Assembly (NCBI RefSeq): GCF_900188205.1
Contig: NZ_FZOH01000006.1
Location: 186,001-250,000, forward strand
Length of the DNA: 64,000 nucleotides
DNA from: Geodermatophilus saharensis
GTDB taxonomy: Bacteria > Actinomycetota > Actinomycetes > Mycobacteriales > Geodermatophilaceae
Reading direction: 5' to 3'
Shown piece by piece: positions 1 through 64,000 of this stretch (position 1 is its first letter; every line of letters begins with the position of its first letter). The notes beneath the pieces were generated by a model. The model searched no databases. It was not told where the DNA came from and saw only the letters and a program-made list of their open reading frames with translations. The translations under genes and the position numbers were made by a program.

Positions 1-59
1 CTGATCGGGCCGCGGACGACGAGGGGTGCCCGGCCGACCGTGGCGCCCCCGGACAGCAC

Positions 60-95
60 AGCGGCCCGGCACCCCCTGAGGGGTACCGGGCCGCT
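60..95 (-). terminator. Stem-loop behind the binding-lipoprotein gene
   Basis: A perfect 10-bp stem (60-69 with 86-95) continues, after one mismatch, into a 5-bp inner stem (71-75 with 80-84) with a 4-nt loop. It begins about 50 nt past the stop codon of the minus-strand gene ending at 147. It could end or dampen transcription before downstream genes lying outside the window. There is no T-tract, as is common in high-GC actinobacteria. Confidence 0.7.
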
Positions 96-146
96 GCCGG
101 GTGGTGCGAGGTCAGCGCTGTGCTCTCACAGCGCTCCCAGGGGCGC

Positions 147-1490
147 TCAGCGCTGCGGGCCGATGCCCTGGTCGTTGAGGCCCTGCAGGATCCGGGAGGA
201 CTCCTCGAAGCCGATCACGATGATGGCGTCGGGGTTGAAGTCGACCATCTGCTGGACCTCGGCGTCGAAGTTCGCCGCCTGCGGGTCGTAGGTGATGGAG
301 ACGATGTCGTCCTCGGACAGACCGGCGCTGACCAGGTTGTTCTTGGTGTTCTCCGCGAGCCCGGTGCCGTAGGGGTCGTTGAGGGCCAGGATCCCCACGG
401 TGTTGTTGCCGTCGGCGATGATCAGGTCGGCGAGGGCGCGGGCCTGCAGCGTGTCCGGCGGGGCGGTGCGGAAGTACAGCCCGTTGTCGTTGTAGGTGGT
501 GAACTGGTCGGACGTGTTCGCCGGCGAGAACTGCAGGACACCGGCGCCGGTGATGGCGTCGATGACCGTGAGGCTCACGCCCGAGGACGCCGCACCGATG
601 ATCGCGTTGACGCCCGACTGCAGCAGCCGGTCGACGGTCTGGGTGGCGGTGTCGGTCGAGGCGTCACCGGAGTCACCCTCGACGAGCTGCACCGGCTGGC
701 CCAGGACGCCGCCCGCGGCGTTGATGTCGTTGAGCGCGAGCTTGGCGCCGGCGACCTCCGGCGGGCCGAGGAAGGCCAGGTTGCCGGTGAGCGGCAGCAG
801 CGTGCCGATGACCAGCGGGCCACCGGTCGTGCCCGCCGGGGCGTACGCCGGGCCCTCGTTGGTGGTGGCGTTGGCCTCGTCGCCGGCGATGACGAACTCG
901 GTGGCGTCGCTGTCGAGCTGGTTGTCCTCGCCGAACTGCAGCAGGCCGAAGCTCGCCGCGGCGGGCTCACCGGCGTCGGTGAAGGCCAGCGGGCCGGAGA
1001 TGCCGTCGTAGTCGACGTTGCCGCCGGCGTTGATGATGTCCAGGCAGGCCTGGAAGTCCTCGCACTTGTCGCCGCCGGCGGTGATGCCGTTGACGTACTC
1101 CTTGAAGACGTTGGCGTCGTTGGTCCCCGCCGCCTGGGCGGCCAGCGCGGTGACGATCACCGCGTCGTAGGTCTCACCCGCGTAGTTGTAGTCCTGCAGG
1201 TTCGGGTCGACCTCGAGCAGCCGGTCGGTGAAGTCCGAGCCCAGCTCGGTGAGGGGCGTGGTGCCCTTCATGCCGGCGAGCGCGCCCTGCTCGGTGAAGT
1301 CCTCACCGAGGGCGTTGCCCATGTTGCCGTCGGTGCCGTAGATGTTGACCTGCTTCTCGCCGCTCGCGGCGTCGCCGCCACCGCCGGAGCCGCCGCCGGA
1401 GTCCCCGTCGTCCCCGCCACCGCAGGCGGTGAGGGCGATCAGGGCGGCGGACGTGACGGCGATGCTGCGGGCGTAGGTACGCGTGCGCAT
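147..1490 (-). CDS. Branched-chain amino-acid ABC transporter binding lipoprotein, circularly permuted
   Basis: Extracytoplasmic binding protein of the LivK/Peripla_BP_6 type, 447 aa, expected to deliver branched-chain amino acids or related ligands to a Liv-type ABC importer. A signal peptide ends in lipobox LTAC with acylated Cys23, followed by a Gly/Asp/Ser linker (24-45). The halves are in the reverse of the family order. Residues 46-205 (starting KQVNIYGTDGN, including YDAVIVTALAA and GPLAFTDAGE) correspond to the usual C-terminal half. Residues 225-447 (starting PLVIGTLLPLTG, including LNDINAAGGVLGQPV) correspond to the usual N-terminal half. Residues 206-224 form a new linker. The protein ends at GIGPQR, where family members would run on into the KQV segment. 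The ATG has a GGGAG ribosome site 7 nt upstream. livHMGF would lie left of the window. Confidence 0.88.
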   Translation of the reverse strand: MRTRTYARSIAVTSAALIALTACGGGDDGDSGGGSGGGGDAASGEKQVNIYGTDGNMGNALGEDFTEQGALAGMKGTTPLTELGSDFTDRLLEVDPNLQDYNYAGETYDAVIVTALAAQAAGTNDANVFKEYVNGITAGGDKCEDFQACLDIINAGGNVDYDGISGPLAFTDAGEPAAASFGLLQFGEDNQLDSDATEFVIAGDEANATTNEGPAYAPAGTTGGPLVIGTLLPLTGNLAFLGPPEVAGAKLALNDINAAGGVLGQPVQLVEGDSGDASTDTATQTVDRLLQSGVNAIIGAASSGVSLTVIDAITGAGVLQFSPANTSDQFTTYNDNGLYFRTAPPDTLQARALADLIIADGNNTVGILALNDPYGTGLAENTKNNLVSAGLSEDDIVSITYDPQAANFDAEVQQMVDFNPDAIIVIGFEESSRILQGLNDQGIGPQR

Positions 1491-1654
1491 CCAGCAACTC
1501 CCAGTTGTCGTACGTCGGGTGCGGGGGCCGGGCGCGGACGCGCCGGCCCCGTCAGTCCGCAGAACGTAACCGCTGCCACAGGGAGCGGAAGTGGGTGAGC
1601 GGAGACCGTGACGAGGTCGTGACCTGCACCGATCACCCAGGTCACCGCTGTCAC

Positions 1655-2257
1655 TCAGGAGGGTGCACCCTCCGCGGGGGTCGCGTCGCCGGCCAGGATG
1701 CGCTCGGCCAGCGCCTTCATCGACGTCCGCTCGTTCATGGCCGTGCGCTGGATGGACCGGAACGCCTCGGCCTCGGTGATCCCCTGCTCGGCCATCAGCC
1801 GGCCCTTGGCCTTCTCGACGACCTTGCGGGCCTCGAGCCGCTCCTCGAGCGTGCGGACCTCGCCGTCGAGGGCGGAGATCTCGGTGAACCGGGCGCGCGC
1901 CACCTCGATCGCCGGCACCAGGTCGTTCTTGGAGAACGGCTTGACCAGGTAGGCCATGGCGCCGGCGTCACGGGCCCGCTCGACCAGCTCGCGCTGGCTG
2001 AAGGCGGTCAGCACGATGACCGGCGCGATCCGGTCCGAGGCGATCTGCTCGGCGGCGGCGAGGCCGTCGAGCACGGGCATCTGGATGTCGAGGATGACCA
2101 GGTCGGGGCCCAGCTCGCGGGCTCGGTCGACGGCGGTCTGCCCGTCGCCGGCCTCGGCGACGACGACGTAGCCCTCCTCCTCCAGCATCTCCTTGAGGTC
2201 GAGGCGGATGAGGGCCTCGTCCTCGGCGATGAGGACCCGGGTCGGCTCGCTGCTCAC
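1655..2257 (-). CDS. pdtaR: ANTAR-domain response regulator, PdtaR-like
   Basis: Response regulator of 200 aa. The receiver domain (about 7-118) has acidic residues at E12/D13, phospho-acceptor Asp57 in LVILDIQMP and the conserved Lys in LVKPF. The C-terminal ANTAR RNA-binding domain (about 130-190) contains KVVEKAKGRLMAEQGITEAEA. By family knowledge such proteins bind tandem stem-loops in nascent RNA and prevent termination when phosphorylated by a PdtaS-type kinase; no kinase gene is in the window. The neighbourhood of Liv binding protein and pyk is typical for actinobacterial PdtaR. The GTG start at 2257 lies 8 nt after a TAGGCT box, so the transcript may be leaderless. Confidence 0.93.
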   Translation of the reverse strand: MSSEPTRVLIAEDEALIRLDLKEMLEEEGYVVVAEAGDGQTAVDRARELGPDLVILDIQMPVLDGLAAAEQIASDRIAPVIVLTAFSQRELVERARDAGAMAYLVKPFSKNDLVPAIEVARARFTEISALDGEVRTLEERLEARKVVEKAKGRLMAEQGITEAEAFRSIQRTAMNERTSMKALAERILAGDATPAEGAPS

Positions 2258-2265
2258 GGGCGCAG

Positions 2266-2271
2266 AGCCTA
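2266..2271 (-). promoter_or_regulatory. Putative -10 box (TAGGCT) of the ANTAR regulator
   Basis: TAGGCT on the minus strand fits the actinobacterial TAnnnT -10 pattern. The GTG start follows after 8 nt, which would place the transcription start at or within a base or two of the start codon. No clear -35 was seen. Confidence 0.5.
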
Positions 2272-2337
2272 GCGACGACGGCTGGCAGTGGCTGCACGGT
2301 TACGCTGGCCGCGCCGTGACCCCGGTCGCGGCGGGCA

Positions 2338-2414
2338 GCCCCCGTACCCCAATCGGCAGAGGGAGCGGATTCAAAACCCGCGCAGTGTGCGTTCGAGTCG
2401 CACCGGGGGCACCA
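2338..2414 (+). tRNA. tRNA-Leu (anticodon CAA), short variable loop
   Basis: A 77-nt cloverleaf with encoded CCA. Acceptor GCCCCCG (2338-2344) pairs perfectly with 2404-2410; discriminator A2411 is followed by CCA 2412-2414. The T arm (2387-2403) is perfect with loop TTCGAGT. The anticodon arm is 2365-2381 with CAA at 2372-2374, which reads UUG Leu codons. The variable loop has only 5 nt (2382-2386), whereas bacterial tRNA-Leu normally has a long class-II variable arm. The D stem has three C-G pairs, and the anticodon stem closes with an A-C mismatch (2369/2377). It could be a genuine unusual leucine tRNA or one with altered identity. Confidence 0.8.
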
Positions 2415-2421
2415 GGACACC

Positions 2422-2438
2422 GCGGTCCTCCGGACCGC
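2422..2438 (+). terminator. Hairpin just downstream of the tRNA
   Basis: A 7-bp perfect stem (GCGGTCC/GGACCGC) with a TCC loop begins 8 nt after the tRNA 3' end. A second 7-bp hairpin with the same TCC loop lies at 2495-2511 (GGGGGCC/GGCCCCC). Their position suggests release of the tRNA transcript. The rest of 2415-2613 shows no gene. Confidence 0.5.
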
Positions 2439-2613
2439 ACCGCGGCCAGGCGCCGTCCCCGACCTGCGCTGAGCCGCACCCGGCGCTCGACCGCGGGGGC
2501 CTCCGGCCCCCACTCCTCTCGGCGCACCCGCAGGGCGGGTCACGTCCCGGCGTCCTCGTCCTGCGTCGCCCCGCTCCTCGCGGACCCCTCCGTGGCCCAC
2601 TCGTCGCGGGCAA

Positions 2614-2619
2614 TACGGT
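2614..2619 (+). promoter_or_regulatory. Putative -10 box (TACGGT) of the decarboxylase gene
   Basis: TACGGT (TAnnnT) ends 6 nt before the GTG at 2626. No Shine-Dalgarno sequence fits between them, so leaderless translation is likely. Confidence 0.45.
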
Positions 2620-2625
2620 GGGCGG

Positions 2626-4317
2626 GTGAGCGAGCCCGTCCCCCACATGACCCCCGAGCAGTTCCGGCAGCACGGTCACGAGGTGGTCGACTGGATCGCC
2701 GACTACTGGACGCGGGTGCAGTCCTTCCCCGTCCGCTCGCGGGTGGCGCCGGGCGACGTCCGCGCCGCGCTGCCGCCGTCGGCCCCCGAGCAGGGCGAGC
2801 CGTTCTCCGCGCTCCTGGCCGACCTCGATGCCGTCGTCCTCCCCGGGGTCACCCACTGGCAGCACCCGGGCTTCCTCGCCTACTTCCCGGCCAACACCTC
2901 CGGCCCTTCCGTCCTCGGCGACCTGCTGTCGGCCGGCCTCGGCGTGCAGGGCATGTCCTGGGTGACCAGCCCGGCGGCCACCGAGCTCGAGCAGCACGTC
3001 CTGGACTGGCTGGTCGACCTCCTCGGCCTGCCTACGTCCTTCCGCTCGACCGGCAGCGGCGGCGGCGTGGTGCAGGACTCCAGCTCCGGTGCCAACCTGG
3101 TCGCCCTCCTGGCCGCGCTGCACCGCGCGAGCGGCGGCGGCACGGTGCGCCACGGCGTCGACCCGGACCGCGCGACGGTGTACGTGAGCGCCGAGACGCA
3201 CTCCTCGATGGAGAAGGCGGTGCGCATCGCGGGGCTGGGTACCGACGCCATCCGCGTCGTCGAGGTCGACGGCGACCTCGCGATGCGCCCGGCGGCGCTC
3301 AGGGCCCGGCTGGAGCGGGACACCGCCCGCGGGTACACGCCGGTGCTGGTCTGCGCGACGGTCGGGACGACGTCGACCACCGCGGTCGACCCGCTGGCCG
3401 AGCTCGGGCCGATCTGCCGCGACGCCGGCGTCTGGCTGCACGTGGACGCCGCCTACGCCGGGGTCAGCGCCGTGGCGCCCGAGCTGCGGCCGCTGCAGGC
3501 CGGGGTCGAGTGGGCCGACAGCTACACCACCGACGCGCACAAGTGGCTGCTGACCGGCTTCGACGCCACGCTGTTCTGGGTCGCCGACCGCGCCGCCCTC
3601 ACCGGCGCGCTGGCGATCCTCCCCGAGTACCTCCGCAACGCCGCCACCGAGGCCGGCGCGGTGGTCGACTACCGCGACTGGCAGATCGAGCTCGGCCGCC
3701 GGTTCCGGGCGCTCAAGCTGTGGGCGGTGCTGCGCTGGTACGGCGCGGAGGGGCTGCGCGCGCACGTGCGCTCCGGCGTCGCCCTCGCGCAGGAGCTGGC
3801 CGGCTGGGCGGAGGCCGACGACCGCTTCGACGTCGTCGTCCCGCACCCGCTGTCGCTGGTGTGCCTGCGGCCCCGCTGGCCCGCCGACGTCGACGCCGAC
3901 GTCGCCACCATGACCCTGCTCGAGCGGCTCAACGACGGCGGCGAGGTGTTCCTGACCCACACCACCGTGCGCGGGCAGGTGGTCCTGCGGGTGGCCATCG
4001 GCGCGCCGGCGACGACCCGCGCGCACGTGGAGCGGGCGTGGGCGCTGCTGTGCGAGGGCCACGACTGGCTGGCCGACGACTTCGCCGAGGCCGCCGCCGA
4101 GCGCGCCCGCGCCGAGGCCGAGCGCAGGGCCGAGGCCGAGCGCAGGGCCGAGGCCGAGCGCAGGGCCGAGGCCGAGCGCAGGGCCGAGGCCGAGCGCGCC
4201 GCGGAGACCGAGCGCGCCGCCGAGGCGCGCGAGCCCGCGACGACGGACACCACCGAGGACGCCGAGGAGGGCGCGCAGCCGGTGGAGGCCGCCGTCACTC
4301 CCCCAGTGACCGGATGA
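2626..4317 (+). CDS. PLP-dependent aromatic L-amino-acid decarboxylase-like protein
   Basis: Group II pyridoxal-phosphate decarboxylase, 563 aa, cytosolic. It probably converts an aromatic amino acid (Tyr, Trp, Phe or DOPA) to its amine; the substrate cannot be read from sequence. The N-terminal PGDVRAALP and GVTHWQHPGFLAYFPAN segments are typical of AADC enzymes. The PLP-stacking His is in ETHSSMEKA, the aspartate in VDAAYAG, and the Schiff-base Lys306 in TDAHKWLL. The catalytic part ends near residue 490. Beyond it is an atypical charged tail with repeated AEAERR units (about 496-525), likely a single alpha-helix or coiled coil, then an acidic end. Its 3' end overlaps the convergent thioesterase gene by 23 bp. 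Confidence 0.9.
   Translation: MSEPVPHMTPEQFRQHGHEVVDWIADYWTRVQSFPVRSRVAPGDVRAALPPSAPEQGEPFSALLADLDAVVLPGVTHWQHPGFLAYFPANTSGPSVLGDLLSAGLGVQGMSWVTSPAATELEQHVLDWLVDLLGLPTSFRSTGSGGGVVQDSSSGANLVALLAALHRASGGGTVRHGVDPDRATVYVSAETHSSMEKAVRIAGLGTDAIRVVEVDGDLAMRPAALRARLERDTARGYTPVLVCATVGTTSTTAVDPLAELGPICRDAGVWLHVDAAYAGVSAVAPELRPLQAGVEWADSYTTDAHKWLLTGFDATLFWVADRAALTGALAILPEYLRNAATEAGAVVDYRDWQIELGRRFRALKLWAVLRWYGAEGLRAHVRSGVALAQELAGWAEADDRFDVVVPHPLSLVCLRPRWPADVDADVATMTLLERLNDGGEVFLTHTTVRGQVVLRVAIGAPATTRAHVERAWALLCEGHDWLADDFAEAAAERARAEAERRAEAERRAEAERRAEAERRAEAERAAETERAAEAREPATTDTTEDAEEGAQPVEAAVTPPVTG
4111..4200 (+). repeat. 18-bp tandem repeat in the decarboxylase tail
   Basis: Four identical consecutive copies of GCCGAGGCCGAGCGCAGG (4111-4182) and a fifth, diverged copy (4183-4200), each encoding AEAERR. 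Identity at the DNA level points to recent expansion or slippage. Confidence 0.9.
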
Positions 4318-5137
4318 GCCCCTCCTGGGCGACGGTGGCCACGTGCGTGCCGTCGGCGGCCCAGATGCTGCCGAAGCACAGCGCGCGGCCGGCCGTGGCC
4401 GCGGGGCTGTCGGTCTCGTAGAGGAACCAGTCGTCGGCCTGCACCGGCGCGTGGAACCAGACGGCGTGGTCCAGGCTGGCCCCCACGTAGCGGCCGCCCC
4501 ACCCGCCGCCCACCCGCGCCAGCCCGGCCGACAGCAGCGTCAGGTCGGTGACGAAGGTGAGCGCGGCCGCGTGCACCCCGGCGTCGTCGGGCAGCCGGCC
4601 GGCCACCCGGAACCAGGCGTGCGACTGGGTGTGCGGCGGGGTCTTCGGGTCGGGGGCGAACGGGTCGGCCAGCGGCCGCTGCTCCACCGCCCGGCTGATC
4701 TCCAGTGCCGGGGCGGCCAGCGCGCCGTGGCCGGCGGCGTGCTCGGCGAGGGAGCGCAGGTCGTCCGGGCCGGGCACCTCGGGCATCGGCCGGGCGTGGG
4801 TGACGACGGCGGGCTCGCCGGCGTGGAAGTCGGCGGTCAGCGCGAAGACGGCGACGTCCTCCCCCCGGCGCCGCTGGCAGGCGATGACGCGGCGGGTGGC
4901 GAAGGACCGGCCGTCGCGGATGCGCTCGACGGAGTAGCGCAGCTCCTCGTGCGGGTCACCGGGCCGCAGGAAGTAGGAGTGCAGCGAGTGCACCCCGCGC
5001 TCGGCCGGCACCGTGCGCACCGCCGCCATCAGCGCCTGCGCGGCCACCTGGCCGCCGAAGATCCGCTGCAGCCGGGTCGTCGGCGTCTGCCCGACGAAGA
5101 CGTCGGGCGACCGCTCCTCGAGGTCGAGGACGCTCAT
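4295..5137 (-). CDS. tesB: Acyl-CoA thioesterase II
   Basis: Double-hotdog acyl-CoA thioesterase of the TesB family, 280 aa; it hydrolyses medium and long acyl-CoAs to free acid and CoA. Family hallmarks are IFGGQVAAQAL near the N-terminus, HSYFLRPGD, the second-hotdog LDHAVWFH with the catalytic Asp, and VAQEGLIR near the end with the catalytic Gln. The ATG at 5137 matches the usual start (VLDLEERSPDVFVGQ aligns with the E. coli N-terminus). A GTG at 5170, overlapping the pyk stop as GTGA, would add 11 residues and is a real alternative. It lies directly downstream of pyk, a known actinobacterial pairing. Confidence 0.92.
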   Translation of the reverse strand: MSVLDLEERSPDVFVGQTPTTRLQRIFGGQVAAQALMAAVRTVPAERGVHSLHSYFLRPGDPHEELRYSVERIRDGRSFATRRVIACQRRRGEDVAVFALTADFHAGEPAVVTHARPMPEVPGPDDLRSLAEHAAGHGALAAPALEISRAVEQRPLADPFAPDPKTPPHTQSHAWFRVAGRLPDDAGVHAAALTFVTDLTLLSAGLARVGGGWGGRYVGASLDHAVWFHAPVQADDWFLYETDSPAATAGRALCFGSIWAADGTHVATVAQEGLIRSLGE

Positions 5138-5166
5138 GAGGGCGGCGGCCTGGGACCCGCCGCCGG

Positions 5167-6582
5167 TCACGAGTCGGTGCCGACTTCGTGGACGCGGATG
5201 AGGTTGGTCGAGCCGACCGTGTTCGGCGGGCTGCCGGCGACGACGACCACCCGGTCGCGCTCGCGCAGCCGCCCGATCGACAGCAGCGAGAAGTCGACCT
5301 GGCGGACCATGTCGTCGGTGTGCTGCACCGACTGCACGATGAAGGTCTCCACCCCCCAGGACAGCGCCAGCTGGCTGCGCACGCGGGCGTCGACGGTGAA
5401 GGCCAGCAGCGGCTGGCGGGGGTGCAGCGCGGCCAGCCGGCGGGCGGTCTCCCCGGTCTGGGTGAAGGTGGCCAGCGCCTTGACGTCGAGCGCCTCGCCG
5501 ATGTCGCGAGCGGCCCGGACGATCGCCCCGGACCGCGACCGGGAGCGCCGGGTCAGCTCGGGCACCCACCGGTCGTCGCCCTCGACGGCGGCGATGATCC
5601 GCTCCATCGTGCGGACCGCGCCGACCGGGTAGCGCCCCACCGAGGTCTCCCCGGACAGCATCACCGCGTCGGCGCCGTCGAGGACGGCGTTGGCGACGTC
5701 GGAGGCCTCCGCGCGGGTGGGCCGGGAGTTGCCGATCATCGACTCGAGCATCTGGGTGGCCACGATGACCGGCTTGTTGCGCTCGCGGGCGGCCTGCACG
5801 GCGCGCTTCTGCACCAGCGGGACCTGCTCGAGCGCCAGCTCCACGCCGAGGTCGCCGCGGGCCACCATGATCCCGTCGAAGGCCTCGACGATCGCGTCGA
5901 GGTTCTCCACCGCCTCGGGCTTCTCCAGCTTGGCGATGACCGGGAGGGTGATGTCCTCCTGGCGCATGATGTCGCGGACGAGCTCGACGTCGGCCGGCGA
6001 GCGGACGAACGACAGCGCGACGAAGTCCACCGACAGGTGCAGGGCGAAGCGGAGGTCCTGCTCGTCCTTCTCCGACAGCGCCGGGACGCTCACCGCGACG
6101 CCGGGCAGCGACAGGCCCTTGTTGTTGGAGACCTCACCGCCCTCGACGACCAGGCACCAGACGTCCGGGCCGTCGACGGAGACCACCGACAGCGCGAGCT
6201 TGCCGTCGTCGACGAGCAGCCGGTCACCGACGCGGGCGTCGTTGGCCAGGCCCTTGTAGGTGGTCGACACCCGCTCGGCGGTGCCCTCGACGTCCTCGAC
6301 GGTGATGCACACCCGGCTGCCGGTGGCCCAGTGCACCGGGCCGTCGGCGAAGGTGCCCAGCCGGATCTTGGGGCCCTGCAGGTCGGCGAGGACGGCGACG
6401 GCGTGGCCGGTGGAGTCCGAGGCCTTCCGCACGTTGAGGTAGGCCTGCTCGTGGTCGGCGTGCGACCCGTGGCTGAAGTTGAGCCGGGCCACGTCCATCC
6501 CGGCCTCGACGAGGGCGGTGATCTGCTCGAGGGAGCTGGTGGCCGGGCCCAGGGTGCAGACGATCTTCGCGCGGCGGGACAT
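5167..6582 (-). CDS. pyk: Pyruvate kinase
   Basis: Last step of glycolysis: phosphoenolpyruvate plus ADP to pyruvate plus ATP. The 471-aa protein starts MSRRAKIVCTLGPAT. It has the substrate motif RLNFSHG, catalytic Lys in IAKLEKPEAVENLD, metal-binding VARGDLGVEL, QMLESMI and the C-terminal regulatory domain ending in the nucleotide-proximal GSPPNTVGSTN. The ATG at 6582 was chosen because TAGCGT lies 7 nt upstream and the family start aligns there. The -35 region would fall inside the hairpin repeat at 6599-6664, so that repeat may form part of the promoter. Confidence 0.96.
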   Translation of the reverse strand: MSRRAKIVCTLGPATSSLEQITALVEAGMDVARLNFSHGSHADHEQAYLNVRKASDSTGHAVAVLADLQGPKIRLGTFADGPVHWATGSRVCITVEDVEGTAERVSTTYKGLANDARVGDRLLVDDGKLALSVVSVDGPDVWCLVVEGGEVSNNKGLSLPGVAVSVPALSEKDEQDLRFALHLSVDFVALSFVRSPADVELVRDIMRQEDITLPVIAKLEKPEAVENLDAIVEAFDGIMVARGDLGVELALEQVPLVQKRAVQAARERNKPVIVATQMLESMIGNSRPTRAEASDVANAVLDGADAVMLSGETSVGRYPVGAVRTMERIIAAVEGDDRWVPELTRRSRSRSGAIVRAARDIGEALDVKALATFTQTGETARRLAALHPRQPLLAFTVDARVRSQLALSWGVETFIVQSVQHTDDMVRQVDFSLLSIGRLRERDRVVVVAGSPPNTVGSTNLIRVHEVGTDS

Positions 6583-6589
6583 GCCCGAG

Positions 6590-6595
6590 ACGCTA
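6590..6595 (-). promoter_or_regulatory. Putative -10 box (TAGCGT) of pyk
   Basis: TAGCGT on the minus strand sits 7 nt before the pyk ATG, the same geometry seen at several other starts in this window. The upstream flank is the hairpin repeat. Confidence 0.45.
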
Positions 6596-6598
6596 GTA

Positions 6599-6664
6599 GA
6601 AGGACCCTCCCGCTCCCCACCGGCTCGCGAGCTCACCGGCGGGCCCCTGCGGGAGGGCCGTTCC
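6599..6664 (+). repeat. Dispersed hairpin repeat, copy A
   Basis: A 66-bp copy of the GAAGGACC...GGCCGTTCC element. The outer arms GGACCCTCCCGC and GCGGGAGGGCC pair with one bulge, and there is an inner hairpin around GGCTCGCGAGCT. It fills most of the gap between gltD (stop at 6671) and pyk. It may act as a terminator for gltD. Confidence 0.85.
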
Positions 6665-6670
6665 ATCCCG

Positions 6671-8158
6671 TCACCGGAGTGCGACCGCCGTCGGGGTGAC
6701 CGGCCGGGGCAGCATGCTGCTGCCGGTCAGCCACTGGTCGACGGCGCCCGCGGCGGCGCGGCCCTCGGCGATGGCCCACACGATCAGCGACTGGCCGCGG
6801 CCGGCGTCCCCGGCGACGAACACGCCGGGCACGGAGGAGGCGAACTCGTCGTCGCGGACGACGTTGCCGCGCCCGTCGACGTCGAGCCCCAGCGCCTCCA
6901 CCAGGCCCTCGCGCTGCACGCCGGTGAAGCCCATGGCCAGCAGCACCAGCTGGGCGGGCAGCTCGCGCTCGGTGCCCTCGACCTTCCGGAACCGGCCGTC
7001 GACCTGCTCGACCTCGTGGAGCACCAGCGCGCGCACGCGGCCCTCGTCGTCGCCCAGGAACCGCTCGGTGCTGACCGAGTACAGCCGCTCGCCGCCCTCC
7101 TCGTGCGCGGAGGACACCCGCATGACCATCGGGTAGGTCGGCCACGGGTTGCCGGGCGCCCGCGTCTCCGGGGGCGCCGGCATGATCTCCAGCTGGGTCA
7201 CCGAGCGGGCGCCCTGCCGGTGGGAGGTGCCCAGGCAGTCGGCGCCGGTGTCGCCGCCACCGATGATGACGACGTCCTTGCCCTTGGCGGTGATCGGCGG
7301 GTCGTCGAGCTCACCGAGCGCCTGCCGGTTGCCGAAGGGCAGGAACTCCATCGCCAGGTGGATGCCCTCGAGCTCGCGGCCGGGCACGGGCAGGTCGCGG
7401 CCGACGGTGGCCCCGGCGGCGAGGACGACGGCGTCGTGCCCGTCGCGCAGCTCCTCGACCGACAGGTCGCCCGGACCGCTGCCGCCGACCTCGACGCCGG
7501 TGACGAAGCGGGTGCCCTCGGCGCGCATCTGGTCCAGCCGCCGGTCCAGGACGGCCTTCTCCATCTTGAACTCGGGGATGCCGTAGCGGAGCAGCCCGCC
7601 GATGCGGTCGGCCCGCTCGTAGACGGTGACGTCGTGCCCGGCGCGGGTGAGCTGCTGGGCGGCGGCCAGCCCGGCCGGCCCGGACCCGACGACGGCGACC
7701 CGCTTGCCGGTGCGCTCGGCGGGGGCCTGCGGCTCGACGTACCCCCGCTCGAAGGCCTGGTCGATGATCTCCCACTCGATCTGCTTGATCGTGACCGGGG
7801 ACTCCTGCAGGTTCAGCACGCAGGCGCCCTCGCAGGGCGCCGGGCACAGCTTCCCGGTGAACTCCGGGAAGTTGTTGGTCGCGTGCAGCCGCTCGATCGC
7901 GTCGCGCCAGTCGTCGCGGCGGGCGAGGTCGTTCCACTCCGGGATGAGGTTGCCCAGCGGGCAGCCGTGGTGGCAGAACGGGATGCCGCAGTCCATGCAC
8001 CGGGCGGCCTGCTGGCGCAGCGCCGCGACGGGGTAGACGCCGTCCTCCCCGTTCTGGCGGGAGAGGTAGACGTCCTTCCAGTCGAGGATGCGGACGTCGA
8101 CCGGCCGCCGGGGCGGCAGCGCCCGCTCGTACTTCAGGAAACCCGTCGAGTCAGCCAC
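6671..8158 (-). CDS. gltD: Glutamate synthase (NADPH) small subunit
   Basis: Beta subunit of NADPH-GOGAT, 495 aa. It takes electrons from NADPH through FAD and passes them by Fe-S clusters to GltB. The N-terminal Fe-S domain shows [17 protein letters not shown] and [10 protein letters not shown]. The FAD dinucleotide fold is at about 150 ([15 protein letters not shown]) and the NADPH fold is at [14 protein letters not shown]. The GTG start at 8158 overlaps the gltB stop by 8 bp, implying coupled translation and stoichiometric subunits. Confidence 0.96.
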
Positions 8159-11100
8159 GTGCGGCCTCCATCACAGCTCGGTCCACGTCGGTGCCGGCGG
8201 CCTCGGCGGCGCGCCGGGCCTCGAGCGCGCGCCGGTAGTCGCGCGGCATGATCACGCTGAACTGCCCCGACCAGCGGCCCCAGTCGGCCAGCAGCGCGGC
8301 GGCCACCGGCGACTCGGTCTCGGCCTGGTAGCGCACCAGGACCTCCCGCAGCCACTGGGCGGACTCGACGTCGAGCGGCTCGACGTCGACCATCTCGGGG
8401 TTCACCCGGTGCCGGGCCAGGTCCAGCACGTACCCGACGCCACCGGACATGCCGGCCGCGACGTTGCGGCCGGTGGGCCCCAGGATCACCGCGCGGCCGC
8501 CGGTCATGTACTCCAGCGCGTGGTCGCCGACGCCCTCGACGACGGCCAGCGCCCCGGAGTTGCGCACGCAGAACCGCTCGCCGACCCGGCCGCGCAGGAA
8601 CACCTCCCCGCCGGTGGCGCCGTAGCCGATGACGTTGCCGGCGATGACGTTGTCCTCGGCGGCGAAGGTCGCCTCGCGGGCCGGGCGGACGACGACCCGC
8701 CCGCCCGAGAGCCCCTTGCCGACGTAGTCGTTGGCGTCGCCGAACAGCCGCATGGTGATCCCGCGGGGCAGGAACGCGCCGAAGGACTGGCCGGCCGACC
8801 CGGTGAAGGTCAGGTCGATGGTGTCGTCGGGCAGGCCCTGCCCGCCGAAGCGGCGGGTGACCATCGAGCCGAGCATGGTGCCGACGGTGCGGTTGACGTT
8901 GCGCACCGGCAGCTCCAGGCGCACCGGCCGGGCGTCGAGCAGCGCGCCCTCGCACAGCTGGATCAGCGTCTGGTCGAGGGCGAGGTCGAGGCCGTGGTCC
9001 TGGGTGCGGACCGCGCGCCGCGGCGCACCCTCGGGCAGCTCGGGCAGCGCCAGCGCCGGCGAGAGGTCCAGCCCGCGGGCCTTCCAGTGGTCGACCGCCT
9101 GGCGGGTGTCGAGCAGCTCGACGTGGCCGACGGCCTCGTCGACCGAGCGGAAGCCCAGCTGGGCCAGGTACTGCCGCACCTGCTCGGCGAGGAACTCGAA
9201 GAAGGTGACCACGAACTCCGGCCGCCCGGTGAACCGCTTGCGCAGCTCGGGGTTCTGGGTGGCGACGCCGACCGGGCAGGTGTCGAGGTGGCAGACCCGC
9301 ATCATGATGCAGCCGGAGACCACCAGCGGTGCGGTCGCGAAGCCGTACTCCTCGGCGCCGAGCAGCATCGCGACGACGACGTCGCGGCCGGTCTTCATCT
9401 GCCCGTCGACCTGCACCACGATCCGGTCGCGCAGGCCGTTGGCCAGCAGCGTCTGCTGCGTCTCGGCCAGGCCGAGCTCCCACGGCGAGCCGGCGTGCTT
9501 CAGCGAGGTCAGCGGCGCCGCGCCGGTGCCGCCGTCGTGCCCGGAGATCAGGACGACGTCGGCGTGGGCCTTGCTGACCCCGGCCGCGACCGTCCCGACG
9601 CCGACCTCGGCGACCAGCTTGACGTTCACCCGCGCCTGGTCGTTGGCGTTCTTCAGGTCGTGGATGAGCTGCTTGAGGTCCTCGATCGAGTAGATGTCGT
9701 GGTGCGGCGGCGGGCTGATCAGGCCGACGCCGGGGGTGGAGTGCCGGGTGCGGGCCACCCACGGGTAGACCTTGCCGCCGGGCAGCTGCCCGCCCTCGCC
9801 GGGCTTGGCGCCCTGCGCCATCTTGATCTGGACGTCGTCGGCGTTGACCAGGTACTCGCTGGTCACCCCGAAGCGGCCGCTGGCCACCTGCTTGATCGCC
9901 GAGCGGCGCAGGTCGCCGTTGGGGTCGGGCACGTACCGGTCGGGGTCCTCGCCGCCCTCCCCGGTGTTGGACCGCCCGCCGAGCCGGTTCATGGCGATGG
10001 CGAGGGTCTCGTGCGCCTCCTGCGAGATGGAGCCGTAGCTCATCGCGCCGGTCTGGAACCGCTTGACGATCTCGCTCGCCGGCTCGACCTCCTCGATCGG
10101 CACCGGCGGCCGCACGCCCTCCTTGACGGCGAACAGCCCGCGCAGGGTGGCGGCCTCCTCCGACAGCCGGTCGACGGTGTCGGTGTAGCGCTGGAAGACC
10201 TCGTACTGCCGCGAGCGGGTGGCGTGCTGGAGCAGGAACACCGTCTCGGGGTTGAACAGGTGCACCTCGCCCTCGCGGCGCCACTGGTACTCACCGCCGG
10301 TCTCCAGCCGGCGGTGGGCGCGCTCGGTCGGGTTCTCCGGGTAGGCGCGCCGGTGCCGCATGGCGACCTCCTCGGCGAGCACGTCCATGCCGACGCCGCC
10401 GAGGGGACAGGAGGTGCCGGTGAAGTACTCGTCGACGACGTCCTGCGACAGGCCGACCGCCTCGAAGATCTGCGCCATCGTGTACGAGCCGACGGTGCTG
10501 ATGCCCATCTTGCTCATGACCTTCAGGACGCCCTTGCCCAGCGCCTTGACGACGTTGCGGACCGCCTGGGCCGGCTGCACGCCGGTGAGGACGCCGTCGC
10601 GGATGAGGTCCTCGATGGACTCGAAGGCGAGGTAGGGGTTGACCGCGGCCGCGCCGTAGCCGAGCAGCAGCGCGACGTGGTGCACCTCGCGGCAGTCGCC
10701 GGACTCCACGACCAGGCCGACCTGCATCCGGGTGCGCTCGCGCACCAGGTGGTGGTGGACGGCGGCGGTCATGAGCAGCGACGGGATCGGGGCGCGCTTC
10801 TCGTCGCAGTCGCGGTCGGAGAGCACGATGATCCGGGCCCCGGCCGAGATGGCCCGGCTGACCTTGGCCCGCAGCTGCTCGACGGCCTCGACCAGCGCCG
10901 GGCCGCCGCCGGTGACGTCGAAGTGGCCGGTGATCCGGACGGCGGCGAAGCCGGGCAGGTCGCCGTCGTCGTCGATGTGCAGGATCTTGGCCAGCTCGTC
11001 GTTGTCGATGACCGGGAAGGGCAGGTACACCTGCCGGCAGGAGGCCGCGCCGGCCGAGAGCAGGTTCTGCTCGGGGCCGAAGGTGCGGCCCAGGCTGGTC

Positions 11101-12815
11101 ACCAGCTCCTCGCGGATGGCGTCCAGCGGCGGGTTGGTCACCTGCGCGAACAGCTGCCCGAAGTAGTCGTAGAGCTGCCGGGAGCGGTCCGACAGCGCGG
11201 CGATCGGGGTGTCGGTTCCCATCGAGCCGATCGGCTCGGCCCCGGTGGAGGCCATCGGGGTGAGCAGGACCCGCAGCTCCTCCTCGGTGTACCCGAACAG
11301 CTGCTGGCGGCGCACCACCGACTCGTGGCTGGGGCGCGCGCGCCGCCGCTCGGGCAGCGAGGGCAGGTGCACCAGGCCGGCGTGCAGCCAGTCCTCGTAG
11401 GGGTGCTCGGCGGCCAGGGCGCCCTTGACCTCCTCGTCGGAGACGATCCGCCCCGAGGAGGTGTCGACCAGGAACATCCGGCCCGGCTGCAGCCGGCCCT
11501 TGGCGACGACGTCGCCGGCGGGGATGTCGAGCACGCCGGTCTCGCTGGCCAGGACGACGAGGTCGTCCTTCGTGCGCAGCCAGCGGCCCGGGCGCAGGCC
11601 GTTGCGGTCGAGGACGGCGCCGATGAGCGTGCCGTCGGTGAAGGCCACGCAGGCCGGCCCGTCCCAGGGCTCCATGATCGAGGAGTGGAACCGGTAGAAC
11701 GCCCGCCGGGCCGGGTCCATCTCGTCGTGGTTCTCCCACGCCTCCGGGATCATCATCAGCACCGCGTGCGGCAGCGAGCGGCCCGACAGGTGCAGCAGCT
11801 CGAGCACCTCGTCGAAGGTGGCCGAGTCGCTGAAGTCGCTGGCGGTGACCGGGAAGACGCGCTCCAGGCCGAGCTCGCGCGCCGGGCCGGCGGGGCCGTC
11901 GAACAGGTCGGTCTCGAGCTGGGCCTCGCGGGCCCGCATCCGGTTGCGGTTGCCCTTGATGGTGTTGATCTCGCCGTTGTGGGCGATGAACCGGAACGGG
12001 TGGGCCAGCGGCCAGCTGGGGAAGGTGTTGGTGGAGAACCGGCTGTGCACCAGCGCGATCGCCGACTCGTAGCGCTCGTCGCGCAGGTCGGGGAAGAACG
12101 CGGGCAGCTGGTCGGTGGTGAGCATGCCCTTGTAGGTCAGCGTCCGCGACGACAGCGAGACCACGTACAGCGAGCTGCCGGCGTCGCGGGCCTCCCGCTC
12201 GGCGCGCTTGCGCAGCACGAAGGAGCGCCGCTCGAGCCGGGTGACGCCGTTGACCGCGCGCGGGCCGCCGAACGCGGCGGCGTCGGCGCGGGCGCCCATG
12301 GTCTCGGCGACGAACAGCTGCGCGAAGTGCGGCATGACCGCGCGGGCGGTGGGACCGAGGTCGGCGCCGTCGGGGTCGACCGGGACGTCGCGCCAGCCGA
12401 GGACGGTCAGCCCCTCCTCGGCGGCGATCCGCGCGACGTCGGCCTGGCGGGCGGCGCGCTCGCCGGCGTCGAGGGGCAGGAAGGCGATGCCGACGGCGTA
12501 CTCGCCCAGCGGCGGCAGGTCGAAGTCGACGGCGGCCCGCAGCAGCGCGTCGGGCACCTGGGTCAGGATGCCGGCGCCGTCGCCGGAGTTGGGCTCGGCG
12601 CCGGCCGCGCCGCGGTGGTCGAGGTTGTGCAGCGCGGTGAGGCCGGCGGCCACGATCGCGCGCGAGCGGCGGCCCCGGGCGTCGGCCACGAACGCGACAC
12701 CGCAGGCGTCGGAGTCGTTCGCCGGGTCGTAGAGGCCGGCGGTCGGCGGCGTGGCCGAGAAGGGCACGGCCGGGCCGGTGGTGGTGCGGGTGGCGGGGGT
12801 GCGGGACCCGGACAT
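8151..12815 (-). CDS. gltB: Glutamate synthase large subunit
   Basis: Alpha subunit of GOGAT, 1554 aa. It hydrolyses glutamine and transfers ammonia to 2-oxoglutarate, giving glutamate. Order: short propeptide, mature N-terminal nucleophile Cys38 in SDACGVAF (class II amidotransferase), central domain, FMN-binding synthase domain ([27 protein letters not shown]), 3Fe-4S cysteines in [12 protein letters not shown], and the C-terminal GXGXG beta-helix ([19 protein letters not shown]). The ATG at 12815 was chosen because it gives a normal short propeptide. A 13-bp hairpin lies 22 nt upstream in the leader. Confidence 0.96.
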
Positions 12816-12836
12816 GGTCACTCCCGTCGTCGGCTG

Positions 12837-12865
12837 CCGCGCCGTCCTCGCGGAGGACGGCGCGG
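12837..12865 (-). promoter_or_regulatory. 13-bp stem-loop in the gltB leader
   Basis: A perfect 13-bp stem (12837-12849 with 12853-12865) with a 3-nt GCG loop. It lies between lgt (ending 13134) and gltB (starting 12815), both minus-strand. It could terminate lgt or trp read-through, or act as an attenuator of gltBD. The remainder of the 318-bp gap (12816-13133) shows no ORF with a recognisable product and no riboswitch I know. Confidence 0.5.
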
Positions 12866-13133
12866 GAGCACGGCCGGTGGTCAGGGGGGCGGTGCGACGG
12901 AGCCGCGGGGAGCGGCCCGGTCTGCGGTGAGCCGGCGTCCGGCGGACACGGTGTGCCCGGACCGGCTGAGCTCGCGGCCCCGCGGGTGGTGCCACGGGGT
13001 CGTCGTCCGCGGGGCAGCACTGGCCCGGTTCCGACACGTGCGACGACCCAGGATCGCTGGGGAGTCTGCCCAGGAGGGTACACAGCCGCAACGCGCCGTC
13101 CACGCGTCCCGACGGTGTCCGCGGCGCGTCCGC

Positions 13134-14075
13134 TCAGGGCGTCCCGGGTGTGTCGGAGGAGCGGTCCGCCGACCGCCGGACGTCCGGTGCGGCGGGGTCG
13201 CCGGCCACCTCGCCGTCGGGGTCCCCGGGGGTGTCCCCGGCGGTGTCGTCGGTGGGGTGCACCCGGTCGACGACCTCCCGCGGGCGGCCGCGCTGCCACA
13301 CCAGGTAGGCGACGGCGAGCAGGCCGACCACGATGCAGGTGAACACGTTGAGCCGGACGCCGAGGATCCGGTTGGCGTCGTCGATGCGCAGCAGCTCGAT
13401 CCACAGCCGGCCGGCGCAGTACAGCGCGACGTAGAGGGCGAACGCCCGGCCGTGGGAGAGGCGGAACCGGCGGTCGGCCCACACGACGACGGCGGCCGCG
13501 GCGAGGTTCCACAGCAGCTCGTAGAGGAACGTCGGGTGGAACGTGGCGAAGGCCTCGTAGCCGGCGGGGCGGTGCGCGGCGTCGATCTCCAGCGCCCACG
13601 GCAGCGTCGTCGGCCGGCCGAAGAGCTCCTGGTTGAACCAGTTGCCGAGGCGGCCGATGGCCTGGGCGACCAGCAGGCCGGGGGCGATGGCGTCGGCGAA
13701 GGCCGGCAGCGGGATGCCGCGGCGGCGGCAGGCGATCCACGCGCCGACGCCACCGAGGGCGATCGCACCCCAGATGCCGAGGCCGCCCTCCCAGATCGCG
13801 AAGGCCCGCAGCGGGTCGCCGCCCTCGCCGAAGTAGGGCTGCGGCGTGGTGACGACGTGGTAGAGCCGGCCGCCGAGGATGCCGAAGGGCACCGCCCAGA
13901 CGGCGATGTCGAGGACCTCACCGGGCCGCCCGCCGCGGGCCACCCAGCGCCGCTCGGCGATCCAGCAGGCGGCCACGATGCCGGCGATGATGCACAGCGC
14001 GTAGGCCCGCAGCGGGAACGGCCCGAGGTACCAGGTGCCCTGCGCGGGGCTGGGGATCGCCGCGAGCGTGCTCAC
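13134..14075 (-). CDS. lgt: Phosphatidylglycerol-prolipoprotein diacylglyceryl transferase
   Basis: Integral membrane enzyme, 313 aa, that adds diacylglycerol to the lipobox Cys of prolipoproteins, the first step of lipoprotein maturation. About seven membrane segments. The Lgt signature is GRLGNWFNQELFGRP, with upstream GGRLYHVVT and downstream HPTFLYELLWN. The C-terminus carries a hydrophilic Asp/Pro/Thr-rich cytoplasmic tail (about 265-313), common in actinobacterial Lgt. The GTG at 14075 overlaps the trpA stop as GTGA. The lipoproteins ending at 147 and 55543 are predicted substrates. Confidence 0.95.
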   Translation of the reverse strand: MSTLAAIPSPAQGTWYLGPFPLRAYALCIIAGIVAACWIAERRWVARGGRPGEVLDIAVWAVPFGILGGRLYHVVTTPQPYFGEGGDPLRAFAIWEGGLGIWGAIALGGVGAWIACRRRGIPLPAFADAIAPGLLVAQAIGRLGNWFNQELFGRPTTLPWALEIDAAHRPAGYEAFATFHPTFLYELLWNLAAAAVVVWADRRFRLSHGRAFALYVALYCAGRLWIELLRIDDANRILGVRLNVFTCIVVGLLAVAYLVWQRGRPREVVDRVHPTDDTAGDTPGDPDGEVAGDPAAPDVRRSADRSSDTPGTP

Positions 14076-14871
14076 GAGGGCACGCCCGCACCGCGGCGCA
14101 CGCCCTCGGCGAGCTCGGCCGACAGCGCCCGCACGCCCTCGGGGCCACGGCCGTCGAGCACCCGCCGGACGTAGGCGGACCCGACGATGACGCCGTCGGC
14201 GAAACCGGCCACCTCCGCGGCCTGGTCGCCGGTGGAGACGCCGAGGCCGACGCACACCGGCAGCTCGCCGGCGACGGCGCGGGTGCGGGTGACCAGCCGC
14301 TCGGCCGCGTCGCTCACCGTGGCCCGGGCGCCGGTGACGCCCATCGTCGAGGCGGCGTAGACGAAGCCGCGGCAGGCGGCGACGGTGGCGGCCAGGCGGG
14401 CGTCGGTGGACGACGGCGCGACGAGGAAGACCCGGTCGAGGCCGGTGCGCTCGGTGGCGGCCAGCCACGGGGCGGCCTCGTCGGGGATCAGGTCGGGGGT
14501 GATCGCGCCCGCGCCCCCGGCGGCGGCCAGGTCGTCGGCGAACCGGTCGACGCCGTAGTGCTCGATCGGGTTCCAGTAGCTCATCACCACCGGCACCGCC
14601 CCGGCGTCGGCGACCGCGCGGACCGCGCCGAACACGTCGCGCAGGCCCACGCCGGCCCGGACGGCGACGTCCATCGCCTCCTGGATGACCGGGCCCTCCA
14701 TGCCGGGGTCGGAGTACGGGACGCCGATCTCCACCGCGTCGGCGCCGCCCTCGACCAGGGCGACCATGGCCTCGATCGAGCGGGGCACGTCGGGGTACCC
14801 GACCGGCAGGTAGCCGAGCAGCGCGGCCCGCCCCTCGGCCCGCGCCTGCGCGATCCGGTCCTGCAGCGCGC

Positions 14872-14875
<4 letters not shown>
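14072..14875 (-). CDS. trpA: Tryptophan synthase alpha subunit
   Basis: Cleaves indole-3-glycerol phosphate to indole and glyceraldehyde-3-phosphate and channels indole to TrpB. A TIM barrel of 267 aa. Visible motifs are GYLPVGYPD (family usually GYLTAGYP), the catalytic Glu/Asp region [28 protein letters not shown] and the phosphate-binding CVGLGVS plus [11 protein letters not shown]. The GTG at 14875 overlaps the trpB stop by four bases, and its own stop overlaps lgt in the same way. Confidence 0.96.
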
Positions 14876-16221
<1,346 letters not shown>

Positions 16222-16276
16222 GCGCCCAGTGTCCCGCGCCGCGGCGCCCGTGCGGTGGAGGGGGTCCGCGGGGCCG

Positions 16277-17086
16277 TCAGCGGGTCGTGCGGGGCACCGC
16301 GGGGTGCGACCCGGCGGTGACCAGGTCGGCGACCGCCTGGCGGGGGTCGCCGGCGGTGACCAGGCCCTCGCCGACCAGGACGGCGTCGGCACCGGCGGCG
16401 GCGTAGGCGATGAGCTCGCGCGGGCCGCGGACGCCGGACTCGGCGACCTTGACCACCTCCGAGGGCAGGCCCGGCGCGATCCGCTCGAAGGTGCCGAGGT
16501 CGATCTCGAGGGTGGTGAGGTCGCGGGCGTTGACGCCGATGACCGAGGCACCGGCGGCCAGGGCGCGGTCGGCCTCGGCCTCGGTGTGCACCTCCACCAG
16601 CGCCGTCATGCCCAGCGACTCGACCCGCTCGAGCAGGCCCAGCAGCGCGTTCTGCTCCAGGGCGGCGACGATGAGCAGGACGACGTCGGCGCCGTGCGCC
16701 CGCGCCTCGTGCACCTGGTAGCTGCTGACGACGAAGTCCTTGCACAGCACCGGCACGTCGACGGCGGCGCGGACGGCGGCGAGGTCGGCCTGCGAGCCGC
16801 CGAACCGGCGCCGCTCGGTGAGCACGCTGATGACCCGGGCGCCGCCCGCGGCGTACTGCCGGGCGAGGACGGTGGGGTCGGGGATGTCGGCGAGGGCGCC
16901 CTTGCTGGGGCTGCGGCGCTTGACCTCGGCGATGACGCCGACACCGGGCTCGCGCAGGGCGGCGAGCGCGTCCCGCGCAGGGCGGGCGTCGCGGGCGGCG
17001 GCCTTCACCTCGGCCAGCGGGGTGGCCACCTCGCGCGCCGCGACGTCCTCACGGACGCCGGCGACGATGTCGTCGAGGACGGTCAC
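16277..17086 (-). CDS. trpC: Indole-3-glycerol phosphate synthase
   Basis: Ring closure of carboxyphenylamino-deoxyribulose phosphate to indole-3-glycerol phosphate. A 269-aa TIM barrel with catalytic Lys in [11 protein letters not shown], the loop [12 protein letters not shown], Glu in LVEVHTE, Asn in GVNARDLTT and phosphate-binding VAESGVR and AVLVGEGL. The GTG start has a GAGGAGG ribosome site about 4 nt upstream. TAGGGT on the minus strand at 17144-17149, overlapping the stop of the upstream membrane-protein gene, could be a separate promoter. Confidence 0.96.
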
Positions 17087-17146
17087 ACCGCCTCCTCGCT
17101 GCTGGTCGTCGGGTCTGCCCGGTCCCGCCGGGACGGTCGCTCCACC

Positions 17147-17779
17147 CTAACGGCGGCGGTCCGGGGGGCCGGGCGCCGGGTCGTCGGCGGGTTCCCCGTC
17201 GTCGGTGGGGTCGTCCCCGCGGTCGAGCGCACGCCAGGCGTCGAGCGCCCGCTCCTCCTCGGTGCGCGCCCGCGCCGGGGCGGGCGCGGCGGCCGCGGGC
17301 GTGCGCTCGTAGCGGCCGCCCATGCCGGGCCACCGCCGTCCCCGGGCGAGGACCAGCCCGCCCGCGGCGAGCGCGACGACGGCCGCGACCAGGCAGAGCG
17401 CCGGCCAGGCGGCGGCGAGCTCGGCGGTGCGCCGCTCCCCCGGCGCCGCCGTCCCGGGATCGGCGGCACCGGTCAGCACCCGCAGCCCCGACCAGCCCAG
17501 CGCCGCGCCGGAGAGCACCACCAGCGCGCCGACGACGGCGCGCCCGGCGCCGCGGACGGCGAGCACCGCCACCGCGGCGGCGAGCAGCAGCAGGCCGGCG
17601 GCGGGGACCAGCGGGGCGAGCGCCGACCCGGTCAGCGCCTCGGTGACCGGCGGCAGCGGCGGGCGGCGGGTGACGGTGACCGTGGACCAGGTCTGCCCGC
17701 CGGCCGTCAGCGCGAGCGCGCCGGCCAGCGCGCAGCCGGCCAGCGCCGTCCCGAGCTCGCGCCGCGCCGTCGGTGTCAC
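17147..17779 (-). CDS. Trp-operon-associated membrane protein
   Basis: Integral membrane protein of 210 aa in the position of the TIGR02234 (Trp_oprn_chp) family found between trpE and trpC in actinobacteria; molecular role unknown. Four hydrophobic segments (about 10-28, 50-70, 78-98 and 120-142), with the extracytoplasmic-type GGQTWSTVTV motif after the first, as in the family. The C-terminal 60 residues are hydrophilic, Ala/Pro/Arg/Asp-rich. The GTG at 17779 overlaps the trpE stop as GTGA, so it is translationally coupled to trpE. Confidence 0.85.
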   Translation of the reverse strand: MTPTARRELGTALAGCALAGALALTAGGQTWSTVTVTRRPPLPPVTEALTGSALAPLVPAAGLLLLAAAVAVLAVRGAGRAVVGALVVLSGAALGWSGLRVLTGAADPGTAAPGERRTAELAAAWPALCLVAAVVALAAGGLVLARGRRWPGMGGRYERTPAAAAPAPARARTEEERALDAWRALDRGDDPTDDGEPADDPAPGPPDRRR

Positions 17780-19287
17780 CTCACCTCCCGCATGCCCTCC
17801 GCCGTCGCGATCGCCGAGAGCACCGCCCGCGCCTTGTGCCGGGTCTCGGCCTCCTCGGTGGCCGGGTCGCTGTCGGCGACGATGCCGGCGCCGGCCTGCA
17901 CGTAGGCGCGGCCCTGGTGCAGCACGGCGGTGCGGATGGCGATGGCCATGTCCATGTCGCCGCCGGCGTCGACGTACCCGACGGTGCCGGCGTAGAGCGC
18001 CCGCCGGGTGGGCTCGAGCGACTCGATGATCTCCATGGCCCGCGGCTTCGGGGCGCCGGAGACGGTGCCGGCCGGGAAGGTGGCGTCGAAGACGTCGAGG
18101 GCGTCGCGGTCGGGGCTGACCTCGCCGGAGACGGTCGAGACCAGGTGCATGACGTGGCTGTAGTACTCGACGCGCATGAAGTCGGGCACCTCGACCGTGC
18201 CCGGCACGCAGACCCGGCCGAGGTCGTTGCGGGCGAGGTCGACGAGCATCACGTGCTCGGCGCGCTCCTTGGGGTCGGCCAGCAGGCCCTCGGCCAGCCG
18301 CAGGTCCTCCTCCTCGGTGGCCCCGCGCGGGCGGGTGCCGGCCGGCGGGTGGACGACGGCCTGGCTGCCGGTGACGGTGACCAGCGCCTCCGGGGAGGAG
18401 CCGACGACGTCGAAGGGCGTCTCCCGGCCGGCGAAGCGCAGCAGGTACATGTACGGCGAGGGGTTGGTCGCCCGCAGCACCCGGTAGAGGTCGAGCGCGT
18501 CGACGTCGGTGTCGGTCTGGAACCGCTGCGCGAGCACCACCTGGAAGGCGTCGCCGGCGCGGATGTGCTCGCGGACGGTCTCCACCCCGGCCTCGTACTC
18601 CCCCGGCGCCATGGTGCTGCGCACCGGCGGCGGCTCGGCCGGGGTGAAGGTGGCCACCCCCGGCGGCACGGCCTTGGTGAGGTCGGCGGCCATGGCGTCC
18701 AGGCGGGCGACGGCGTCGTCCCAGGCCGCGCCGGCGTCCTCGGCGGTCCGCCGGAACGCGTTGGCGATGAGCAGCACGGTGCCGTCGGTGTGGTCGAGGA
18801 CGGCGAGGTCGGTGACCAGGGCCAGCGACAGCTCGGGCATGCCGAGGTCGTCGGCGGCGGTGGTGGGCAGCCGCTCCAGGCGCCGGACGACGTCGTAGCC
18901 GAGGTAGCCGACCAGCCCGCCGGTGAGCCGCGGCAGGTCGGGGGTGCGCGGCGAGCGCAGCCGCCGGGACAGCGTGCGGACCGCGGCCAGCGGGTCGTCG
19001 GGCAGGTCGTCGGTGACGCCGGGCAGCCGGTCGCCGAGCCAGAGGGTGCGCCCGTCGCGCTCGGTGAGGACGCCGGCGCTGCGCACGCCGACGAAGCTGT
19101 AGCGCGACCACCGCTTGCCCTGCTCGGCCGACTCCAGCAGCACGGTGCCCGGGCGGTTGCCGGCGAGCTTGCGGTAGACGCCGACCGCGGTCTCGCCGTC
19201 GGCCAGCAGCCGCCGGGTGACCGGCACGACCGGCTGGTCGGCGGCGAGGAAGTCCTCGCGGGACGGGGTGGTCTCACCGAGCCGCAC
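17776..19287 (-). CDS. trpE: Anthranilate synthase component I
   Basis: Chorismate to anthranilate, committed step of tryptophan synthesis, 503 aa. The N-terminal domain has [18 protein letters not shown], which includes the LLES feedback motif that senses tryptophan. The chorismate-binding domain contains [61 protein letters not shown] and [12 protein letters not shown]. The GTG at 19287 lies inside the 3' end of hisI (14-bp overlap). The amidotransferase subunit TrpG is not in the window. Confidence 0.96.
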
Positions 19288-19639
19288 GGGTGACCTCCAG
19301 GTCGCGGGAGAAGCAGGAGCGCGCGCCGGTGTGGCAGGCCGGGCCCTCCTGGTCGACCATCACGAGCAGCGCGTCGCCGTCGCAGTCCAGGCGCACGTCG
19401 CGGACCCACTGCCGGTTCCCGGAGGTCTCGCCCTTGACCCAGTACTCCCGCCGGCTGCGCGACCAGTAGGTGGCGCGGCCCGTGGTCAGCGTGCGGCGCA
19501 GCGCCTCGTCGTCCATCCAGGCGAGCATGAGCACCTCGCCGGTGCCGTGCTGCTGGACGACGGCGGCGACCAGCCCGGCGGGGTCGCGGCGCAGCAGCGC
19601 GGCGACGGCGGGGTCGAGAGCGGAGTCGACGGCGGGCAT
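19274..19639 (-). CDS. hisI: Phosphoribosyl-AMP cyclohydrolase
   Basis: Third step of histidine synthesis, opening the PR-AMP ring. 121 aa, the single-domain form without HisE. Metal and active-site residues are visible in [37 protein letters not shown] and [13 protein letters not shown] at 19639 with GAGAAT 7 nt upstream. It overlaps trpE by 14 bp, joining his and trp expression. Confidence 0.95.
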
Positions 19640-19646
19640 GCCGGCG

Positions 19647-19652
19647 ATTCTC
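19647..19652 (-). promoter_or_regulatory. Putative -10 box (GAGAAT) of hisI
   Basis: GAGAAT on the minus strand, 7 nt before the hisI ATG. It would drive hisI-trpE from a near-leaderless start. Confidence 0.35.
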
Positions 19653-19653
19653 C

Positions 19654-19670
19654 CCCGCCCGCGGGGCGGG
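19654..19670 (-). terminator. Short GC hairpin behind the 19676-20191 gene
   Basis: A 7-bp stem CCCGCCC/GGGCGGG with a GCG loop, starting 5 nt beyond the stop codon of the minus-strand membrane-protein gene and just before the hisI promoter box. Confidence 0.45.
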
Positions 19671-19675
19671 CCCGC

Positions 19676-20191
19676 TCAGCGGCCCCGCAGCGCCCGGCGG
19701 ACGGCGAGCCAGCGCCCGCTCGGCGGGGACAGGGCCAGCGCGGCGGTGGTCACCGCGACCGCGCCGAAGGCCAGCGCGGTGCCGCCGAAGACCAGCCGGT
19801 CGGTCTCGTAGACGCCGAACGGCCCGGCTCCGACCTGGTACAGCCACCAGCCGACGACGCCGAGCTCCACCGCGCAGGTGACCACCAGGGTCCGGCGGTC
19901 GATGCCGGCGGCCAGCAGCACGACGCCGGTGACCAGGGCCCCGGCGGCGGCGAGCTCCAGGAGCGCCAGCACCAGGCCCTGCCGCGGCACGGGAGAGCCC
20001 AGCTCGCCGTAGAGGTCGCTGGCACCGGCGAACCACCAGGTGGCTCCCGCCCCGGGCACCGAGGCGGCGGCGAGCAGGCAGGCGAGCACGCACGCGGTGA
20101 CCAGGGTGCCCGGCCGGCGCGGCGCGGCGGAGGGCGGCAGCGGGGGCGCCGCGGGCGGGAACGGAACGGGGTGCCCGGGCCGGCCGGTCAC
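19676..20191 (-). CDS. Small four-helix membrane protein
   Basis: 171 aa with a Pro-rich N-terminus (about 25 residues) and four hydrophobic segments at about 29-52, 70-93, 101-120 and 132-152. It ends in ALSPPSGRWLAVRRA. That ending is shared with the 139-aa protein at 23119-23538 (ALSPPVGRWLADARA), so the two look like paralogues. The GTG at 20191 overlaps the stop of the next upstream gene (GTGA). No function recognised. Confidence 0.7.
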   Translation of the reverse strand: MTGRPGHPVPFPPAAPPLPPSAAPRRPGTLVTACVLACLLAAASVPGAGATWWFAGASDLYGELGSPVPRQGLVLALLELAAAGALVTGVVLLAAGIDRRTLVVTCAVELGVVGWWLYQVGAGPFGVYETDRLVFGGTALAFGAVAVTTAALALSPPSGRWLAVRRALRGR

Positions 20192-20856
20192 CGCACGCCC
20201 CCCTCGGCCGGCTCCGGTCCGTCGGCCCAGCGGCGCACGCTGCCGGCCAGCAGCAGGCCCAGGCCCACCGCCGGCGCGGCGGCGAAGAACAGGACCAGGC
20301 CGATCAGCACGGCGCCGGGCCCGATCTCGTCGGTGAACCCGTCGAGGGTGCTCAGCCGCACGACCCAGTACAGACAGAGGACGAGCTGGACGGCGAAGCC
20401 GACCAGCAGCGTCAGCCAGGTCGGACGGCTGCGCCGGTTGAGCACCAGGATGCCGCCGACGACGAGCGCCACCGCGGACAGCAGCTGCACGACGGTGACG
20501 ACGACGGCCTCGGTGACCAGCGAGTCGGCCTCCGCGTCGCCGCCGAACTCCGTCGACAGCAGGCCGAGGGTGCTGGCCAGCAGGAGCAGGTAGGCCGAGG
20601 ACAGGGCGACGACCCCGGCCTGGACGAAGGCGAGGACCGCGGCGGCCACGACCTGCCCGGGGCGGCGCGGGCGCGGCGGCGCGGGCGGGCCGTACGCCCA
20701 GTAGGGCACCGGCGGGGGCGCCCAGCCGTACCCGGCCGGCGGGGAGGCCGGCGCCGGCGGGGTCGCGTACGACGGGGGCCCGGCGTAGGCGACCTCCTCG
20801 GTCTGCGTGTCCGGGTCGGCCCAGGGACTGCCGGGGGTGGTCCCGGGGGTGGTCAC
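20188..20856 (-). CDS. Proline-rich four-helix membrane protein
   Basis: 222 aa. Residues 1-75 are a Pro/Tyr/Gly/Ala-rich cytoplasmic-type segment (PSYATPPAPASPP, PPPVPYWAYGPP), typical of actinobacterial small membrane proteins. Four membrane helices follow (about 78-112, 122-147, 153-175 and 182-206). Its GTG overlaps the FAD-dehydrogenase stop and its stop overlaps the next GTG, so three genes form one coupled unit. No function recognised. Confidence 0.7.
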   Translation of the reverse strand: MTTPGTTPGSPWADPDTQTEEVAYAGPPSYATPPAPASPPAGYGWAPPPVPYWAYGPPAPPRPRRPGQVVAAAVLAFVQAGVVALSSAYLLLLASTLGLLSTEFGGDAEADSLVTEAVVVTVVQLLSAVALVVGGILVLNRRSRPTWLTLLVGFAVQLVLCLYWVVRLSTLDGFTDEIGPGAVLIGLVLFFAAAPAVGLGLLLAGSVRRWADGPEPAEGGVR

Positions 20857-22505
20857 AGCGCCGCCGCCAGCGCCCGGCCGGCCACCCGACCGGAGAACAG
20901 GCAGCCGCCGAGGAAGGTGCCCTCCAGCGACCGGTAGCCGTGCACGCCCCCGCCGCCGAAGCCGGCGACCTCCCCGGCGGCGTACAGGCCGGGGAACACC
21001 GCGCCGCCGGGCCGCAGCACCCGGGCGGACAGGTCGGTCTCCAGCCCGCCGAGGGTCTTGCGGGTCAGCAGGTTGAGCCGGACGGCGATCAGCGGGCCGG
21101 CCTCGGGGTCGAGCAGCCGGTGCGGCGGGGCGACCCGGATGAGCTTGTCGCCGAGGTAGCTGCGGGCACCGCGGATGGCGGTCAGCTGCAGGTCCTTGGT
21201 GAAGGCGTTGGCGACCGCGCGGTCGCGGGCGAGCACCTCGCGCTCGACCGTGGCGAGGTCGAGCTCGGGGGTGCCGCCGGTGACGCGGTTCATGCCGGCG
21301 ACCAGCTCGGGCAGCGTGGGAGCGGTGACGAAGTCCTCGCCGCGGTCGAGGAATGCCTGCACGGGGGCGGAGACGCCGGCCCTGACCCGGTTGACCAGCA
21401 GCCGGAGGTCCTTGCCGGTCAGGTCCGGGTTCTGCTCGGAGCCGGAGAGGGCGAACTCCTTCTCGACGATCTTCTTCGTGGCGACGAACCAGGTGTGCTC
21501 GTACCCGGTCGCGCCGATGTGGGCGAGGGTGCCGAGGGTGTCGAAGCCGGGGAACAGCGGGACCGGCAGCCGGGTGCCGGTGGCGTCGAGCCACAGCGAC
21601 GAGGGCCCCGGGAGGATGCGGATGCCGTGCCGGTCCCAGACGGGCGAGTGGTTGGCGATGCCCTCGGTGTAGTGCCACATCCGGTCGCCGTTGATGACGT
21701 TCGCGCCGGCGGCCTCGGTGGCCTGCAGCATCAGCCCGTCGACGTGGGCGGGCACCCCCGACAGCAGCCGCTGCGGCGCCGGGCCCAGCCGGGCCGGCCA
21801 GTTCCTGCGCACCAGCTCGTGGTTGCCGCCGATGCCGCCGGAGGTGACGACGACGGCCTGCGCGGCGATCTCGAACTCGCCGACGGCCGTGCGCGAGCTG
21901 GCCTCGCCGCGGGCGGCGCCGCTGGGCTCGAGCACCTCGCCGCGGACCCCGGTGACCGCACCGTCGGTGACCACTGGTCCGGTGACCCGGTGGCGGAAGC
22001 GCAGCTCGACCAGCCCGCGGTCGACCGCGGCGCGCACCCGGCGGGCGAACGGCTCGACGATGCCCGGGCCGGTGCCCCACACGATGTGGAACCGCGGCAC
22101 CGAGTTGCCGTGGCCGGTCGCGGTGTAGCCGCCGCGCTCGGCCCAGCCGACGACCGGGAAGAAGCCGACGCCCTGCTCGCGCAGCCAGGCCCGCTTCTCC
22201 CCCGCGGCGAACTGCAGGTAGGCCTCGGCCCACTGCCGCGGCCAGTGGTCCTCCTCGCGGTCGAAGCCGGCGGTGCCGAACCAGTCCTGGCGGGCGAGCT
22301 CGAGGGAGTCGCGGACCCGCAGGCGGCGCTGCTCGGGCGAGTCGACGAGGAACAGGCCGCCGAAGGACCACCAGGCCTGGCCGCCGAAGGAGGCCTCCGG
22401 CTCCTGCTCGACGAGCACCACCCGCTTGCCGGCGTCGGCCAGCTCGGCGGTCGCCACCAGCCCGGCCAGCCCGGACCCCACCACGACGACGTCTGTGTCC
22501 ACCAC
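20853..22505 (-). CDS. FAD-binding dehydrogenase, ketosteroid-dehydrogenase/fumarate-reductase superfamily
   Basis: 550-aa flavoprotein. It has the N-terminal dinucleotide fold DVVVVGSGLAGLVAT, the insertion GGQAWWSFGGLF characteristic of the putative FAD-binding dehydrogenase subgroup (PRK12834 type), TSGGIGGNHELVRRNWP, and the C-terminal FAD segment FPGLYAAGEVAGFGGGGVHGYR. The substrate is unknown; relatives oxidise steroid-like or other ring compounds, but most are uncharacterised. The GTG at 22505 was chosen because TAGCGT lies 7 nt upstream; a GTG at 22514 lies inside that box. Confidence 0.85.
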   Translation of the reverse strand: MVDTDVVVVGSGLAGLVATAELADAGKRVVLVEQEPEASFGGQAWWSFGGLFLVDSPEQRRLRVRDSLELARQDWFGTAGFDREEDHWPRQWAEAYLQFAAGEKRAWLREQGVGFFPVVGWAERGGYTATGHGNSVPRFHIVWGTGPGIVEPFARRVRAAVDRGLVELRFRHRVTGPVVTDGAVTGVRGEVLEPSGAARGEASSRTAVGEFEIAAQAVVVTSGGIGGNHELVRRNWPARLGPAPQRLLSGVPAHVDGLMLQATEAAGANVINGDRMWHYTEGIANHSPVWDRHGIRILPGPSSLWLDATGTRLPVPLFPGFDTLGTLAHIGATGYEHTWFVATKKIVEKEFALSGSEQNPDLTGKDLRLLVNRVRAGVSAPVQAFLDRGEDFVTAPTLPELVAGMNRVTGGTPELDLATVEREVLARDRAVANAFTKDLQLTAIRGARSYLGDKLIRVAPPHRLLDPEAGPLIAVRLNLLTRKTLGGLETDLSARVLRPGGAVFPGLYAAGEVAGFGGGGVHGYRSLEGTFLGGCLFSGRVAGRALAAAL

Positions 22506-22512
22506 GGCGGGC

Positions 22513-22518
22513 ACGCTA
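22513..22518 (-). promoter_or_regulatory. Putative -10 box (TAGCGT) of the FAD dehydrogenase
   Basis: TAGCGT with 7 nt to the GTG at 22505. It overlaps the TAG stop codon (22516-22518) of the upstream minus-strand gene. Confidence 0.4.
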
Positions 22519-23031
22519 GCGGCCGCGCGGCCGCCCGCGGTCCGGACGGGCCGTCGCCGGCGGCGGGATCCCCCGGCGGGGTCGGGTCCACTCCCGGATC
22601 GGGCGGCGCACCGCGAGCACCAGGCACCCGACCGGGCCGGTGAGCAGCAGCAGCGCCCAGCCGACGGCGCCGCCGTCGCCGAGGACGCCGAACAGCAGCG
22701 CGACGCCGAGCAGCAGCAGCACCGACGGGACGGTGGCCAGCGTGAGGACCAGCCAGCCCCGGCCGCGCCCGAGCAGCACCAGCGCGGAGCCGGCCAGCGC
22801 GACCAGCGCCAGCGCCGCCAGGGCGGCCCCGACCCAGGTCCGGCCCGGTTCGGGCTCCTCCAGCAGCCGGGCGAGGTAGAGGTCCTCGGCGGCGACGAGC
22901 AGCCCGAAGACGGCGGCGAACGGCGCGGTGAGCGGCCGGACCGGCGCCGGGGGCAGGGCCCGGGCCGACGGCGCGGCCGCCGCTCGCGGGGAGCGCCGGG
23001 TTCCCGCCCGGCGGGGTGGGGACGACGGCAT
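22516..23031 (-). CDS. Hypothetical membrane protein
   Basis: 171 aa, starting MPSSPPRRAGTRRSP. An Arg/Ala/Pro-rich N-terminus (about 35 residues) is followed by four hydrophobic segments (about 37-52, 66-86, 92-114 and 119-139) and a basic tail of about 32 residues. It ends just before the FAD-dehydrogenase gene. The ATG at 23031 lies 11 nt from hairpin repeat copy B, so its promoter must be in or beyond that repeat. No family recognised. Confidence 0.65.
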   Translation of the reverse strand: MPSSPPRRAGTRRSPRAAAAPSARALPPAPVRPLTAPFAAVFGLLVAAEDLYLARLLEEPEPGRTWVGAALAALALVALAGSALVLLGRGRGWLVLTLATVPSVLLLLGVALLFGVLGDGGAVGWALLLLTGPVGCLVLAVRRPIREWTRPRRGIPPPATARPDRGRPRGR

Positions 23032-23041
23032 GCCGCGCAGA

Positions 23042-23104
23042 GTAAGGACCTCCCTGCACCCCGCCACTCGCACGCTCGCGGCGGGCCCCTGCCGGGAGGC
23101 CACC
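23042..23104 (+). repeat. Dispersed hairpin repeat, copy B
   Basis: A 63-bp copy. The outer arms GGACCTCCC and GGGAGGCC are one pair shorter on both sides than in copy A, so pairing is preserved by matching changes. The core is CGCTCGCGGCGGGCCCCTGC. It lies between the minus-strand genes at 23119-23538 and 22516-23031. Confidence 0.8.
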
Positions 23105-23118
23105 TGCCCGGGACGGGG

Positions 23119-23538
23119 TCAGGTCTCGCGGCCGCGCCGCTGGGCCCGCGCGTCGGCCAGCCACCGGCCCACCGGCGGGGACAGCGCCAGCCCCGCGGCC
23201 AGCACCGGGCACAGCGCCAGGACGAACGGCCCCGGGCCCACCGGGTCCCCGACCGACCGGGCGGTGGCGACCACGAGTCCGGCGACACCGCACGCGACGA
23301 GCGCGGAGACGACCAGCGGCACCCGACCGCGCCGGTACAGGAACCAGGTGAGGGCGAAGATCTGCAGGAAGGGCGGGACGATCAGCAGGACCAGGGTGAA
23401 CCACTCGCGCCCGTCGTCGGCCTGCAGCCCGCCGAGCGCGTAGACCAGGAAGGCCACGAGCGCCAACGGCAGCACGCCCAGCCCCGCCAGGACGGCGGCG
23501 GCGACGGCCGGCACGGGGGTCCGGGGAGACGGGCTCAC
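23119..23538 (-). CDS. Small membrane protein, paralogue of the 171-aa protein at 19676
   Basis: 139 aa with four hydrophobic segments (about 10-36, 45-66, 73-92 and 102-119) and the C-terminal signature ALSPPVGRWLADARA, matching that of the 19676-20191 protein. The GTG start lies 7 nt after a TAGGCT box, so it is probably expressed from its own leaderless promoter. Function unknown. Confidence 0.7.
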   Translation of the reverse strand: MSPSPRTPVPAVAAAVLAGLGVLPLALVAFLVYALGGLQADDGREWFTLVLLIVPPFLQIFALTWFLYRRGRVPLVVSALVACGVAGLVVATARSVGDPVGPGPFVLALCPVLAAGLALSPPVGRWLADARAQRRGRET

Positions 23539-23545
23539 GTGGCGC

Positions 23546-23551
23546 AGCCTA
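23546..23551 (-). promoter_or_regulatory. Putative -10 box (TAGGCT) of the 139-aa membrane protein
   Basis: TAGGCT on the minus strand, 7 nt before the GTG at 23538. Identical hexamer and near-identical spacing to the boxes before priA and the ANTAR regulator. Confidence 0.5.
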
Positions 23552-23568
23552 GAAGAGCGAGGGGGTGG

Positions 23569-25377
23569 TCAGGCCACGCGCTCGGGCTCCCCGGCCGAGG
23601 ACCGCCGCCACGAGGCGTGCAGCCCGGCGTAGGGCCCGACCGCGTCGACCAGCTCGGCGTGCGCCCCGCGCTGCACGACCCGTCCGGCGTCGACGACGAG
23701 CACCTCGTCGGCGCGCTCGGCGGTCGACAGCCGGTGGGCGATGGTCAGCGTGGTGCGGCCCTCGGTGAGCCGGTCGAGGGCGAGGGTCAGCCGCCGCTCG
23801 GTGGCCGGGTCGACGGCGCTGGTGGCCTCGTCGAGGACGAGCAGGTCGGGGGCGGCGACGTGCGCGCGGGCGATGGCGACCAGCTGCCGCTCCCCCGCCG
23901 ACATCGAGTCACCGCGCTGGCCCACCGGCGTCGCCACGCCGTCGGCCAGGCCGCGCACCCAGTCGCCCAGGCCGAGCTCCTCGAAGGCCGCGGTCACCTG
24001 CGCGTCGGTGAGGCCGGGCCGGCCGTAGCGGACGTTGTCGGCGACGGTCGCGTCGAAGAGGAACCCGTCCTGCGGCACCATCCCGACCCGCCGGCGCAGG
24101 GAGGAGAAGGCGACGTCGGTCAGCGGCACCCAGCCGGCGGCGTCGGAGCCGAGCAGGACCCGGCCCTCGGTGGGGTCCATGAGCCGGGTGACCAGCTTGG
24201 CCAGCGTCGTCTTGCCCGAGCCGGTCTCGCCGACGACGGCGTAACTGCGGCGCGGCGCCAGGGTCAGGTCGACGTCCTGCAGCGCGGGCCGCGCGCCCTC
24301 CGCGTAGCGGAAGCCGACGTGCTCGAGGCGGACGCCCAGCGGCCCGGCGGGCAGGTCGCGTGCGGCGCCGGTGGCGGCCGGGTCGCGGACGTCGGGCTCG
24401 GTGTCGAGGACGTCGAGCACGCGGCGGAACCCGGCGAGGGCGTTCTGCGCCTCGTTGAGCACCTCGCTGGCGGTCTGCACCGGCGCGACGAACAGCGTGA
24501 CGAGGAACAGGAAGGCGATCAGCGTGCCGGCGCTGATGTGGCCGGCCAGACCCAGCAGCACCCCGACGACGACCACCGCGGCGTTGGCGATCGCGGCGAC
24601 GAACTCGCCGCTGACGAACACCGCCGCGGTCACCTTCTGCGCGTCGACCTGGGCGCGGTAGTGGCGGCCGATGGAGCGGTCGAGCCGGGCGGCGGTGCGC
24701 TCGCGGATGCCGTAGGCGCGCACGGTCGGGGCGCCCACGACGGACTCCGAGACCGCGGCGAGCACGTCGCCGACCCGCTCGCGGACCACGCCGTAGGCGA
24801 CAGCCAGCCGCTTGGCGAACCAGCGCACGGCGAAGCCCAGCGGCACGAAGCAGACCAGCACCAGCAGGGTCAGCTGCCAGGAGTAGACGAACATGACCGC
24901 CGTCGCCACGACCAGCTGGCCGAGGCTGACCACGCCGAGCACGCCGCCCCACTGCATGAAGGTGGACAGCTGGTCGACGTCGCTGGTGACGCGGGAGACC
25001 AGGGAGCCGCGGCGCTGCCCCTGCTGGTGCAGCACCGACAGGTCGTGGACGTGCCGGAAGGCGCGCGTGCGCAGCCCGGCCAGCGCGGTCTCGGTGGTGC
25101 GGAACAGCCGCACGTTCATCCGGTACACGGCGACGCCGGTGAGCAGGACGACGGCGGCGCAGACGAGCACCAGCGTGCGGACCAGGCCGAGGTCGGGCCC
25201 GCCGGGGGCGAGCAGCCCGCGGTCGACCACCTGCTGGACGGCGATCGGCACGACCACCCGCCCGGCGGTGGCGACCAGCGCGAGGGCGAAGGTGGCCGGC
25301 AGCCCGCGGCGGAACTCCGGCATCGCCCGCAGCCCGCGGCGCAGGGTCGCGACCGCGCCGTCCCGTCGTCCGGTCAC
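23569..25377 (-). CDS. ABC exporter half-transporter with canonical ATPase residues
   Basis: 602-aa ABC exporter subunit with fused domains: N-terminal six-helix membrane domain (about 1-320) and C-terminal nucleotide-binding domain. Walker A GETGSGKTT, altered signature MSAGERQ in place of LSGGQ, Walker B LLVLDEATSAVD with the catalytic Glu, and switch His in IAHRLST. The GTG at 25377 overlaps the stop of the partner gene as GTGA, so the two form a coupled heterodimeric exporter of the multidrug/lipid MdlAB type. Substrate unknown. Confidence 0.92.
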   Translation of the reverse strand: MTGRRDGAVATLRRGLRAMPEFRRGLPATFALALVATAGRVVVPIAVQQVVDRGLLAPGGPDLGLVRTLVLVCAAVVLLTGVAVYRMNVRLFRTTETALAGLRTRAFRHVHDLSVLHQQGQRRGSLVSRVTSDVDQLSTFMQWGGVLGVVSLGQLVVATAVMFVYSWQLTLLVLVCFVPLGFAVRWFAKRLAVAYGVVRERVGDVLAAVSESVVGAPTVRAYGIRERTAARLDRSIGRHYRAQVDAQKVTAAVFVSGEFVAAIANAAVVVVGVLLGLAGHISAGTLIAFLFLVTLFVAPVQTASEVLNEAQNALAGFRRVLDVLDTEPDVRDPAATGAARDLPAGPLGVRLEHVGFRYAEGARPALQDVDLTLAPRRSYAVVGETGSGKTTLAKLVTRLMDPTEGRVLLGSDAAGWVPLTDVAFSSLRRRVGMVPQDGFLFDATVADNVRYGRPGLTDAQVTAAFEELGLGDWVRGLADGVATPVGQRGDSMSAGERQLVAIARAHVAAPDLLVLDEATSAVDPATERRLTLALDRLTEGRTTLTIAHRLSTAERADEVLVVDAGRVVQRGAHAELVDAVGPYAGLHASWRRSSAGEPERVA

Positions 25378-27164
25378 GCCGCCACCTCCGCCTGCGAGTA
25401 GGCGCGCACCAGCGCCGCGTAGCCGGGGACGGCGGCCAGCAGCTCCTCGTGGCTGCCGCGCGCGGTCACCCGGCCGCCCTCGAGCCACACCACCTCGTCG
25501 GCGAGGGCGATGGTGGCCTGGCGGTAGGCGACCACGACGACGGTGGAGGGCCGGTCGGCACGGTTGGCGGGGTGACTGCGCAGCGCGTCGAGGATGCGGG
25601 CCTCGACGGCGGGGTCGACGGCGCTGGTGGCGTCGTCGAGGACGAGCAGCCGGGGACGGCGGACGACGGCGCGGGCCAGCGCGATCCGCTGCCGCTGCCC
25701 GCCCGAGAGCGTGGCGCCGCGCTCGCCGACCCTCGTGTCGAGGCCCTCGGGCAGCCGGTCGACGAAGTCCTCGGCGGCGGCCACCCGCAGCGCGGCGCGG
25801 ACCTCGTCGTCGGTGTAGGGGCCGCCGAGGGTGACGTTGCCGCGCACGGTGTCGTCGAAGAGGAAGGTGCCCTGCGGGACGAAGGCGGCCTGGGCGCTGA
25901 CCTCGCCCTCGCGCAGGCTGCGCACGTCGACGCCGTCGAGCAGCACCTCCCCGCTGGCGGGGTCGACCAGCCGCACGAGCAGCCCGGCGAGGGTGGACTT
26001 GCCCGACCCGGTCGGCCCGACGACGGCGACGGTGCTGCCGGCGGCGACGTCGAAGGTGACGCCGGAGAGCACCGGCCGGGCGGCGCCGTCGAAGGCGTGG
26101 TCGACCGCGCGCAGGGTCAGGCCGGCGCCGCCGTCGCCGCGCACGGCCGTCCCCGCCCCGTGCGGCGTCTCGCCGGTGGCGTCGAGGACGGGGGTGACCC
26201 GGTCGAAGCCGGCCAGGGCGCGCGGCAGGTCGGCGAGCACCCAGCCGATCGCGCGGATGGGCAGCGCGAGCAGGGTGAACAGGTAGGCGACGCTGACCAG
26301 GTCGCCGGCGTCGGTGCCGCCGGAGGCGACCCGGCCGGCGCCGACCAGCAGCACGGCGAGCGTGCCGAGGCTGGGCAGCGCCTCCATCATCGGGTCGAAC
26401 AGCCCGCGCACCCGGCCGACGGCGACCAGCCCGTCGCGCAGCTCGTACGCGCGCTCGCTGAACCGCTCGCCCTCGACGTCCTCGCGGCCGAGGGTCTTGA
26501 CCACCAGGCCGGCGTCGAAGCTCTCGTGGGCGATCTCGCTGACCTCGGCGCGCAGCTGCTGGGCCCGCCGCATGCGCGGGCTCATCACCTGCGAGTAGAC
26601 GACGTTGACGGCGAAGACCAGCGGGAAGACGACCAGGCCGACCAGCGCGAGCACCGGGTCGGTGGCCACCAGCGCGCCCACGGTGATCGCGATCATGATC
26701 AGCGCGCCGCAGGCGAAGGGCAGCGGCGAGACGAAGAACCAGGCGGCCTCGACGTCGGAGTTGGCGTTGGACAGCAGCTGGCCGGTGGGGTGGCGCTGGT
26801 GCCACGACAGCGGCAGCCGCAGGTACTGGGCGGTGACCCGGCGGCGGTAGTCGGCCTGCAGCCGGTAGGCCATGATCCCGGCGAACAGCCGCCGGCCGAG
26901 GATGCCGAGGATCTTCAGCAGCGCCACGCCGAGCACGACCGCGACGGTGAGGGTCAGGGCGGCGGCGGTGGTGTCGCCCTGGTCGAAGGCCGGCAGCACC
27001 ACCCGGTCGGTGAGCTCGCCGATCACGAAGGCCGACAGCACCGTCATCGCGCCGTAGAGGCCGCTGGCCAGGACGGCGAGGGTGAACATCCCCGGCTGCT
27101 CGGCGATCGCGCGGCCGACGTGGCGCAGTCCCCGCCGGACGACGGCGTCTCGAGCGGGGGGCAC
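25374..27164 (-). CDS. ABC exporter half-transporter with degenerate ATPase residues
   Basis: 596-aa partner of the 23569-25377 subunit, with a six-helix membrane domain and an ATPase domain. Walker A is GPTGSGKST and the signature is canonical LSGGQRQ, but Walker B reads LLVLDDATSAVD (Asp in place of the catalytic Glu) and the switch histidine is lost (VAYRQAT instead of IAHRLST). By analogy with asymmetric heterodimeric exporters, the site using this subunit's Walker motifs would be non-catalytic. GTG at 27164 with a GAGGAG ribosome site 4 nt upstream. A TTAG-N5-CTAA palindrome lies 43 nt upstream. Confidence 0.92.
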   Translation of the reverse strand: MPPARDAVVRRGLRHVGRAIAEQPGMFTLAVLASGLYGAMTVLSAFVIGELTDRVVLPAFDQGDTTAAALTLTVAVVLGVALLKILGILGRRLFAGIMAYRLQADYRRRVTAQYLRLPLSWHQRHPTGQLLSNANSDVEAAWFFVSPLPFACGALIMIAITVGALVATDPVLALVGLVVFPLVFAVNVVYSQVMSPRMRRAQQLRAEVSEIAHESFDAGLVVKTLGREDVEGERFSERAYELRDGLVAVGRVRGLFDPMMEALPSLGTLAVLLVGAGRVASGGTDAGDLVSVAYLFTLLALPIRAIGWVLADLPRALAGFDRVTPVLDATGETPHGAGTAVRGDGGAGLTLRAVDHAFDGAARPVLSGVTFDVAAGSTVAVVGPTGSGKSTLAGLLVRLVDPASGEVLLDGVDVRSLREGEVSAQAAFVPQGTFLFDDTVRGNVTLGGPYTDDEVRAALRVAAAEDFVDRLPEGLDTRVGERGATLSGGQRQRIALARAVVRRPRLLVLDDATSAVDPAVEARILDALRSHPANRADRPSTVVVVAYRQATIALADEVVWLEGGRVTARGSHEELLAAVPGYAALVRAYSQAEVAA

Positions 27165-27206
27165 GGGTCTCCTCGGGATCGGGCCGCGGCGACGCGCCGC
27201 GCGTAC

Positions 27207-27219
27207 TTAGTCACGCTAA
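27207..27219. promoter_or_regulatory. Candidate operator palindrome TTAG-N5-CTAA
   Basis: TTAGTCACGCTAA is an inverted repeat in an AT-rich island within the 116-bp divergent gap between the ABC exporter and the TIGR03085 gene. It resembles operators of MarR/TetR-type regulators near drug-exporter genes. No regulator gene is adjacent. Confidence 0.4.
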
Positions 27220-27280
27220 CCGATCGGCGCCACGGGGGCCGCCGGGTTTCCGGGGAGCGCACCGTCGGTAACCCGGCGCG

Positions 27281-27922
27281 GTGACCGATGCTTCCCGCCC
27301 GTTCGCCGCGCGCGAGCGCGCGGCCCTCGCCGACCTGCTCGCCGGCCTGGGGCCCGACGCCCCGACCTGTTGCGAGGGGTGGACGACGGCGCACCTGGCG
27401 GCGCACCTGGTCACCCGCGACCGGCGCCCCGACGCGCTGCCGGGCTACGCGCTGGAGCGCACCCCGGTGGGCGGGCGGGCGCACGCGTACTCCGCGCGGC
27501 TGGAGGAGCGGCTGCGCACCTCGACGCCCTACCCGGAGCTGGTGGCCCGCGTCCGGCAGGGCCCGCCGCCGTGGCTGCCGGGGGGCTGGGCGCCGGTGGC
27601 GGCGCTGACCGACACCGCCGAGTTCGCGATCCACCACGAGGACGTGCGGCGCGCCCGGCCGGACTGGGAGCCGCGGACGCTGCCGCTGGCCGACGCCGAC
27701 CGGCTGTGGAGCGCCGCGCAGCTGTTCGCCCGCACGGTCGCGCCGCGGTACCCCGGCGGACTGGTGCTGCAGCGCAGCGACGTCCCCGGCCCGGGCAGGC
27801 GGATCCGCGGGGGCCGCGAGGTCACCACCGTCGAGGGCGAGCCGCTGGAGGTGCTGCTGTGGGCCACCGGCCGGCGCGGCGTCGCCCGGGTCGCCGTCCG
27901 GGGCGGCGCACCCGCCGCCTGA
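27281..27922 (+). CDS. TIGR03085-type protein with mycothiol-dependent maleylpyruvate isomerase fold
   Basis: 213-aa cytosolic protein of the DinB/mycothiol-maleylpyruvate isomerase N-terminal superfamily. The CEGWTTAHLAAHLVTRDRRPDA segment contains the first metal-ligand histidines and TAEFAIHHEDVRRARPDW the later ones; this is the TIGR03085 pattern. The exact reaction is unknown; a thiol- or metal-dependent role is inferred. GTG start. It is immediately followed by a palindromic repeat array, and it faces hisF convergently. Confidence 0.8.
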   Translation: MTDASRPFAARERAALADLLAGLGPDAPTCCEGWTTAHLAAHLVTRDRRPDALPGYALERTPVGGRAHAYSARLEERLRTSTPYPELVARVRQGPPPWLPGGWAPVAALTDTAEFAIHHEDVRRARPDWEPRTLPLADADRLWSAAQLFARTVAPRYPGGLVLQRSDVPGPGRRIRGGREVTTVEGEPLEVLLWATGRRGVARVAVRGGAPAA

Positions 27923-27928
27923 GGGCGT

Positions 27929-28012
27929 GCACTTCCGCGGAAGTGCCCGGGTGGCCGGTGTGCACTTCCGCGGAAGTGCCCGGGTGGTCCGTGTGCACTT
28001 CCGCGGAAGTGC
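27929..28012. repeat. Array of three 18-bp palindromes, 33-bp period
   Basis: Three perfect copies of GCACTTCCGCGGAAGTGC at 27929-27946, 27962-27979 and 27995-28012, exactly 33 bp apart. The 15-bp spacers are nearly identical (CCGGGTGGCCGGTGT and CCGGGTGGTCCGTGT). The array begins 7 nt after a stop codon, between convergent genes. It could be a bidirectional terminator, REP-like element or protein-binding array. Confidence 0.95.
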
Positions 28013-28031
28013 ACAGGACCCGGCCTCGCCG

Positions 28032-28826
28032 TCAGCGCAGGGGGGTGTCCGCGGCCGTCCGCACGGGGACGCCGGCCCGCGCCAGCGCCTGCTTGACGTC
28101 GCCGATGCGCAGCGTGCCGAAGTGGAAGACGCTCGCGGCGAGCACCGCGTCGGCGCCGGCCTCGACGGCGGGCGGGAAGTGCTCGACCGCGCCGGCGCCA
28201 CCGCTGGCGATGACCGGCACCGACACCTCGCGGCGGACCGCGCGGATCAGCTCGGTGTCGAAGCCGGCGCGGGTGCCGTCGGCGTCCATGGAGTTCAGCA
28301 GCACCTCCCCCACCCCCAGCTGCGCGGCCTGCACCACCCACTCGACGGCGTCGCGGCCGGTGCCGCGCCGCCCGCCGTGCGTGGTGATCTCGAAGCCGGA
28401 GTCGGTGACCGCGCCGTCGCGCACCCGGCGGGCGTCGAGGGAGAGCACGAGCACCTGGTTGCCGAAGCGGTCGGCGATCTCGCCGATGAGCTCCGGCCGG
28501 GCGACGGCGGCGGTGTTGACGGCGACCTTGTCCGCGCCGGCCCGCAGCAGCCGGTCGACGTCGTCGGCGCTGCGCACCCCGCCGCCGACGGTCAGCGGGA
28601 TGAACACGCTCTCGGCGGTGCGGCGGACGGCGTCGTAGGTGGTCTCGCGGTCCCCGGAGCTGGCGGTGATGTCGAGGAAGGTGAGCTCGTCGGCGCCCTC
28701 GGCGTCGTAGACGCGGGCCATCTCGACCGGGTCGCCGGCGTCGCGCAGGTCGACGAAGTTGACGCCCTTGACCACCCGGCCGGCGTCGACGTCCAGGCAC
28801 GGGATGACCCGCACGGCGAGGCTCAC
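28032..28826 (-). CDS. hisF: Imidazole glycerol phosphate synthase cyclase subunit
   Basis: Cyclase half of IGP synthase, 264 aa. With HisH it makes imidazole glycerol phosphate and AICAR. TIM-barrel catalytic Asps are in [15 protein letters not shown] and VLSLDARR; phosphate sites are [11 protein letters not shown] and [10 protein letters not shown]. The GTG at 28826 overlaps the ridA stop as GTGA. HisF and HisH are separated here by ridA, priA and a three-gene opposite-strand insert. Confidence 0.96.
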
Positions 28827-29215
28827 GACCCGGCTCCCCGGACCGCGTCGGCCTCGAACTCGACCATCATGTCGGGGTGCAGCAGCGAGGCCACGCCGAT
28901 CATCGCGCTGGCCGGCCGGACGTCGCGGAAGACCTCGCCGTGCTCGCGCGCGACCTCCTCCCAGCGGGAGGTGTCGGTGACGTACACGCGGGTGCGGACG
29001 ACGTCGGCGGGGGTCAGCCCGGCGCTCGCCAGCGCGTCGACGAGCACCCCGAGGGCGACCCGCGCCTGGGCGCCGATGTCGCCGGGGTGCACGACGACGC
29101 CGTCGACGGTGGCGGTGCAGCCGCTGACCCAGGCCTGGTCCCCGACGACGACGATCCGGCTGTACCCGACGAACTCCTCCCACGGCCCGCCGGAGCCGAT
29201 GCGCTGCGCGGTCAC
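28823..29215 (-). CDS. RidA/YjgF-family protein
   Basis: 130-aa protein of the Rid family, which hydrolyses reactive enamine/imine intermediates released by PLP enzymes, or acts in related deaminations. Visible features are [18 protein letters not shown], the Arg-containing [13 protein letters not shown] and the C-terminal [17 protein letters not shown]. It sits between priA and hisF, with GTGA overlaps on both sides, a position also seen for Rid proteins in other actinobacterial his operons. A specific role in histidine synthesis is not shown. Confidence 0.85.
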
Positions 29216-29946
29216 GCCGCGGCCTCCCGGGTGACCGCGAGCGCCTCGGGGAGGGTGAAGGCGCCGGCGTAGAGGGCCTTGCCGACGATCGCGCCCTCGA
29301 CGCCGGCACCGGTCAGCCCGGCCAGGGCCCGGACGTCGTCGAGCGAGCTGACCCCGCCGGAGGCGACCACCGGTCTCGGCGTGGCGGCGCAGACGTCGCG
29401 CAGCAGGTCGAGGTTGGGGCCGCGCAGCGTGCCGTCCTTGGTGATGTCGGTGACCACGTAGCGGGCGCAGCCCTCGGCGTCGAGGCGGGCGAGGGTCTCG
29501 AACAGCTCGCCGCCCTCGCGGGTCCAGCCGCGGGCGGCCAGCCGGGTGCCGCGCACGTCGAGGCCGACGGCGATGCGGTCGCCGTGCTCGGCGATGGCGC
29601 GGGCGCACCACTCCGGGGACTCCAGCGCGGCGGTGCCGAGGTTGACCCGGCGGCAGCCGGTGGCGAGGGCGGCGGCCAGCGACTCGTCGTCGCGGATGCC
29701 GCCGGAGAGCTCGACGTCGACGTCGAGCGCGCCGACGACGCGGGCGAGCAGCTCGCGGTTGCTGCCGCGGCCGAAGGCGGCGTCGAGGTCGACCAGGTGC
29801 ACCCACTCGGCGCCGTCGCGCTGCCACTGCAGGGCGGCGTCGAGCGGGTCGCCGTAGGAGGTCTCGCTGCCGGCCTCCCCCTGCACGAGCCGGACGGCCT
29901 GGCCGTCGGCGACGTCGACGGCGGGGAGCAGCTGGAGGGTCGGCAC
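29212..29946 (-). CDS. priA: Bifunctional HisA/TrpF phosphoribosyl isomerase
   Basis: Amadori isomerase acting on both ProFAR (His) and phosphoribosyl anthranilate (Trp), 244 aa. Catalytic Asps are in [18 protein letters not shown] and [15 protein letters not shown]; further features are [28 protein letters not shown] and [13 protein letters not shown]. The last two match PriA rather than plain HisA. No trpF occurs in the trp cluster here, which supports dual function. The GTG at 29946 was chosen because TAGGCT lies 7 nt upstream; a longer in-frame extension has no family similarity. Confidence 0.94.
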
Positions 29947-29953
29947 GGCGTCC

Positions 29954-29959
29954 AGCCTA
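29954..29959 (-). promoter_or_regulatory. Putative -10 box (TAGGCT) of priA-ridA-hisF
   Basis: TAGGCT on the minus strand followed by 7 nt and the priA GTG. It gives this part of the his cluster its own leaderless promoter, consistent with its separation from hisH by opposite-strand genes. Confidence 0.55.
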
Positions 29960-29993
29960 GGGACCGCCCGCCGGCGACCCGTCCGGCCCACGG

Positions 29994-29999
29994 CAGGCT
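29994..29999 (+). promoter_or_regulatory. Putative -10 box (CAGGCT) of the nitroreductase gene
   Basis: CAGGCT, one base from TAGGCT, 6 nt before the GTG at 30006. It is divergent from the priA box, with 34 bp between the two hexamers. Confidence 0.35.
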
Positions 30000-30005
30000 G
30001 GGGAG

Positions 30006-30620
30006 GTGGAGTTCGCCGACGTCGTCCGCAGGCGCCGCATGGTGCGCGACTACGACCCCGACCGGCCGGTGCCGCCGGAGGTGCGCGAGCGGCTGCTCGA
30101 GCACGCGATCCGGGCGCCGTCGGCGGGGTTCACGCAGGGCTGGGCGTTCCTGGTGCTCGAGTCGGCGGCCGAGCGGGAGCTGTTCTGGTCGGTGACGGCC
30201 GCAGGCGGCGCTCCCGACGGGTGGCTGACCCGGATGCGGCGCGCGCCGCTGCTGGTCGTGCCGCTGTCGTCGAAGCAGGCCTACCTCGACCGCTACGCCG
30301 AGCCGGACAAGGGCTGGACCGACCGTGACGAGGCGCGGTGGCCGGTGCCGTACTGGGACGTCGACGCCGGGATGGCGGCGCTGCTGGTGCTGCTCACCGC
30401 CGTCGACGAGGGCCTGGGCGCCTGCCTGTTCGGCGTCCCGGCCGAGCGGGTGGACGCCTTCCGGGCGGCGTTCGGCGTCCCGGCGACCCACCGGCCGGTC
30501 GGCGTCGTCTCGGTCGGCTACCCCGGCGGGGAGGACCGGCGCTCGCCGTCCCTGCGGCGCGGCCGGCGGGGCCTCGACGAGGTGGTCCACCGCGGGCGCT
30601 GGTTGACTCCCGGCCCGTGA
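30006..30620 (+). CDS. Nitroreductase-family protein
   Basis: 204-aa flavin oxidoreductase-like protein. The FMN-binding start [20 protein letters not shown] is followed by [19 protein letters not shown] and the late [24 protein letters not shown], as in the family. Expected to use FMN and NAD(P)H; the substrate is unknown, and relatives reduce nitro compounds, quinones or flavins. Its TGA overlaps the SDR start as GTGA. It starts the opposite-strand insert within the his cluster. Confidence 0.88.
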
Positions 30621-31372
30621 CCTCCTCGCGCGCGGTGCTGGTGACCGGTGGCTCCCGCGGCATCGGCCGGGCGATCGCCCGGGCCTTCGCCGCCCGCGGC
30701 GACCGGGTGGCCGTGCACTGGGGCGCCTCGCGCGAGCGGGCCGAGGCCGTGCTGGCCGAGCTGCCCGGGTCCGGTCACGTGCTGGTGCAGGCCGACATGG
30801 CCGACGCCGGGTCGGTGGGGGCCATGGTCGACGCCGCCGCCGACGCCCTCGGCGGGCTCGACGTGCTGGTCAACAACGCCGGGGTGTTCGTGGCCTCCCC
30901 GCCGCTGCGCTCCTCCTACGAGGAGTGGCAGCGGGTGTGGGAGCAGACGCTGGCGGTGAACCTGGTCGGGGCGGCCCACGCCACCTTCCGCGCGGTGCCG
31001 CACCTGCGGGCGGCCGGCGGCGGCGCGGTGGTCAACGTGTCCAGCCGCGGGGCGTTCCGCGGGGAGCCGGACAACCCGGCCTACGGCGCCTCGAAGGCGG
31101 GCCTGAACGCCTTCGCGCAGTCGATGGCGCTGGCGCTGGCGCCGCTGGGCATCTCGGTGACCGCCGTGGCGCCGGGCTTCGTGCAGACCGAGATGGCGCG
31201 GGAGGTGCTCGACGGCCCCGGCGGGGACGCCGTGCGCGCGCAGTCGCCGTTCGGGCGGGTGGCGCGGCCGGAGGAGGTGGCCTCGGCGGTGGTCTGGCTG
31301 GCCTCGCCGGAGGCGCGGTTCAGCACCGGCACGATCGTCGACGTCAACGGGGCGTCGTACCTGCGCAGCTGA
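30617..31372 (+). CDS. Short-chain dehydrogenase/reductase
   Basis: 251-aa classical SDR. The NAD(P) motif is TGGSRGIGRAI, then NNAG, catalytic Ser in VNVSSRG, the YGASK catalytic Tyr/Lys, and C-terminal STGTIVDVNGASYL. Predicted to oxidise or reduce an alcohol/ketone; FabG-like in form, but the substrate is unknown. Coupled to the nitroreductase by a GTGA overlap. The stop is followed at 8 nt by palindromic repeats. Confidence 0.92.
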   Translation: MTSSRAVLVTGGSRGIGRAIARAFAARGDRVAVHWGASRERAEAVLAELPGSGHVLVQADMADAGSVGAMVDAAADALGGLDVLVNNAGVFVASPPLRSSYEEWQRVWEQTLAVNLVGAAHATFRAVPHLRAAGGGAVVNVSSRGAFRGEPDNPAYGASKAGLNAFAQSMALALAPLGISVTAVAPGFVQTEMAREVLDGPGGDAVRAQSPFGRVARPEEVASAVVWLASPEARFSTGTIVDVNGASYLRS

Positions 31373-31378
31373 CCGGCG

Positions 31379-31433
31379 GGCACGTCCGCCGAAGTGCCCG
31401 GGTCCACCCGGCGGGCACGTCCGCGGAAGTGCC
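31379..31433. repeat. Two diverged copies of the 18-bp palindrome
   Basis: GCACGTCCGCCGAAGTGC (31380-31397) and GCACGTCCGCGGAAGTGC (31415-31432), 35 bp apart, each followed by CCGGGTCC. They relate to the array at 27929. A weaker third copy may follow near 31449. They lie just behind the SDR gene and in front of the next plus-strand gene. Confidence 0.85.
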
Positions 31434-31461
31434 CGGGTCCGTCCGGGGGGACACTCCGGGC

Positions 31462-32496
31462 ATGCCGACCGGTGCGCTCCCCCGCCGCGCCGGGCGCCGC
31501 ACCAACCTCGGCCTGCTGGCGCTGCTGACCGTCACGGGGGCCACCGGGCTGCTGGCCTTCGGCGTCGGCACGCCGCTGCCGGCCCGCGTGGTCGCCGCCG
31601 CGCACGGGGCCGCGGGCCTGGGCCTGCTGCTCCTGGTGCCGTGGAAGTCCGTCGTCGTCCGCCGCTCGTGGCACCGGACCCGCGGCCGCCGCGACCCCGC
31701 CGTCGCCTGGGCGCTCGCCGCGCTGACCGGGCTGACCGTCCTGACCGGCGTGGTGCACAGCGTCGCCGGCACGACGGTGGGCGGCGTCGGGGTGCTGCAG
31801 GTGCACGTGGCCGCGGGCATCGGCACCGGGCTGCTGGTGGTGCTGCACGCCGTCGGCAGCCGGCAGCGGCCGCGGCGCGGCGACGTCTCCCGGCGGGCGC
31901 TGCTGCAGGCCGGCGGCCTGGCGGCCGGCGCGCTGGCCCTGTGGGCCGGTGTGGAGGGCGGCCTGCGGCTGACCGGGGCGCCCGGCGGTCGGCGGCGGGC
32001 CACCGGCTCGCACGAGCGCGGCAGCGGCGACCCGGCGGCGATGCCGGTCACGCAGTGGTTCACCGACACCGTGCCGGACGACGACGGCAGCGCGCTCGCG
32101 CTGGTCGCCGGTGGCCGCACGGCGCGGCTGCACGCCGGCGACCTCGACCGCGGCGACACCCTCACCGCCGTCCTCGACTGCACCGGCGGCTGGTACGCCG
32201 AGCAGGAGTGGCGCGGGGTGCGGCTGGACCGGCTGCTCGCCGGACCGGACCTGCCCGACGGTGGCAGCGTCGACGTCGTCAGCGTGACCGGCTACCGGCG
32301 GCGGCTGCCCCTGGCCGACGCCGGCTCGCTGCTGCTGGCCACGCACTGCGCCGGCCGGCCGCTCTCGGCGGGGCACGGCGCGCCCGTGCGGCTGGTCGCC
32401 CCGGGCCGGCGCGGCTACTGGTGGGTCAAGTGGGTGGCGCGGGTGGAGGTCGTCGACGCGCCGTGGTGGGCGCAGCCGCCGGTCCCCCTCCAGTAG
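31462..32496 (+). CDS. Membrane cytochrome-b-like/molybdopterin oxidoreductase fusion
   Basis: 344 aa. Residues 1-140 hold four hydrophobic helices with histidines placed as in b-type cytochromes (AAAHGAAG, VVHSVAG, LQVHVAAG, VLHAVG). A further hydrophobic segment (about 140-165) preceded by SRRALLQ resembles a Tat-type signal anchor. The C-terminal half (about 190-335) is a sulfite-oxidase-type molybdopterin domain, with a possible Mo-ligand Cys in LDCTGGWYAEQEW and the end motif WWVKWVARVEVVD. It would couple an extracytoplasmic Mo site to membrane electron carriers, like YedYZ in one chain. The substrate is unknown. ATG at 31462. Confidence 0.82.
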   Translation: MPTGALPRRAGRRTNLGLLALLTVTGATGLLAFGVGTPLPARVVAAAHGAAGLGLLLLVPWKSVVVRRSWHRTRGRRDPAVAWALAALTGLTVLTGVVHSVAGTTVGGVGVLQVHVAAGIGTGLLVVLHAVGSRQRPRRGDVSRRALLQAGGLAAGALALWAGVEGGLRLTGAPGGRRRATGSHERGSGDPAAMPVTQWFTDTVPDDDGSALALVAGGRTARLHAGDLDRGDTLTAVLDCTGGWYAEQEWRGVRLDRLLAGPDLPDGGSVDVVSVTGYRRRLPLADAGSLLLATHCAGRPLSAGHGAPVRLVAPGRRGYWWVKWVARVEVVDAPWWAQPPVPLQ

Positions 32497-32511
32497 CCGC
32501 GCGCCGTCGGC

Positions 32512-33147
32512 TCAGAGGGTCGCCAGCCAGTTGGTGAGCAGCTGGGCGCCGGCGTCGCCGCTCTTCTCGGGGTGGAACTGGGTGGCCGACAGCGCGCCGT
32601 TCTCCACCCCGGCGACGAAGCGGTCGCCGTGCTCGGCCCAGGTGACCTTCGGGAGGGCGAGCGGCCCGGGGCGGCCCTCCTGACCGAGGGTGAACTCGCG
32701 GACGCCGTAGGAGTGCACGAAGTAGAAGCGCTCGTCGGCGAGCCCGTCGAACAGCACGGTGTCGCGGGGCACCTCGACGGTGTTCCAGCCCATGTGCGGC
32801 AGCACCGGCGCCTTCAGCTGCTCCACGGTGCCCGGCCACTCGCCGCAGCCCTCGGCGTCGTGGCCGTGCTCGACGCCGTGCTCGAAGAGGACCTGCATGC
32901 CCACGCAGATGCCCAGCACCGGGCGCCCGCCGGCCAGCCTGCGGCCGATGGTGCGCGGCCCGTCGACGGCGCGCAGCTCCTGCATGCAGTGCGCGAAGGC
33001 GCCGACCCCGGGGACGACGAGGCCGTCGGCGTCGAGCGCGGCCCGCTGGTCGGCGGTCACCGTGACGTCGGCGCCGACGCGGGACAGCGCCCGCTCGGCC
33101 GACCGCAGGTTGCCCGAGCCGTAGTCGAGGACGACCACCTTCTTCAC
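32512..33147 (-). CDS. hisH: Imidazole glycerol phosphate synthase amidotransferase subunit
   Basis: Glutaminase half of IGP synthase, 211 aa, supplying ammonia to HisF. Class I amidotransferase with nucleophile Cys in GICVGMQ, the His/Glu pair in TQFHPEKSG, and [10 protein letters not shown]. The GTG at 33147 was chosen since TACCGT lies 7 nt upstream and [13 protein letters not shown] is the normal start. It is isolated from hisB by pseudogene debris (33180-33743), so it probably relies on its own promoter. Confidence 0.95.
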
Positions 33148-33154
33148 GCCTGCC

Positions 33155-33160
33155 ACGGTA
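33155..33160 (-). promoter_or_regulatory. Putative -10 box (TACCGT) of hisH
   Basis: TACCGT (TAnnnT) on the minus strand, 7 nt before the hisH GTG. Confidence 0.4.
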
Positions 33161-33458
33161 CCGAGCAGCGCGGGGAGGGCCGGCCGTGTTCCCACGGCAG
33201 CACGGGAAGCTCGGGCCACACCGCCTGCAGGGGGCGGCCTCGGCCTCGTGGACGTCGCGGGGCGCGGGACCGGCCGGGTTCGGCCGCACCACCGGGCCGA
33301 GCAGGTCGTCGAGGCCGTACGGGGAGTACACCCGCAGCCGACCGGCGGTGACGGTCACGCCCACCGCGCAGCAGACGCCGGCGAACGCGTCGACCGCCTC
33401 GGTGCACGTCCGGGAGGGCGCCGGCGCGGCGGTGCCGAACCGGTCGGCGTACCACAGC

Positions 33459-33523
33459 GGAAGGACCCTGCTGCCCCCACCGCTCGCGAGCTCGCAGCGG
33501 GCCCCTGCAGGAGGGCCGGGTCC
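33459..33523 (+). repeat. Dispersed hairpin repeat, copy C, inside the pseudogene
   Basis: A 65-bp copy: GGAAGGACCCTGCTGCC, core CCGCTCGCGAGCTCGCAGCGG, then GCCCCTGCAGGAGGG. It occupies the 66-nt space between pseudogene pieces 2 and 3, where the family has about 21-22 residues (the VEVRNQARVH region). Confidence 0.85.
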
Positions 33524-33598
33524 GCGGCGGATGACGGCGTCCTCGGCATCCCGGGAGGTGCCGGCGTCCCGGAAGAGGTCGGCGTCGCGGATGCCGGC

Positions 33599-33660
33599 AC
33601 GGCGCCCGTGCAGGGGCCCGGCCCGAGCCTGCGAGGGCTGGGTGGCACGGGGGTCCTTCG
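33599..33660 (-). repeat. Dispersed hairpin repeat, copy D, inverted, inside the pseudogene
   Basis: A 62-bp copy in opposite orientation. On the minus strand it reads GAAGGACCCCCGTGCC, a diverged core, then GGGCCCCTGCACGGGCGCC. Arms GGACCCCCGTGC and GCACGGGCGCC still pair. It occupies the 65-nt space between pseudogene pieces 1 and 2, where the family has about 22 residues (YLVAGCLFQAVWN region). Confidence 0.75.
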
Positions 33661-33740
33661 TCAGTCGGCGACCCCGAGGGACGGCGCCCGATCGAGCACC
33701 GTCGGGTCGCCGAGCACCAGGTCGAGCAGCCGGTCCTCGG

Positions 33741-33917
33741 TCAGATCAGCCGCAGGACGCCCGCGGCCGTCGCCAGGACCGCCGCGAGCAGCAGGATGAC
33801 GGCGAAGACCACCTGCGGGCCGGTGCGGCCCTTGGTGTCGTGGTCGGCCTTCCAGATGCTCCACGCCCCGCCCAGCAGGAACCCGCCGAACACGACGAGG
33901 ACGACGCCCGAGGTCAC
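33741..33917 (-). CDS. 58-aa two-helix membrane protein downstream of hisB
   Basis: GTG at 33915-33917 follows the hisB TAG without a gap. The protein starts VTSGVVLVVFGGFLLGGAWS, has a polar hinge KADHDTKGRTGPQ, and ends with a second hydrophobic helix FAVILLLAAVLATAAGVLRLI split from it by only a few residues. Two membrane segments (about 4-21 and 36-57). Its position directly after hisB suggests co-translation. Function unknown. Its TGA overlaps the first remnant of the pseudogene. Confidence 0.7.
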   Translation of the reverse strand: MTSGVVLVVFGGFLLGGAWSIWKADHDTKGRTGPQVVFAVILLLAAVLATAAGVLRLI

Positions 33918-34514
33918 CTACAGCGCGCCCTTGGTCGAGGGCACGTCGGACACCCGCGGGTCGATCGCGATCGCGGTGCGCAGCGCGCGGGCCAGCGCCT
34001 TGAACTGGCCCTCGACGATGTGGTGGGCGTCGCGGCCGGCGTAGAGCACCCGCACGTGCAGCGTGATCCGGGCGTTGAAGGCGAAGGACTCCAGGACGTG
34101 CTTCGTCAGCGACGTCGGGTAGTCCGGACCGATCACCGGCGTCATGGTCTCGGGCTCGGCGTGCACGAAGTACGGCCGGCCGGAGAGGTCGACGGCGGCC
34201 TGCACGAGCACCTCGTCCATGGGCACCGTGGCGTCGCCGTAGCGGGTGATGCCCCTCTTGTCGCCGAGCGCCTCGCCGAAGGCCTGCCCGAGCGCGATGG
34301 CGACGTCCTCGACGGTGTGGTGGGCGTCGATGTGCAGGTCGCCGTCGGCCTGCACCGTCAGGTCGATGCCGCTGTGCTTGGACAGCGCGGTGAGCATGTG
34401 GTCGTAGAAGCCGACGCCGGTGCTGACCGAGCTCTTCCCGGTGCCGTCGAGGTCGAGCTCGACGACGAGCTTGGTCTCGCTGGTCGCGCGCTCGACGCGT
34501 GCGGTGCGGGTCAT
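33918..34514 (-). CDS. hisB: Imidazoleglycerol-phosphate dehydratase
   Basis: Sixth step of histidine synthesis, 198 aa, Mn-dependent dehydration of IGP. Metal-binding motifs are [16 protein letters not shown] and [17 protein letters not shown], with [15 protein letters not shown] near the N-terminus. The monofunctional form lacks the phosphatase domain, as usual in actinobacteria. ATG at 34514, 5 nt from the hisC stop, so it is in the same transcript as hisDC. It ends in TAG at 33918, followed directly by the 58-aa membrane-protein gene. Confidence 0.96.
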
Positions 34515-34519
34515 GGCGC

Positions 34520-35623
34520 TCAGTCTCCCAGGCGGTGGTCGGCGGCGACCTCACCGAGGGCGGTGAGGAAGGCGTCGGTCTCGGCGGGCGTGCCGGCGGT
34601 GACCCGCAGCCAGCCGGGGATGCCGACGTCGCGGACGAGGACGTCGTGCTCGAGCAGCGCCTTCCAGGCGGCCGGGGCGTCGGCGAAGCGGCCGAACAGC
34701 ACGAAGTTGGCGTCGCTGGGCACGCTGGTCAGGCCGAGCGCCGGCAGCGCCGCGACGATGCGGTCCCGCTGCTCCTTGACGGCGTCGACGGTGGCCAGCA
34801 GGGCATCGGTGTGCGCCAGCGCCGCGCGCGCGGCGGCCTGCGTCAGCGACGACAGGTGGTAGGGCAGCCGGACCAGCTGGACGGCGTCGACGACGGCGGG
34901 GTCGGCGGCCAGGTAGCCCAGCCGCAGGCCGGCCATGCCGAAGGCCTTGCTCATCGTGCGGCTGACCACCAGCCGCGGCCGGCCGGGCAGCAGGCGCAGC
35001 GCCGACGGCGTGCCGGTGCGGGCGAACTCGGCGTAAGCCTCGTCGACGACGACCACGCCGTCGGTGGCCTCGTACAGCTCGGCGATCGTCTCCAGTGCCA
35101 CCGCCGTGCCGGTGGGGTTGTTCGGGCTGGTCACGAACACGACGTCGGGGCGGACCTCGCGCACCTGGGCGGCGGCGGCCGCGGCGTCGATCGTGAAGTC
35201 CTCGCGGCGGTGCCCGTCGACCCACGCCGTCCCGGTGCCCGCCGAGATGATCGGGTGCATCGAGTACGACGGCGTGAAACCCAGCGCCGTCCGCCCGGCA
35301 CCGCCGAAGGCCTGCAGCAGCTGCTGGAGCACCTCGTTGCTGCCGTTGGCCGCCCACACCTGCGCCGGGGCCACGCGCTCGCCGCCACGGCTGAGGTAGG
35401 CGGCGAGGTCGGCGCGCAGTGCGACGGCGTCGCGGTCGGGGTAGCGGTTGAGCTGCAGCGCCGCGTGTCCGAGGGCCGCCCCGAGGTCGGCGAGCAGCTC
35501 GGCCGGCAGCGGGTGCGGGTTCTCGTTGGTGTTGAGCCGGTGGGCGACCTGCAGCTGCGGGGCGCCGTAGGGCGTGCGGCCGCGCAGCTCCGGCCGCAGC
35601 GGGAGCTGGTCGATCGAGGTCAC
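34520..35623 (-). CDS. hisC: Histidinol-phosphate aminotransferase
   Basis: PLP aminotransferase, 367 aa, converting imidazole acetol phosphate to histidinol phosphate with glutamate. Features are LNTNENPHP at the N-terminus, [17 protein letters not shown], the PLP Lys in [17 protein letters not shown], and [14 protein letters not shown] near the end. The GTG at 35623 overlaps the hisD stop as GTGA. Confidence 0.96.
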
Positions 35624-36924
35624 GGCTTCTGCCGCACCCGGACGGCGGCCGCGTGGGCGGGCAGGTCCTCGGCGTGCGCGAGCGCGTCGACGTGCCCGGC
35701 CACCTCGGCGAGGGCCCGCTCGTCGTACTCGACGACGTGGACGCCGCGCAGGAACGACTGCACCGACAGGCCGCTGCTGTGCCGGGCGCAGCCGCCGGTG
35801 GGCAGCACGTGGTTGGAGCCGGCGATGTAGTCGCCCAGCGACACCGGCGACCAGGCACCGACGAACACCGCGCCGGCGTTGCGCACCCGCATCGCCACCG
35901 ACCGCGCCTCGCGGGTCTGGATCTCCAGGTGCTCGGCCGCGTAGGCGTCGACCACCGCGAGGCCGGCGTCGAGGTCGTCGACCAGGACGACGCCCGACTG
36001 GCTGCCCTCGAGCGCGGTGAGGATCCGGTCGGAGTGCTTGGTGGCCGCGACCTGGCCGGGCACCAGGTCGAGGACGGCGTCGGCGAGCTCCTCGCTGGTG
36101 GTGACCAGCACCGCGCCGGCCAGCGGGTCGTGCTCGGCCTGGCTGATCAGGTCGGCGGCGACGTGCACCGGGTCGGCGGTGTCGTCGGCGAGGATCGCGA
36201 CCTCGGTGGGGCCGGCCTCGGAGTCGATGCCGACCAGGCCGCGCAGCAGCCGCTTGGCCGCGGTGACGTAGACGTTGCCGGGGCCGGTGACCATGTCGAC
36301 CGGCTCGCAGGAGCCCGCGCCGTACCCGAAGACGGCGATGGCCTGCGCGCCGCCGACGGCGTGCACCTCGGTGACGCCGAGCAGCGCGCACGCGGCGAGG
36401 ACCCCGGGGTCGGGCAGGCCGCCGTGGTCGCGCTGCGGCGGGGAGGCGACGGCGATCGACTCGACGCCGGCGATCTGCGCCGGGACGACGTTCATCACCA
36501 CGCTCGACAGCAGCGGCGCGAGGCCGCCGGGGACGTAGAGGCCGACGCGGCGCACCGGCAGCCACCGCTCGGTCACGGTGCCGCCGCGGACGACCTGGGT
36601 GGTGACGTCGGTGCGCGCCTGGTCGGCGTGCACCCGCCGCACCCGGGCGATCGACTCCTCCAGCGCCGCCCGCACGTCGGGGGCCAGGCCGTCGAGCGCC
36701 GCCCGGATGGCCTCCGGCGGCACGGTGAAGTCCTCGGCGTCGACGCCGTCGAGGCGGGCGGTGATCTCGCGGACCGCCTGGGCGCCGCGGAGGCGGACGT
36801 CCTCGCACAGCGGGCGGACGGTGGCCAGGACCGAGTCGATGTCGGTGGCCGCGCGCGGCAGCAGGCCGGCCAGGTCGCGGACCCCGGGGAGCGCGGATCC
36901 GCGGAGGTCGATGCGGGAGAGCAC
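35620..36924 (-). CDS. hisD: Histidinol dehydrogenase
   Basis: Last two oxidations of histidine synthesis, histidinol to histidine with NAD; Zn enzyme of 434 aa. Visible motifs are [50 protein letters not shown] and [22 protein letters not shown] at 36924 with a GGAGG ribosome site 7 nt upstream. TACCCT at 36968-36973 (minus) is a plausible -10. First gene of the hisDCB unit, divergent from the LON-domain gene. Confidence 0.96.
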
Positions 36925-36967
36925 GGGAGGGCCTCCGGGTGTGCGGCGCGGGGAGGGACGACCCCCC

Positions 36968-36973
36968 AGGGTA
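36968..36973 (-). promoter_or_regulatory. Putative -10 box (TACCCT) of hisDCB
   Basis: TACCCT on the minus strand in the 108-bp divergent gap, about 43 nt before the hisD GTG, leaving room for the visible GGAGG ribosome site. No clear -35. Confidence 0.35.
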
Positions 36974-37020
36974 GTGACCGCGGCGGACCGCGCCGGGAGC
37001 GCCCGGGGTCGCCGCCGCCG

Positions 37021-37026
37021 TAGGCT
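37021..37026 (+). promoter_or_regulatory. Putative -10 box (TAGGCT) of the LON-domain gene
   Basis: TAGGCT, 6 nt before the GTG at 37033. No ribosome site fits, so leaderless translation is likely. Confidence 0.5.
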
Positions 37027-37032
37027 CGCGGC

Positions 37033-37899
37033 GTGGGTGATCTCATCCCGCTCTTCCCGCTCGGGACCCCGCTGTTCCCCGGCATCGTGCTCCCCCTGCA
37101 GGTGTTCGAGCCGCGGTACCGGGCGCTGGTGCGCGACCTGCTGGCCCTGCCCGAGGGCCGCGCGCGGCGCTTCGGGGTGGTGGCGATCCGCCAGGGCTGG
37201 GAGGTCGAGCGGGTGGCGCCGGCCGAGGCGCTGTTCGACGTGGGCTGCACCGCGCTGGTGCAGGCGGTGCGGCCCCGGCCCGACGGCACCTTCGCGGTCG
37301 TCACCGTCGGCGGCGAGCGGTTCCGGCTGCTCGACGTCGTCGTGGGGGCCCGTCCCGGTGAGGACGACCGGGAGGCCCCGCCCTACCTGCGTGCGGAGGT
37401 GGAGTGGCTCGCCGAGGAGGAGGCCGCCGAGGAGGCCGCCGGCGACCGGCAGGAGGTCGTCGACGCCCCGGACACCGGCGGGCGGGTGCCGGACGAGGGC
37501 CTGGTGGCGGAGGTGGCGCGCGGGTCGCTGGGCGTGCTCGAGCGCGGCGTGGGCGGGCTGTTCACCCGGTACGTCACCGCGGTCGCCGGCTTGCAGGCCG
37601 GGCTGGACGCCGACGAGGTCGAGCAGGCGGGGGGCATGGCCGGTGCCGGGGAGGACCCGACCGGCGCCGCGGCGCTGCTGGAGGCGGTGGCCGGCGACCC
37701 GCGGGCGCTGTCCTACCTGGTGGCCTCGGCGGCGCTGCTGACCACCGAGGACCGGCAGGCGCTGCTGGCGGAGTCGGCCACCCGTCGGCGGCTGGCCACC
37801 GAGAGCCGGATGCTGCGCCGGGAGCTCACCCTGCTCGAGACGGTGGGGGCGGTGCCGGCGCCGCTGACCCGGTTCAGCGGCCCGGTGAGCCTGAACTGA
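37033..37899 (+). CDS. LON N-terminal (substrate-binding) domain protein
   Basis: 288-aa stand-alone protein with a Lon-type N-terminal domain: [28 protein letters not shown] (start to about 30), [27 protein letters not shown] and a helical second half. It has no ATPase or protease domain, so it is not Lon itself. Stand-alone members are common in actinobacteria and their role is unknown (substrate binding or protein quality control is a guess). The stop is followed after one base by hairpin repeat E. Confidence 0.88.
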
Positions 37900-37900
37900 G

Positions 37901-37962
37901 GAAGGACCCCCCGCCCCCCACCGCTCGCAGGCCCGCGGCGGGACCCTGCAGGGGGCCGTTCC
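37901..37962 (+). repeat. Dispersed hairpin repeat, copy E
   Basis: A 62-bp copy: GAAGGACCCCCCGCCCCCC, core CCGCTCGCAGGCCCGCGGCGGG, then ACCCTGCAGGGGGCCGTTCC. It fills nearly all of the 69-bp gap between the convergent LON-domain gene (stop at 37899) and the membrane-protein gene (stop at 37969), a placement fit for a two-way terminator. Confidence 0.85.
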
Positions 37963-37968
37963 AGCACC

Positions 37969-38580
37969 TCACCGGCGGCCGAGGTCGTCGTGGGCGGAGA
38001 ACAGCGCGGCGACGACGTAGACGGCCAGTGCCGCGAACGGGCCGACCGCCAGCGCCGGCGGGGAGGACAGGTGCAGGCCCGAGGTGACCCGGGCGCCGAC
38101 GTCGGACAGCTCGGCGGCCGTGGGGCCGGGCGCGAGCAGCTCCCCCAGCTGCCAGGCCAGCAGTCCCGCGACCCCGGTGCCGAGCCCGGTGGCCGCCAGG
38201 ACCGCCACGCCGCGCCGCCGGCGCATCGCCCACGCTCCCCCGCCGGCCAGCAGGCCCAGGCCGGCGAGCACCAGGACCAGCACCGAGTCGACGGCCACCA
38301 GCAGCTCCGGCGAGGGCCGACCGAGCGGGACGGCGCCGCCCTCCACCACCTCGAACCGCGCGCGCGGGGCCAGCCACACCCACAGCAGCCCGGCGGGCAG
38401 GCCGCAGAGCGCCAGCAGGCACCCCCAGGCGGTGGCCGCGCGCAGGTCGCCGCGCACCTCGGCCAGGACCTGCCCCGCGAGCGACCGGGCCGGGCGACCG
38501 ACCACGGTCGCCGGCACGGTCGCCGGTACCGCCGCCGGGCCGGGGATCGGGCCGTCGGGGACCGGGGCGGGGGTGCTCAC
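37969..38580 (-). CDS. Four-helix membrane protein, possibly DUF2567-like
   Basis: 203 aa. A Pro/Ala/Val-rich N-terminus (1-30) is followed by hydrophobic segments at about 51-72, 90-115, 121-140 and 172-195, with a periplasmic-type stretch APRARFEVVEGGAVPLGRPSP between the first two. That architecture and the place beside dnaE recall the actinobacterial DUF2567 family, though I cannot confirm it. Function unknown. GTG at 38580. Confidence 0.7.
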   Translation of the reverse strand: MSTPAPVPDGPIPGPAAVPATVPATVVGRPARSLAGQVLAEVRGDLRAATAWGCLLALCGLPAGLLWVWLAPRARFEVVEGGAVPLGRPSPELLVAVDSVLVLVLAGLGLLAGGGAWAMRRRRGVAVLAATGLGTGVAGLLAWQLGELLAPGPTAAELSDVGARVTSGLHLSSPPALAVGPFAALAVYVVAALFSAHDDLGRR

Positions 38581-38639
38581 GGCTCCCAGTGAACCCCGCG
38601 CGCCGGGCTGCCCGCCGCCGGGGGCGGCGCCCGCCGGGC

Positions 38640-41600
38640 TCACAGCAGGGCGACGCTGGTGGGTCCGAGCAGGGCCTTGATGTCGCCCATCAGCGCGGTG
38701 CTGGGCCGCACCCGCAGCCCCTGGTCGAGGCGCAGCACGGTCTCCCGGCCGCCGTTGACGAGCTTGAGGTGGACCTCGGTGGTGCCCGGGTGGCTGCCCA
38801 GCACCTCGCGCAGCCGCTCGACCACCGGCGGGGTGCAGCGGGCCGCCGCCATGGACACCAGCACCGGCCCGCGCGGGCCCTCGGTGAGCTCCGGGACGGT
38901 CACCTCGGAGCCGAACAGCGAGGGCTGGTCGTCGCGCCGGCTGATGCGGCCCTTGACCACGACGATCTGGTCGCGGACGACCTTCTCCGAGACCTCCGCC
39001 CACGTCTTCGGGAAGAACAGCACCTCGATGCCGGACTCGAGGTCCTCCAGCGTGGCGATGGCCCAGGGTGCGCCCTGCTTGTTGGTCCGCGGGGCGACCG
39101 AGGTGAGGATGCCGGCGATGGTGACGTTCGCGCCGTCCTCCACGCCGCCGGCGTTGATCTCGGCGATCGGGGTGTCGGCGTTGGCCGCCAGCACGTGCTC
39201 GACGCCGTGCAGCGGGTGGTCGGAGACGTAGAGGCCGAGCATGTCGCGCTCGAACACCAGCCGCTCGGACTTCGACCAGTCCGCCGTCGGGACGGCGATG
39301 TCCAGCGCCCCGCCGAACGGGTCGTCGGCGCCGCCGTCGGCCCCGCCGAAGCTGCCGAACAGGTCGAACTGGCCCTCCGCCTCCTTGCGCTTGAGCGACA
39401 TGGCGGCGTCGACGGCCTGCGCGTGGATCGCGGCGATGCCCTGGCGCGAGTGGCCCAGGGAGTCGAAGGCACCGGCCTTGGCCAGCGACTCGATGACCTT
39501 CTTGTTGCAGGCGACCGTGTCGATCTTGCGCATGAAGTCGGCGAAGTCCTTGAACGCGCCCTTCTCCTCGCGCGCCCGGACGATCGACTCGACGACGTTG
39601 TGGCCGACGTTGCGCACCGAGGCCAGGCCGAAGCGGATGTCGGTGCCGACGGCGGTGAAGTCCCAGGAGGACTCGTTGACGTCGGGCGGGAGCACCTTGA
39701 TGCCCATCCGCCGGCACTCGGCCAGGTAGACCGGCCGGCGGTCCTTGTCGTCGCCGACGCTGGTGAGCAGGCCGGCCATGTACTCGGCCGGGTAGTTGGC
39801 CTTGAGGTACGCCGTCCAGTAGCTGACCAGGCCGTAGGCGGCGGAGTGGGCCTTGTTGAAGGCGTAGTCGGCGAACGGGACGAGGATGTCCCACAGCGTC
39901 TTGATCGCCGCGTCGGAGTAGCCGCGCTCCTTCATGCCGGCCTCGAACCCGACGAACTCCGCGTCGAGGACCGACTTCTTCTTCTTGCCCATCGCGCGGC
40001 GCAGCAGGTCGGCCTTGCCGAGGGAGTACCCGGCGACCTTCTGCGCGATCGCCATGACCTGCTCCTGGTAGACGATCAGGCCGTAGGTCGTGCCGAGGAT
40101 GTCCTCCAGCGGCTCGGCCAGCTCCGGGTGGATCGGCGTGATCTCCTGCTGGCCGTTCTTGCGCAGCGCGTAGTTGGTGTGCGAGTTGGCCCCCATCGGG
40201 CCGGGGCGGTACAGCGCGCCGACGGCGGAGATGTCCTCGAAGTTGTCCGGCCGCATGAGCCGCAGCAGCGAGCGCATCGGGCCGCCGTCGAACTGGAAGA
40301 CGCCGAGGGTGTCACCGCGGGCCAGCAGGTCGTAGGTGGCCTTGTCGGTGAGGTCCTTGCTGATCTCGTCGAGGTCGATCGGCTCCTTGCCGTTCGCGAC
40401 GATGTTGCGCAGCGCGTCGTCGATGACCGTGAGGTTGCGCAGGCCCAGGAAGTCCATCTTCAGCAGGCCGAGCGTCTCGCAGGTCGGGTAGTCGAACTGC
40501 GTGATGATCGCGCCGTCGTTCTCCCGGCGCATGATCGGGATCGAGTCGATCAGCGGGTAGCGGCCGATGATGACGCCGGCGGCGTGCACGCCCCACTGGC
40601 GCTTCAGGCCCTCGAGCTTGCGCGCCTGGTCGACCACCTCGGCCGCGCCCGGGTCGGACTCGTAGCGGGCGCGGAACTCCGCGGCCTCCTTGTAGCGCGG
40701 GTGGGCCGGGTCGAAGACGCCCGACAGCGGGATGCCCTTGCCCATGACGTCCGGCGGCATGAGCTTGGTCAGCTCGTCGCCCACCGAGTAGGGGCGGTCG
40801 AGCACGCGGGCGGCGTCCTTGATCGCGGCCTTGGCCTTGATGGTGCCGTAGGTGACGATCTGGCTGACCCGCTCCTCGCCGTACTTCTGCGAGACGTACT
40901 GGATGACCTCGCCGCGCCGGCGGTCGTCGAAGTCGATGTCGACGTCGGGCATGGAGACGCGCTCGGGGTTGAGGAACCGCTCGAAGATCAGCCCGTGCGC
41001 CAGCGGGTCGAGGTCGGTGATGCCCATGGCGTAGGCGGCCAGCGAGCCGGCCGCCGAGCCGCGGCCGGGGCCGACGCGGATGCCGTTGTCCTTGGCCCAG
41101 TTGATGAAGTCGGCGACCACGAGGAAGTACCCCGGGAAGCCCATCTGCGTGATGATCCCGACCTCGTAGTCGGCCTGCTTGCGCACGTGGTCGGGGATGC
41201 CGTTCGGCCAGCGCTTGTGCAGGCCGCGCTCGACCTCCTTGACGAACCAGGAGGTCTCGTCCTCCCCCGGCGGCAGCGGGAAGCGCGGCATGAGGTCGGC
41301 GCCCTCGGTGAAGCCGACCTCGCACTGCTCGGCGATCAGCAGCGTGTTGTCGCAGGCCTCGCGCAGGTCACCGGTGAACAGCGCGCGCATCTCCGCGGCG
41401 CTCTTGAGGTAGTAGCCGTCGCCGTTGAACTTGAAGCGGTTGGGCTCGTTGAGCCGGGACCCGGTCTGGATGCACAGCAGGGCGTCGTGGGCCTCGGCGT
41501 CCTCCTTGTGCGTGTAGTGGAGGTCGTTGGTGGCCAGCAGCGGGATGCCGAGGTCCCGGGCGATGTCCAGCAGTGCCGGGCGGGTCTTCTGCTCGATGGA

Positions 41601-42215
41601 CAGGCCGTGGTCCATCAGCTCGGCGTAGAAGTTCTCCTTGCCGAAGATGTCCTGGAAGTCGGCGGCGGCCTGGCGGGCGCGGTCGTGCTTGCCCGCGCGC
41701 AGCCACATGTTGACCTCGCCCGACGGGCAGCCGGTGGTGGCGATGAGGCCCTTGCCGTACCGCTCGAGCAGGTCGCGGTCGAAGCGCGGCTTGCGGTACT
41801 GCCCCTCGAGGCTGGCCAGCGAGGAGATGCGGAAGAGGTTGTGCATCCCCTCGGTGGTGCGGGCCAGCAGCGTCATGTGGGTGTACGCCGCCTTGCCGCG
41901 GTTGGACCCGCCGTCGCCCTCCTCGTCGATCAGCTTGTCGCCGAAGTCGAACGGCGCGCGGTCGAAGCGCGAGCCGGGCGTGTAGTAGCCCTCCATGCCG
42001 ATGATCGGCTTCACGCCGGCCGCGTTGGCCTGCTTGTAGAAGTCGTACGCGCCGAAGACGTTGCCGTGGTCGGTCATCGCCAGCGCCGGCATGCCCTGCT
42101 CGGCGGCGGCCTTCGTGACCTCGGGCAGCTTGGCCGCCCCGTCGAGCATCGAGTACTCGGTGTGGACGTGCAGGTGCACGAACGAGTCGGTGCTCTGGGC
42201 GGCTGTGCTGCTCAC
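38640..42215 (-). CDS. dnaE: DNA polymerase III alpha subunit
   Basis: Replicative polymerase catalytic subunit, 1191 aa (family about 1180). N-terminal PHP domain starts FVHLHVHTEYSMLDGA. The palm catalytic aspartates are in SMPDVDIDFDD, with GRGSAAGS and the finger region LLRRAMGKKK. A helix-hairpin-helix region (VGHNVVESIVRAR, FDSLGHSRQ) and an OB-fold (VTIAGILTSVAPRTNKQG) complete it. The GTG at 42215 was chosen by family start; GAGGAG lies about 12 nt upstream. This is the DnaE1 housekeeping form. The HolA delta subunit is encoded at 59296. Confidence 0.97.
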   Translation of the reverse strand: MSSTAAQSTDSFVHLHVHTEYSMLDGAAKLPEVTKAAAEQGMPALAMTDHGNVFGAYDFYKQANAAGVKPIIGMEGYYTPGSRFDRAPFDFGDKLIDEEGDGGSNRGKAAYTHMTLLARTTEGMHNLFRISSLASLEGQYRKPRFDRDLLERYGKGLIATTGCPSGEVNMWLRAGKHDRARQAAADFQDIFGKENFYAELMDHGLSIEQKTRPALLDIARDLGIPLLATNDLHYTHKEDAEAHDALLCIQTGSRLNEPNRFKFNGDGYYLKSAAEMRALFTGDLREACDNTLLIAEQCEVGFTEGADLMPRFPLPPGEDETSWFVKEVERGLHKRWPNGIPDHVRKQADYEVGIITQMGFPGYFLVVADFINWAKDNGIRVGPGRGSAAGSLAAYAMGITDLDPLAHGLIFERFLNPERVSMPDVDIDFDDRRRGEVIQYVSQKYGEERVSQIVTYGTIKAKAAIKDAARVLDRPYSVGDELTKLMPPDVMGKGIPLSGVFDPAHPRYKEAAEFRARYESDPGAAEVVDQARKLEGLKRQWGVHAAGVIIGRYPLIDSIPIMRRENDGAIITQFDYPTCETLGLLKMDFLGLRNLTVIDDALRNIVANGKEPIDLDEISKDLTDKATYDLLARGDTLGVFQFDGGPMRSLLRLMRPDNFEDISAVGALYRPGPMGANSHTNYALRKNGQQEITPIHPELAEPLEDILGTTYGLIVYQEQVMAIAQKVAGYSLGKADLLRRAMGKKKKSVLDAEFVGFEAGMKERGYSDAAIKTLWDILVPFADYAFNKAHSAAYGLVSYWTAYLKANYPAEYMAGLLTSVGDDKDRRPVYLAECRRMGIKVLPPDVNESSWDFTAVGTDIRFGLASVRNVGHNVVESIVRAREEKGAFKDFADFMRKIDTVACNKKVIESLAKAGAFDSLGHSRQGIAAIHAQAVDAAMSLKRKEAEGQFDLFGSFGGADGGADDPFGGALDIAVPTADWSKSERLVFERDMLGLYVSDHPLHGVEHVLAANADTPIAEINAGGVEDGANVTIAGILTSVAPRTNKQGAPWAIATLEDLESGIEVLFFPKTWAEVSEKVVRDQIVVVKGRISRRDDQPSLFGSEVTVPELTEGPRGPVLVSMAAARCTPPVVERLREVLGSHPGTTEVHLKLVNGGRETVLRLDQGLRVRPSTALMGDIKALLGPTSVALL

Positions 42216-42428
42216 GGTGCTGCGGCGCTCCTCACGGGTCGTGCTGGCCCGGCCGTCGGGTGCTCCGGCGGGCGACCGGCGGGGAAGACCGGGTGGTGCG
42301 GTGCGGGCTCGGGACTGCTCCGGCCGGGCACCGACGCGGGCCCGGGCCGGTGCCTGCGATCCTCGCACCGGGGACGTTCTACGCCGAGGGTCTGACAGGA
42401 CGTGTCTCGGCCCGGCGGGAGGCGCCGG

Positions 42429-42881
42429 TCACGTTCCCGGCGCGTCGTGCCGCAGCGGCCGACGCATCGTCACGTGCACGATCCCCGCCTCCACGTACTC
42501 CTCGCCGACGGCGGTGTAGCCGGCCCGCTCGTAGAAGCCGCGGGCGCCCAGCTGCGCGTGCAGCTCCACCTCGGCCAGGCCGCGAGCGAGCGCCTGGCGG
42601 TGCAGCTCGGCGAGCACCGCGGCGCCGTACCCGCCGCCGCGGGCGGAGGCCTCGACCGCCATCCGCCCGATCGCGGCGCGCCCGTCGCGCTCCAGCAGCC
42701 GACCGGTGGCCACCACCCGGCCGGCGGGGTCGCGGGCGACGGCGTGGACGGCGACGGCGTCGGCGTCGTCCTGCTCGACCTCCGGCGGCACGCCCTGCTC
42801 CTCGACGAACACCCGGGTGCGCAGCGCGACCACCTCGGGCCAGTCGGCCGCCGTCGCCACCGACGCCGTCGGTCCGCTCAC
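42429..42881 (-). CDS. GNAT-family N-acetyltransferase
   Basis: 150-aa acetyltransferase of the ElaA-like GNAT group. It begins ADWPEVVALRTRVFVEEQGVP, has the acetyl-CoA loop in RMAVEASARGGGYGAAVLAEL and the substrate-side ARGFYERAGYTAVGEEYVE. Acceptor unknown. The GTG at 42881 overlaps the CPBP gene stop as GTGA. The 213-bp gap between this gene and dnaE shows no gene. Confidence 0.88.
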   Translation of the reverse strand: MSGPTASVATAADWPEVVALRTRVFVEEQGVPPEVEQDDADAVAVHAVARDPAGRVVATGRLLERDGRAAIGRMAVEASARGGGYGAAVLAELHRQALARGLAEVELHAQLGARGFYERAGYTAVGEEYVEAGIVHVTMRRPLRHDAPGT

Positions 42882-43705
42882 GCGGGCGCTCCCCCGGCCG
42901 GCCGGCGCCCCGGCAGCGGGCCCGGCACCGGGTCGGGCAGCGCGGAGGCCGGCACCAGCAGGAAGCGCAGGTCGACCGCGGCGTGCAGCAGCACCGGCAG
43001 CAGCAGCGAGCCGGTCTGCAGGTACAGCGCGGCGAACACCGCCCCCAGGGCGCCGGTGAGCACCACCCCCGGCAGCCCCTGGTAGGCGTGCGCCAGGCCG
43101 AAGGCGACACCGGCGACGGCGACCAGCGCCAGCTGTGGCAGCCCCCCGGCGACCGCGGCGACGACGGCGAGGAAGAACCCGCGGTAGAGCCACTCCTCGC
43201 AGACGCCGGCGGTCACCCCGACCACCGAGAACAGCCGCCGCTCCGCCGGGGACCGCGGCAGCAGCGCCAGCGTCGCGTGCACCGGCGGCTCGGCGTGCCG
43301 CCCCTGGGCGGGCGCGGCGGACGGCCGCGGCGGCACGGCACGGGCCAGCGCACCCGAGCGCAGGGCGCGCACCGAGGCCAGTGCCATCACCAGCACGAGC
43401 ACCGTTCCCGCCCCGGTCACCGGACCGGGCAGCCCGGTGGGCCAGGCCAGCCCGACGGCCGCGGCGTCGACGCCGGGCGCGGCCAGCCAGACGACCAGGG
43501 CGAGCACTGCCAGGCCCCACTCGAGGACCATCAGCCGCAGGTAGAACGAGCGCCGCGCCGCGGGGTCGGTGCGCAGCCGGCCCTCGAAGCGGCGGTGCAG
43601 CACCTGCCCGACCAGCGGCTCGCCGACCACCAGGTACACCGCGACGACGACGGCCGAGAGCGCGGCGGGGCCGAACGCGGCGAGGGAGTCGGGCAGGTCG
43701 GTCAC
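42878..43705 (-). CDS. CPBP-family intramembrane metalloprotease
   Basis: 275-aa polytopic membrane protein of the CAAX-protease/bacteriocin-processing (ABI, PF02517) family. The three family motifs are visible: GVCEEWLYRGFF (paired Glu), FGLAHAYQG and LLHAAVDL. About seven to eight hydrophobic segments. The substrate is unknown; roles range from signal-peptide processing to self-immunity. GTG start. It is coupled to the GNAT gene and lies 20 bp downstream of the pseudouridine synthase gene. Confidence 0.9.
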   Translation of the reverse strand: MTDLPDSLAAFGPAALSAVVVAVYLVVGEPLVGQVLHRRFEGRLRTDPAARRSFYLRLMVLEWGLAVLALVVWLAAPGVDAAAVGLAWPTGLPGPVTGAGTVLVLVMALASVRALRSGALARAVPPRPSAAPAQGRHAEPPVHATLALLPRSPAERRLFSVVGVTAGVCEEWLYRGFFLAVVAAVAGGLPQLALVAVAGVAFGLAHAYQGLPGVVLTGALGAVFAALYLQTGSLLLPVLLHAAVDLRFLLVPASALPDPVPGPLPGRRPAGGAPA

Positions 43706-43724
43706 GGTGCGGGCGCCCCCGGCG

Positions 43725-44660
43725 TCAGGACTCGGCGCGCAGGATCGCCAGGGCGCCGGCGAGGTCGTCGGGGTAGCCGCTGGTGAACTCCACCCAGTGG
43801 CCGTCGGCGGGGTGGGCGAAGCCGAGCCGGACCGCGTGCAGCCACTGCCGCGACACCCCCAGCCGCGCGGCCAGGGCCGGGTCGGCGCCGTAGGTCGTGT
43901 CGCCCACGCAGGGGTGGCGCAGCGCGGAGAAGTGCACCCGGATCTGGTGGGTGCGGCCGGTCTCGAGGTGCACGTCGACCAGGCTGGCGGCGGGGAACGC
44001 CTCGATGACCTCGTAGTGGGTGACCGAGGGCCGCCCGCCGCTGACGACGGCGAACCTCCAGTCGTGCCGGGGGTGGCGGTCGATCGGCGCGTCGATGGTG
44101 CCGCGCGAGGGGTCGGGGTGGCCCTGCACCAGCGCGTGGTAGCCCTTGTCGACGGTGCGCTCCTTGAACGCCGCCTTGAGCACGGTGTAGGCCCGCTCGC
44201 TCTTGGCCACCACCATCAGCCCCGTCGTCGCCGCGTCGAGCCGGTGCACGACGCCCTGCCGCTCCGGCGCTCCGGAGGTGGAGACGCGGTAGCCGGCCGC
44301 GGCCAGCCCGCCGACGACGGTCGGGCCCTCCCAGCCGGGGCTGGGGTGCGCGGCGACGCCGACCGGCTTGTCGACGACCACGACGTCGTCGTCGTCGTGG
44401 ACGACGGTGAGGCCGGGGACCGGCTCGGGCGCGGGCGGCTCCCCGGGCGGCGGGGGCAGCTCGACCTCCAGCCAGCTGCCGCCGGTGAGCCGGTCGCCCT
44501 TGCCGCGGACGCGGCCGTCGACCCACACCCGCTCGGCGTCGGCGAGGTCGGCGGCGGCGGCGCGGGAGAGACCGAACAGCCGGGCCAGGCCCTGGTCGAC
44601 GCGCTGACCCTCCAGCCCGTCGGGCACCGGCAGCGCGCGGTGCAGGCCGGGGGAGCTCAC
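43725..44660 (-). CDS. RluA-family pseudouridine synthase
   Basis: 311 aa. An N-terminal S4 RNA-binding domain ([20 protein letters not shown], about 19-75) precedes the catalytic domain with [17 protein letters not shown] (catalytic Asp), [10 protein letters not shown] and [19 protein letters not shown]. This is the RluD-type arrangement, which modifies 23S rRNA helix 69; the exact target is inferred. It follows lspA, a conserved actinobacterial order. GTG at 44660. Confidence 0.93.
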
Positions 44661-44686
44661 TGGTCCATGGTGACAGGTGGCGGAGG

Positions 44687-45259
44687 TCAGCCGCGGGAGA
44701 CGGCGTCGGTCCCGGAGTCGTCCCGGCCGCGCGTGCCGTCGAACTCCACGCCGCGCAGCGCCAGGTAGGCGCCGAGCACGCCGCCGCAGACGATCGCCGA
44801 GTCGGCGACGTTGAAGATCGGGTAGACCTCCCCGTCCGGCGCGAACACCGACACGAAGTCGACGACGCCGCCGCGCAGGAAGCCGGGGTCCCGGAAGACC
44901 CGGTCGACCAGGTTGCCGACCGCGCCGCCGAGGACCAGGCCCAGCGCCACCGCCCAGCCGGTGGAGAACAGCCGCCGCGCCGTCCGCACGATCACCACCG
45001 CCACCGCGACGGCGATGAGGGTGAACACCACGGTGAAGCCCTCGGCGAAGGAGAACGCGGCGCCGGTGTTGCGGGCGTGGGTCAGGTAGACCAGCCCGCC
45101 GAGCAGGCGCAGGTTCTCGCCCTGCTCGACGGTGGCGACGACGAGCAGCTTGCTCGCCAGGTCGACGAGGAACACCGTCGCCGCGAGGACGAGCAGCAGC
45201 CGCGTGCGCGGCCGGCGGGCCGGCGTCGCGGGGACGGCGTCCTCGGGGTGGTCGTTCAG
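44687..45259 (-). CDS. lspA: Lipoprotein signal peptidase II, probable CTG start
   Basis: Membrane aspartyl protease that cleaves the signal peptide of diacylated prolipoproteins after Lgt, 190 aa. Four transmembrane helices; catalytic Asps in GNLVDRVF and FNVADSAI; conserved NTGAAFSF. No ATG or GTG stands at the right place. A CTG at 45257-45259 is preceded, 6 nt upstream, by AGGAG (45266-45270, minus strand) and gives a start [15 protein letters not shown] before the first helix. The next upstream ATG/GTG codons would add over 30 residues without family similarity. CTG is therefore the best start. Confidence 0.92.
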
Positions 45260-45476
45260 CGGGTGCTCCTGGGGTGGGGGGCCGACCTCGCGAGGGTAGC
45301 CGCGGTGGCTGGGCGCACCGGGCCCGCCGCGCGGCCGTCGTCCGGCCCCGGACCGGCGCCCGCGGGTGGCCGCCCGGACGCCGGAGTAGCGGATCTCACA
45401 CCCCGCCGAGTGCGTGTTCACCCGCTGTTCGGCCGATCGTCGGAGGTGGCGCACGTCCACCGGCAGGAAGGCAGTC

Positions 45477-46970
45477 GTGTCCACCGACCTCGGTTCAGCC
45501 ACCGACCCCGACGTGGTCCTCGTCGGCGGCGGCATCATGAGCGCGACCCTGGCGTCGCTGCTCGGTGTCGTCGCACCGGACCGGACGATCACCGTCTTCG
45601 AGTCCGCGCCCGAGGTCGCCGGGGAGAGCTCGGACGCGTGGAACAACGCCGGCACCGGTCACGCGGCGCTCTGCGAGCTCAACTACACCCCGGCCGGGCC
45701 CGACGGCCGGGTCGACACGGCCAAGGCCCGCACCATCAACGAGCAGTTCCAGGTCTCGCGCCAGTTCTGGTCGCACCTGGTGCGGACCGGGCTGACCGGC
45801 TCGCCCAAGGAGTTCATCTCCCCGGTCCCGCACGTCAGCTTCGTCACCGGCGAGGAGGGCCGCGCCTACATGCGCGCCCGCCACGCGGCGCTGTCGGCCG
45901 AGCCGCTGTTCGCCGGGCTCGAGTACACCGACTCGCCGTCGGAGCTGGCCGGCTGGGTGCCGCTGGTGATGGACGGCCGCGACCGCACGCAGGTCGTCGC
46001 CGCCACCCGCTCGGTCGCCGGCACCGACGTCGACTTCGGCTCGCTCACCCGGCTGCTGTTCACCCAGGCCGAGGACCGCGGCGTGCAGGTGCACACCGGC
46101 CAGCGGGTCACCGGCCTCGACCGGCTCGGCGACGGCCGGTGGAAGGTGACCGTGACCGACCGGCGCACCGGTGAGGAGCGCTCGGTGCGCACCCGGTTCG
46201 TGTTCGTCGGCGCCGGCGGTGGCGCGCTGCCGCTGCTGCAGGAGGCCGGCATCCCCGAGATCCGCGGCTTCGGCGGCTTCCCGGTCAGCGGCATGTTCCT
46301 GCGCACCCGCTCGCCGGAGCTGGTGACCAAGCACCAGGCCAAGGTCTACGGCCAGGCCGCCGTCGGCGCGCCGCCCATGTCGGTCCCGCACCTGGACCTG
46401 CGCCTGGTCGACGGCGAGTACTCGCTGCTCTTCGGGCCCTACGCCGGCTGGTCGCCGAAGTTCCTCAAGTCCGGCTCGGTGTTCGACCTGCCGCTGTCGG
46501 TCAAGCCGAACAACCTCGGCTCGATGCTCGGCGTGGCCCGCACCGAGCTGGCGCTGACGAAGTACCTGGTCAGCGAGCTGCTGCAGTCGCGCAGCGCCCG
46601 GCACCGCACGCTGACGGAGTTCGTCCCGCTGGCCGAGCAGGCCGACTGGGACATGATCACCGCCGGTCAGCGGGTGCAGGTCATCAAGCGCGACCCGGCG
46701 AGCGGCAGGGGCGTGCTGCAGTTCGGCACCGAGCTGATCGTCGGCGCCGACGGCTCGATCGCCGGGCTGCTGGGGGCCTCCCCCGGCGCGTCGACGGCGG
46801 TCTCGGCCATGCTCACGCTCGTCGAGCGGGCCTTCCCCGAGCAGGTCGCGGCCAACCGGGCGGCGCTGGAGGCGGCGATCCCGTCCTACGGGCGCGACCT
46901 GTCCTCCGACCCCGCCCTGCTGGCCCGCGTCCGCGCGGAGACGATGCAGACCCTGGAGCTCAACGGCTGA
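45477..46970 (+). CDS. mqo: Malate:quinone oxidoreductase
   Basis: FAD-dependent peripheral membrane enzyme, 497 aa, oxidising malate to oxaloacetate and reducing quinone. N-terminal FAD fold VVLVGGGIMSATLASLL; family segments ESSDAWNNAGTGHAALCELNYTP, GAGGGALPLLQEAGIPE, FLRTRSPELVTKHQAKVYGQA and the C-terminal LLGASPGASTAVSAML. GTG at 45477 with AGGAAGG about 6 nt upstream. The TGA is followed at 13 nt by a palindromic repeat array. It is divergent from lspA. Confidence 0.96.
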   Translation: MSTDLGSATDPDVVLVGGGIMSATLASLLGVVAPDRTITVFESAPEVAGESSDAWNNAGTGHAALCELNYTPAGPDGRVDTAKARTINEQFQVSRQFWSHLVRTGLTGSPKEFISPVPHVSFVTGEEGRAYMRARHAALSAEPLFAGLEYTDSPSELAGWVPLVMDGRDRTQVVAATRSVAGTDVDFGSLTRLLFTQAEDRGVQVHTGQRVTGLDRLGDGRWKVTVTDRRTGEERSVRTRFVFVGAGGGALPLLQEAGIPEIRGFGGFPVSGMFLRTRSPELVTKHQAKVYGQAAVGAPPMSVPHLDLRLVDGEYSLLFGPYAGWSPKFLKSGSVFDLPLSVKPNNLGSMLGVARTELALTKYLVSELLQSRSARHRTLTEFVPLAEQADWDMITAGQRVQVIKRDPASGRGVLQFGTELIVGADGSIAGLLGASPGASTAVSAMLTLVERAFPEQVAANRAALEAAIPSYGRDLSSDPALLARVRAETMQTLELNG

Positions 46971-46980
46971 CCCGGGGGCC

Positions 46981-47064
46981 GTGCACTTCCGCGGAAGTGC
47001 ACACCTTCCCCGGGCACTCTCCCGGAAGTGCACGACCCTCCCCGGGCACGTCCGCGGAAGTGCA
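46981..47064. repeat. Three-unit array of the 18-bp palindrome, 31-32 bp period
   Basis: Perfect GCACTTCCGCGGAAGTGC at 46983-47000 (extended to 22 bp of symmetry), then diverged copies GCACTCTCCCGGAAGTGC (47014-47031) and GCACGTCCGCGGAAGTGC (47046-47063). It lies between the convergent mqo and antiporter genes, and is related to the arrays at 27929 and 31379. Confidence 0.9.
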
Positions 47065-47079
47065 CCGGAGGGGGGTGGG

Positions 47080-48591
<1,512 letters not shown>

Positions 48592-48677
48592 CGCCGGCTC
48601 CCGATCACGGGCGCAGTCTCCCGTACCCGCCCGCCGCGGCCGCCGCCCCGGCGGCCGAACGCGCTCGACGGCTCGGG

Positions 48678-48683
48678 GACAAT
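48678..48683 (+). promoter_or_regulatory. Putative -10 box (GACAAT) of ileS
   Basis: GACAAT lies 6 nt before the GTG at 48690, implying a leaderless ileS transcript. The 98-bp gap to the divergent antiporter gene has no T-box leader, unlike many actinobacterial ileS genes. Confidence 0.45.
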
Positions 48684-48689
48684 GGGGAC

Positions 48690-51600
48690 GTGAGCTCTCC
48701 CTTCCGTGCGCTGCCGCCCCAGGTCGACCTGCCCGCGCTGGAGCAGGACGTGCTGCGCCGCTGGGAGGACGCCGACGTCTTCGCCCGGTCGCTGGAGGCC
48801 ACGGCCGGCCGGCCGCAGTGGGTCTTCTACGAGGGCCCGCCGACGGCCAACGGCCGCCCCGGCACCCACCACATCGAGGCACGGGCGTTCAAGGACGTCT
48901 TCCCCCGCTTCAAGACCATGCAGGGCTGGCACGTGCCCCGCCGCGCCGGCTGGGACTGCCACGGCCTGCCCGTCGAGATCGCCGTCGAGCAGGAGCTCGG
49001 CTTCGCCGGCAAGCCCGACATCGAGCGCTACGGCATCGCGGAGTTCAACGCCCGCTGCCGCGAGTCGGTGGAGCGGCACGTCGCCGACTTCACCGAGCTC
49101 ACCCGCCGGATGGGCTACTGGGTGGACATGTCCACGGCCTACTGGACGATGGACCCGAGCTACATCGAGAGCGTCTGGTGGTCGCTCAAGCAGGTCTTCG
49201 ACAAGGGCCTGCTCGTGGAGGACCACCGGGTCTCCCCCTACTGCCCGCGCTGCGGCACCGGGCTGTCCGACCACGAGGTCGCCCAGGGCTACGAGTCCAT
49301 CACCGACCCCTCGGTGTACGTCCGGCTGCCGGTCACCGACGGCGAGTGGGCCGGCCGGGCCGACCTGCTGGTCTGGACGACGACGCCGTGGACGCTGCCG
49401 AGCAACACCGCCGTCGCGGTCAACCCCGACGTTCCCTACCTGGTCGTGCGCAAGGACGACGCCGTCCTCGTCGTCGCCGAGCCGCTGGTGGCCGCGGCGG
49501 TGGGCGAGGACACCGAGGTGCTCGCCCGCACGACCGGCCGCGACTGGGAGGGGGTGCACTACCGGCGCCCGTTCGAGCTGGTCGACTTCCCCGACGGCGA
49601 GGACACCCACTTCGTCGTCCTGGCCGACTACGTCACCACCGACGACGGCACCGGGCTGGTGCACCAGTCCCCCGCCTTCGGCGCCGACGACCTCGCCGTC
49701 GCCCGCGCCTACGGCCTGCCGGTGGTCAACCCGATCGACGCCGCGGGCCACTTCCTGCCCGACGTCGGGCTGGTGGGCGGCCGGTTCTTCAAGGCCGCCG
49801 ACGACGCCCTCGTCGCCGACCTGCAGCAGCGCGGCGTGCTGTGGCGCGAGCAGAGCTACGAGCACAGCTATCCGCACTGCTGGCGCTGCCACACGCCGCT
49901 GATGTACTACGCGCAGCCGTCCTGGTACATCCGCACCAGCGCCATCAAGGACCAGCTGCTCGCCGAGAACGAGAAGACCCACTGGCACCCCGAGACGATC
50001 CAGTGGGGCCGCTACGGCGACTGGCTGAACAACAACGTCGACTGGGCGCTCTCGCGCGACCGGTTCTGGGGCACCCCGCTGCCCATCTGGCGCAACGACG
50101 CCGACCCCACCCGGCTGGTCGCCGTCGGCTCGCTGGCCGAGCTGTCCGAGCTCACCGGGCGCGACCTGGCCGGCCTCGACCCGCACCGGCCCTTCATCGA
50201 CGAGGTGACCTTCACCCGCCCCGGCGAGGAGGGCACCTACCGGCGGGTCCGGCAGGTCATCGACGCCTGGTACGACTCCGGCTCGATGCCCTTCGCGCAG
50301 TGGGGCGCCCCGCACCGCAACCGGGAGCGGTTCGAGGCGGCCTACCCGGCGCAGTTCATCGCCGAGGCCATCGACCAGACCCGCGGCTGGTTCTACACGC
50401 TCATGGCCGTCGGGACGCTGGTGTTCGGCCGCAGCTCCTACGAGAACGTGCTGTGCCTGGGCCACATCCTCGCCGAGGACGGCCGCAAGATGAGCAAGCA
50501 CCTGGGCAACATCCTCGAGCCGATCCCGCTGATGGACCGGCACGGCGCCGACGCCGTCCGCTGGTTCATGCTGGCCGGCGGCTCGCCGTGGGCAGCCCGC
50601 CGGGTCGGCCACGAGACGCTGTCGGAGGTGGTCCGCAAGGTCCTGCTGACCTACTGGAACACCGCCAGCTTCCTCACCCTCTACGCCGAGACCAACGGCT
50701 GGGACCCCGCCGTCTCCCCCGCCCCGCCGCGCGCGCAGCGGCCGCTGCTCGACCGTTGGGCGCTGGCGCAGCTGGCCGCGGTCACCGAGGGTGTCACCGA
50801 CGCGCTGGAGGGCTTCGACACCCAGGGCGCCGGCCGGCTGCTGGCGCAGTTCGTCGACGACCTGTCGAACTGGTACGTGCGCCGCTCGCGGCGCCGGTTC
50901 TGGGACGGCGACCCCTCGGCGCTGGGCACGCTGCACGAGGTGGTCGACGGGCTGACCCGGCTGATGGCGCCGTTCACCCCCTTCGTCACCGAGGAGGTGT
51001 GGTCCCGGGTGGTCCGTCCAGGGCTCGGGGACGGCGCGCCGGACTCGGTGCACCTGGCGTCCTGGCCCGCCGTCGACGAGGACGCCCGCGACCCGCAGCT
51101 GGTCGCGCAGGTCGACCTGGTGCGCCGGCTGGTGGAGCTGGGCCGGGCGGCGCGCACCTCGGCGAAGGTGCGCACCCGCCAGCCGCTGGCCCGCGCGCTG
51201 GTCGCCGCCCCCGGCTGGGCGTCGCTGGACCGCGACCTGGTCGCCGAGGTCGCCGACGAGCTCAACGTCGCCGAGCTGGCCGAGCTGTCGTCGGTCGGCG
51301 GCGACCTGGTCGACGTGAGCGTGAAGGTCGACTTCCGCGCCGTCGGCCGCCGGCTGGGCCGGCAGGTGCAGGCGGTGGCCCGGGCCGTCGCCGCCGCCGA
51401 CCCGGCCGCGCTGGTGGCCGCCTACCGGGCCGGCACGGCGGCGGTCGACGTCGACGGGCAGCCGGTGCCGCTCGAGGACGGCGACCTGGTCGTCACCGAG
51501 ACCCCGCGCGAGGGCTGGACGGTGGCCAGCGGCGGCGGGATCAGCGTGGCCCTCGACCTGACCATGACGCCGGAGCTGGAGCGGGCCGGGATGGTCCGCG

Positions 51601-51833
51601 AGGTCGTGCGGCTGGTGCAGGAGGCGCGCAAGAACGCCGGCCTGTCGGTGAGCGACCGCATCGAGCTGTGGTGGACCGCGGAGGGTCCGATCGGCGAGGC
51701 GCTCGCCGAGCACGGCGACCAGGTGGCCGGCGAGGTCCTCGCCACCCGGGTGCACGCCGGCGCGGCCGGTGAGGGTGCCGGGGTGGAGGGTCCGTCGGGG
51801 TCGCGGTTCTGGCTCGCCCGCGCCACCGGCTGA
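48690..51833 (+). CDS. ileS: Isoleucyl-tRNA synthetase
   Basis: Class I aminoacyl-tRNA synthetase, 1047 aa, charging tRNA-Ile and editing valine. The HIGH-type motif is PPTANGRPGTHHIEA near residue 50, the KMSKS-type motif is DGRKMSKHLGN near residue 600, and the CP1 editing domain lies between (WTTTPWTLPSN). The long form of just over 1040 aa is the eukaryote-like type seen in actinobacteria, often linked to mupirocin tolerance. GTG at 48690. DivIVA, often beside ileS and lspA in this phylum, is absent here. Confidence 0.97.
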   Translation: MSSPFRALPPQVDLPALEQDVLRRWEDADVFARSLEATAGRPQWVFYEGPPTANGRPGTHHIEARAFKDVFPRFKTMQGWHVPRRAGWDCHGLPVEIAVEQELGFAGKPDIERYGIAEFNARCRESVERHVADFTELTRRMGYWVDMSTAYWTMDPSYIESVWWSLKQVFDKGLLVEDHRVSPYCPRCGTGLSDHEVAQGYESITDPSVYVRLPVTDGEWAGRADLLVWTTTPWTLPSNTAVAVNPDVPYLVVRKDDAVLVVAEPLVAAAVGEDTEVLARTTGRDWEGVHYRRPFELVDFPDGEDTHFVVLADYVTTDDGTGLVHQSPAFGADDLAVARAYGLPVVNPIDAAGHFLPDVGLVGGRFFKAADDALVADLQQRGVLWREQSYEHSYPHCWRCHTPLMYYAQPSWYIRTSAIKDQLLAENEKTHWHPETIQWGRYGDWLNNNVDWALSRDRFWGTPLPIWRNDADPTRLVAVGSLAELSELTGRDLAGLDPHRPFIDEVTFTRPGEEGTYRRVRQVIDAWYDSGSMPFAQWGAPHRNRERFEAAYPAQFIAEAIDQTRGWFYTLMAVGTLVFGRSSYENVLCLGHILAEDGRKMSKHLGNILEPIPLMDRHGADAVRWFMLAGGSPWAARRVGHETLSEVVRKVLLTYWNTASFLTLYAETNGWDPAVSPAPPRAQRPLLDRWALAQLAAVTEGVTDALEGFDTQGAGRLLAQFVDDLSNWYVRRSRRRFWDGDPSALGTLHEVVDGLTRLMAPFTPFVTEEVWSRVVRPGLGDGAPDSVHLASWPAVDEDARDPQLVAQVDLVRRLVELGRAARTSAKVRTRQPLARALVAAPGWASLDRDLVAEVADELNVAELAELSSVGGDLVDVSVKVDFRAVGRRLGRQVQAVARAVAAADPAALVAAYRAGTAAVDVDGQPVPLEDGDLVVTETPREGWTVASGGGISVALDLTMTPELERAGMVREVVRLVQEARKNAGLSVSDRIELWWTAEGPIGEALAEHGDQVAGEVLATRVHAGAAGEGAGVEGPSGSRFWLARATG

Positions 51834-51861
51834 GCGCGCCGGCCGGGCCGCCCGGCGGACC

Positions 51862-52509
51862 TCAGCCCCGGCGGGCGGCCCGGCGGGCGCGCTCGCGGTG
51901 GGCGAGGTGGGCGTCGGGGCCGCACCGGGCGCAGGCGGTGAACCCGTCGGCGCGTGCCTCGCGCACCGGCAGCGGGACCGTCTCCCGGCCGGCCAGCCAG
52001 GCGCAGTCGGCGAGGTGGTAGCGGGGGTGCTCGTCGACGACGAGCACCTCGTCGTCGAGGTCGACCACCAGCAGCAGGTCGGTGACCTCCTCGTCCTCCT
52101 CCGGCGGGTCGGCCTCCGGTCCGGCGCCTCCCCGGCCGCGCTTGCCGGCCGGTGCCGCGACCGGCTGCGGCCCGGTCGTCGCGGGGGCGGCGGAGGGCCG
52201 GGGTCGCGCGCGGCTGCCCGCTCCCGGCCGGGCGGCGGCGGGCTCCTCCCCGTCGGCCGCGGCGGCCGGCTCGGGCCGCTGTGCCGGCGGTCGGGCCGGT
52301 TCCGCCGCCGGGCGTTCGTCCGCCCGTGGGGCGGGGACACCGGCCTCGGCCGGCGCGCGCAGCCGGGCGGCGACGAGCAGCGCGGTGGCCAGGGCGCAGG
52401 CGCCGACGCAGGCCCAGTACCAGGCGGTGACGGCGGTCATGACGCCGAGGACGAACAGGCCGACGCCCACGAGCACCAGCAGGGCGGCGGCGAGGACCAC
52501 GGCGCGCAC
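51862..52509 (-). CDS. Membrane protein with C-terminal Cys/His motif
   Basis: 215 aa. Two N-terminal hydrophobic helices (about 3-25 and 28-46) are followed by a long Ala/Pro/Arg/Glu-rich linker (50-140) and a conserved-looking C-terminal domain (143-200): VTDLLLVVDLDDEVLVVD, then YHLADCAWL and FTACARCGPD. The H-x3-C and C-x2-C pairs could bind zinc. Similar tails occur in actinobacterial membrane proteins of unknown role. GTG at 52509. No name assigned. Confidence 0.7.
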   Translation of the reverse strand: MRAVVLAAALLVLVGVGLFVLGVMTAVTAWYWACVGACALATALLVAARLRAPAEAGVPAPRADERPAAEPARPPAQRPEPAAAADGEEPAAARPGAGSRARPRPSAAPATTGPQPVAAPAGKRGRGGAGPEADPPEEDEEVTDLLLVVDLDDEVLVVDEHPRYHLADCAWLAGRETVPLPVREARADGFTACARCGPDAHLAHRERARRAARRG

Positions 52510-52557
52510 TGTAGCCGCGCTCCCGGCCCGGTGGGACGTGCCCGACCGGGAACGGCG

Positions 52558-52588
52558 GAGGGCCCCCGGGCGGTGTCCGGGGGCCCTC
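52558..52588 (-). terminator. Strong hairpin behind the sugar ABC ATPase gene
   Basis: A perfect 12-bp stem GAGGGCCCCCGG/CCGGGGGCCCTC (52558-52569 with 52577-52588) with a 7-nt loop, 24 nt past the stop of the minus-strand gene ending at 52613. No T-tract. Confidence 0.75.
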
Positions 52589-52612
52589 TCACCCGTGCTC
52601 AGTGTCGGGGGG

Positions 52613-53734
52613 TCAGCGCTCGTCCTGGGAGACCCGCAGCCCCGACTCCGGGGAGAACACGTGCGCCTCTCCCGGGCGGATCGCCACGTGCACCACCTCA
52701 CCCTTGGCCGGCGGCTTGCGCGCATCCACCCGCAGGGTCAACAGCTTGTCCTCACCTCCGGCCGCCCCGCCGGCGTCGGCGGCGTGCAGGTTGCCGTAGG
52801 CGTAGGCATCCGAGCCCAGCTCCTCGACCACCACCACCTCCACCGGGAACCCCTCCCCGGCGCCGACCAGCTCCACCGACTCCGGGCGGAACCCCAGCGT
52901 CGCCGTGCGCGCACCCTCACTGCCCAGCGCGGCCACCGCGGTACGCGGCAGCGGCACCGTCGACCCGCCCAGCCGCGCTCCCCCCTCGGCCAGCTCCACG
53001 GTCACCAGGTTCATCGCCGGCGAGCCGATGAACCCGGCCACGAACTCGTTGACCGGCTTGTCATAGAGGTTGCGCGGGGTGTCGACCTGCTGCAGCAGCC
53101 CGTCCTTGAGCACCGCCACCCGATCGCCCATCGTCATCGCCTCGACCTGGTCGTGGGTGACGTAGACGGTGGTGATGCCCAGCCGCCGCTGCAACGCCGC
53201 GATCTCCGTGCGGGTCTGCACCCGCAGCTTGGCGTCCAGGTTGCTCAACGGCTCGTCCATCAAGAACGCCTGCGGCTGGCGCACGATCGCCCGGCCCATC
53301 GCCACCCGCTGCCGCTGCCCACCCGACAGCGCCTTGGGCTTGCGGTCCAGATACGGAGTGAGGTCGAGCACCTTGGCCGCCTCCTCCACCCGGGAGCGGA
53401 TCTGGTCCTTCTTCATCCCGGCGATCTTCAACGCGAAGCCCATGTTGTCCGCCACCGTCATGTGCGGATACAGGGCGTAGTTCTGGAACACCATCGCGAT
53501 GTCGCGTTCCTTGGGCGGCAGGTGGGTGACGTCGCGGTCGCCGATCCGGATCGACCCCTCGGTCACCTCCTCCAACCCGGCCAGCATCCGCAGCGCGGTG
53601 GACTTCCCACTCCCCGACGGGCCGACCAGCACCAGGAACTCCCCGTCGGCGACGTCGAGGTCCAGCCCGCTGACCGACGGCGCGGAGGCCCCCGGATAGG
53701 TCAAGGTGGCGTGGTCGTAGGTGATGGCGGCCAT
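52613..53734 (-). CDS. Sugar ABC importer ATPase, MsmK/UgpC-type
   Basis: 373-aa cytosolic ATPase of carbohydrate importers. Walker A is [10 protein letters not shown]-loop [11 protein letters not shown], signature [14 protein letters not shown], Walker [17 protein letters not shown], switch [15 protein letters not shown]-terminal TOBE/MalK-type regulatory domain (about 235-365) follows, with [10 protein letters not shown] and [17 protein letters not shown]. It stands alone, without permeases, so it probably serves several sugar importers, perhaps the one at 62.4-64 kb. ATG at 53734 with AGGAAGGA about 7 nt upstream. Confidence 0.94.
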
Positions 53735-53758
53735 GGGTGGTCCTTCCTGAGCCCGGAC

Positions 53759-53769
53759 GTTCGGCGAAC
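53759..53769. promoter_or_regulatory. 11-bp palindrome upstream of the sugar ATPase
   Basis: GTTCGGCGAAC is a perfect inverted repeat (GTTCG-G-CGAAC) 25 nt before the ATG. It could be an operator for a sugar-responsive regulator. It is short, so chance occurrence is possible. Confidence 0.3.
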
Positions 53770-53843
53770 TGTGACACGAGCCGCTGCGCCACGCCACGGT
53801 CCGGTCCGCTTCGGTCTCGATCCGTGATCGTCACGGGACCGGG

Positions 53844-55574
53844 TCAGCGCGTGGTGTGATCCTCCCGCAGCAGCACCAGCGCCGCGACGGCGGCCAGCCC
53901 GGCGGCGACCGCGGCACCGGCGAAGACGGTGTGCAGCTGGGTGAGCACGGCGGCGTCGGCGGCGGCGTCGTACGCCGGGCAGTCCGCGGGCGAGGTGGGG
54001 CACAGCGTCAGCGGCGAGCCGATGGCCTCGACCTCCGCGGTGAAGCGGCGCAGCGCCACGGCGGTCAGCAGCGACAGCCCGACGAGCATGCCGACGGTGC
54101 GCGCGACGACGGCGAGCGCGCCGGCGCTGCCGTGCACCGCCGGGCCGGTCACCGCCAGGAGCACCGCGTTGACCGGCGCGATCGCCAGGCCGAACCCCAG
54201 ACCCGCGGCGAGCAGCACGACGGTCGACGTCCACCGGTCCAGCGAGGTCTCACCCCAGCCGGTCATCGCCCACAGCGCCAGCGCGGCCAGCGCCGTGCCG
54301 GCGGCCGCGACCAGCCGCGGGGGGACCCGGCGGCACAGCCACCCGCCGGCCACCGCGCCCACGGGCACCGCGACCAGCAGCCGCAGCAGCACCAGTGCGG
54401 CGCCGAGCTGGTCGCCGGGCGTCGTCGTCGCCCGGGCGAACAGCGGCACGTCGACCAGCGCGGCCACCAGCGCCACCCCGACGAGCAGGTTGACCAGCAG
54501 CGCGCCCCAGGCGCCGGCCGGGCGCAGCTCGGACAGCGGCAGCACGGGGTCGGGCGTGCGCCGCTCGTGCAGCCAGAACGCGACGGCGGCCGCGGCGGCC
54601 ACCGGCAGCAGCACCGCGCCGTGCGCGACCACCTCGGTGGCGGGGTCGGCCGCGGCGAACGCCCACACCAGCGCGCCGAGCGCGACGACGGCGAGCAGTG
54701 AGCCGGCGACGTCGACCTCGCGCAGCAGCCGCGGCACCCCGCGCAGCGGCAGCACCGCACCGGCCGGCGCGGTGAGGCTGCGGGCGACCAGCGCTCCGGC
54801 GGCGACGACGGCGAGCAGCACCAGCGGCGTCGTCGCGCTCGCGCCGTCGAGCAGCGGCACCCAGGCCAGGCCGAGGGTGACGTCCTCGGCCAGCGCCGGC
54901 GGCTCGGCGAGCTGCAGGCCCGCCGCGGCGCCGGCGACGGCGAGCAGCGCCAGCCCCAGCGGGTCCGGCCGCCGGCCGCCGGTGACGACCACCCCGGCGG
55001 CGAGGACGAGCCCGAGCAGCAGGTTGAGCCAGAACACCGCGCGCCAGTCGGCGACGGCGAGCACCGCGGCACCGGCCAGCGGGCCGAGCACGGCGCCGGC
55101 CTCCTGCACCGCGCCGACCACCCCGAGCGGCACCGCCCGGCGTTCGGGCGGCCAGCGGTCGGCCACCAGCGCGAGCGTCGCCGGCACCAGCCCGCCGGCG
55201 CCGACCCCCTGCAGGCCGCGCCCGGCGACGGCGGGGACGAGGCCGGTCGCCGTCGCGGTGAGCAGCGAGCCGAGGGCGAACAGCAGCAGGCAGCCGGCGA
55301 GCACCGGCACCCGCCCGCGCAGGTCGGCCAGGCGGCCCAGCAGCGGCAACGTGGCGGTGTAGCCGAGCAGGAAGCCCCCGATGATCGGCGTGGCCCGCTG
55401 CAGCTCGTCGATGCCGACGCCGACCCCGGTGAGGATGTCGGGCAGGGCCAGGACGACGACGTAGGTGTCGGCCGCGGTGACCAGCACCGCCAGGGTCGCC
55501 AGGACGACCAGCGGCAGCCCCGGGGCGGCGCGGGTCGGCGGGTCAGTCGACAGGCGGTGCGGTGATCTCGACAT
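53844..55574 (-). CDS. MFS exporter, DHA2/P55-like
   Basis: 576-aa major-facilitator protein with about 14 hydrophobic helices. The start VVLATLAVLVTAADTYVVVLALPDIL contains the early-helix Asp of drug:proton antiporters, and LGRLADLRGRVPVL is the MFS loop motif A. It overlaps the 3' end of an LppX/LprG-type lipoprotein gene by 32 bp. That pairing matches lprG-Rv1410c (P55) of mycobacteria, which moves triacylglyceride lipids and affects drug sensitivity; a like role is inferred. ATG at 55574. Confidence 0.9.
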   Translation of the reverse strand: MSRSPHRLSTDPPTRAAPGLPLVVLATLAVLVTAADTYVVVLALPDILTGVGVGIDELQRATPIIGGFLLGYTATLPLLGRLADLRGRVPVLAGCLLLFALGSLLTATATGLVPAVAGRGLQGVGAGGLVPATLALVADRWPPERRAVPLGVVGAVQEAGAVLGPLAGAAVLAVADWRAVFWLNLLLGLVLAAGVVVTGGRRPDPLGLALLAVAGAAAGLQLAEPPALAEDVTLGLAWVPLLDGASATTPLVLLAVVAAGALVARSLTAPAGAVLPLRGVPRLLREVDVAGSLLAVVALGALVWAFAAADPATEVVAHGAVLLPVAAAAAVAFWLHERRTPDPVLPLSELRPAGAWGALLVNLLVGVALVAALVDVPLFARATTTPGDQLGAALVLLRLLVAVPVGAVAGGWLCRRVPPRLVAAAGTALAALALWAMTGWGETSLDRWTSTVVLLAAGLGFGLAIAPVNAVLLAVTGPAVHGSAGALAVVARTVGMLVGLSLLTAVALRRFTAEVEAIGSPLTLCPTSPADCPAYDAAADAAVLTQLHTVFAGAAVAAGLAAVAALVLLREDHTTR

Positions 55575-56238
55575 CGGCGCCGGGGTCGGAGAACTCGATG
55601 GTGAAGGTGGCGTCCTGGTCGGCGGCGTAGAACGGGCCGGTGAGCTCGGCGCGGCGCAGCTGGCCGCTGTCGGTGGCCACGGAGAAGCGGGCGTCCACCG
55701 GCTGGGCGGGGTCGGCGCTGGTGAGCACCTGCTCGACCAGGTCCCCGGGCAGCTCGGCGGTCACCTCGCGCACCACCTCGCCGTCGACCCGCCGCTCCTC
55801 CCCCAGCTCGGCGGACTCGGCCTGCGCCAGGAACTGTGAGATGCCGGTGTCGGGGTCGAGCAGCGCGCCGGGGTCGCCGAAGCCGAACTGCGCGGGGTCG
55901 ACGACGCTGAAGCCGCTGGTGAACGGCAGCTGGGCGTACACGGTGCCGTCGACGGAGACGACGGCGAGGTCGAGCGAGGCCCCCGCCGCGAGGACCTGCA
56001 GGGTGCCCTCGAACGACGCCGGGCGCAGGACGTCGCCCTCCCCGCCGGTCAGTGCGGTGCCGGTGGTCGGCGCGCCCTCGCTGGTCAGCACGAAGTGCAG
56101 GGACTCGGTCCCGTCGAGCGTCGTCTTGGCGCGGGCGAGCAGGTCGGCGGCGGACTCCTCGGGCTCCCCGCCCCCGCCCCCGCAGCCGGCGAGCGCGACC
56201 ACGAGCACGGCACCCAGTGCGGCAGCGCGGCGCAGCAT
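55543..56238 (-). CDS. LppX/LprG-family lipoprotein
   Basis: 231 aa. The signal peptide ends LAGC with lipid-carrying Cys19. The mature part fits the LppX_LprAFG lipid-binding fold: SAADLLARAKTTLDGTESLHF, ASFEGTLQVLAAG, VVSVDGTVYAQLPF, ITAPP end. LprG-type proteins hold acylated lipids in a hydrophobic pocket and work with the P55 exporter encoded next (32-bp overlap). ATG at 56238 with a GGGGAGGAC ribosome site about 6-8 nt upstream. It needs Lgt and LspA, both encoded in this window. Confidence 0.88.
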   Translation of the reverse strand: MLRRAAALGAVLVVALAGCGGGGGEPEESAADLLARAKTTLDGTESLHFVLTSEGAPTTGTALTGGEGDVLRPASFEGTLQVLAAGASLDLAVVSVDGTVYAQLPFTSGFSVVDPAQFGFGDPGALLDPDTGISQFLAQAESAELGEERRVDGEVVREVTAELPGDLVEQVLTSADPAQPVDARFSVATDSGQLRRAELTGPFYAADQDATFTIEFSDPGADVEITAPPVD

Positions 56239-56300
56239 CCGACCGTCCTCCCCGTCCGTGCCGGTCCGCCCGGCGCGGGCACGGTAGCGCGCCCGGCGGC

Positions 56301-56954
56301 TCAGGTCCGCGCGGCGGCGCGGGCGATCCGCCCGGCGAGCTTGGCCTGCGCCTTCACCGGGAACGCCGCGAGCGCCGGCTCGAGCTGGGGGATCCGGTAG
56401 GGCTGGGTGGTCAGCGCGCGGAAGGCCAGGCCGGTGGTGACGCCGTGGCCCGGCCGGTGGACGACGCTGACCTCGTCGCCGGCGCCGACGTCGCCGGTCT
56501 CCAGCACCCGCAGGTAGGCACCGGTGGCCCCCCGTGCGGTGAACCGCTTGATCAGGTCGGGCACGTCCCAGAACCGGGCGAAGGTGGCGCACGGCGTGCG
56601 CGGCGCGGTCACCTCGACCAGCGCCGTCCCGACCCGCCAGCGCTCGCCGATCTCGGCGTGGGTCAGGTCCAGCCCCACCGTCCGCAGGTTCTCCCCGAAC
56701 CGGCCCGGCGGCAGGTCGCGGTCGAGCTCGGCGGCCCAGAACCCGGCGTCCTCCTCGGCGAAGGCGTAGACCGCCTGCCCCTCCCCGCCGTGGTGCTTGC
56801 GGTTGGCCTGGACGTCGCCGTCGAGCCCCAGCTCGCCGACGGCGACCCGGCCTGCGACCGGTCGCTTGTCGATGCCGCTGCGGTCGGGCCGGCGCCCGGG
56901 CAGCGGGAGGAGGTCGGGACCGGAGACGCAGACGGCCAGCAGCCGCGGGGTCAC
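56301..56954 (-). CDS. MOSC-domain protein
   Basis: 217-aa protein of the YiiM-type MOSC family, beta-barrel domains thought to deliver or use sulfur-bearing molybdenum cofactor. Features are [36 protein letters not shown] and the conserved Cys in [14 protein letters not shown]. It might act on N-hydroxylated compounds, as YiiM does, but this is inference. The GTG at 56954 overlaps the lepA stop as GTGA. Confidence 0.9.
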
Positions 56955-58780
56955 TTCTTCGCGGCGGAGGGCTCGCTGGTGGACAGCGCGGCGACGAACG
57001 CCTCCTGGGGGACCTCGACGCGGCCGACCATCTTCATCCGCTTCTTGCCCTCCTTCTGCTTCTCCAGCAGCTTCCGCTTGCGGGTGATGTCACCGCCGTA
57101 GCACTTGGCGAGGACGTCCTTGCGGATGGCGCGGACGGTCTCGCGGGCGATCACCCGGGAGCCGACGGCGGCCTGGATGGGCACCTCGAACTGCTGCCGC
57201 GGGATGAGCTCGCGCAGCTTGCCGGCCATCATCACGCCGTAGCTGTACGCCTTGTCCTTGTGCACGATCGCGCTGAACGCGTCGACCGGCTCGCCCTGCA
57301 GCAGGATGTCGACCTTGACCAGCGAGGACTCCTGCTCGCCGGCCTCGGCGTAGTCGAGGCTGGCGTACCCGCGGGTGCGCGACTTCAGGGCGTCGAAGAA
57401 GTCGAAGATGATCTCGCCGAGCGGCAGCGTGTAGCGCAGCTCGACGCGGGACTCGCTCAGGTAGTCCATGCCGCCGAGCTGGCCGCGCCGGCTCTGGCAC
57501 AGCTCCATGATCGCGCCGGTGTACTCGCTCGGCGCGATGATCGTGGCGTTGACGATCGGCTCGTAGACCCGGTCGATCTTGCCCTCGGGCCAGTCGCTGG
57601 GGTTGGTGACGGTGTGCTCGGTGCCGTCCTCCATCACCACCCGGTAGACGACGTTGGGCGCGGTGGAGATGAGGCTGATGCCGGCCTCGCGCTCCAGGCG
57701 CTCGCGGACGATCTCCAGGTGCAGCAGGCCGAGGAAGCCGACGCGGAAGCCGAAGCCCAGCGCCGCGGAGGTCTCCGGCTCGTAGGTCAGCGCCGCGTCG
57801 TTGAGCAGCAGCTTGTCCAGGGCCTCGCGCAGCAGCGGGTACTCGCTGCCGTCGATCGGGTAGAGGCCGGAGTAGACCATCGGCTTGGGGTCGCTGTACC
57901 CGCCGATGGGCTCGGCGGCCGGGCGGTGCTGCAGCGTGACGGTGTCACCGACGCGGGACTGGCGGACGTCCTTCACGCCGGTGATGAAGTAGCCGACCTC
58001 GCCGACGCCGAGGCCGTCGACCGGCTTGGGCTCGGGTGAGATGACGCCGATCTCGAGCAGCTCGTGGGTGGCGCCGGTCGACATCATCTTGATCCGCTCG
58101 CGGCTGGCGATCCGCCCGTCGACGACGCGGACGTAGGTGATGACGCCGCGGTAGATGTCGTAGACGCTGTCGAAGATCATCGCCCGGGCGGGGGCGTCGG
58201 CGTCGCCCTCCGGCGCGGGGATCTGGGCGACGATGGCGTCGAGCAGCTCGGGCACGCCCTCGCCGGTCTTGCCGCTGACCCGCAGCACGTCCTCGGGGTC
58301 GCAGCCGATGATGTGCGCGATCTCGGCGGCGTAGCGCTCCGGCTGCGCGGCCGGCAGGTCGATCTTGTTGAGGACCGGGATGATCGTGAGGTCGTTCTCC
58401 AGGGCCAGGTAGAGGTTGGCCAAGGTCTGCGCCTCGATGCCCTGCGCGGCGTCGACCAGCAGGACCGCGCCCTCGCAGGCGGCCAGCGACCGGGACACCT
58501 CGTAGGTGAAGTCGACGTGGCCCGGGGTGTCGATCATGTCGAGGACGTACTCGCTGTCCCCGACCCTCCACGGCAGGCGCACGTTCTGCGCCTTGATGGT
58601 GATGCCGCGCTCGCGCTCGATGTCCATGCGGTCGAGGTACTGGGCGCGCATCTGCCGTGCCTCGATGATCCCGGTGACCTCGAGCATCCGGTCGGCCAGC
58701 GTCGACTTGCCGTGGTCGATGTGGGCGATGATGCAGAAGTTCCGGATCCGGGCGGGATCGGTGGCAGCGGGAGTCGTCAC
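56951..58780 (-). CDS. lepA: Elongation factor 4
   Basis: Translational GTPase EF4, 609 aa, which acts on stalled or mis-translocated ribosomes and in 30S biogenesis. G1 is [10 protein letters not shown]3 DTPGH, G4 NKID. EF4-specific parts are [15 protein letters not shown] and the C-terminal domain [23 protein letters not shown] (first 20 residues [20 protein letters not shown]). The GTG at 58780 was chosen because [20 protein letters not shown] matches family length. The lepA-rpsT-holA order is conserved in actinobacteria. Confidence 0.97.
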
Positions 58781-58874
58781 AGTGCTGCCATGGTCCCACG
58801 ACCGGCCGGGGTCGCGGAGCACCGTGCCCGGAGGGCCTCGACCGGCCGGGGTGGGACCCGGACGCCGACGCTGG

Positions 58875-58880
58875 TAACCT
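58875..58880 (+). promoter_or_regulatory. Putative -10 box (TAACCT) of rpsT
   Basis: TAACCT (TAnnnT) about 80 nt before the rpsT GTG, leaving a 5' leader. The 179-bp lepA-rpsT divergent gap also holds two copies of CGACCGGCCGGGGT (near 58800 and 58840). Confidence 0.4.
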
Positions 58881-58959
58881 GGCAGGCCGGTCCGCTGACG
58901 CCTGCCGTCCGGACGCACCGACAGACCCTTTCCCTCCTGCGAGACACCGAGGCTCACGC

Positions 58960-59220
58960 GTGGCGAACATCAAGTCCCAGATCAAGCGGAACAAGACGAA
59001 CGAGAAGGCGCGGCAGCGCAACGTCGCCGTCAAGTCCGCCCTGAAGACGGCCGTCCGCCGCTTCCGCGAGGCCGCTGCCGCCGGCGACACCGAGGCCGCG
59101 ACCACCGCGCTGCAGCGGGCCGGCAAGGCGCTCGACAAGGCCGCCAGCAAGGGGATCATCCACAAGAACCAGGCGGCCAACCGCAAGTCGGGCATGGCCA
59201 AGCAGCTGACCAGCCTCTGA
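58960..59220 (+). CDS. rpsT: 30S ribosomal protein S20
   Basis: 86-aa basic helical protein binding 16S rRNA. It begins [20 protein letters not shown] and ends with the typical [19 protein letters not shown] at 58960. The following 14-bp hairpin ends the transcript. It stands divergent from lepA and convergent with holA. Confidence 0.97.
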
Positions 59221-59234
59221 GCTGCGCTCCCGGC

Positions 59235-59264
59235 GAGCCCCGTCCCCCGTGGGGGACGGGGCTC
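59235..59264. terminator. Two-way terminator between rpsT and holA
   Basis: GAGCCCCGTCCCCC (59235-59248) pairs over 14 bases with GGGGGACGGGGCTC (59251-59264), with GT between; the innermost pairs must open for the loop. It lies 14 nt after the rpsT stop and 31 nt after the opposing holA stop, so it can serve both genes. Confidence 0.85.
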
Positions 59265-59295
59265 GTCCGCGTCTGCGGGTCCTGACCGGTCGCGG

Positions 59296-60300
59296 TCAGT
59301 ACCGGCTGCGCGCGCGGGAGTCGCGGCCGGTGGTGGCGCGGATGTCGACGATGCGGCGGATCGCGCGCTCGAGCGCGTAGTCGGCGCTGGCGGCCACGCC
59401 CTTGACGTCGGCGTTGAGCTCGGCGGCCACGCCGATCGCCTGCTGCAGCCCGTCGATGCTCCAGCCCCGCGCCTGGGTCTGCGCCTTCTTGACCTTCCAC
59501 GGCGGCAGCTTCAGCGCCCGGGCCAGCTCGCCGGTGTTGGAGGTGTTGAGCGAGGTGACCCTGGCCGCGGTGCGGATGCCGTCGGCGATCGCGTCGGCGA
59601 CGAGCACGTGCGCGACCCCGCGCTCGAGCGCCCACCGCAGCATCTCGATCGACCCCTGCCGGTCACCCACGAGCACCCGCTCGGCGACGGTGAAGCCGCT
59701 GACCTCGGCCTGCCCGCGGTGGAACCGCGCGACGGCGTCGGCGTCGACCGTGCCGCCGACGTCGGCCACCAGCTGGGTGGCCGCCGACGACAGCGCCCGC
59801 AGGTCGCCGCCGACGGCGTCGACCAGCGCGCCGACCGCGTCGGGGGTGATGCGGCCACCGGCCGCGCGGACCTCGTTGCGGACGAACGCCGCCCGGTCGC
59901 CGGCCGAGGAGATCTTCGGGCACTCGTCGACGGCCGCCCCGGCGGCGGTGAGGGTCTTCAGCAGCGCCTCGTTGCGCTTGCCACCGTGGTGGACGACCAC
60001 CAGCGTGAGGTCGGGGTCGGGGTCGGCGCAGTAGGCGGTCAGCGCGTCGACCAGGGCGCCGGCCGCCTCCTGCACGCCCGCGACGACGACGAGGCGGTGC
60101 TCGCCGAACAGCGAGGGGGCCAGGACGTCGGCCAGCTGGCCGACCGGCAGGCCGAGGGCGGTCAGCTCGTGCAGCTCGGCCTGCGGGTGCCGCTCCAGGA
60201 CGGCGGCCCGCACGGCGGCGACGGCACGGGAGCGCAGCAGCTCCTCCTCGCCGACGACGGCCCGCAGGCGGGAGGTCGGGGCGGGGGGTGCTGCGGCCAC
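59296..60300 (-). CDS. holA: DNA polymerase III delta subunit
   Basis: Clamp-loader wrench subunit, 334 aa, which opens the beta clamp. Family features: RLRAVVGEEELLRSRAVAAVR at the start (20-residue core LRAVVGEEELLRSRAVAAVR), the clamp-binding region LFGEHRLVVVAGV, LTLVVVHHGGKRNEALLKTL, and a C-terminal helical collar with KLPPWKVKKAQTQARGWS. GTG at 60300. Works with DnaE, encoded at 38.6-42.2 kb. Confidence 0.93.
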   Translation of the reverse strand: MAAAPPAPTSRLRAVVGEEELLRSRAVAAVRAAVLERHPQAELHELTALGLPVGQLADVLAPSLFGEHRLVVVAGVQEAAGALVDALTAYCADPDPDLTLVVVHHGGKRNEALLKTLTAAGAAVDECPKISSAGDRAAFVRNEVRAAGGRITPDAVGALVDAVGGDLRALSSAATQLVADVGGTVDADAVARFHRGQAEVSGFTVAERVLVGDRQGSIEMLRWALERGVAHVLVADAIADGIRTAARVTSLNTSNTGELARALKLPPWKVKKAQTQARGWSIDGLQQAIGVAAELNADVKGVAASADYALERAIRRIVDIRATTGRDSRARSRY

Positions 60301-60364
60301 ACGGGCATGGTGTCACGCCCCGCCGACGCCCCGGCGCTACCGGCCGGGACGTCGGGTCAGGCCG

Positions 60365-62398
60365 TCAGCCGGCGTCCTCGCGCACCACGGCGGCGCCCCG
60401 GGCGGGCACGAGCACCTCGCCGTCGACCGCCCGGCCGGTGAGCAGCTCGGTACCGCGGGCCGGCACGCGCTGCTCCTGCCCGGTGTGGTCGAGGCAGAAC
60501 AGGTAGGAGCGCGCGCCGTCGTCGGAGACCCGGCGGACCACCTCCACGCCGGGCGGCACGGCGGCGACCGGCGCGACGCCGGCCTCCTCGAGCACCCGGC
60601 GCAGCAGCGCGTCCCAGGAGGCGTCGTCGAGCTGGGTGGCGACGTACCAGGCCACACCCCCGCCGGGCAGCGGGCGGCGGGTGACCCCCGGCTGGCCCGG
60701 CACCGGCCCGCTGAGCGCGCGGGCCACGACCTCGACGTCGTCGTCGACCGTGCCCTCCTCGGACCAGACCGTTCCCCGCCAGCCGTGCTCGAGCTCGAGC
60801 TCCTCACCGGGCAGCAGCGGCAGGACCTCGGTCATCCGCACGCCGAGCAGGTCGCGGAAGGCGCCCGGGTAGCCGCCGAGCCGGACGTGCTCGTGCTCGT
60901 CGACGATGCCCGAGGAGCACGTGACGACGACGGAGGCGCCCGCGGCGCCCGCGGCGGCGATCGCCTCGGCGGTGGCGTCGGTGCACAGGTGCAGGGTCGG
61001 GACGACGACCACGCGGTGTGCGGCCAGCCGCCCGGCGAGGTCGTCGCCGGCGACGGGGACGACGTCGCTGGTGACGCCCGCCGCGCGCAGTACGCGGTGC
61101 ACCGCGCGGCCGGCGTCGAGGTAGTGCAGCAGCTCGGTGGGCCGGGAGGGGGCGTCGTTGGACCACCAGGCCTGGTGGTCGAAGACCTGCGCCACATCGG
61201 CCTGCACCCGGGTGCCGCGGACCTCGTCGAGGCTGCGCAGGGCGCGGCCGAGCTCCGTCATCTCCCGCCAGGTGCGCGAGTCGGTGCCGGCGTGCGGCAC
61301 CAGGCCCGAGTGGTGCTTCTCCGCGCCGGCCCGGCTGGCCCGCCACTGGAAGAAGCAGATGCCCTCGGCGCCGCGGGCGACGTGCACGAGGCTGTCGCGG
61401 ACCGCCTCCCCCGGCCGCTTGGCGACGTTGACCGGCTGCCAGTTGACCGCGGAGGTCGAGTGCTCCATGAGCAGCCAGCGCCCGCCGCCGGCCAGCCCGC
61501 GGGTGAGGTCGGCGCAGAAGGACATCTCCGCGTGGGGGTCGGGCAGCCGGTGGTCGAGGTAGTGGTCGTTGGACACCACGTCCTGGGTGGGGGCCCAGGT
61601 GCCGTAGTCCATGGCCCACTGGTGGCTGGTCACCATGAAGTTGGTGGTGACCGGCACGTCCGGGGTGACCCGTCGCAGCACCTCGGCCTCGGCGCGGTAC
61701 TGGTCGAGCAGCTCGTCGGAGGAGAAGCGCAGGTAGTCCAGCCGCTGCGTGGGGTTGCCGGTGGCCGTCGTCCGCCGCGGCACGCCCACCTCGGCCCAGT
61801 CGCCGTAGCGCTGGCTCCAGAAGGCGGTACCCCAGGCCTCGTTGAGCGCGGCGAGCCCGTCGGCGCCGCTGCCGTAGCGGCGCTGCAGCCAGCCGCGGAA
61901 GGCCTCGGCCGACACGTCGCAGTAGCAGTGCGCGTTGTGGCAGCCGAGCTCGTTGTTGACGTGCCACATGGCCAGCGCCGGGTGCTGGGCGTAGTGGCGG
62001 GCCAGGTGCTCCACCAGGGCCAGCGAGCGCTCCCGGAAGACCGGTGAGGACGGGCACCACGTCTGCCGCCCGCCGATGGCGAAGCGGGTGCCGTCCTCGG
62101 CGACGGGCAGCACCTCGGGGTGCAGCCGCGCCAGCCACGGCGGCGCCGACGCGGTGGCGGTGGCGAGGTCGACCCGGATCCCGCCGTCGTGCAGCAGGTC
62201 GAGGACCTCGTCGAGCCAGCCGGTGTCGAACCGGCCGGGCTCGGGCTCGAGCAGGGCCCAGCTGAACACCCCGACGGTGACCAGGTCGACGCCGGCCTCC
62301 CGCATGAGGGCGACGTCCTCGGCCCAGACCTCGCGCGGCCACTGCTCGGGGTTGTAGTCCCCGCCGAAGGAGATGGAGTCGGTGGGCCAGCGGCTCAC
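60365..62398 (-). CDS. GH42 beta-galactosidase
   Basis: Glycoside hydrolase family 42, 677 aa, cytosolic. It cleaves terminal beta-galactosides, in actinobacteria often from plant galactans. It starts SISFGGDYNPEQWPREVWAED. The acid/base Glu is in MWHVNNELGCHNAHCYC and the nucleophile Glu in WLLMEHSTSAVNWQPVN. A trimerisation/glutamine-amidotransferase-like domain (about 395-600) and a C-terminal beta domain follow. The GTG at 62398 overlaps the permease stop as GTGA, so it belongs to a sugar-uptake operon. Confidence 0.95.
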   Translation of the reverse strand: MSRWPTDSISFGGDYNPEQWPREVWAEDVALMREAGVDLVTVGVFSWALLEPEPGRFDTGWLDEVLDLLHDGGIRVDLATATASAPPWLARLHPEVLPVAEDGTRFAIGGRQTWCPSSPVFRERSLALVEHLARHYAQHPALAMWHVNNELGCHNAHCYCDVSAEAFRGWLQRRYGSGADGLAALNEAWGTAFWSQRYGDWAEVGVPRRTTATGNPTQRLDYLRFSSDELLDQYRAEAEVLRRVTPDVPVTTNFMVTSHQWAMDYGTWAPTQDVVSNDHYLDHRLPDPHAEMSFCADLTRGLAGGGRWLLMEHSTSAVNWQPVNVAKRPGEAVRDSLVHVARGAEGICFFQWRASRAGAEKHHSGLVPHAGTDSRTWREMTELGRALRSLDEVRGTRVQADVAQVFDHQAWWSNDAPSRPTELLHYLDAGRAVHRVLRAAGVTSDVVPVAGDDLAGRLAAHRVVVVPTLHLCTDATAEAIAAAGAAGASVVVTCSSGIVDEHEHVRLGGYPGAFRDLLGVRMTEVLPLLPGEELELEHGWRGTVWSEEGTVDDDVEVVARALSGPVPGQPGVTRRPLPGGGVAWYVATQLDDASWDALLRRVLEEAGVAPVAAVPPGVEVVRRVSDDGARSYLFCLDHTGQEQRVPARGTELLTGRAVDGEVLVPARGAAVVREDAG

Positions 62399-63309
62399 CT
62401 GTCCGACCCCGCGGCCAGGCCGGCCCGCCAGTACCGCTGCAGCACGAGGAACGTGATGATGAGGGGGATCACCGACACCAGTGAACCGGTGACGGTGAGG
62501 ATCTGCAGCTGCGGGTCGCGCGACACCTGGGACTGCCAGGAGAACAGTCCGAAGGTGATCGGCCACAGCGAGCTGTTGCGCAACATGATCAGCGGGAGCA
62601 GGAAGTTGTTCCAGATCACGACGAACTGGAACAGGAAGATCGTCACCAGCGCCGGGCTCATCAGCCGGGCGGCGATGGTGGAGAAGATCCGCCACTCGCT
62701 GGCACCGTCGAGCCGGGCGGCGTCGATCAGCTCGTCGGGCACCGAGGCGGCGGCGAAGATGCGCGACAGGTACACGCCGAACGGGCTGACGATGCTGGGG
62801 AGGAACACCGCCCAGAAGGTGTTGGTGAGGTCCACCCGCGCGAAGAGCAGGAACAGCGGCAGCGCCAGCGCGGTCGCCGGCACCAGGACCCCGCCGAGGA
62901 CGATCGAGAACAGCAGTTCGCGGCCGCGGAACTCGTACTTGGCCAGGGCGTAGCCGGCCATCGCGGCCAGCAGGGTGCCGACCGCCGCGCCGAGCCCCGC
63001 GTAGAGCAGGCTGTTGAGCGCCCAGCGCAGGAAGACACCGCCGTCCCGGGAGAACAGCTCCGACAGGTTCTGCCCGAGGTTCCAGTCGGCGAACCAGAAG
63101 CCGTTGCTGTTGATCAGGTCCGGCTGGGACTTGGTCGAGTTGACGACCAGCCAGTAGACCGGCAGCAGGAAGTACACGGCCGCGCCGATCAGGACGATCA
63201 TCGCCACCGCGACCGAGAGCGGGGACTCCTGGGTCGCCCCCCGGCGCGCCAGCCGCGACCGCGACGGGGTGCCGCTCTGCTCGCCCTGGACGGGTGCCAC
63301 GGTGCTCAC
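62395..63309 (-). CDS. Carbohydrate ABC transporter permease, MalG-type
   Basis: 304-aa inner-membrane permease with six helices. An N-terminal hydrophilic segment (1-32) precedes the first helix VAVAMIVLIGAAVYFLLPVYW. The cytosolic EAA loop DELIDAARLDGASEWRIF docks on the ATPase. Helical segments include LLYAGLGAAVGTLLAAMAGYAL and the last VIPLIITFLVLQRYW. GTGA overlaps at both ends tie it to the partner permease and to the beta-galactosidase. It probably imports galactosides or galacto-oligosaccharides. Confidence 0.93.
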   Translation of the reverse strand: MSTVAPVQGEQSGTPSRSRLARRGATQESPLSVAVAMIVLIGAAVYFLLPVYWLVVNSTKSQPDLINSNGFWFADWNLGQNLSELFSRDGGVFLRWALNSLLYAGLGAAVGTLLAAMAGYALAKYEFRGRELLFSIVLGGVLVPATALALPLFLLFARVDLTNTFWAVFLPSIVSPFGVYLSRIFAAASVPDELIDAARLDGASEWRIFSTIAARLMSPALVTIFLFQFVVIWNNFLLPLIMLRNSSLWPITFGLFSWQSQVSRDPQLQILTVTGSLVSVIPLIITFLVLQRYWRAGLAAGSDR

Positions 63310-64000
63310 AGTCCCGACCGCCTCGAGGTCGCCCGCAGGAACGCGAAGGAGAGGATGAAGGTCGCCACGGCCAGCACGACCGACATGGCGGCGGCCAGCG
63401 GGTAGTTGTTGGCACTCGCCGTGGTGTAGGCGAGCAGGTTGGGGGTGTAGCTCGACGTCACGTTGGTCGAGATGGCCCGGAAGACGATCGGCTCGGTGAA
63501 CAGCTGCAGCGTGCCGATGATCGAGAAGACCCCGGTGAGGACCAGTGCGGGCAGCACGAGCGGGATCTTGATGGACCACGCGGTGCGCAGGCCGCCCGCG
63601 CCGTCGACCTTGGCCGCCTCGTAGACCGACTGCGGGATCGCCTGCATCGCCGCGAAGATGATCAGCATGTTGTAGCCGGTGTAGGTCCAGGTCACCACGT
63701 TGGCGATCGACCACAGGATGGTGCCCGAGCCGAGGAACTCGACGTCGAGCCCGCCGTCCTGGAGCAGGCCCACGATGGGGCTCAGCTGCGGGCTGTAGAG
63801 GAACGCCCACATCAGCGCGGCGATGACGCCGGGGATGCCGTAGGGCAGGAAGTAGACGATCCGGAAGGTGCGCTTCAGGCGCGCGACCGCCGAGTCGAGC
63901 AGCAGGGCCAGCAGCAGGGCGAAGCCGAGCATCACCGGCACCTGCACGACGCCGAAGAGCAGGACCCGCCCGACGCCGTTGAGGAAGGCCGGGTCGGTGA
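63306..64000 (-). CDS. Carbohydrate ABC transporter permease, MalF-type (5' end beyond the window)
   Basis: C-terminal 231 residues of a MalF-type permease. The reading frame stays open to the window edge: TDPAFLNGVGRVLLFGVVQV leads into PVMLGFALLLALLLDS. The EAA loop reads QSVYEAAKVDGAGGLRTAWSIKIPL, whose core is YEAAKVDGAGG. A GTG at 63947 exists, but the upstream in-frame residues match the family, so it is internal. A binding-protein gene is expected further right. Confidence 0.92.
   Translation of the reverse strand, partial: TDPAFLNGVGRVLLFGVVQVPVMLGFALLLALLLDSAVARLKRTFRIVYFLPYGIPGVIAALMWAFLYSPQLSPIVGLLQDGGLDVEFLGSGTILWSIANVVTWTYTGYNMLIIFAAMQAIPQSVYEAAKVDGAGGLRTAWSIKIPLVLPALVLTGVFSIIGTLQLFTEPIVFRAISTNVTSSYTPNLLAYTTASANNYPLAAAMSVVLAVATFILSFAFLRATSRRSGL

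Follow-up and report, generated by a model that had tools for sequence, protein, structure and literature searches.

A Liv-type substrate-binding lipoprotein with exchanged halves in Geodermatophilus saharensis, and signs that such circular permutations arose more than once

The window (the whole 64,000-nucleotide stretch of the Geodermatophilus saharensis contig) opens, on the minus strand, with a gene for a substrate-binding protein (SBP) of the branched-chain type in which the two halves of the binding domain stand in exchanged order. Below, half A is the one that usually comes first and half B the one that usually comes second. The features of this region are:

59..96, no strand: strong inverted repeat (arms 59-75 and 80-96) in the gap between the SBP gene and livF, which converge; terminator-like but with no T run
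147..1490, minus: circularly permuted branched-chain-type substrate-binding lipoprotein gene, 447 amino acids (open reading frame, Pfam, relatives)
150..818, minus: half A, residues 225-447, in last place (Pfam PF13458 positions 2-217; fold match to 3ipc)
819..875, minus: linker of 19 amino acids, residues 206-224, that connects the former C- and N-termini (translation; predicted ordered)
876..1355, minus: half B, residues 46-205, in first place (half order by BLAST; Pfam after exchange)
1356..1421, minus: low-complexity Gly/Asp-rich spacer, residues 24-45 (translation; low pLDDT)
1422..1490, minus: lipoprotein signal peptide and lipobox LTAC, residues 1-23 (translation read by eye)
1655..2257, minus: ANTAR response regulator directly upstream of the SBP gene, part of a conserved locus (Pfam Response_reg and ANTAR; synteny)
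2338..2414: tRNA-Leu, upstream of the SBP gene

The coding sequence runs from an ATG at 1490 down to 147, and directly before the ATG stands GGGAG, which reads like a ribosome site. In the translation, the lipobox with Cys23 (read by eye) marks a lipoprotein; the segment that begins with KQVNIYG at residue 46 comes first, PLVIGTLL follows the linker from residue 225, and GIGPQR, from residue 442, is the new C-terminus. A first-pass annotation, made from the letters alone, had pointed to the same lipobox, ribosome site, 19-residue linker and segment order and had read the gene as a circularly permuted Liv-type binding lipoprotein. The sequence bears out the landmarks, and the half order and the Pfam matches bear out the permutation.

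The best Pfam families for the protein are Peripla_BP_6 and ANF_receptor. In the native order, residues 226-445 match positions 2-217 of the 343-position PF13458 profile with 125 bits (the cut-off is 31.7), which places the protein in the Liv-type (HAAT) Peripla_BP_6 family; its half order, B before A, is not that of the family. Aligning the halves to the family, as had been proposed, gave a clear result: once they are exchanged in silico, there is one PF13458 match with 137 bits that nearly fills the profile (positions 2-328). Because this match is continuous, the segment in first place must be the half B that had seemed to be absent. Judged from its sequence, the gene product is a Liv-type binding lipoprotein whose chain is circularly permuted. 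The only DNA repeats found in positions 1-1700 of the window are imperfect and GC-rich, with 65-88% identity.

The terminator hairpin that had been claimed downstream of the gene stood up as a hairpin (fold score z of -7.4 for positions 40-150, minus strand) but not as a consensus terminator, as the scan found none with a T run at this gene. A scan for sigma-70 promoters found nothing.

Upstream of the SBP gene, beyond the ANTAR gene and the tRNA-Leu, lies a gene for pyruvate kinase (pyk). The window also encodes, at 2626-4317, a PLP-dependent decarboxylase. Close to the C-terminus of this enzyme is a tandem repeat of the AEAERR type, and its best NCBIfam model is diaminobutyrate decarboxylase, with a score below the cut-off. 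On the other side of the SBP gene, on the same contig but outside the window, livH, livM, livG, and livF (11371-15621 of locus L084, plus strand) run towards it. Between them they carry BPD_transp_2 twice and ABC_tran twice, the content of a Liv partner set, and these neighbours support the Liv assignment made from the SBP sequence. LivH (L084 11371-12702) has about 160 residues ahead of its permease domain, with a match to CarboxypepD_reg. A special LivH domain was considered as the reason for the permutation and rejected, since this N-terminal extension occurs in permuted and normal systems alike.

The gene order pyk, ANTAR, SBP, livFGMH, polA recurs across lineages, allowing for loci that are cut short, lack a gene, or have one gene in a different place or direction. 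In some lineages the SBP at this locus is permuted (for example, L208 from Geodermatophilus and L090 and L205 from Nocardioidaceae), and in others it has the normal order (for example, L088 and L093 from family f8 and L268 from Sinosporangium). Because the shared locus carries one form or the other, the permuted SBP gene appears to be the orthologue of the normal one, permuted where it stood. Elsewhere, the available flanks contain no liv genes: this holds for the permuted proteins of Micromonosporaceae and for second permuted copies in Klenkia-like genomes (L264, L265, L267, L269, L270, and L272-L275; L087 and L094; L095, L096, and L253).

The source genome (4.89 Mb in 20 contigs) is one of 92 among 112 Geodermatophilaceae genomes with a single full-length match to the permuted SBP, which we counted as permuted order; the order itself was read in the loci that were fetched, including 49 reading frames of this family (f1) that read as permuted. 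The other 91 matches are 63-94% identical to the source protein, and several come from single-contig assemblies. Of the remaining 20 genomes, three have partial matches that are cut by contig ends (G066, G067, and G073) and 17 have weak matches only. Three genomes (G085, G088, and G104) encode an additional, distant normal-order protein with 42-45% identity in half A (the order was read in two of them). We found no close second copy in the source genome, whose other five matches are weak.

The first-pass annotation had called circular permutants of this fold rare, had suggested a search for the same order in related genomes, and had held that an order that is standard in close relatives would speak against a permutation. 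The search found it in the 91 other genomes. The gene is no rare, individual oddity: the permuted order is standard in Geodermatophilaceae and is present in several other actinobacterial lineages. Taken literally, the order named as counter-evidence is the one found, but this is still a permutation, because the orthologues of other lineages at the shared locus and the Pfam family have the normal order. Among these normal-order actinobacterial orthologues (such as L065, L066, and L259), L065 and L066, from f8 and at the same locus, share 65-67% identity with the source SBP in half A and 47-50% in half B.

Structure prediction, which had also been suggested, gave a confident model. For the mature permuted SBP (with an alignment of 64 permuted sequences), AlphaFold2 reached a pLDDT of 91.6 and a pTM of 0.89. 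The linker region is predicted to be ordered (means of 94-97 for 10-residue blocks over mature residues 181-210), and in the spacer, at mature residues 11-20, the pLDDT is under 50. A normal-order relative from Sinosporangium (L259; 9 sequences) was modelled with a pLDDT of 85.1. When each model is aligned to 3ipc in sequence order, the permuted one aligns at residues 202-423 only, which is half A (218 aligned, Z of 18.0), whereas the normal-order one aligns at residues 11-378 (337 aligned, Z of 37.4). A half-length alignment for the permuted protein and a full one for the normal protein is the pattern that a permutation predicts.

We looked for permuted forms in wider samples. A sample of 200 genomes of the order yielded two further families, f13 with 1 genome and f16 with 23; f16 was taken to be Micromonosporaceae by sequence likeness to named loci, and the family names for f41, f68, and f81 were also inferred. 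A sample of 394 genomes of the class added f39 (4 genomes), f49 (2), and f41 (1). Within f41, an antisense query followed by reading of the genes found the permuted form in 13 of 197 genomes; a fourteenth candidate, G1117, was rejected because it read as normal order. Six more genomes, with a different cut, came from 396 genomes of the phylum.

Among named genomes, 70 of the best 80 loci were permuted and 9 were normal, and the last had just half A, a split that is not a frequency, as these loci were ranked towards the permuted query. The names within these 80 include Geodermatophilus, Blastococcus, Modestobacter, Klenkia, Micromonospora, Plantactinospora, Nocardioides, Marmoricola, two Nonomuraea, two Streptomyces, Salsipaludibacter, Ilumatobacteraceae, and other Acidimicrobiia; f13, f39, and f49 are represented there by MAGs only. 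The Nonomuraea and Streptomyces genes (L204, L218, L220, and L233) are very similar, lie beside liv genes, nest inside Nocardioidaceae, and are separated from each other by very short branches, and they are best read as transfers.

The permuted proteins are cut at one of two adjacent sites. At site 1, which the source SBP has, the C-terminus lies at or just after GIGP and the N-terminus before the VYGTDGN strand. At site 2, found in Acidimicrobiia and Salsipaludibacter, the C-terminus lies 20-24 residues past site 1, after DGNMGNALGENF, and the N-terminus before GMKGT. When the sites are placed by eye, with the alignment, on the normal-order model, the site-1 cut comes in a loop flanked by helix 216-225 and strand 234-238, which fits the earlier suggestion that the new ends lie in a loop, and the site-2 cut comes slightly before strand 258-262. 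Both cuts would be in lobe 2, a placement that rests on homology with Liv structures and on their topology. The loci fetched total 151 with site 1, 13 with site 2, and 123 normal (genes fetched twice are counted twice).

None of the 164 permuted frames encodes the cut strand twice, once at each end of the protein. One locus (L105) was flagged for this and set aside, as the first copy of the strand precedes the lipoprotein signal, right where the open frame begins. Nor did any of 295 loci hold an A-B-A-B fusion or intermediate. Tandem SBP genes occur at just two of these loci (L188 and L189), in both cases in normal order; such pairs are plausible raw material for permutation by duplication and deletion. 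The spacer from the lipobox to the domain did not differ clearly in length between permuted and normal proteins, as judged with a rough pattern: the medians are 25 amino acids for site 1 (151 proteins), 30 for site 2 (11 of 13), and 29 for normal order (115 of 123).

To count origins, we put the permuted proteins in normal order, aligned them with the others, and built trees from chosen subsets: 129 of 190 SBP frames, 71 of these 129, a further set of 120 rows, and, for LivF, 105 of the 213 loci that have it. All of the trees are unrooted, so that gain versus loss rests on the order found in outgroups. In the 71-row SBP tree (with bootstrap and SH-aLRT support), the permuted rows stand in five places, with 5 changes of order: f1, f13, and f16 with normal-order f8 among them; f39 and f49; f41, beside normal-order f41; f81 and f122 (site 2); and f68 (site 2). 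A single site-1 group or a single site-2 group appeared in 0% of 200 bootstrap trees. Quick trees gave 5 changes for the 129 rows and 6 for the 120 rows. The LivF tree has similar lineage groups, and many of its forks are unresolved; site 1 takes 6 changes on it, and site 2 takes 2. From these placements, permutation of this kind seems to have had about five independent origins, about three at site 1 and about two at site 2. A gain of the permutation is the simplest direction of change, because more distant homologues and the Pfam family have the normal order.

The details of this count are less firm than its outline. Whether f39 and f49 stem from one event is answered differently by the SBP tree and the LivF tree. 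The normal-order f8 proteins (L065 and L066) fall, without resolution, among the site-1 proteins of f1, f13, and f16, and a reversal or extra gains are therefore required there. The site-2 group of f81 and f122 adjoins the f1/f13/f16/f8 group in the combined and half-B trees, so it may reflect one permutation whose cut shifted later.

The main alternative is a single ancient permutation that was spread by horizontal transfer, or that persisted with repeated losses and reversals to the normal order. Site 1 does lie at the same place across its lineages, and one site-2 group is next to the main site-1 group. Transfer does occur, as the Streptomyces and Nonomuraea copies inside Nocardioidaceae attest, and the Micromonosporaceae copies, with no liv genes in the available flanks, may have been transferred as well. 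The AU test argues otherwise: for the SBP, one clade of all permuted proteins is rejected (at a cost of 249 log units, p of 1.1e-71), and so is one site-1 clade (225 log units, p of 1.8e-29), with a modest rejection of one site-2 clade (18.8 log units, p of 0.012). For LivF, one site-1 clade is rejected as well (p of 0.00024). Furthermore, there are two different cut sites, permuted proteins are scattered in the trees of both halves, and many permuted genes are neighbours of the liv genes of their own lineage, frequently at the pyk-ANTAR-SBP-liv-polA locus. We consider a single origin improbable.

Recombination within gene families is common in bacteria, and this general fact is what favours the idea that normal and permuted genes exchanged halves and that a single origin merely looks polyphyletic. 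In that case, the permuted proteins ought to group together in at least one of the halves. Separate trees of half A (6 changes) and half B (7 changes, from an alignment of only 125 columns) each gave a single site-1 or site-2 group in none of 200 bootstrap trees, so both halves argue against the exchange, and we regard it as very unlikely. A local assembly artefact in the source genome, for which just the caution of the first-pass annotation can be cited, is close to impossible and was rejected, given the conservation of the order across Geodermatophilaceae, single-contig assemblies included.

Repeated origin is thus the reading that we carry forward. Very probably, the gene encodes the permuted, lipid-anchored SBP of a Liv importer that retains its fold and cleft, would be anchored at lobe 2, and represents one of about five independent origins. 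The simplest route would be that the gene duplicated in frame and then shed its first A half and its last B half. The old termini would then be joined by the linker, and new termini would open, by homology, in a helix-to-strand loop of lobe 2, most likely with the fold and the ligand cleft retained. The lipid anchor would enter the chain ahead of half B (lobe 2, by homology), where a normal-order protein has it ahead of half A (the start of lobe 1). A changed hinge or transporter docking, raised by the first-pass annotation, is a possible consequence. In how it handles its ligand, the protein is most likely an ordinary Liv binding lipoprotein: it would capture a small, amino-acid-like ligand and pass it to the neighbouring LivHMGF.

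As to the ligand, a Thr and a Glu in 3ipc are taken to be amino-acid contacts; the positions that align with them are invariant in the 64 permuted sequences, and this fits an amino acid. The best scores of LivH are to urea-permease models (below the cut-off), so the ligand may instead be urea or an amide. The NCBIfam LivJ/K model gives the permuted SBP 66 of 477 bits, far below its cut-off.

If one short stretch of lobe 2 has indeed been opened some five times, the reason is a matter for speculation. One tentative and rather doubtful explanation is selection for an anchor moved away from lobe 1, that is, convergent re-tethering by permutation; for example, an anchor at lobe 2 might place the open cleft more favourably above LivHM.

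To our knowledge, a natural circular permutation has mostly been inferred to be one ancient event that sets distant relatives apart. In this case, orthologues with and without the permutation occupy the same locus with their transporter partners, have two adjacent cut sites, and are spread over many sequenced strains. Such a setting allows direct tests of how permutations originate, whether they are neutral, and how the position of the lipid anchor affects import, and an SBP with swapped halves becomes a natural test of how and why proteins are re-threaded. It also carries a warning, as profile searches see only half of such proteins.

In a literature search whose coverage lacked most subscription journals, no published case of a permuted Liv protein turned up, nor any binding-protein gene said to have been permuted repeatedly, and the one natural precedent found was TpMglB-2 (Tp0684) of Treponema. 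According to the excerpted description, TpMglB-2 belongs to the "Type Ic" ligand-binding proteins: these type I, lipid-anchored ABC binding proteins are circularly permuted in nature and occur in several organisms, and the crystal structure retains the bilobed fold (PMC4990184). The same excerpts assign it to a sugar-binding family, describe the first three strands of its N lobe as moved to the C-terminus, and record its authors' speculation on membrane tethering (PMC4990184). By that account, the two share a circularly permuted type I lipoprotein, with the fold of the source SBP being a predicted one, and they are set apart by the cut, which lies at about position 217 of 343 of PF13458 in the source SBP and not after the third strand of the N lobe; repeated origin does not appear in the excerpted description (PMC4990184). 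Permutation in this fold class is already known from TpMglB-2, and the recurrence is the surprising part. Compared with the known Liv/HAAT proteins (Peripla_BP_6; 3ipc, 4n0q, and 3td9), the source SBP has the same sequence family, the fold of half A, and livHMGF partners, and it differs from them in the order of its halves and in the positions of its termini and, by our reading, of its lipid anchor.
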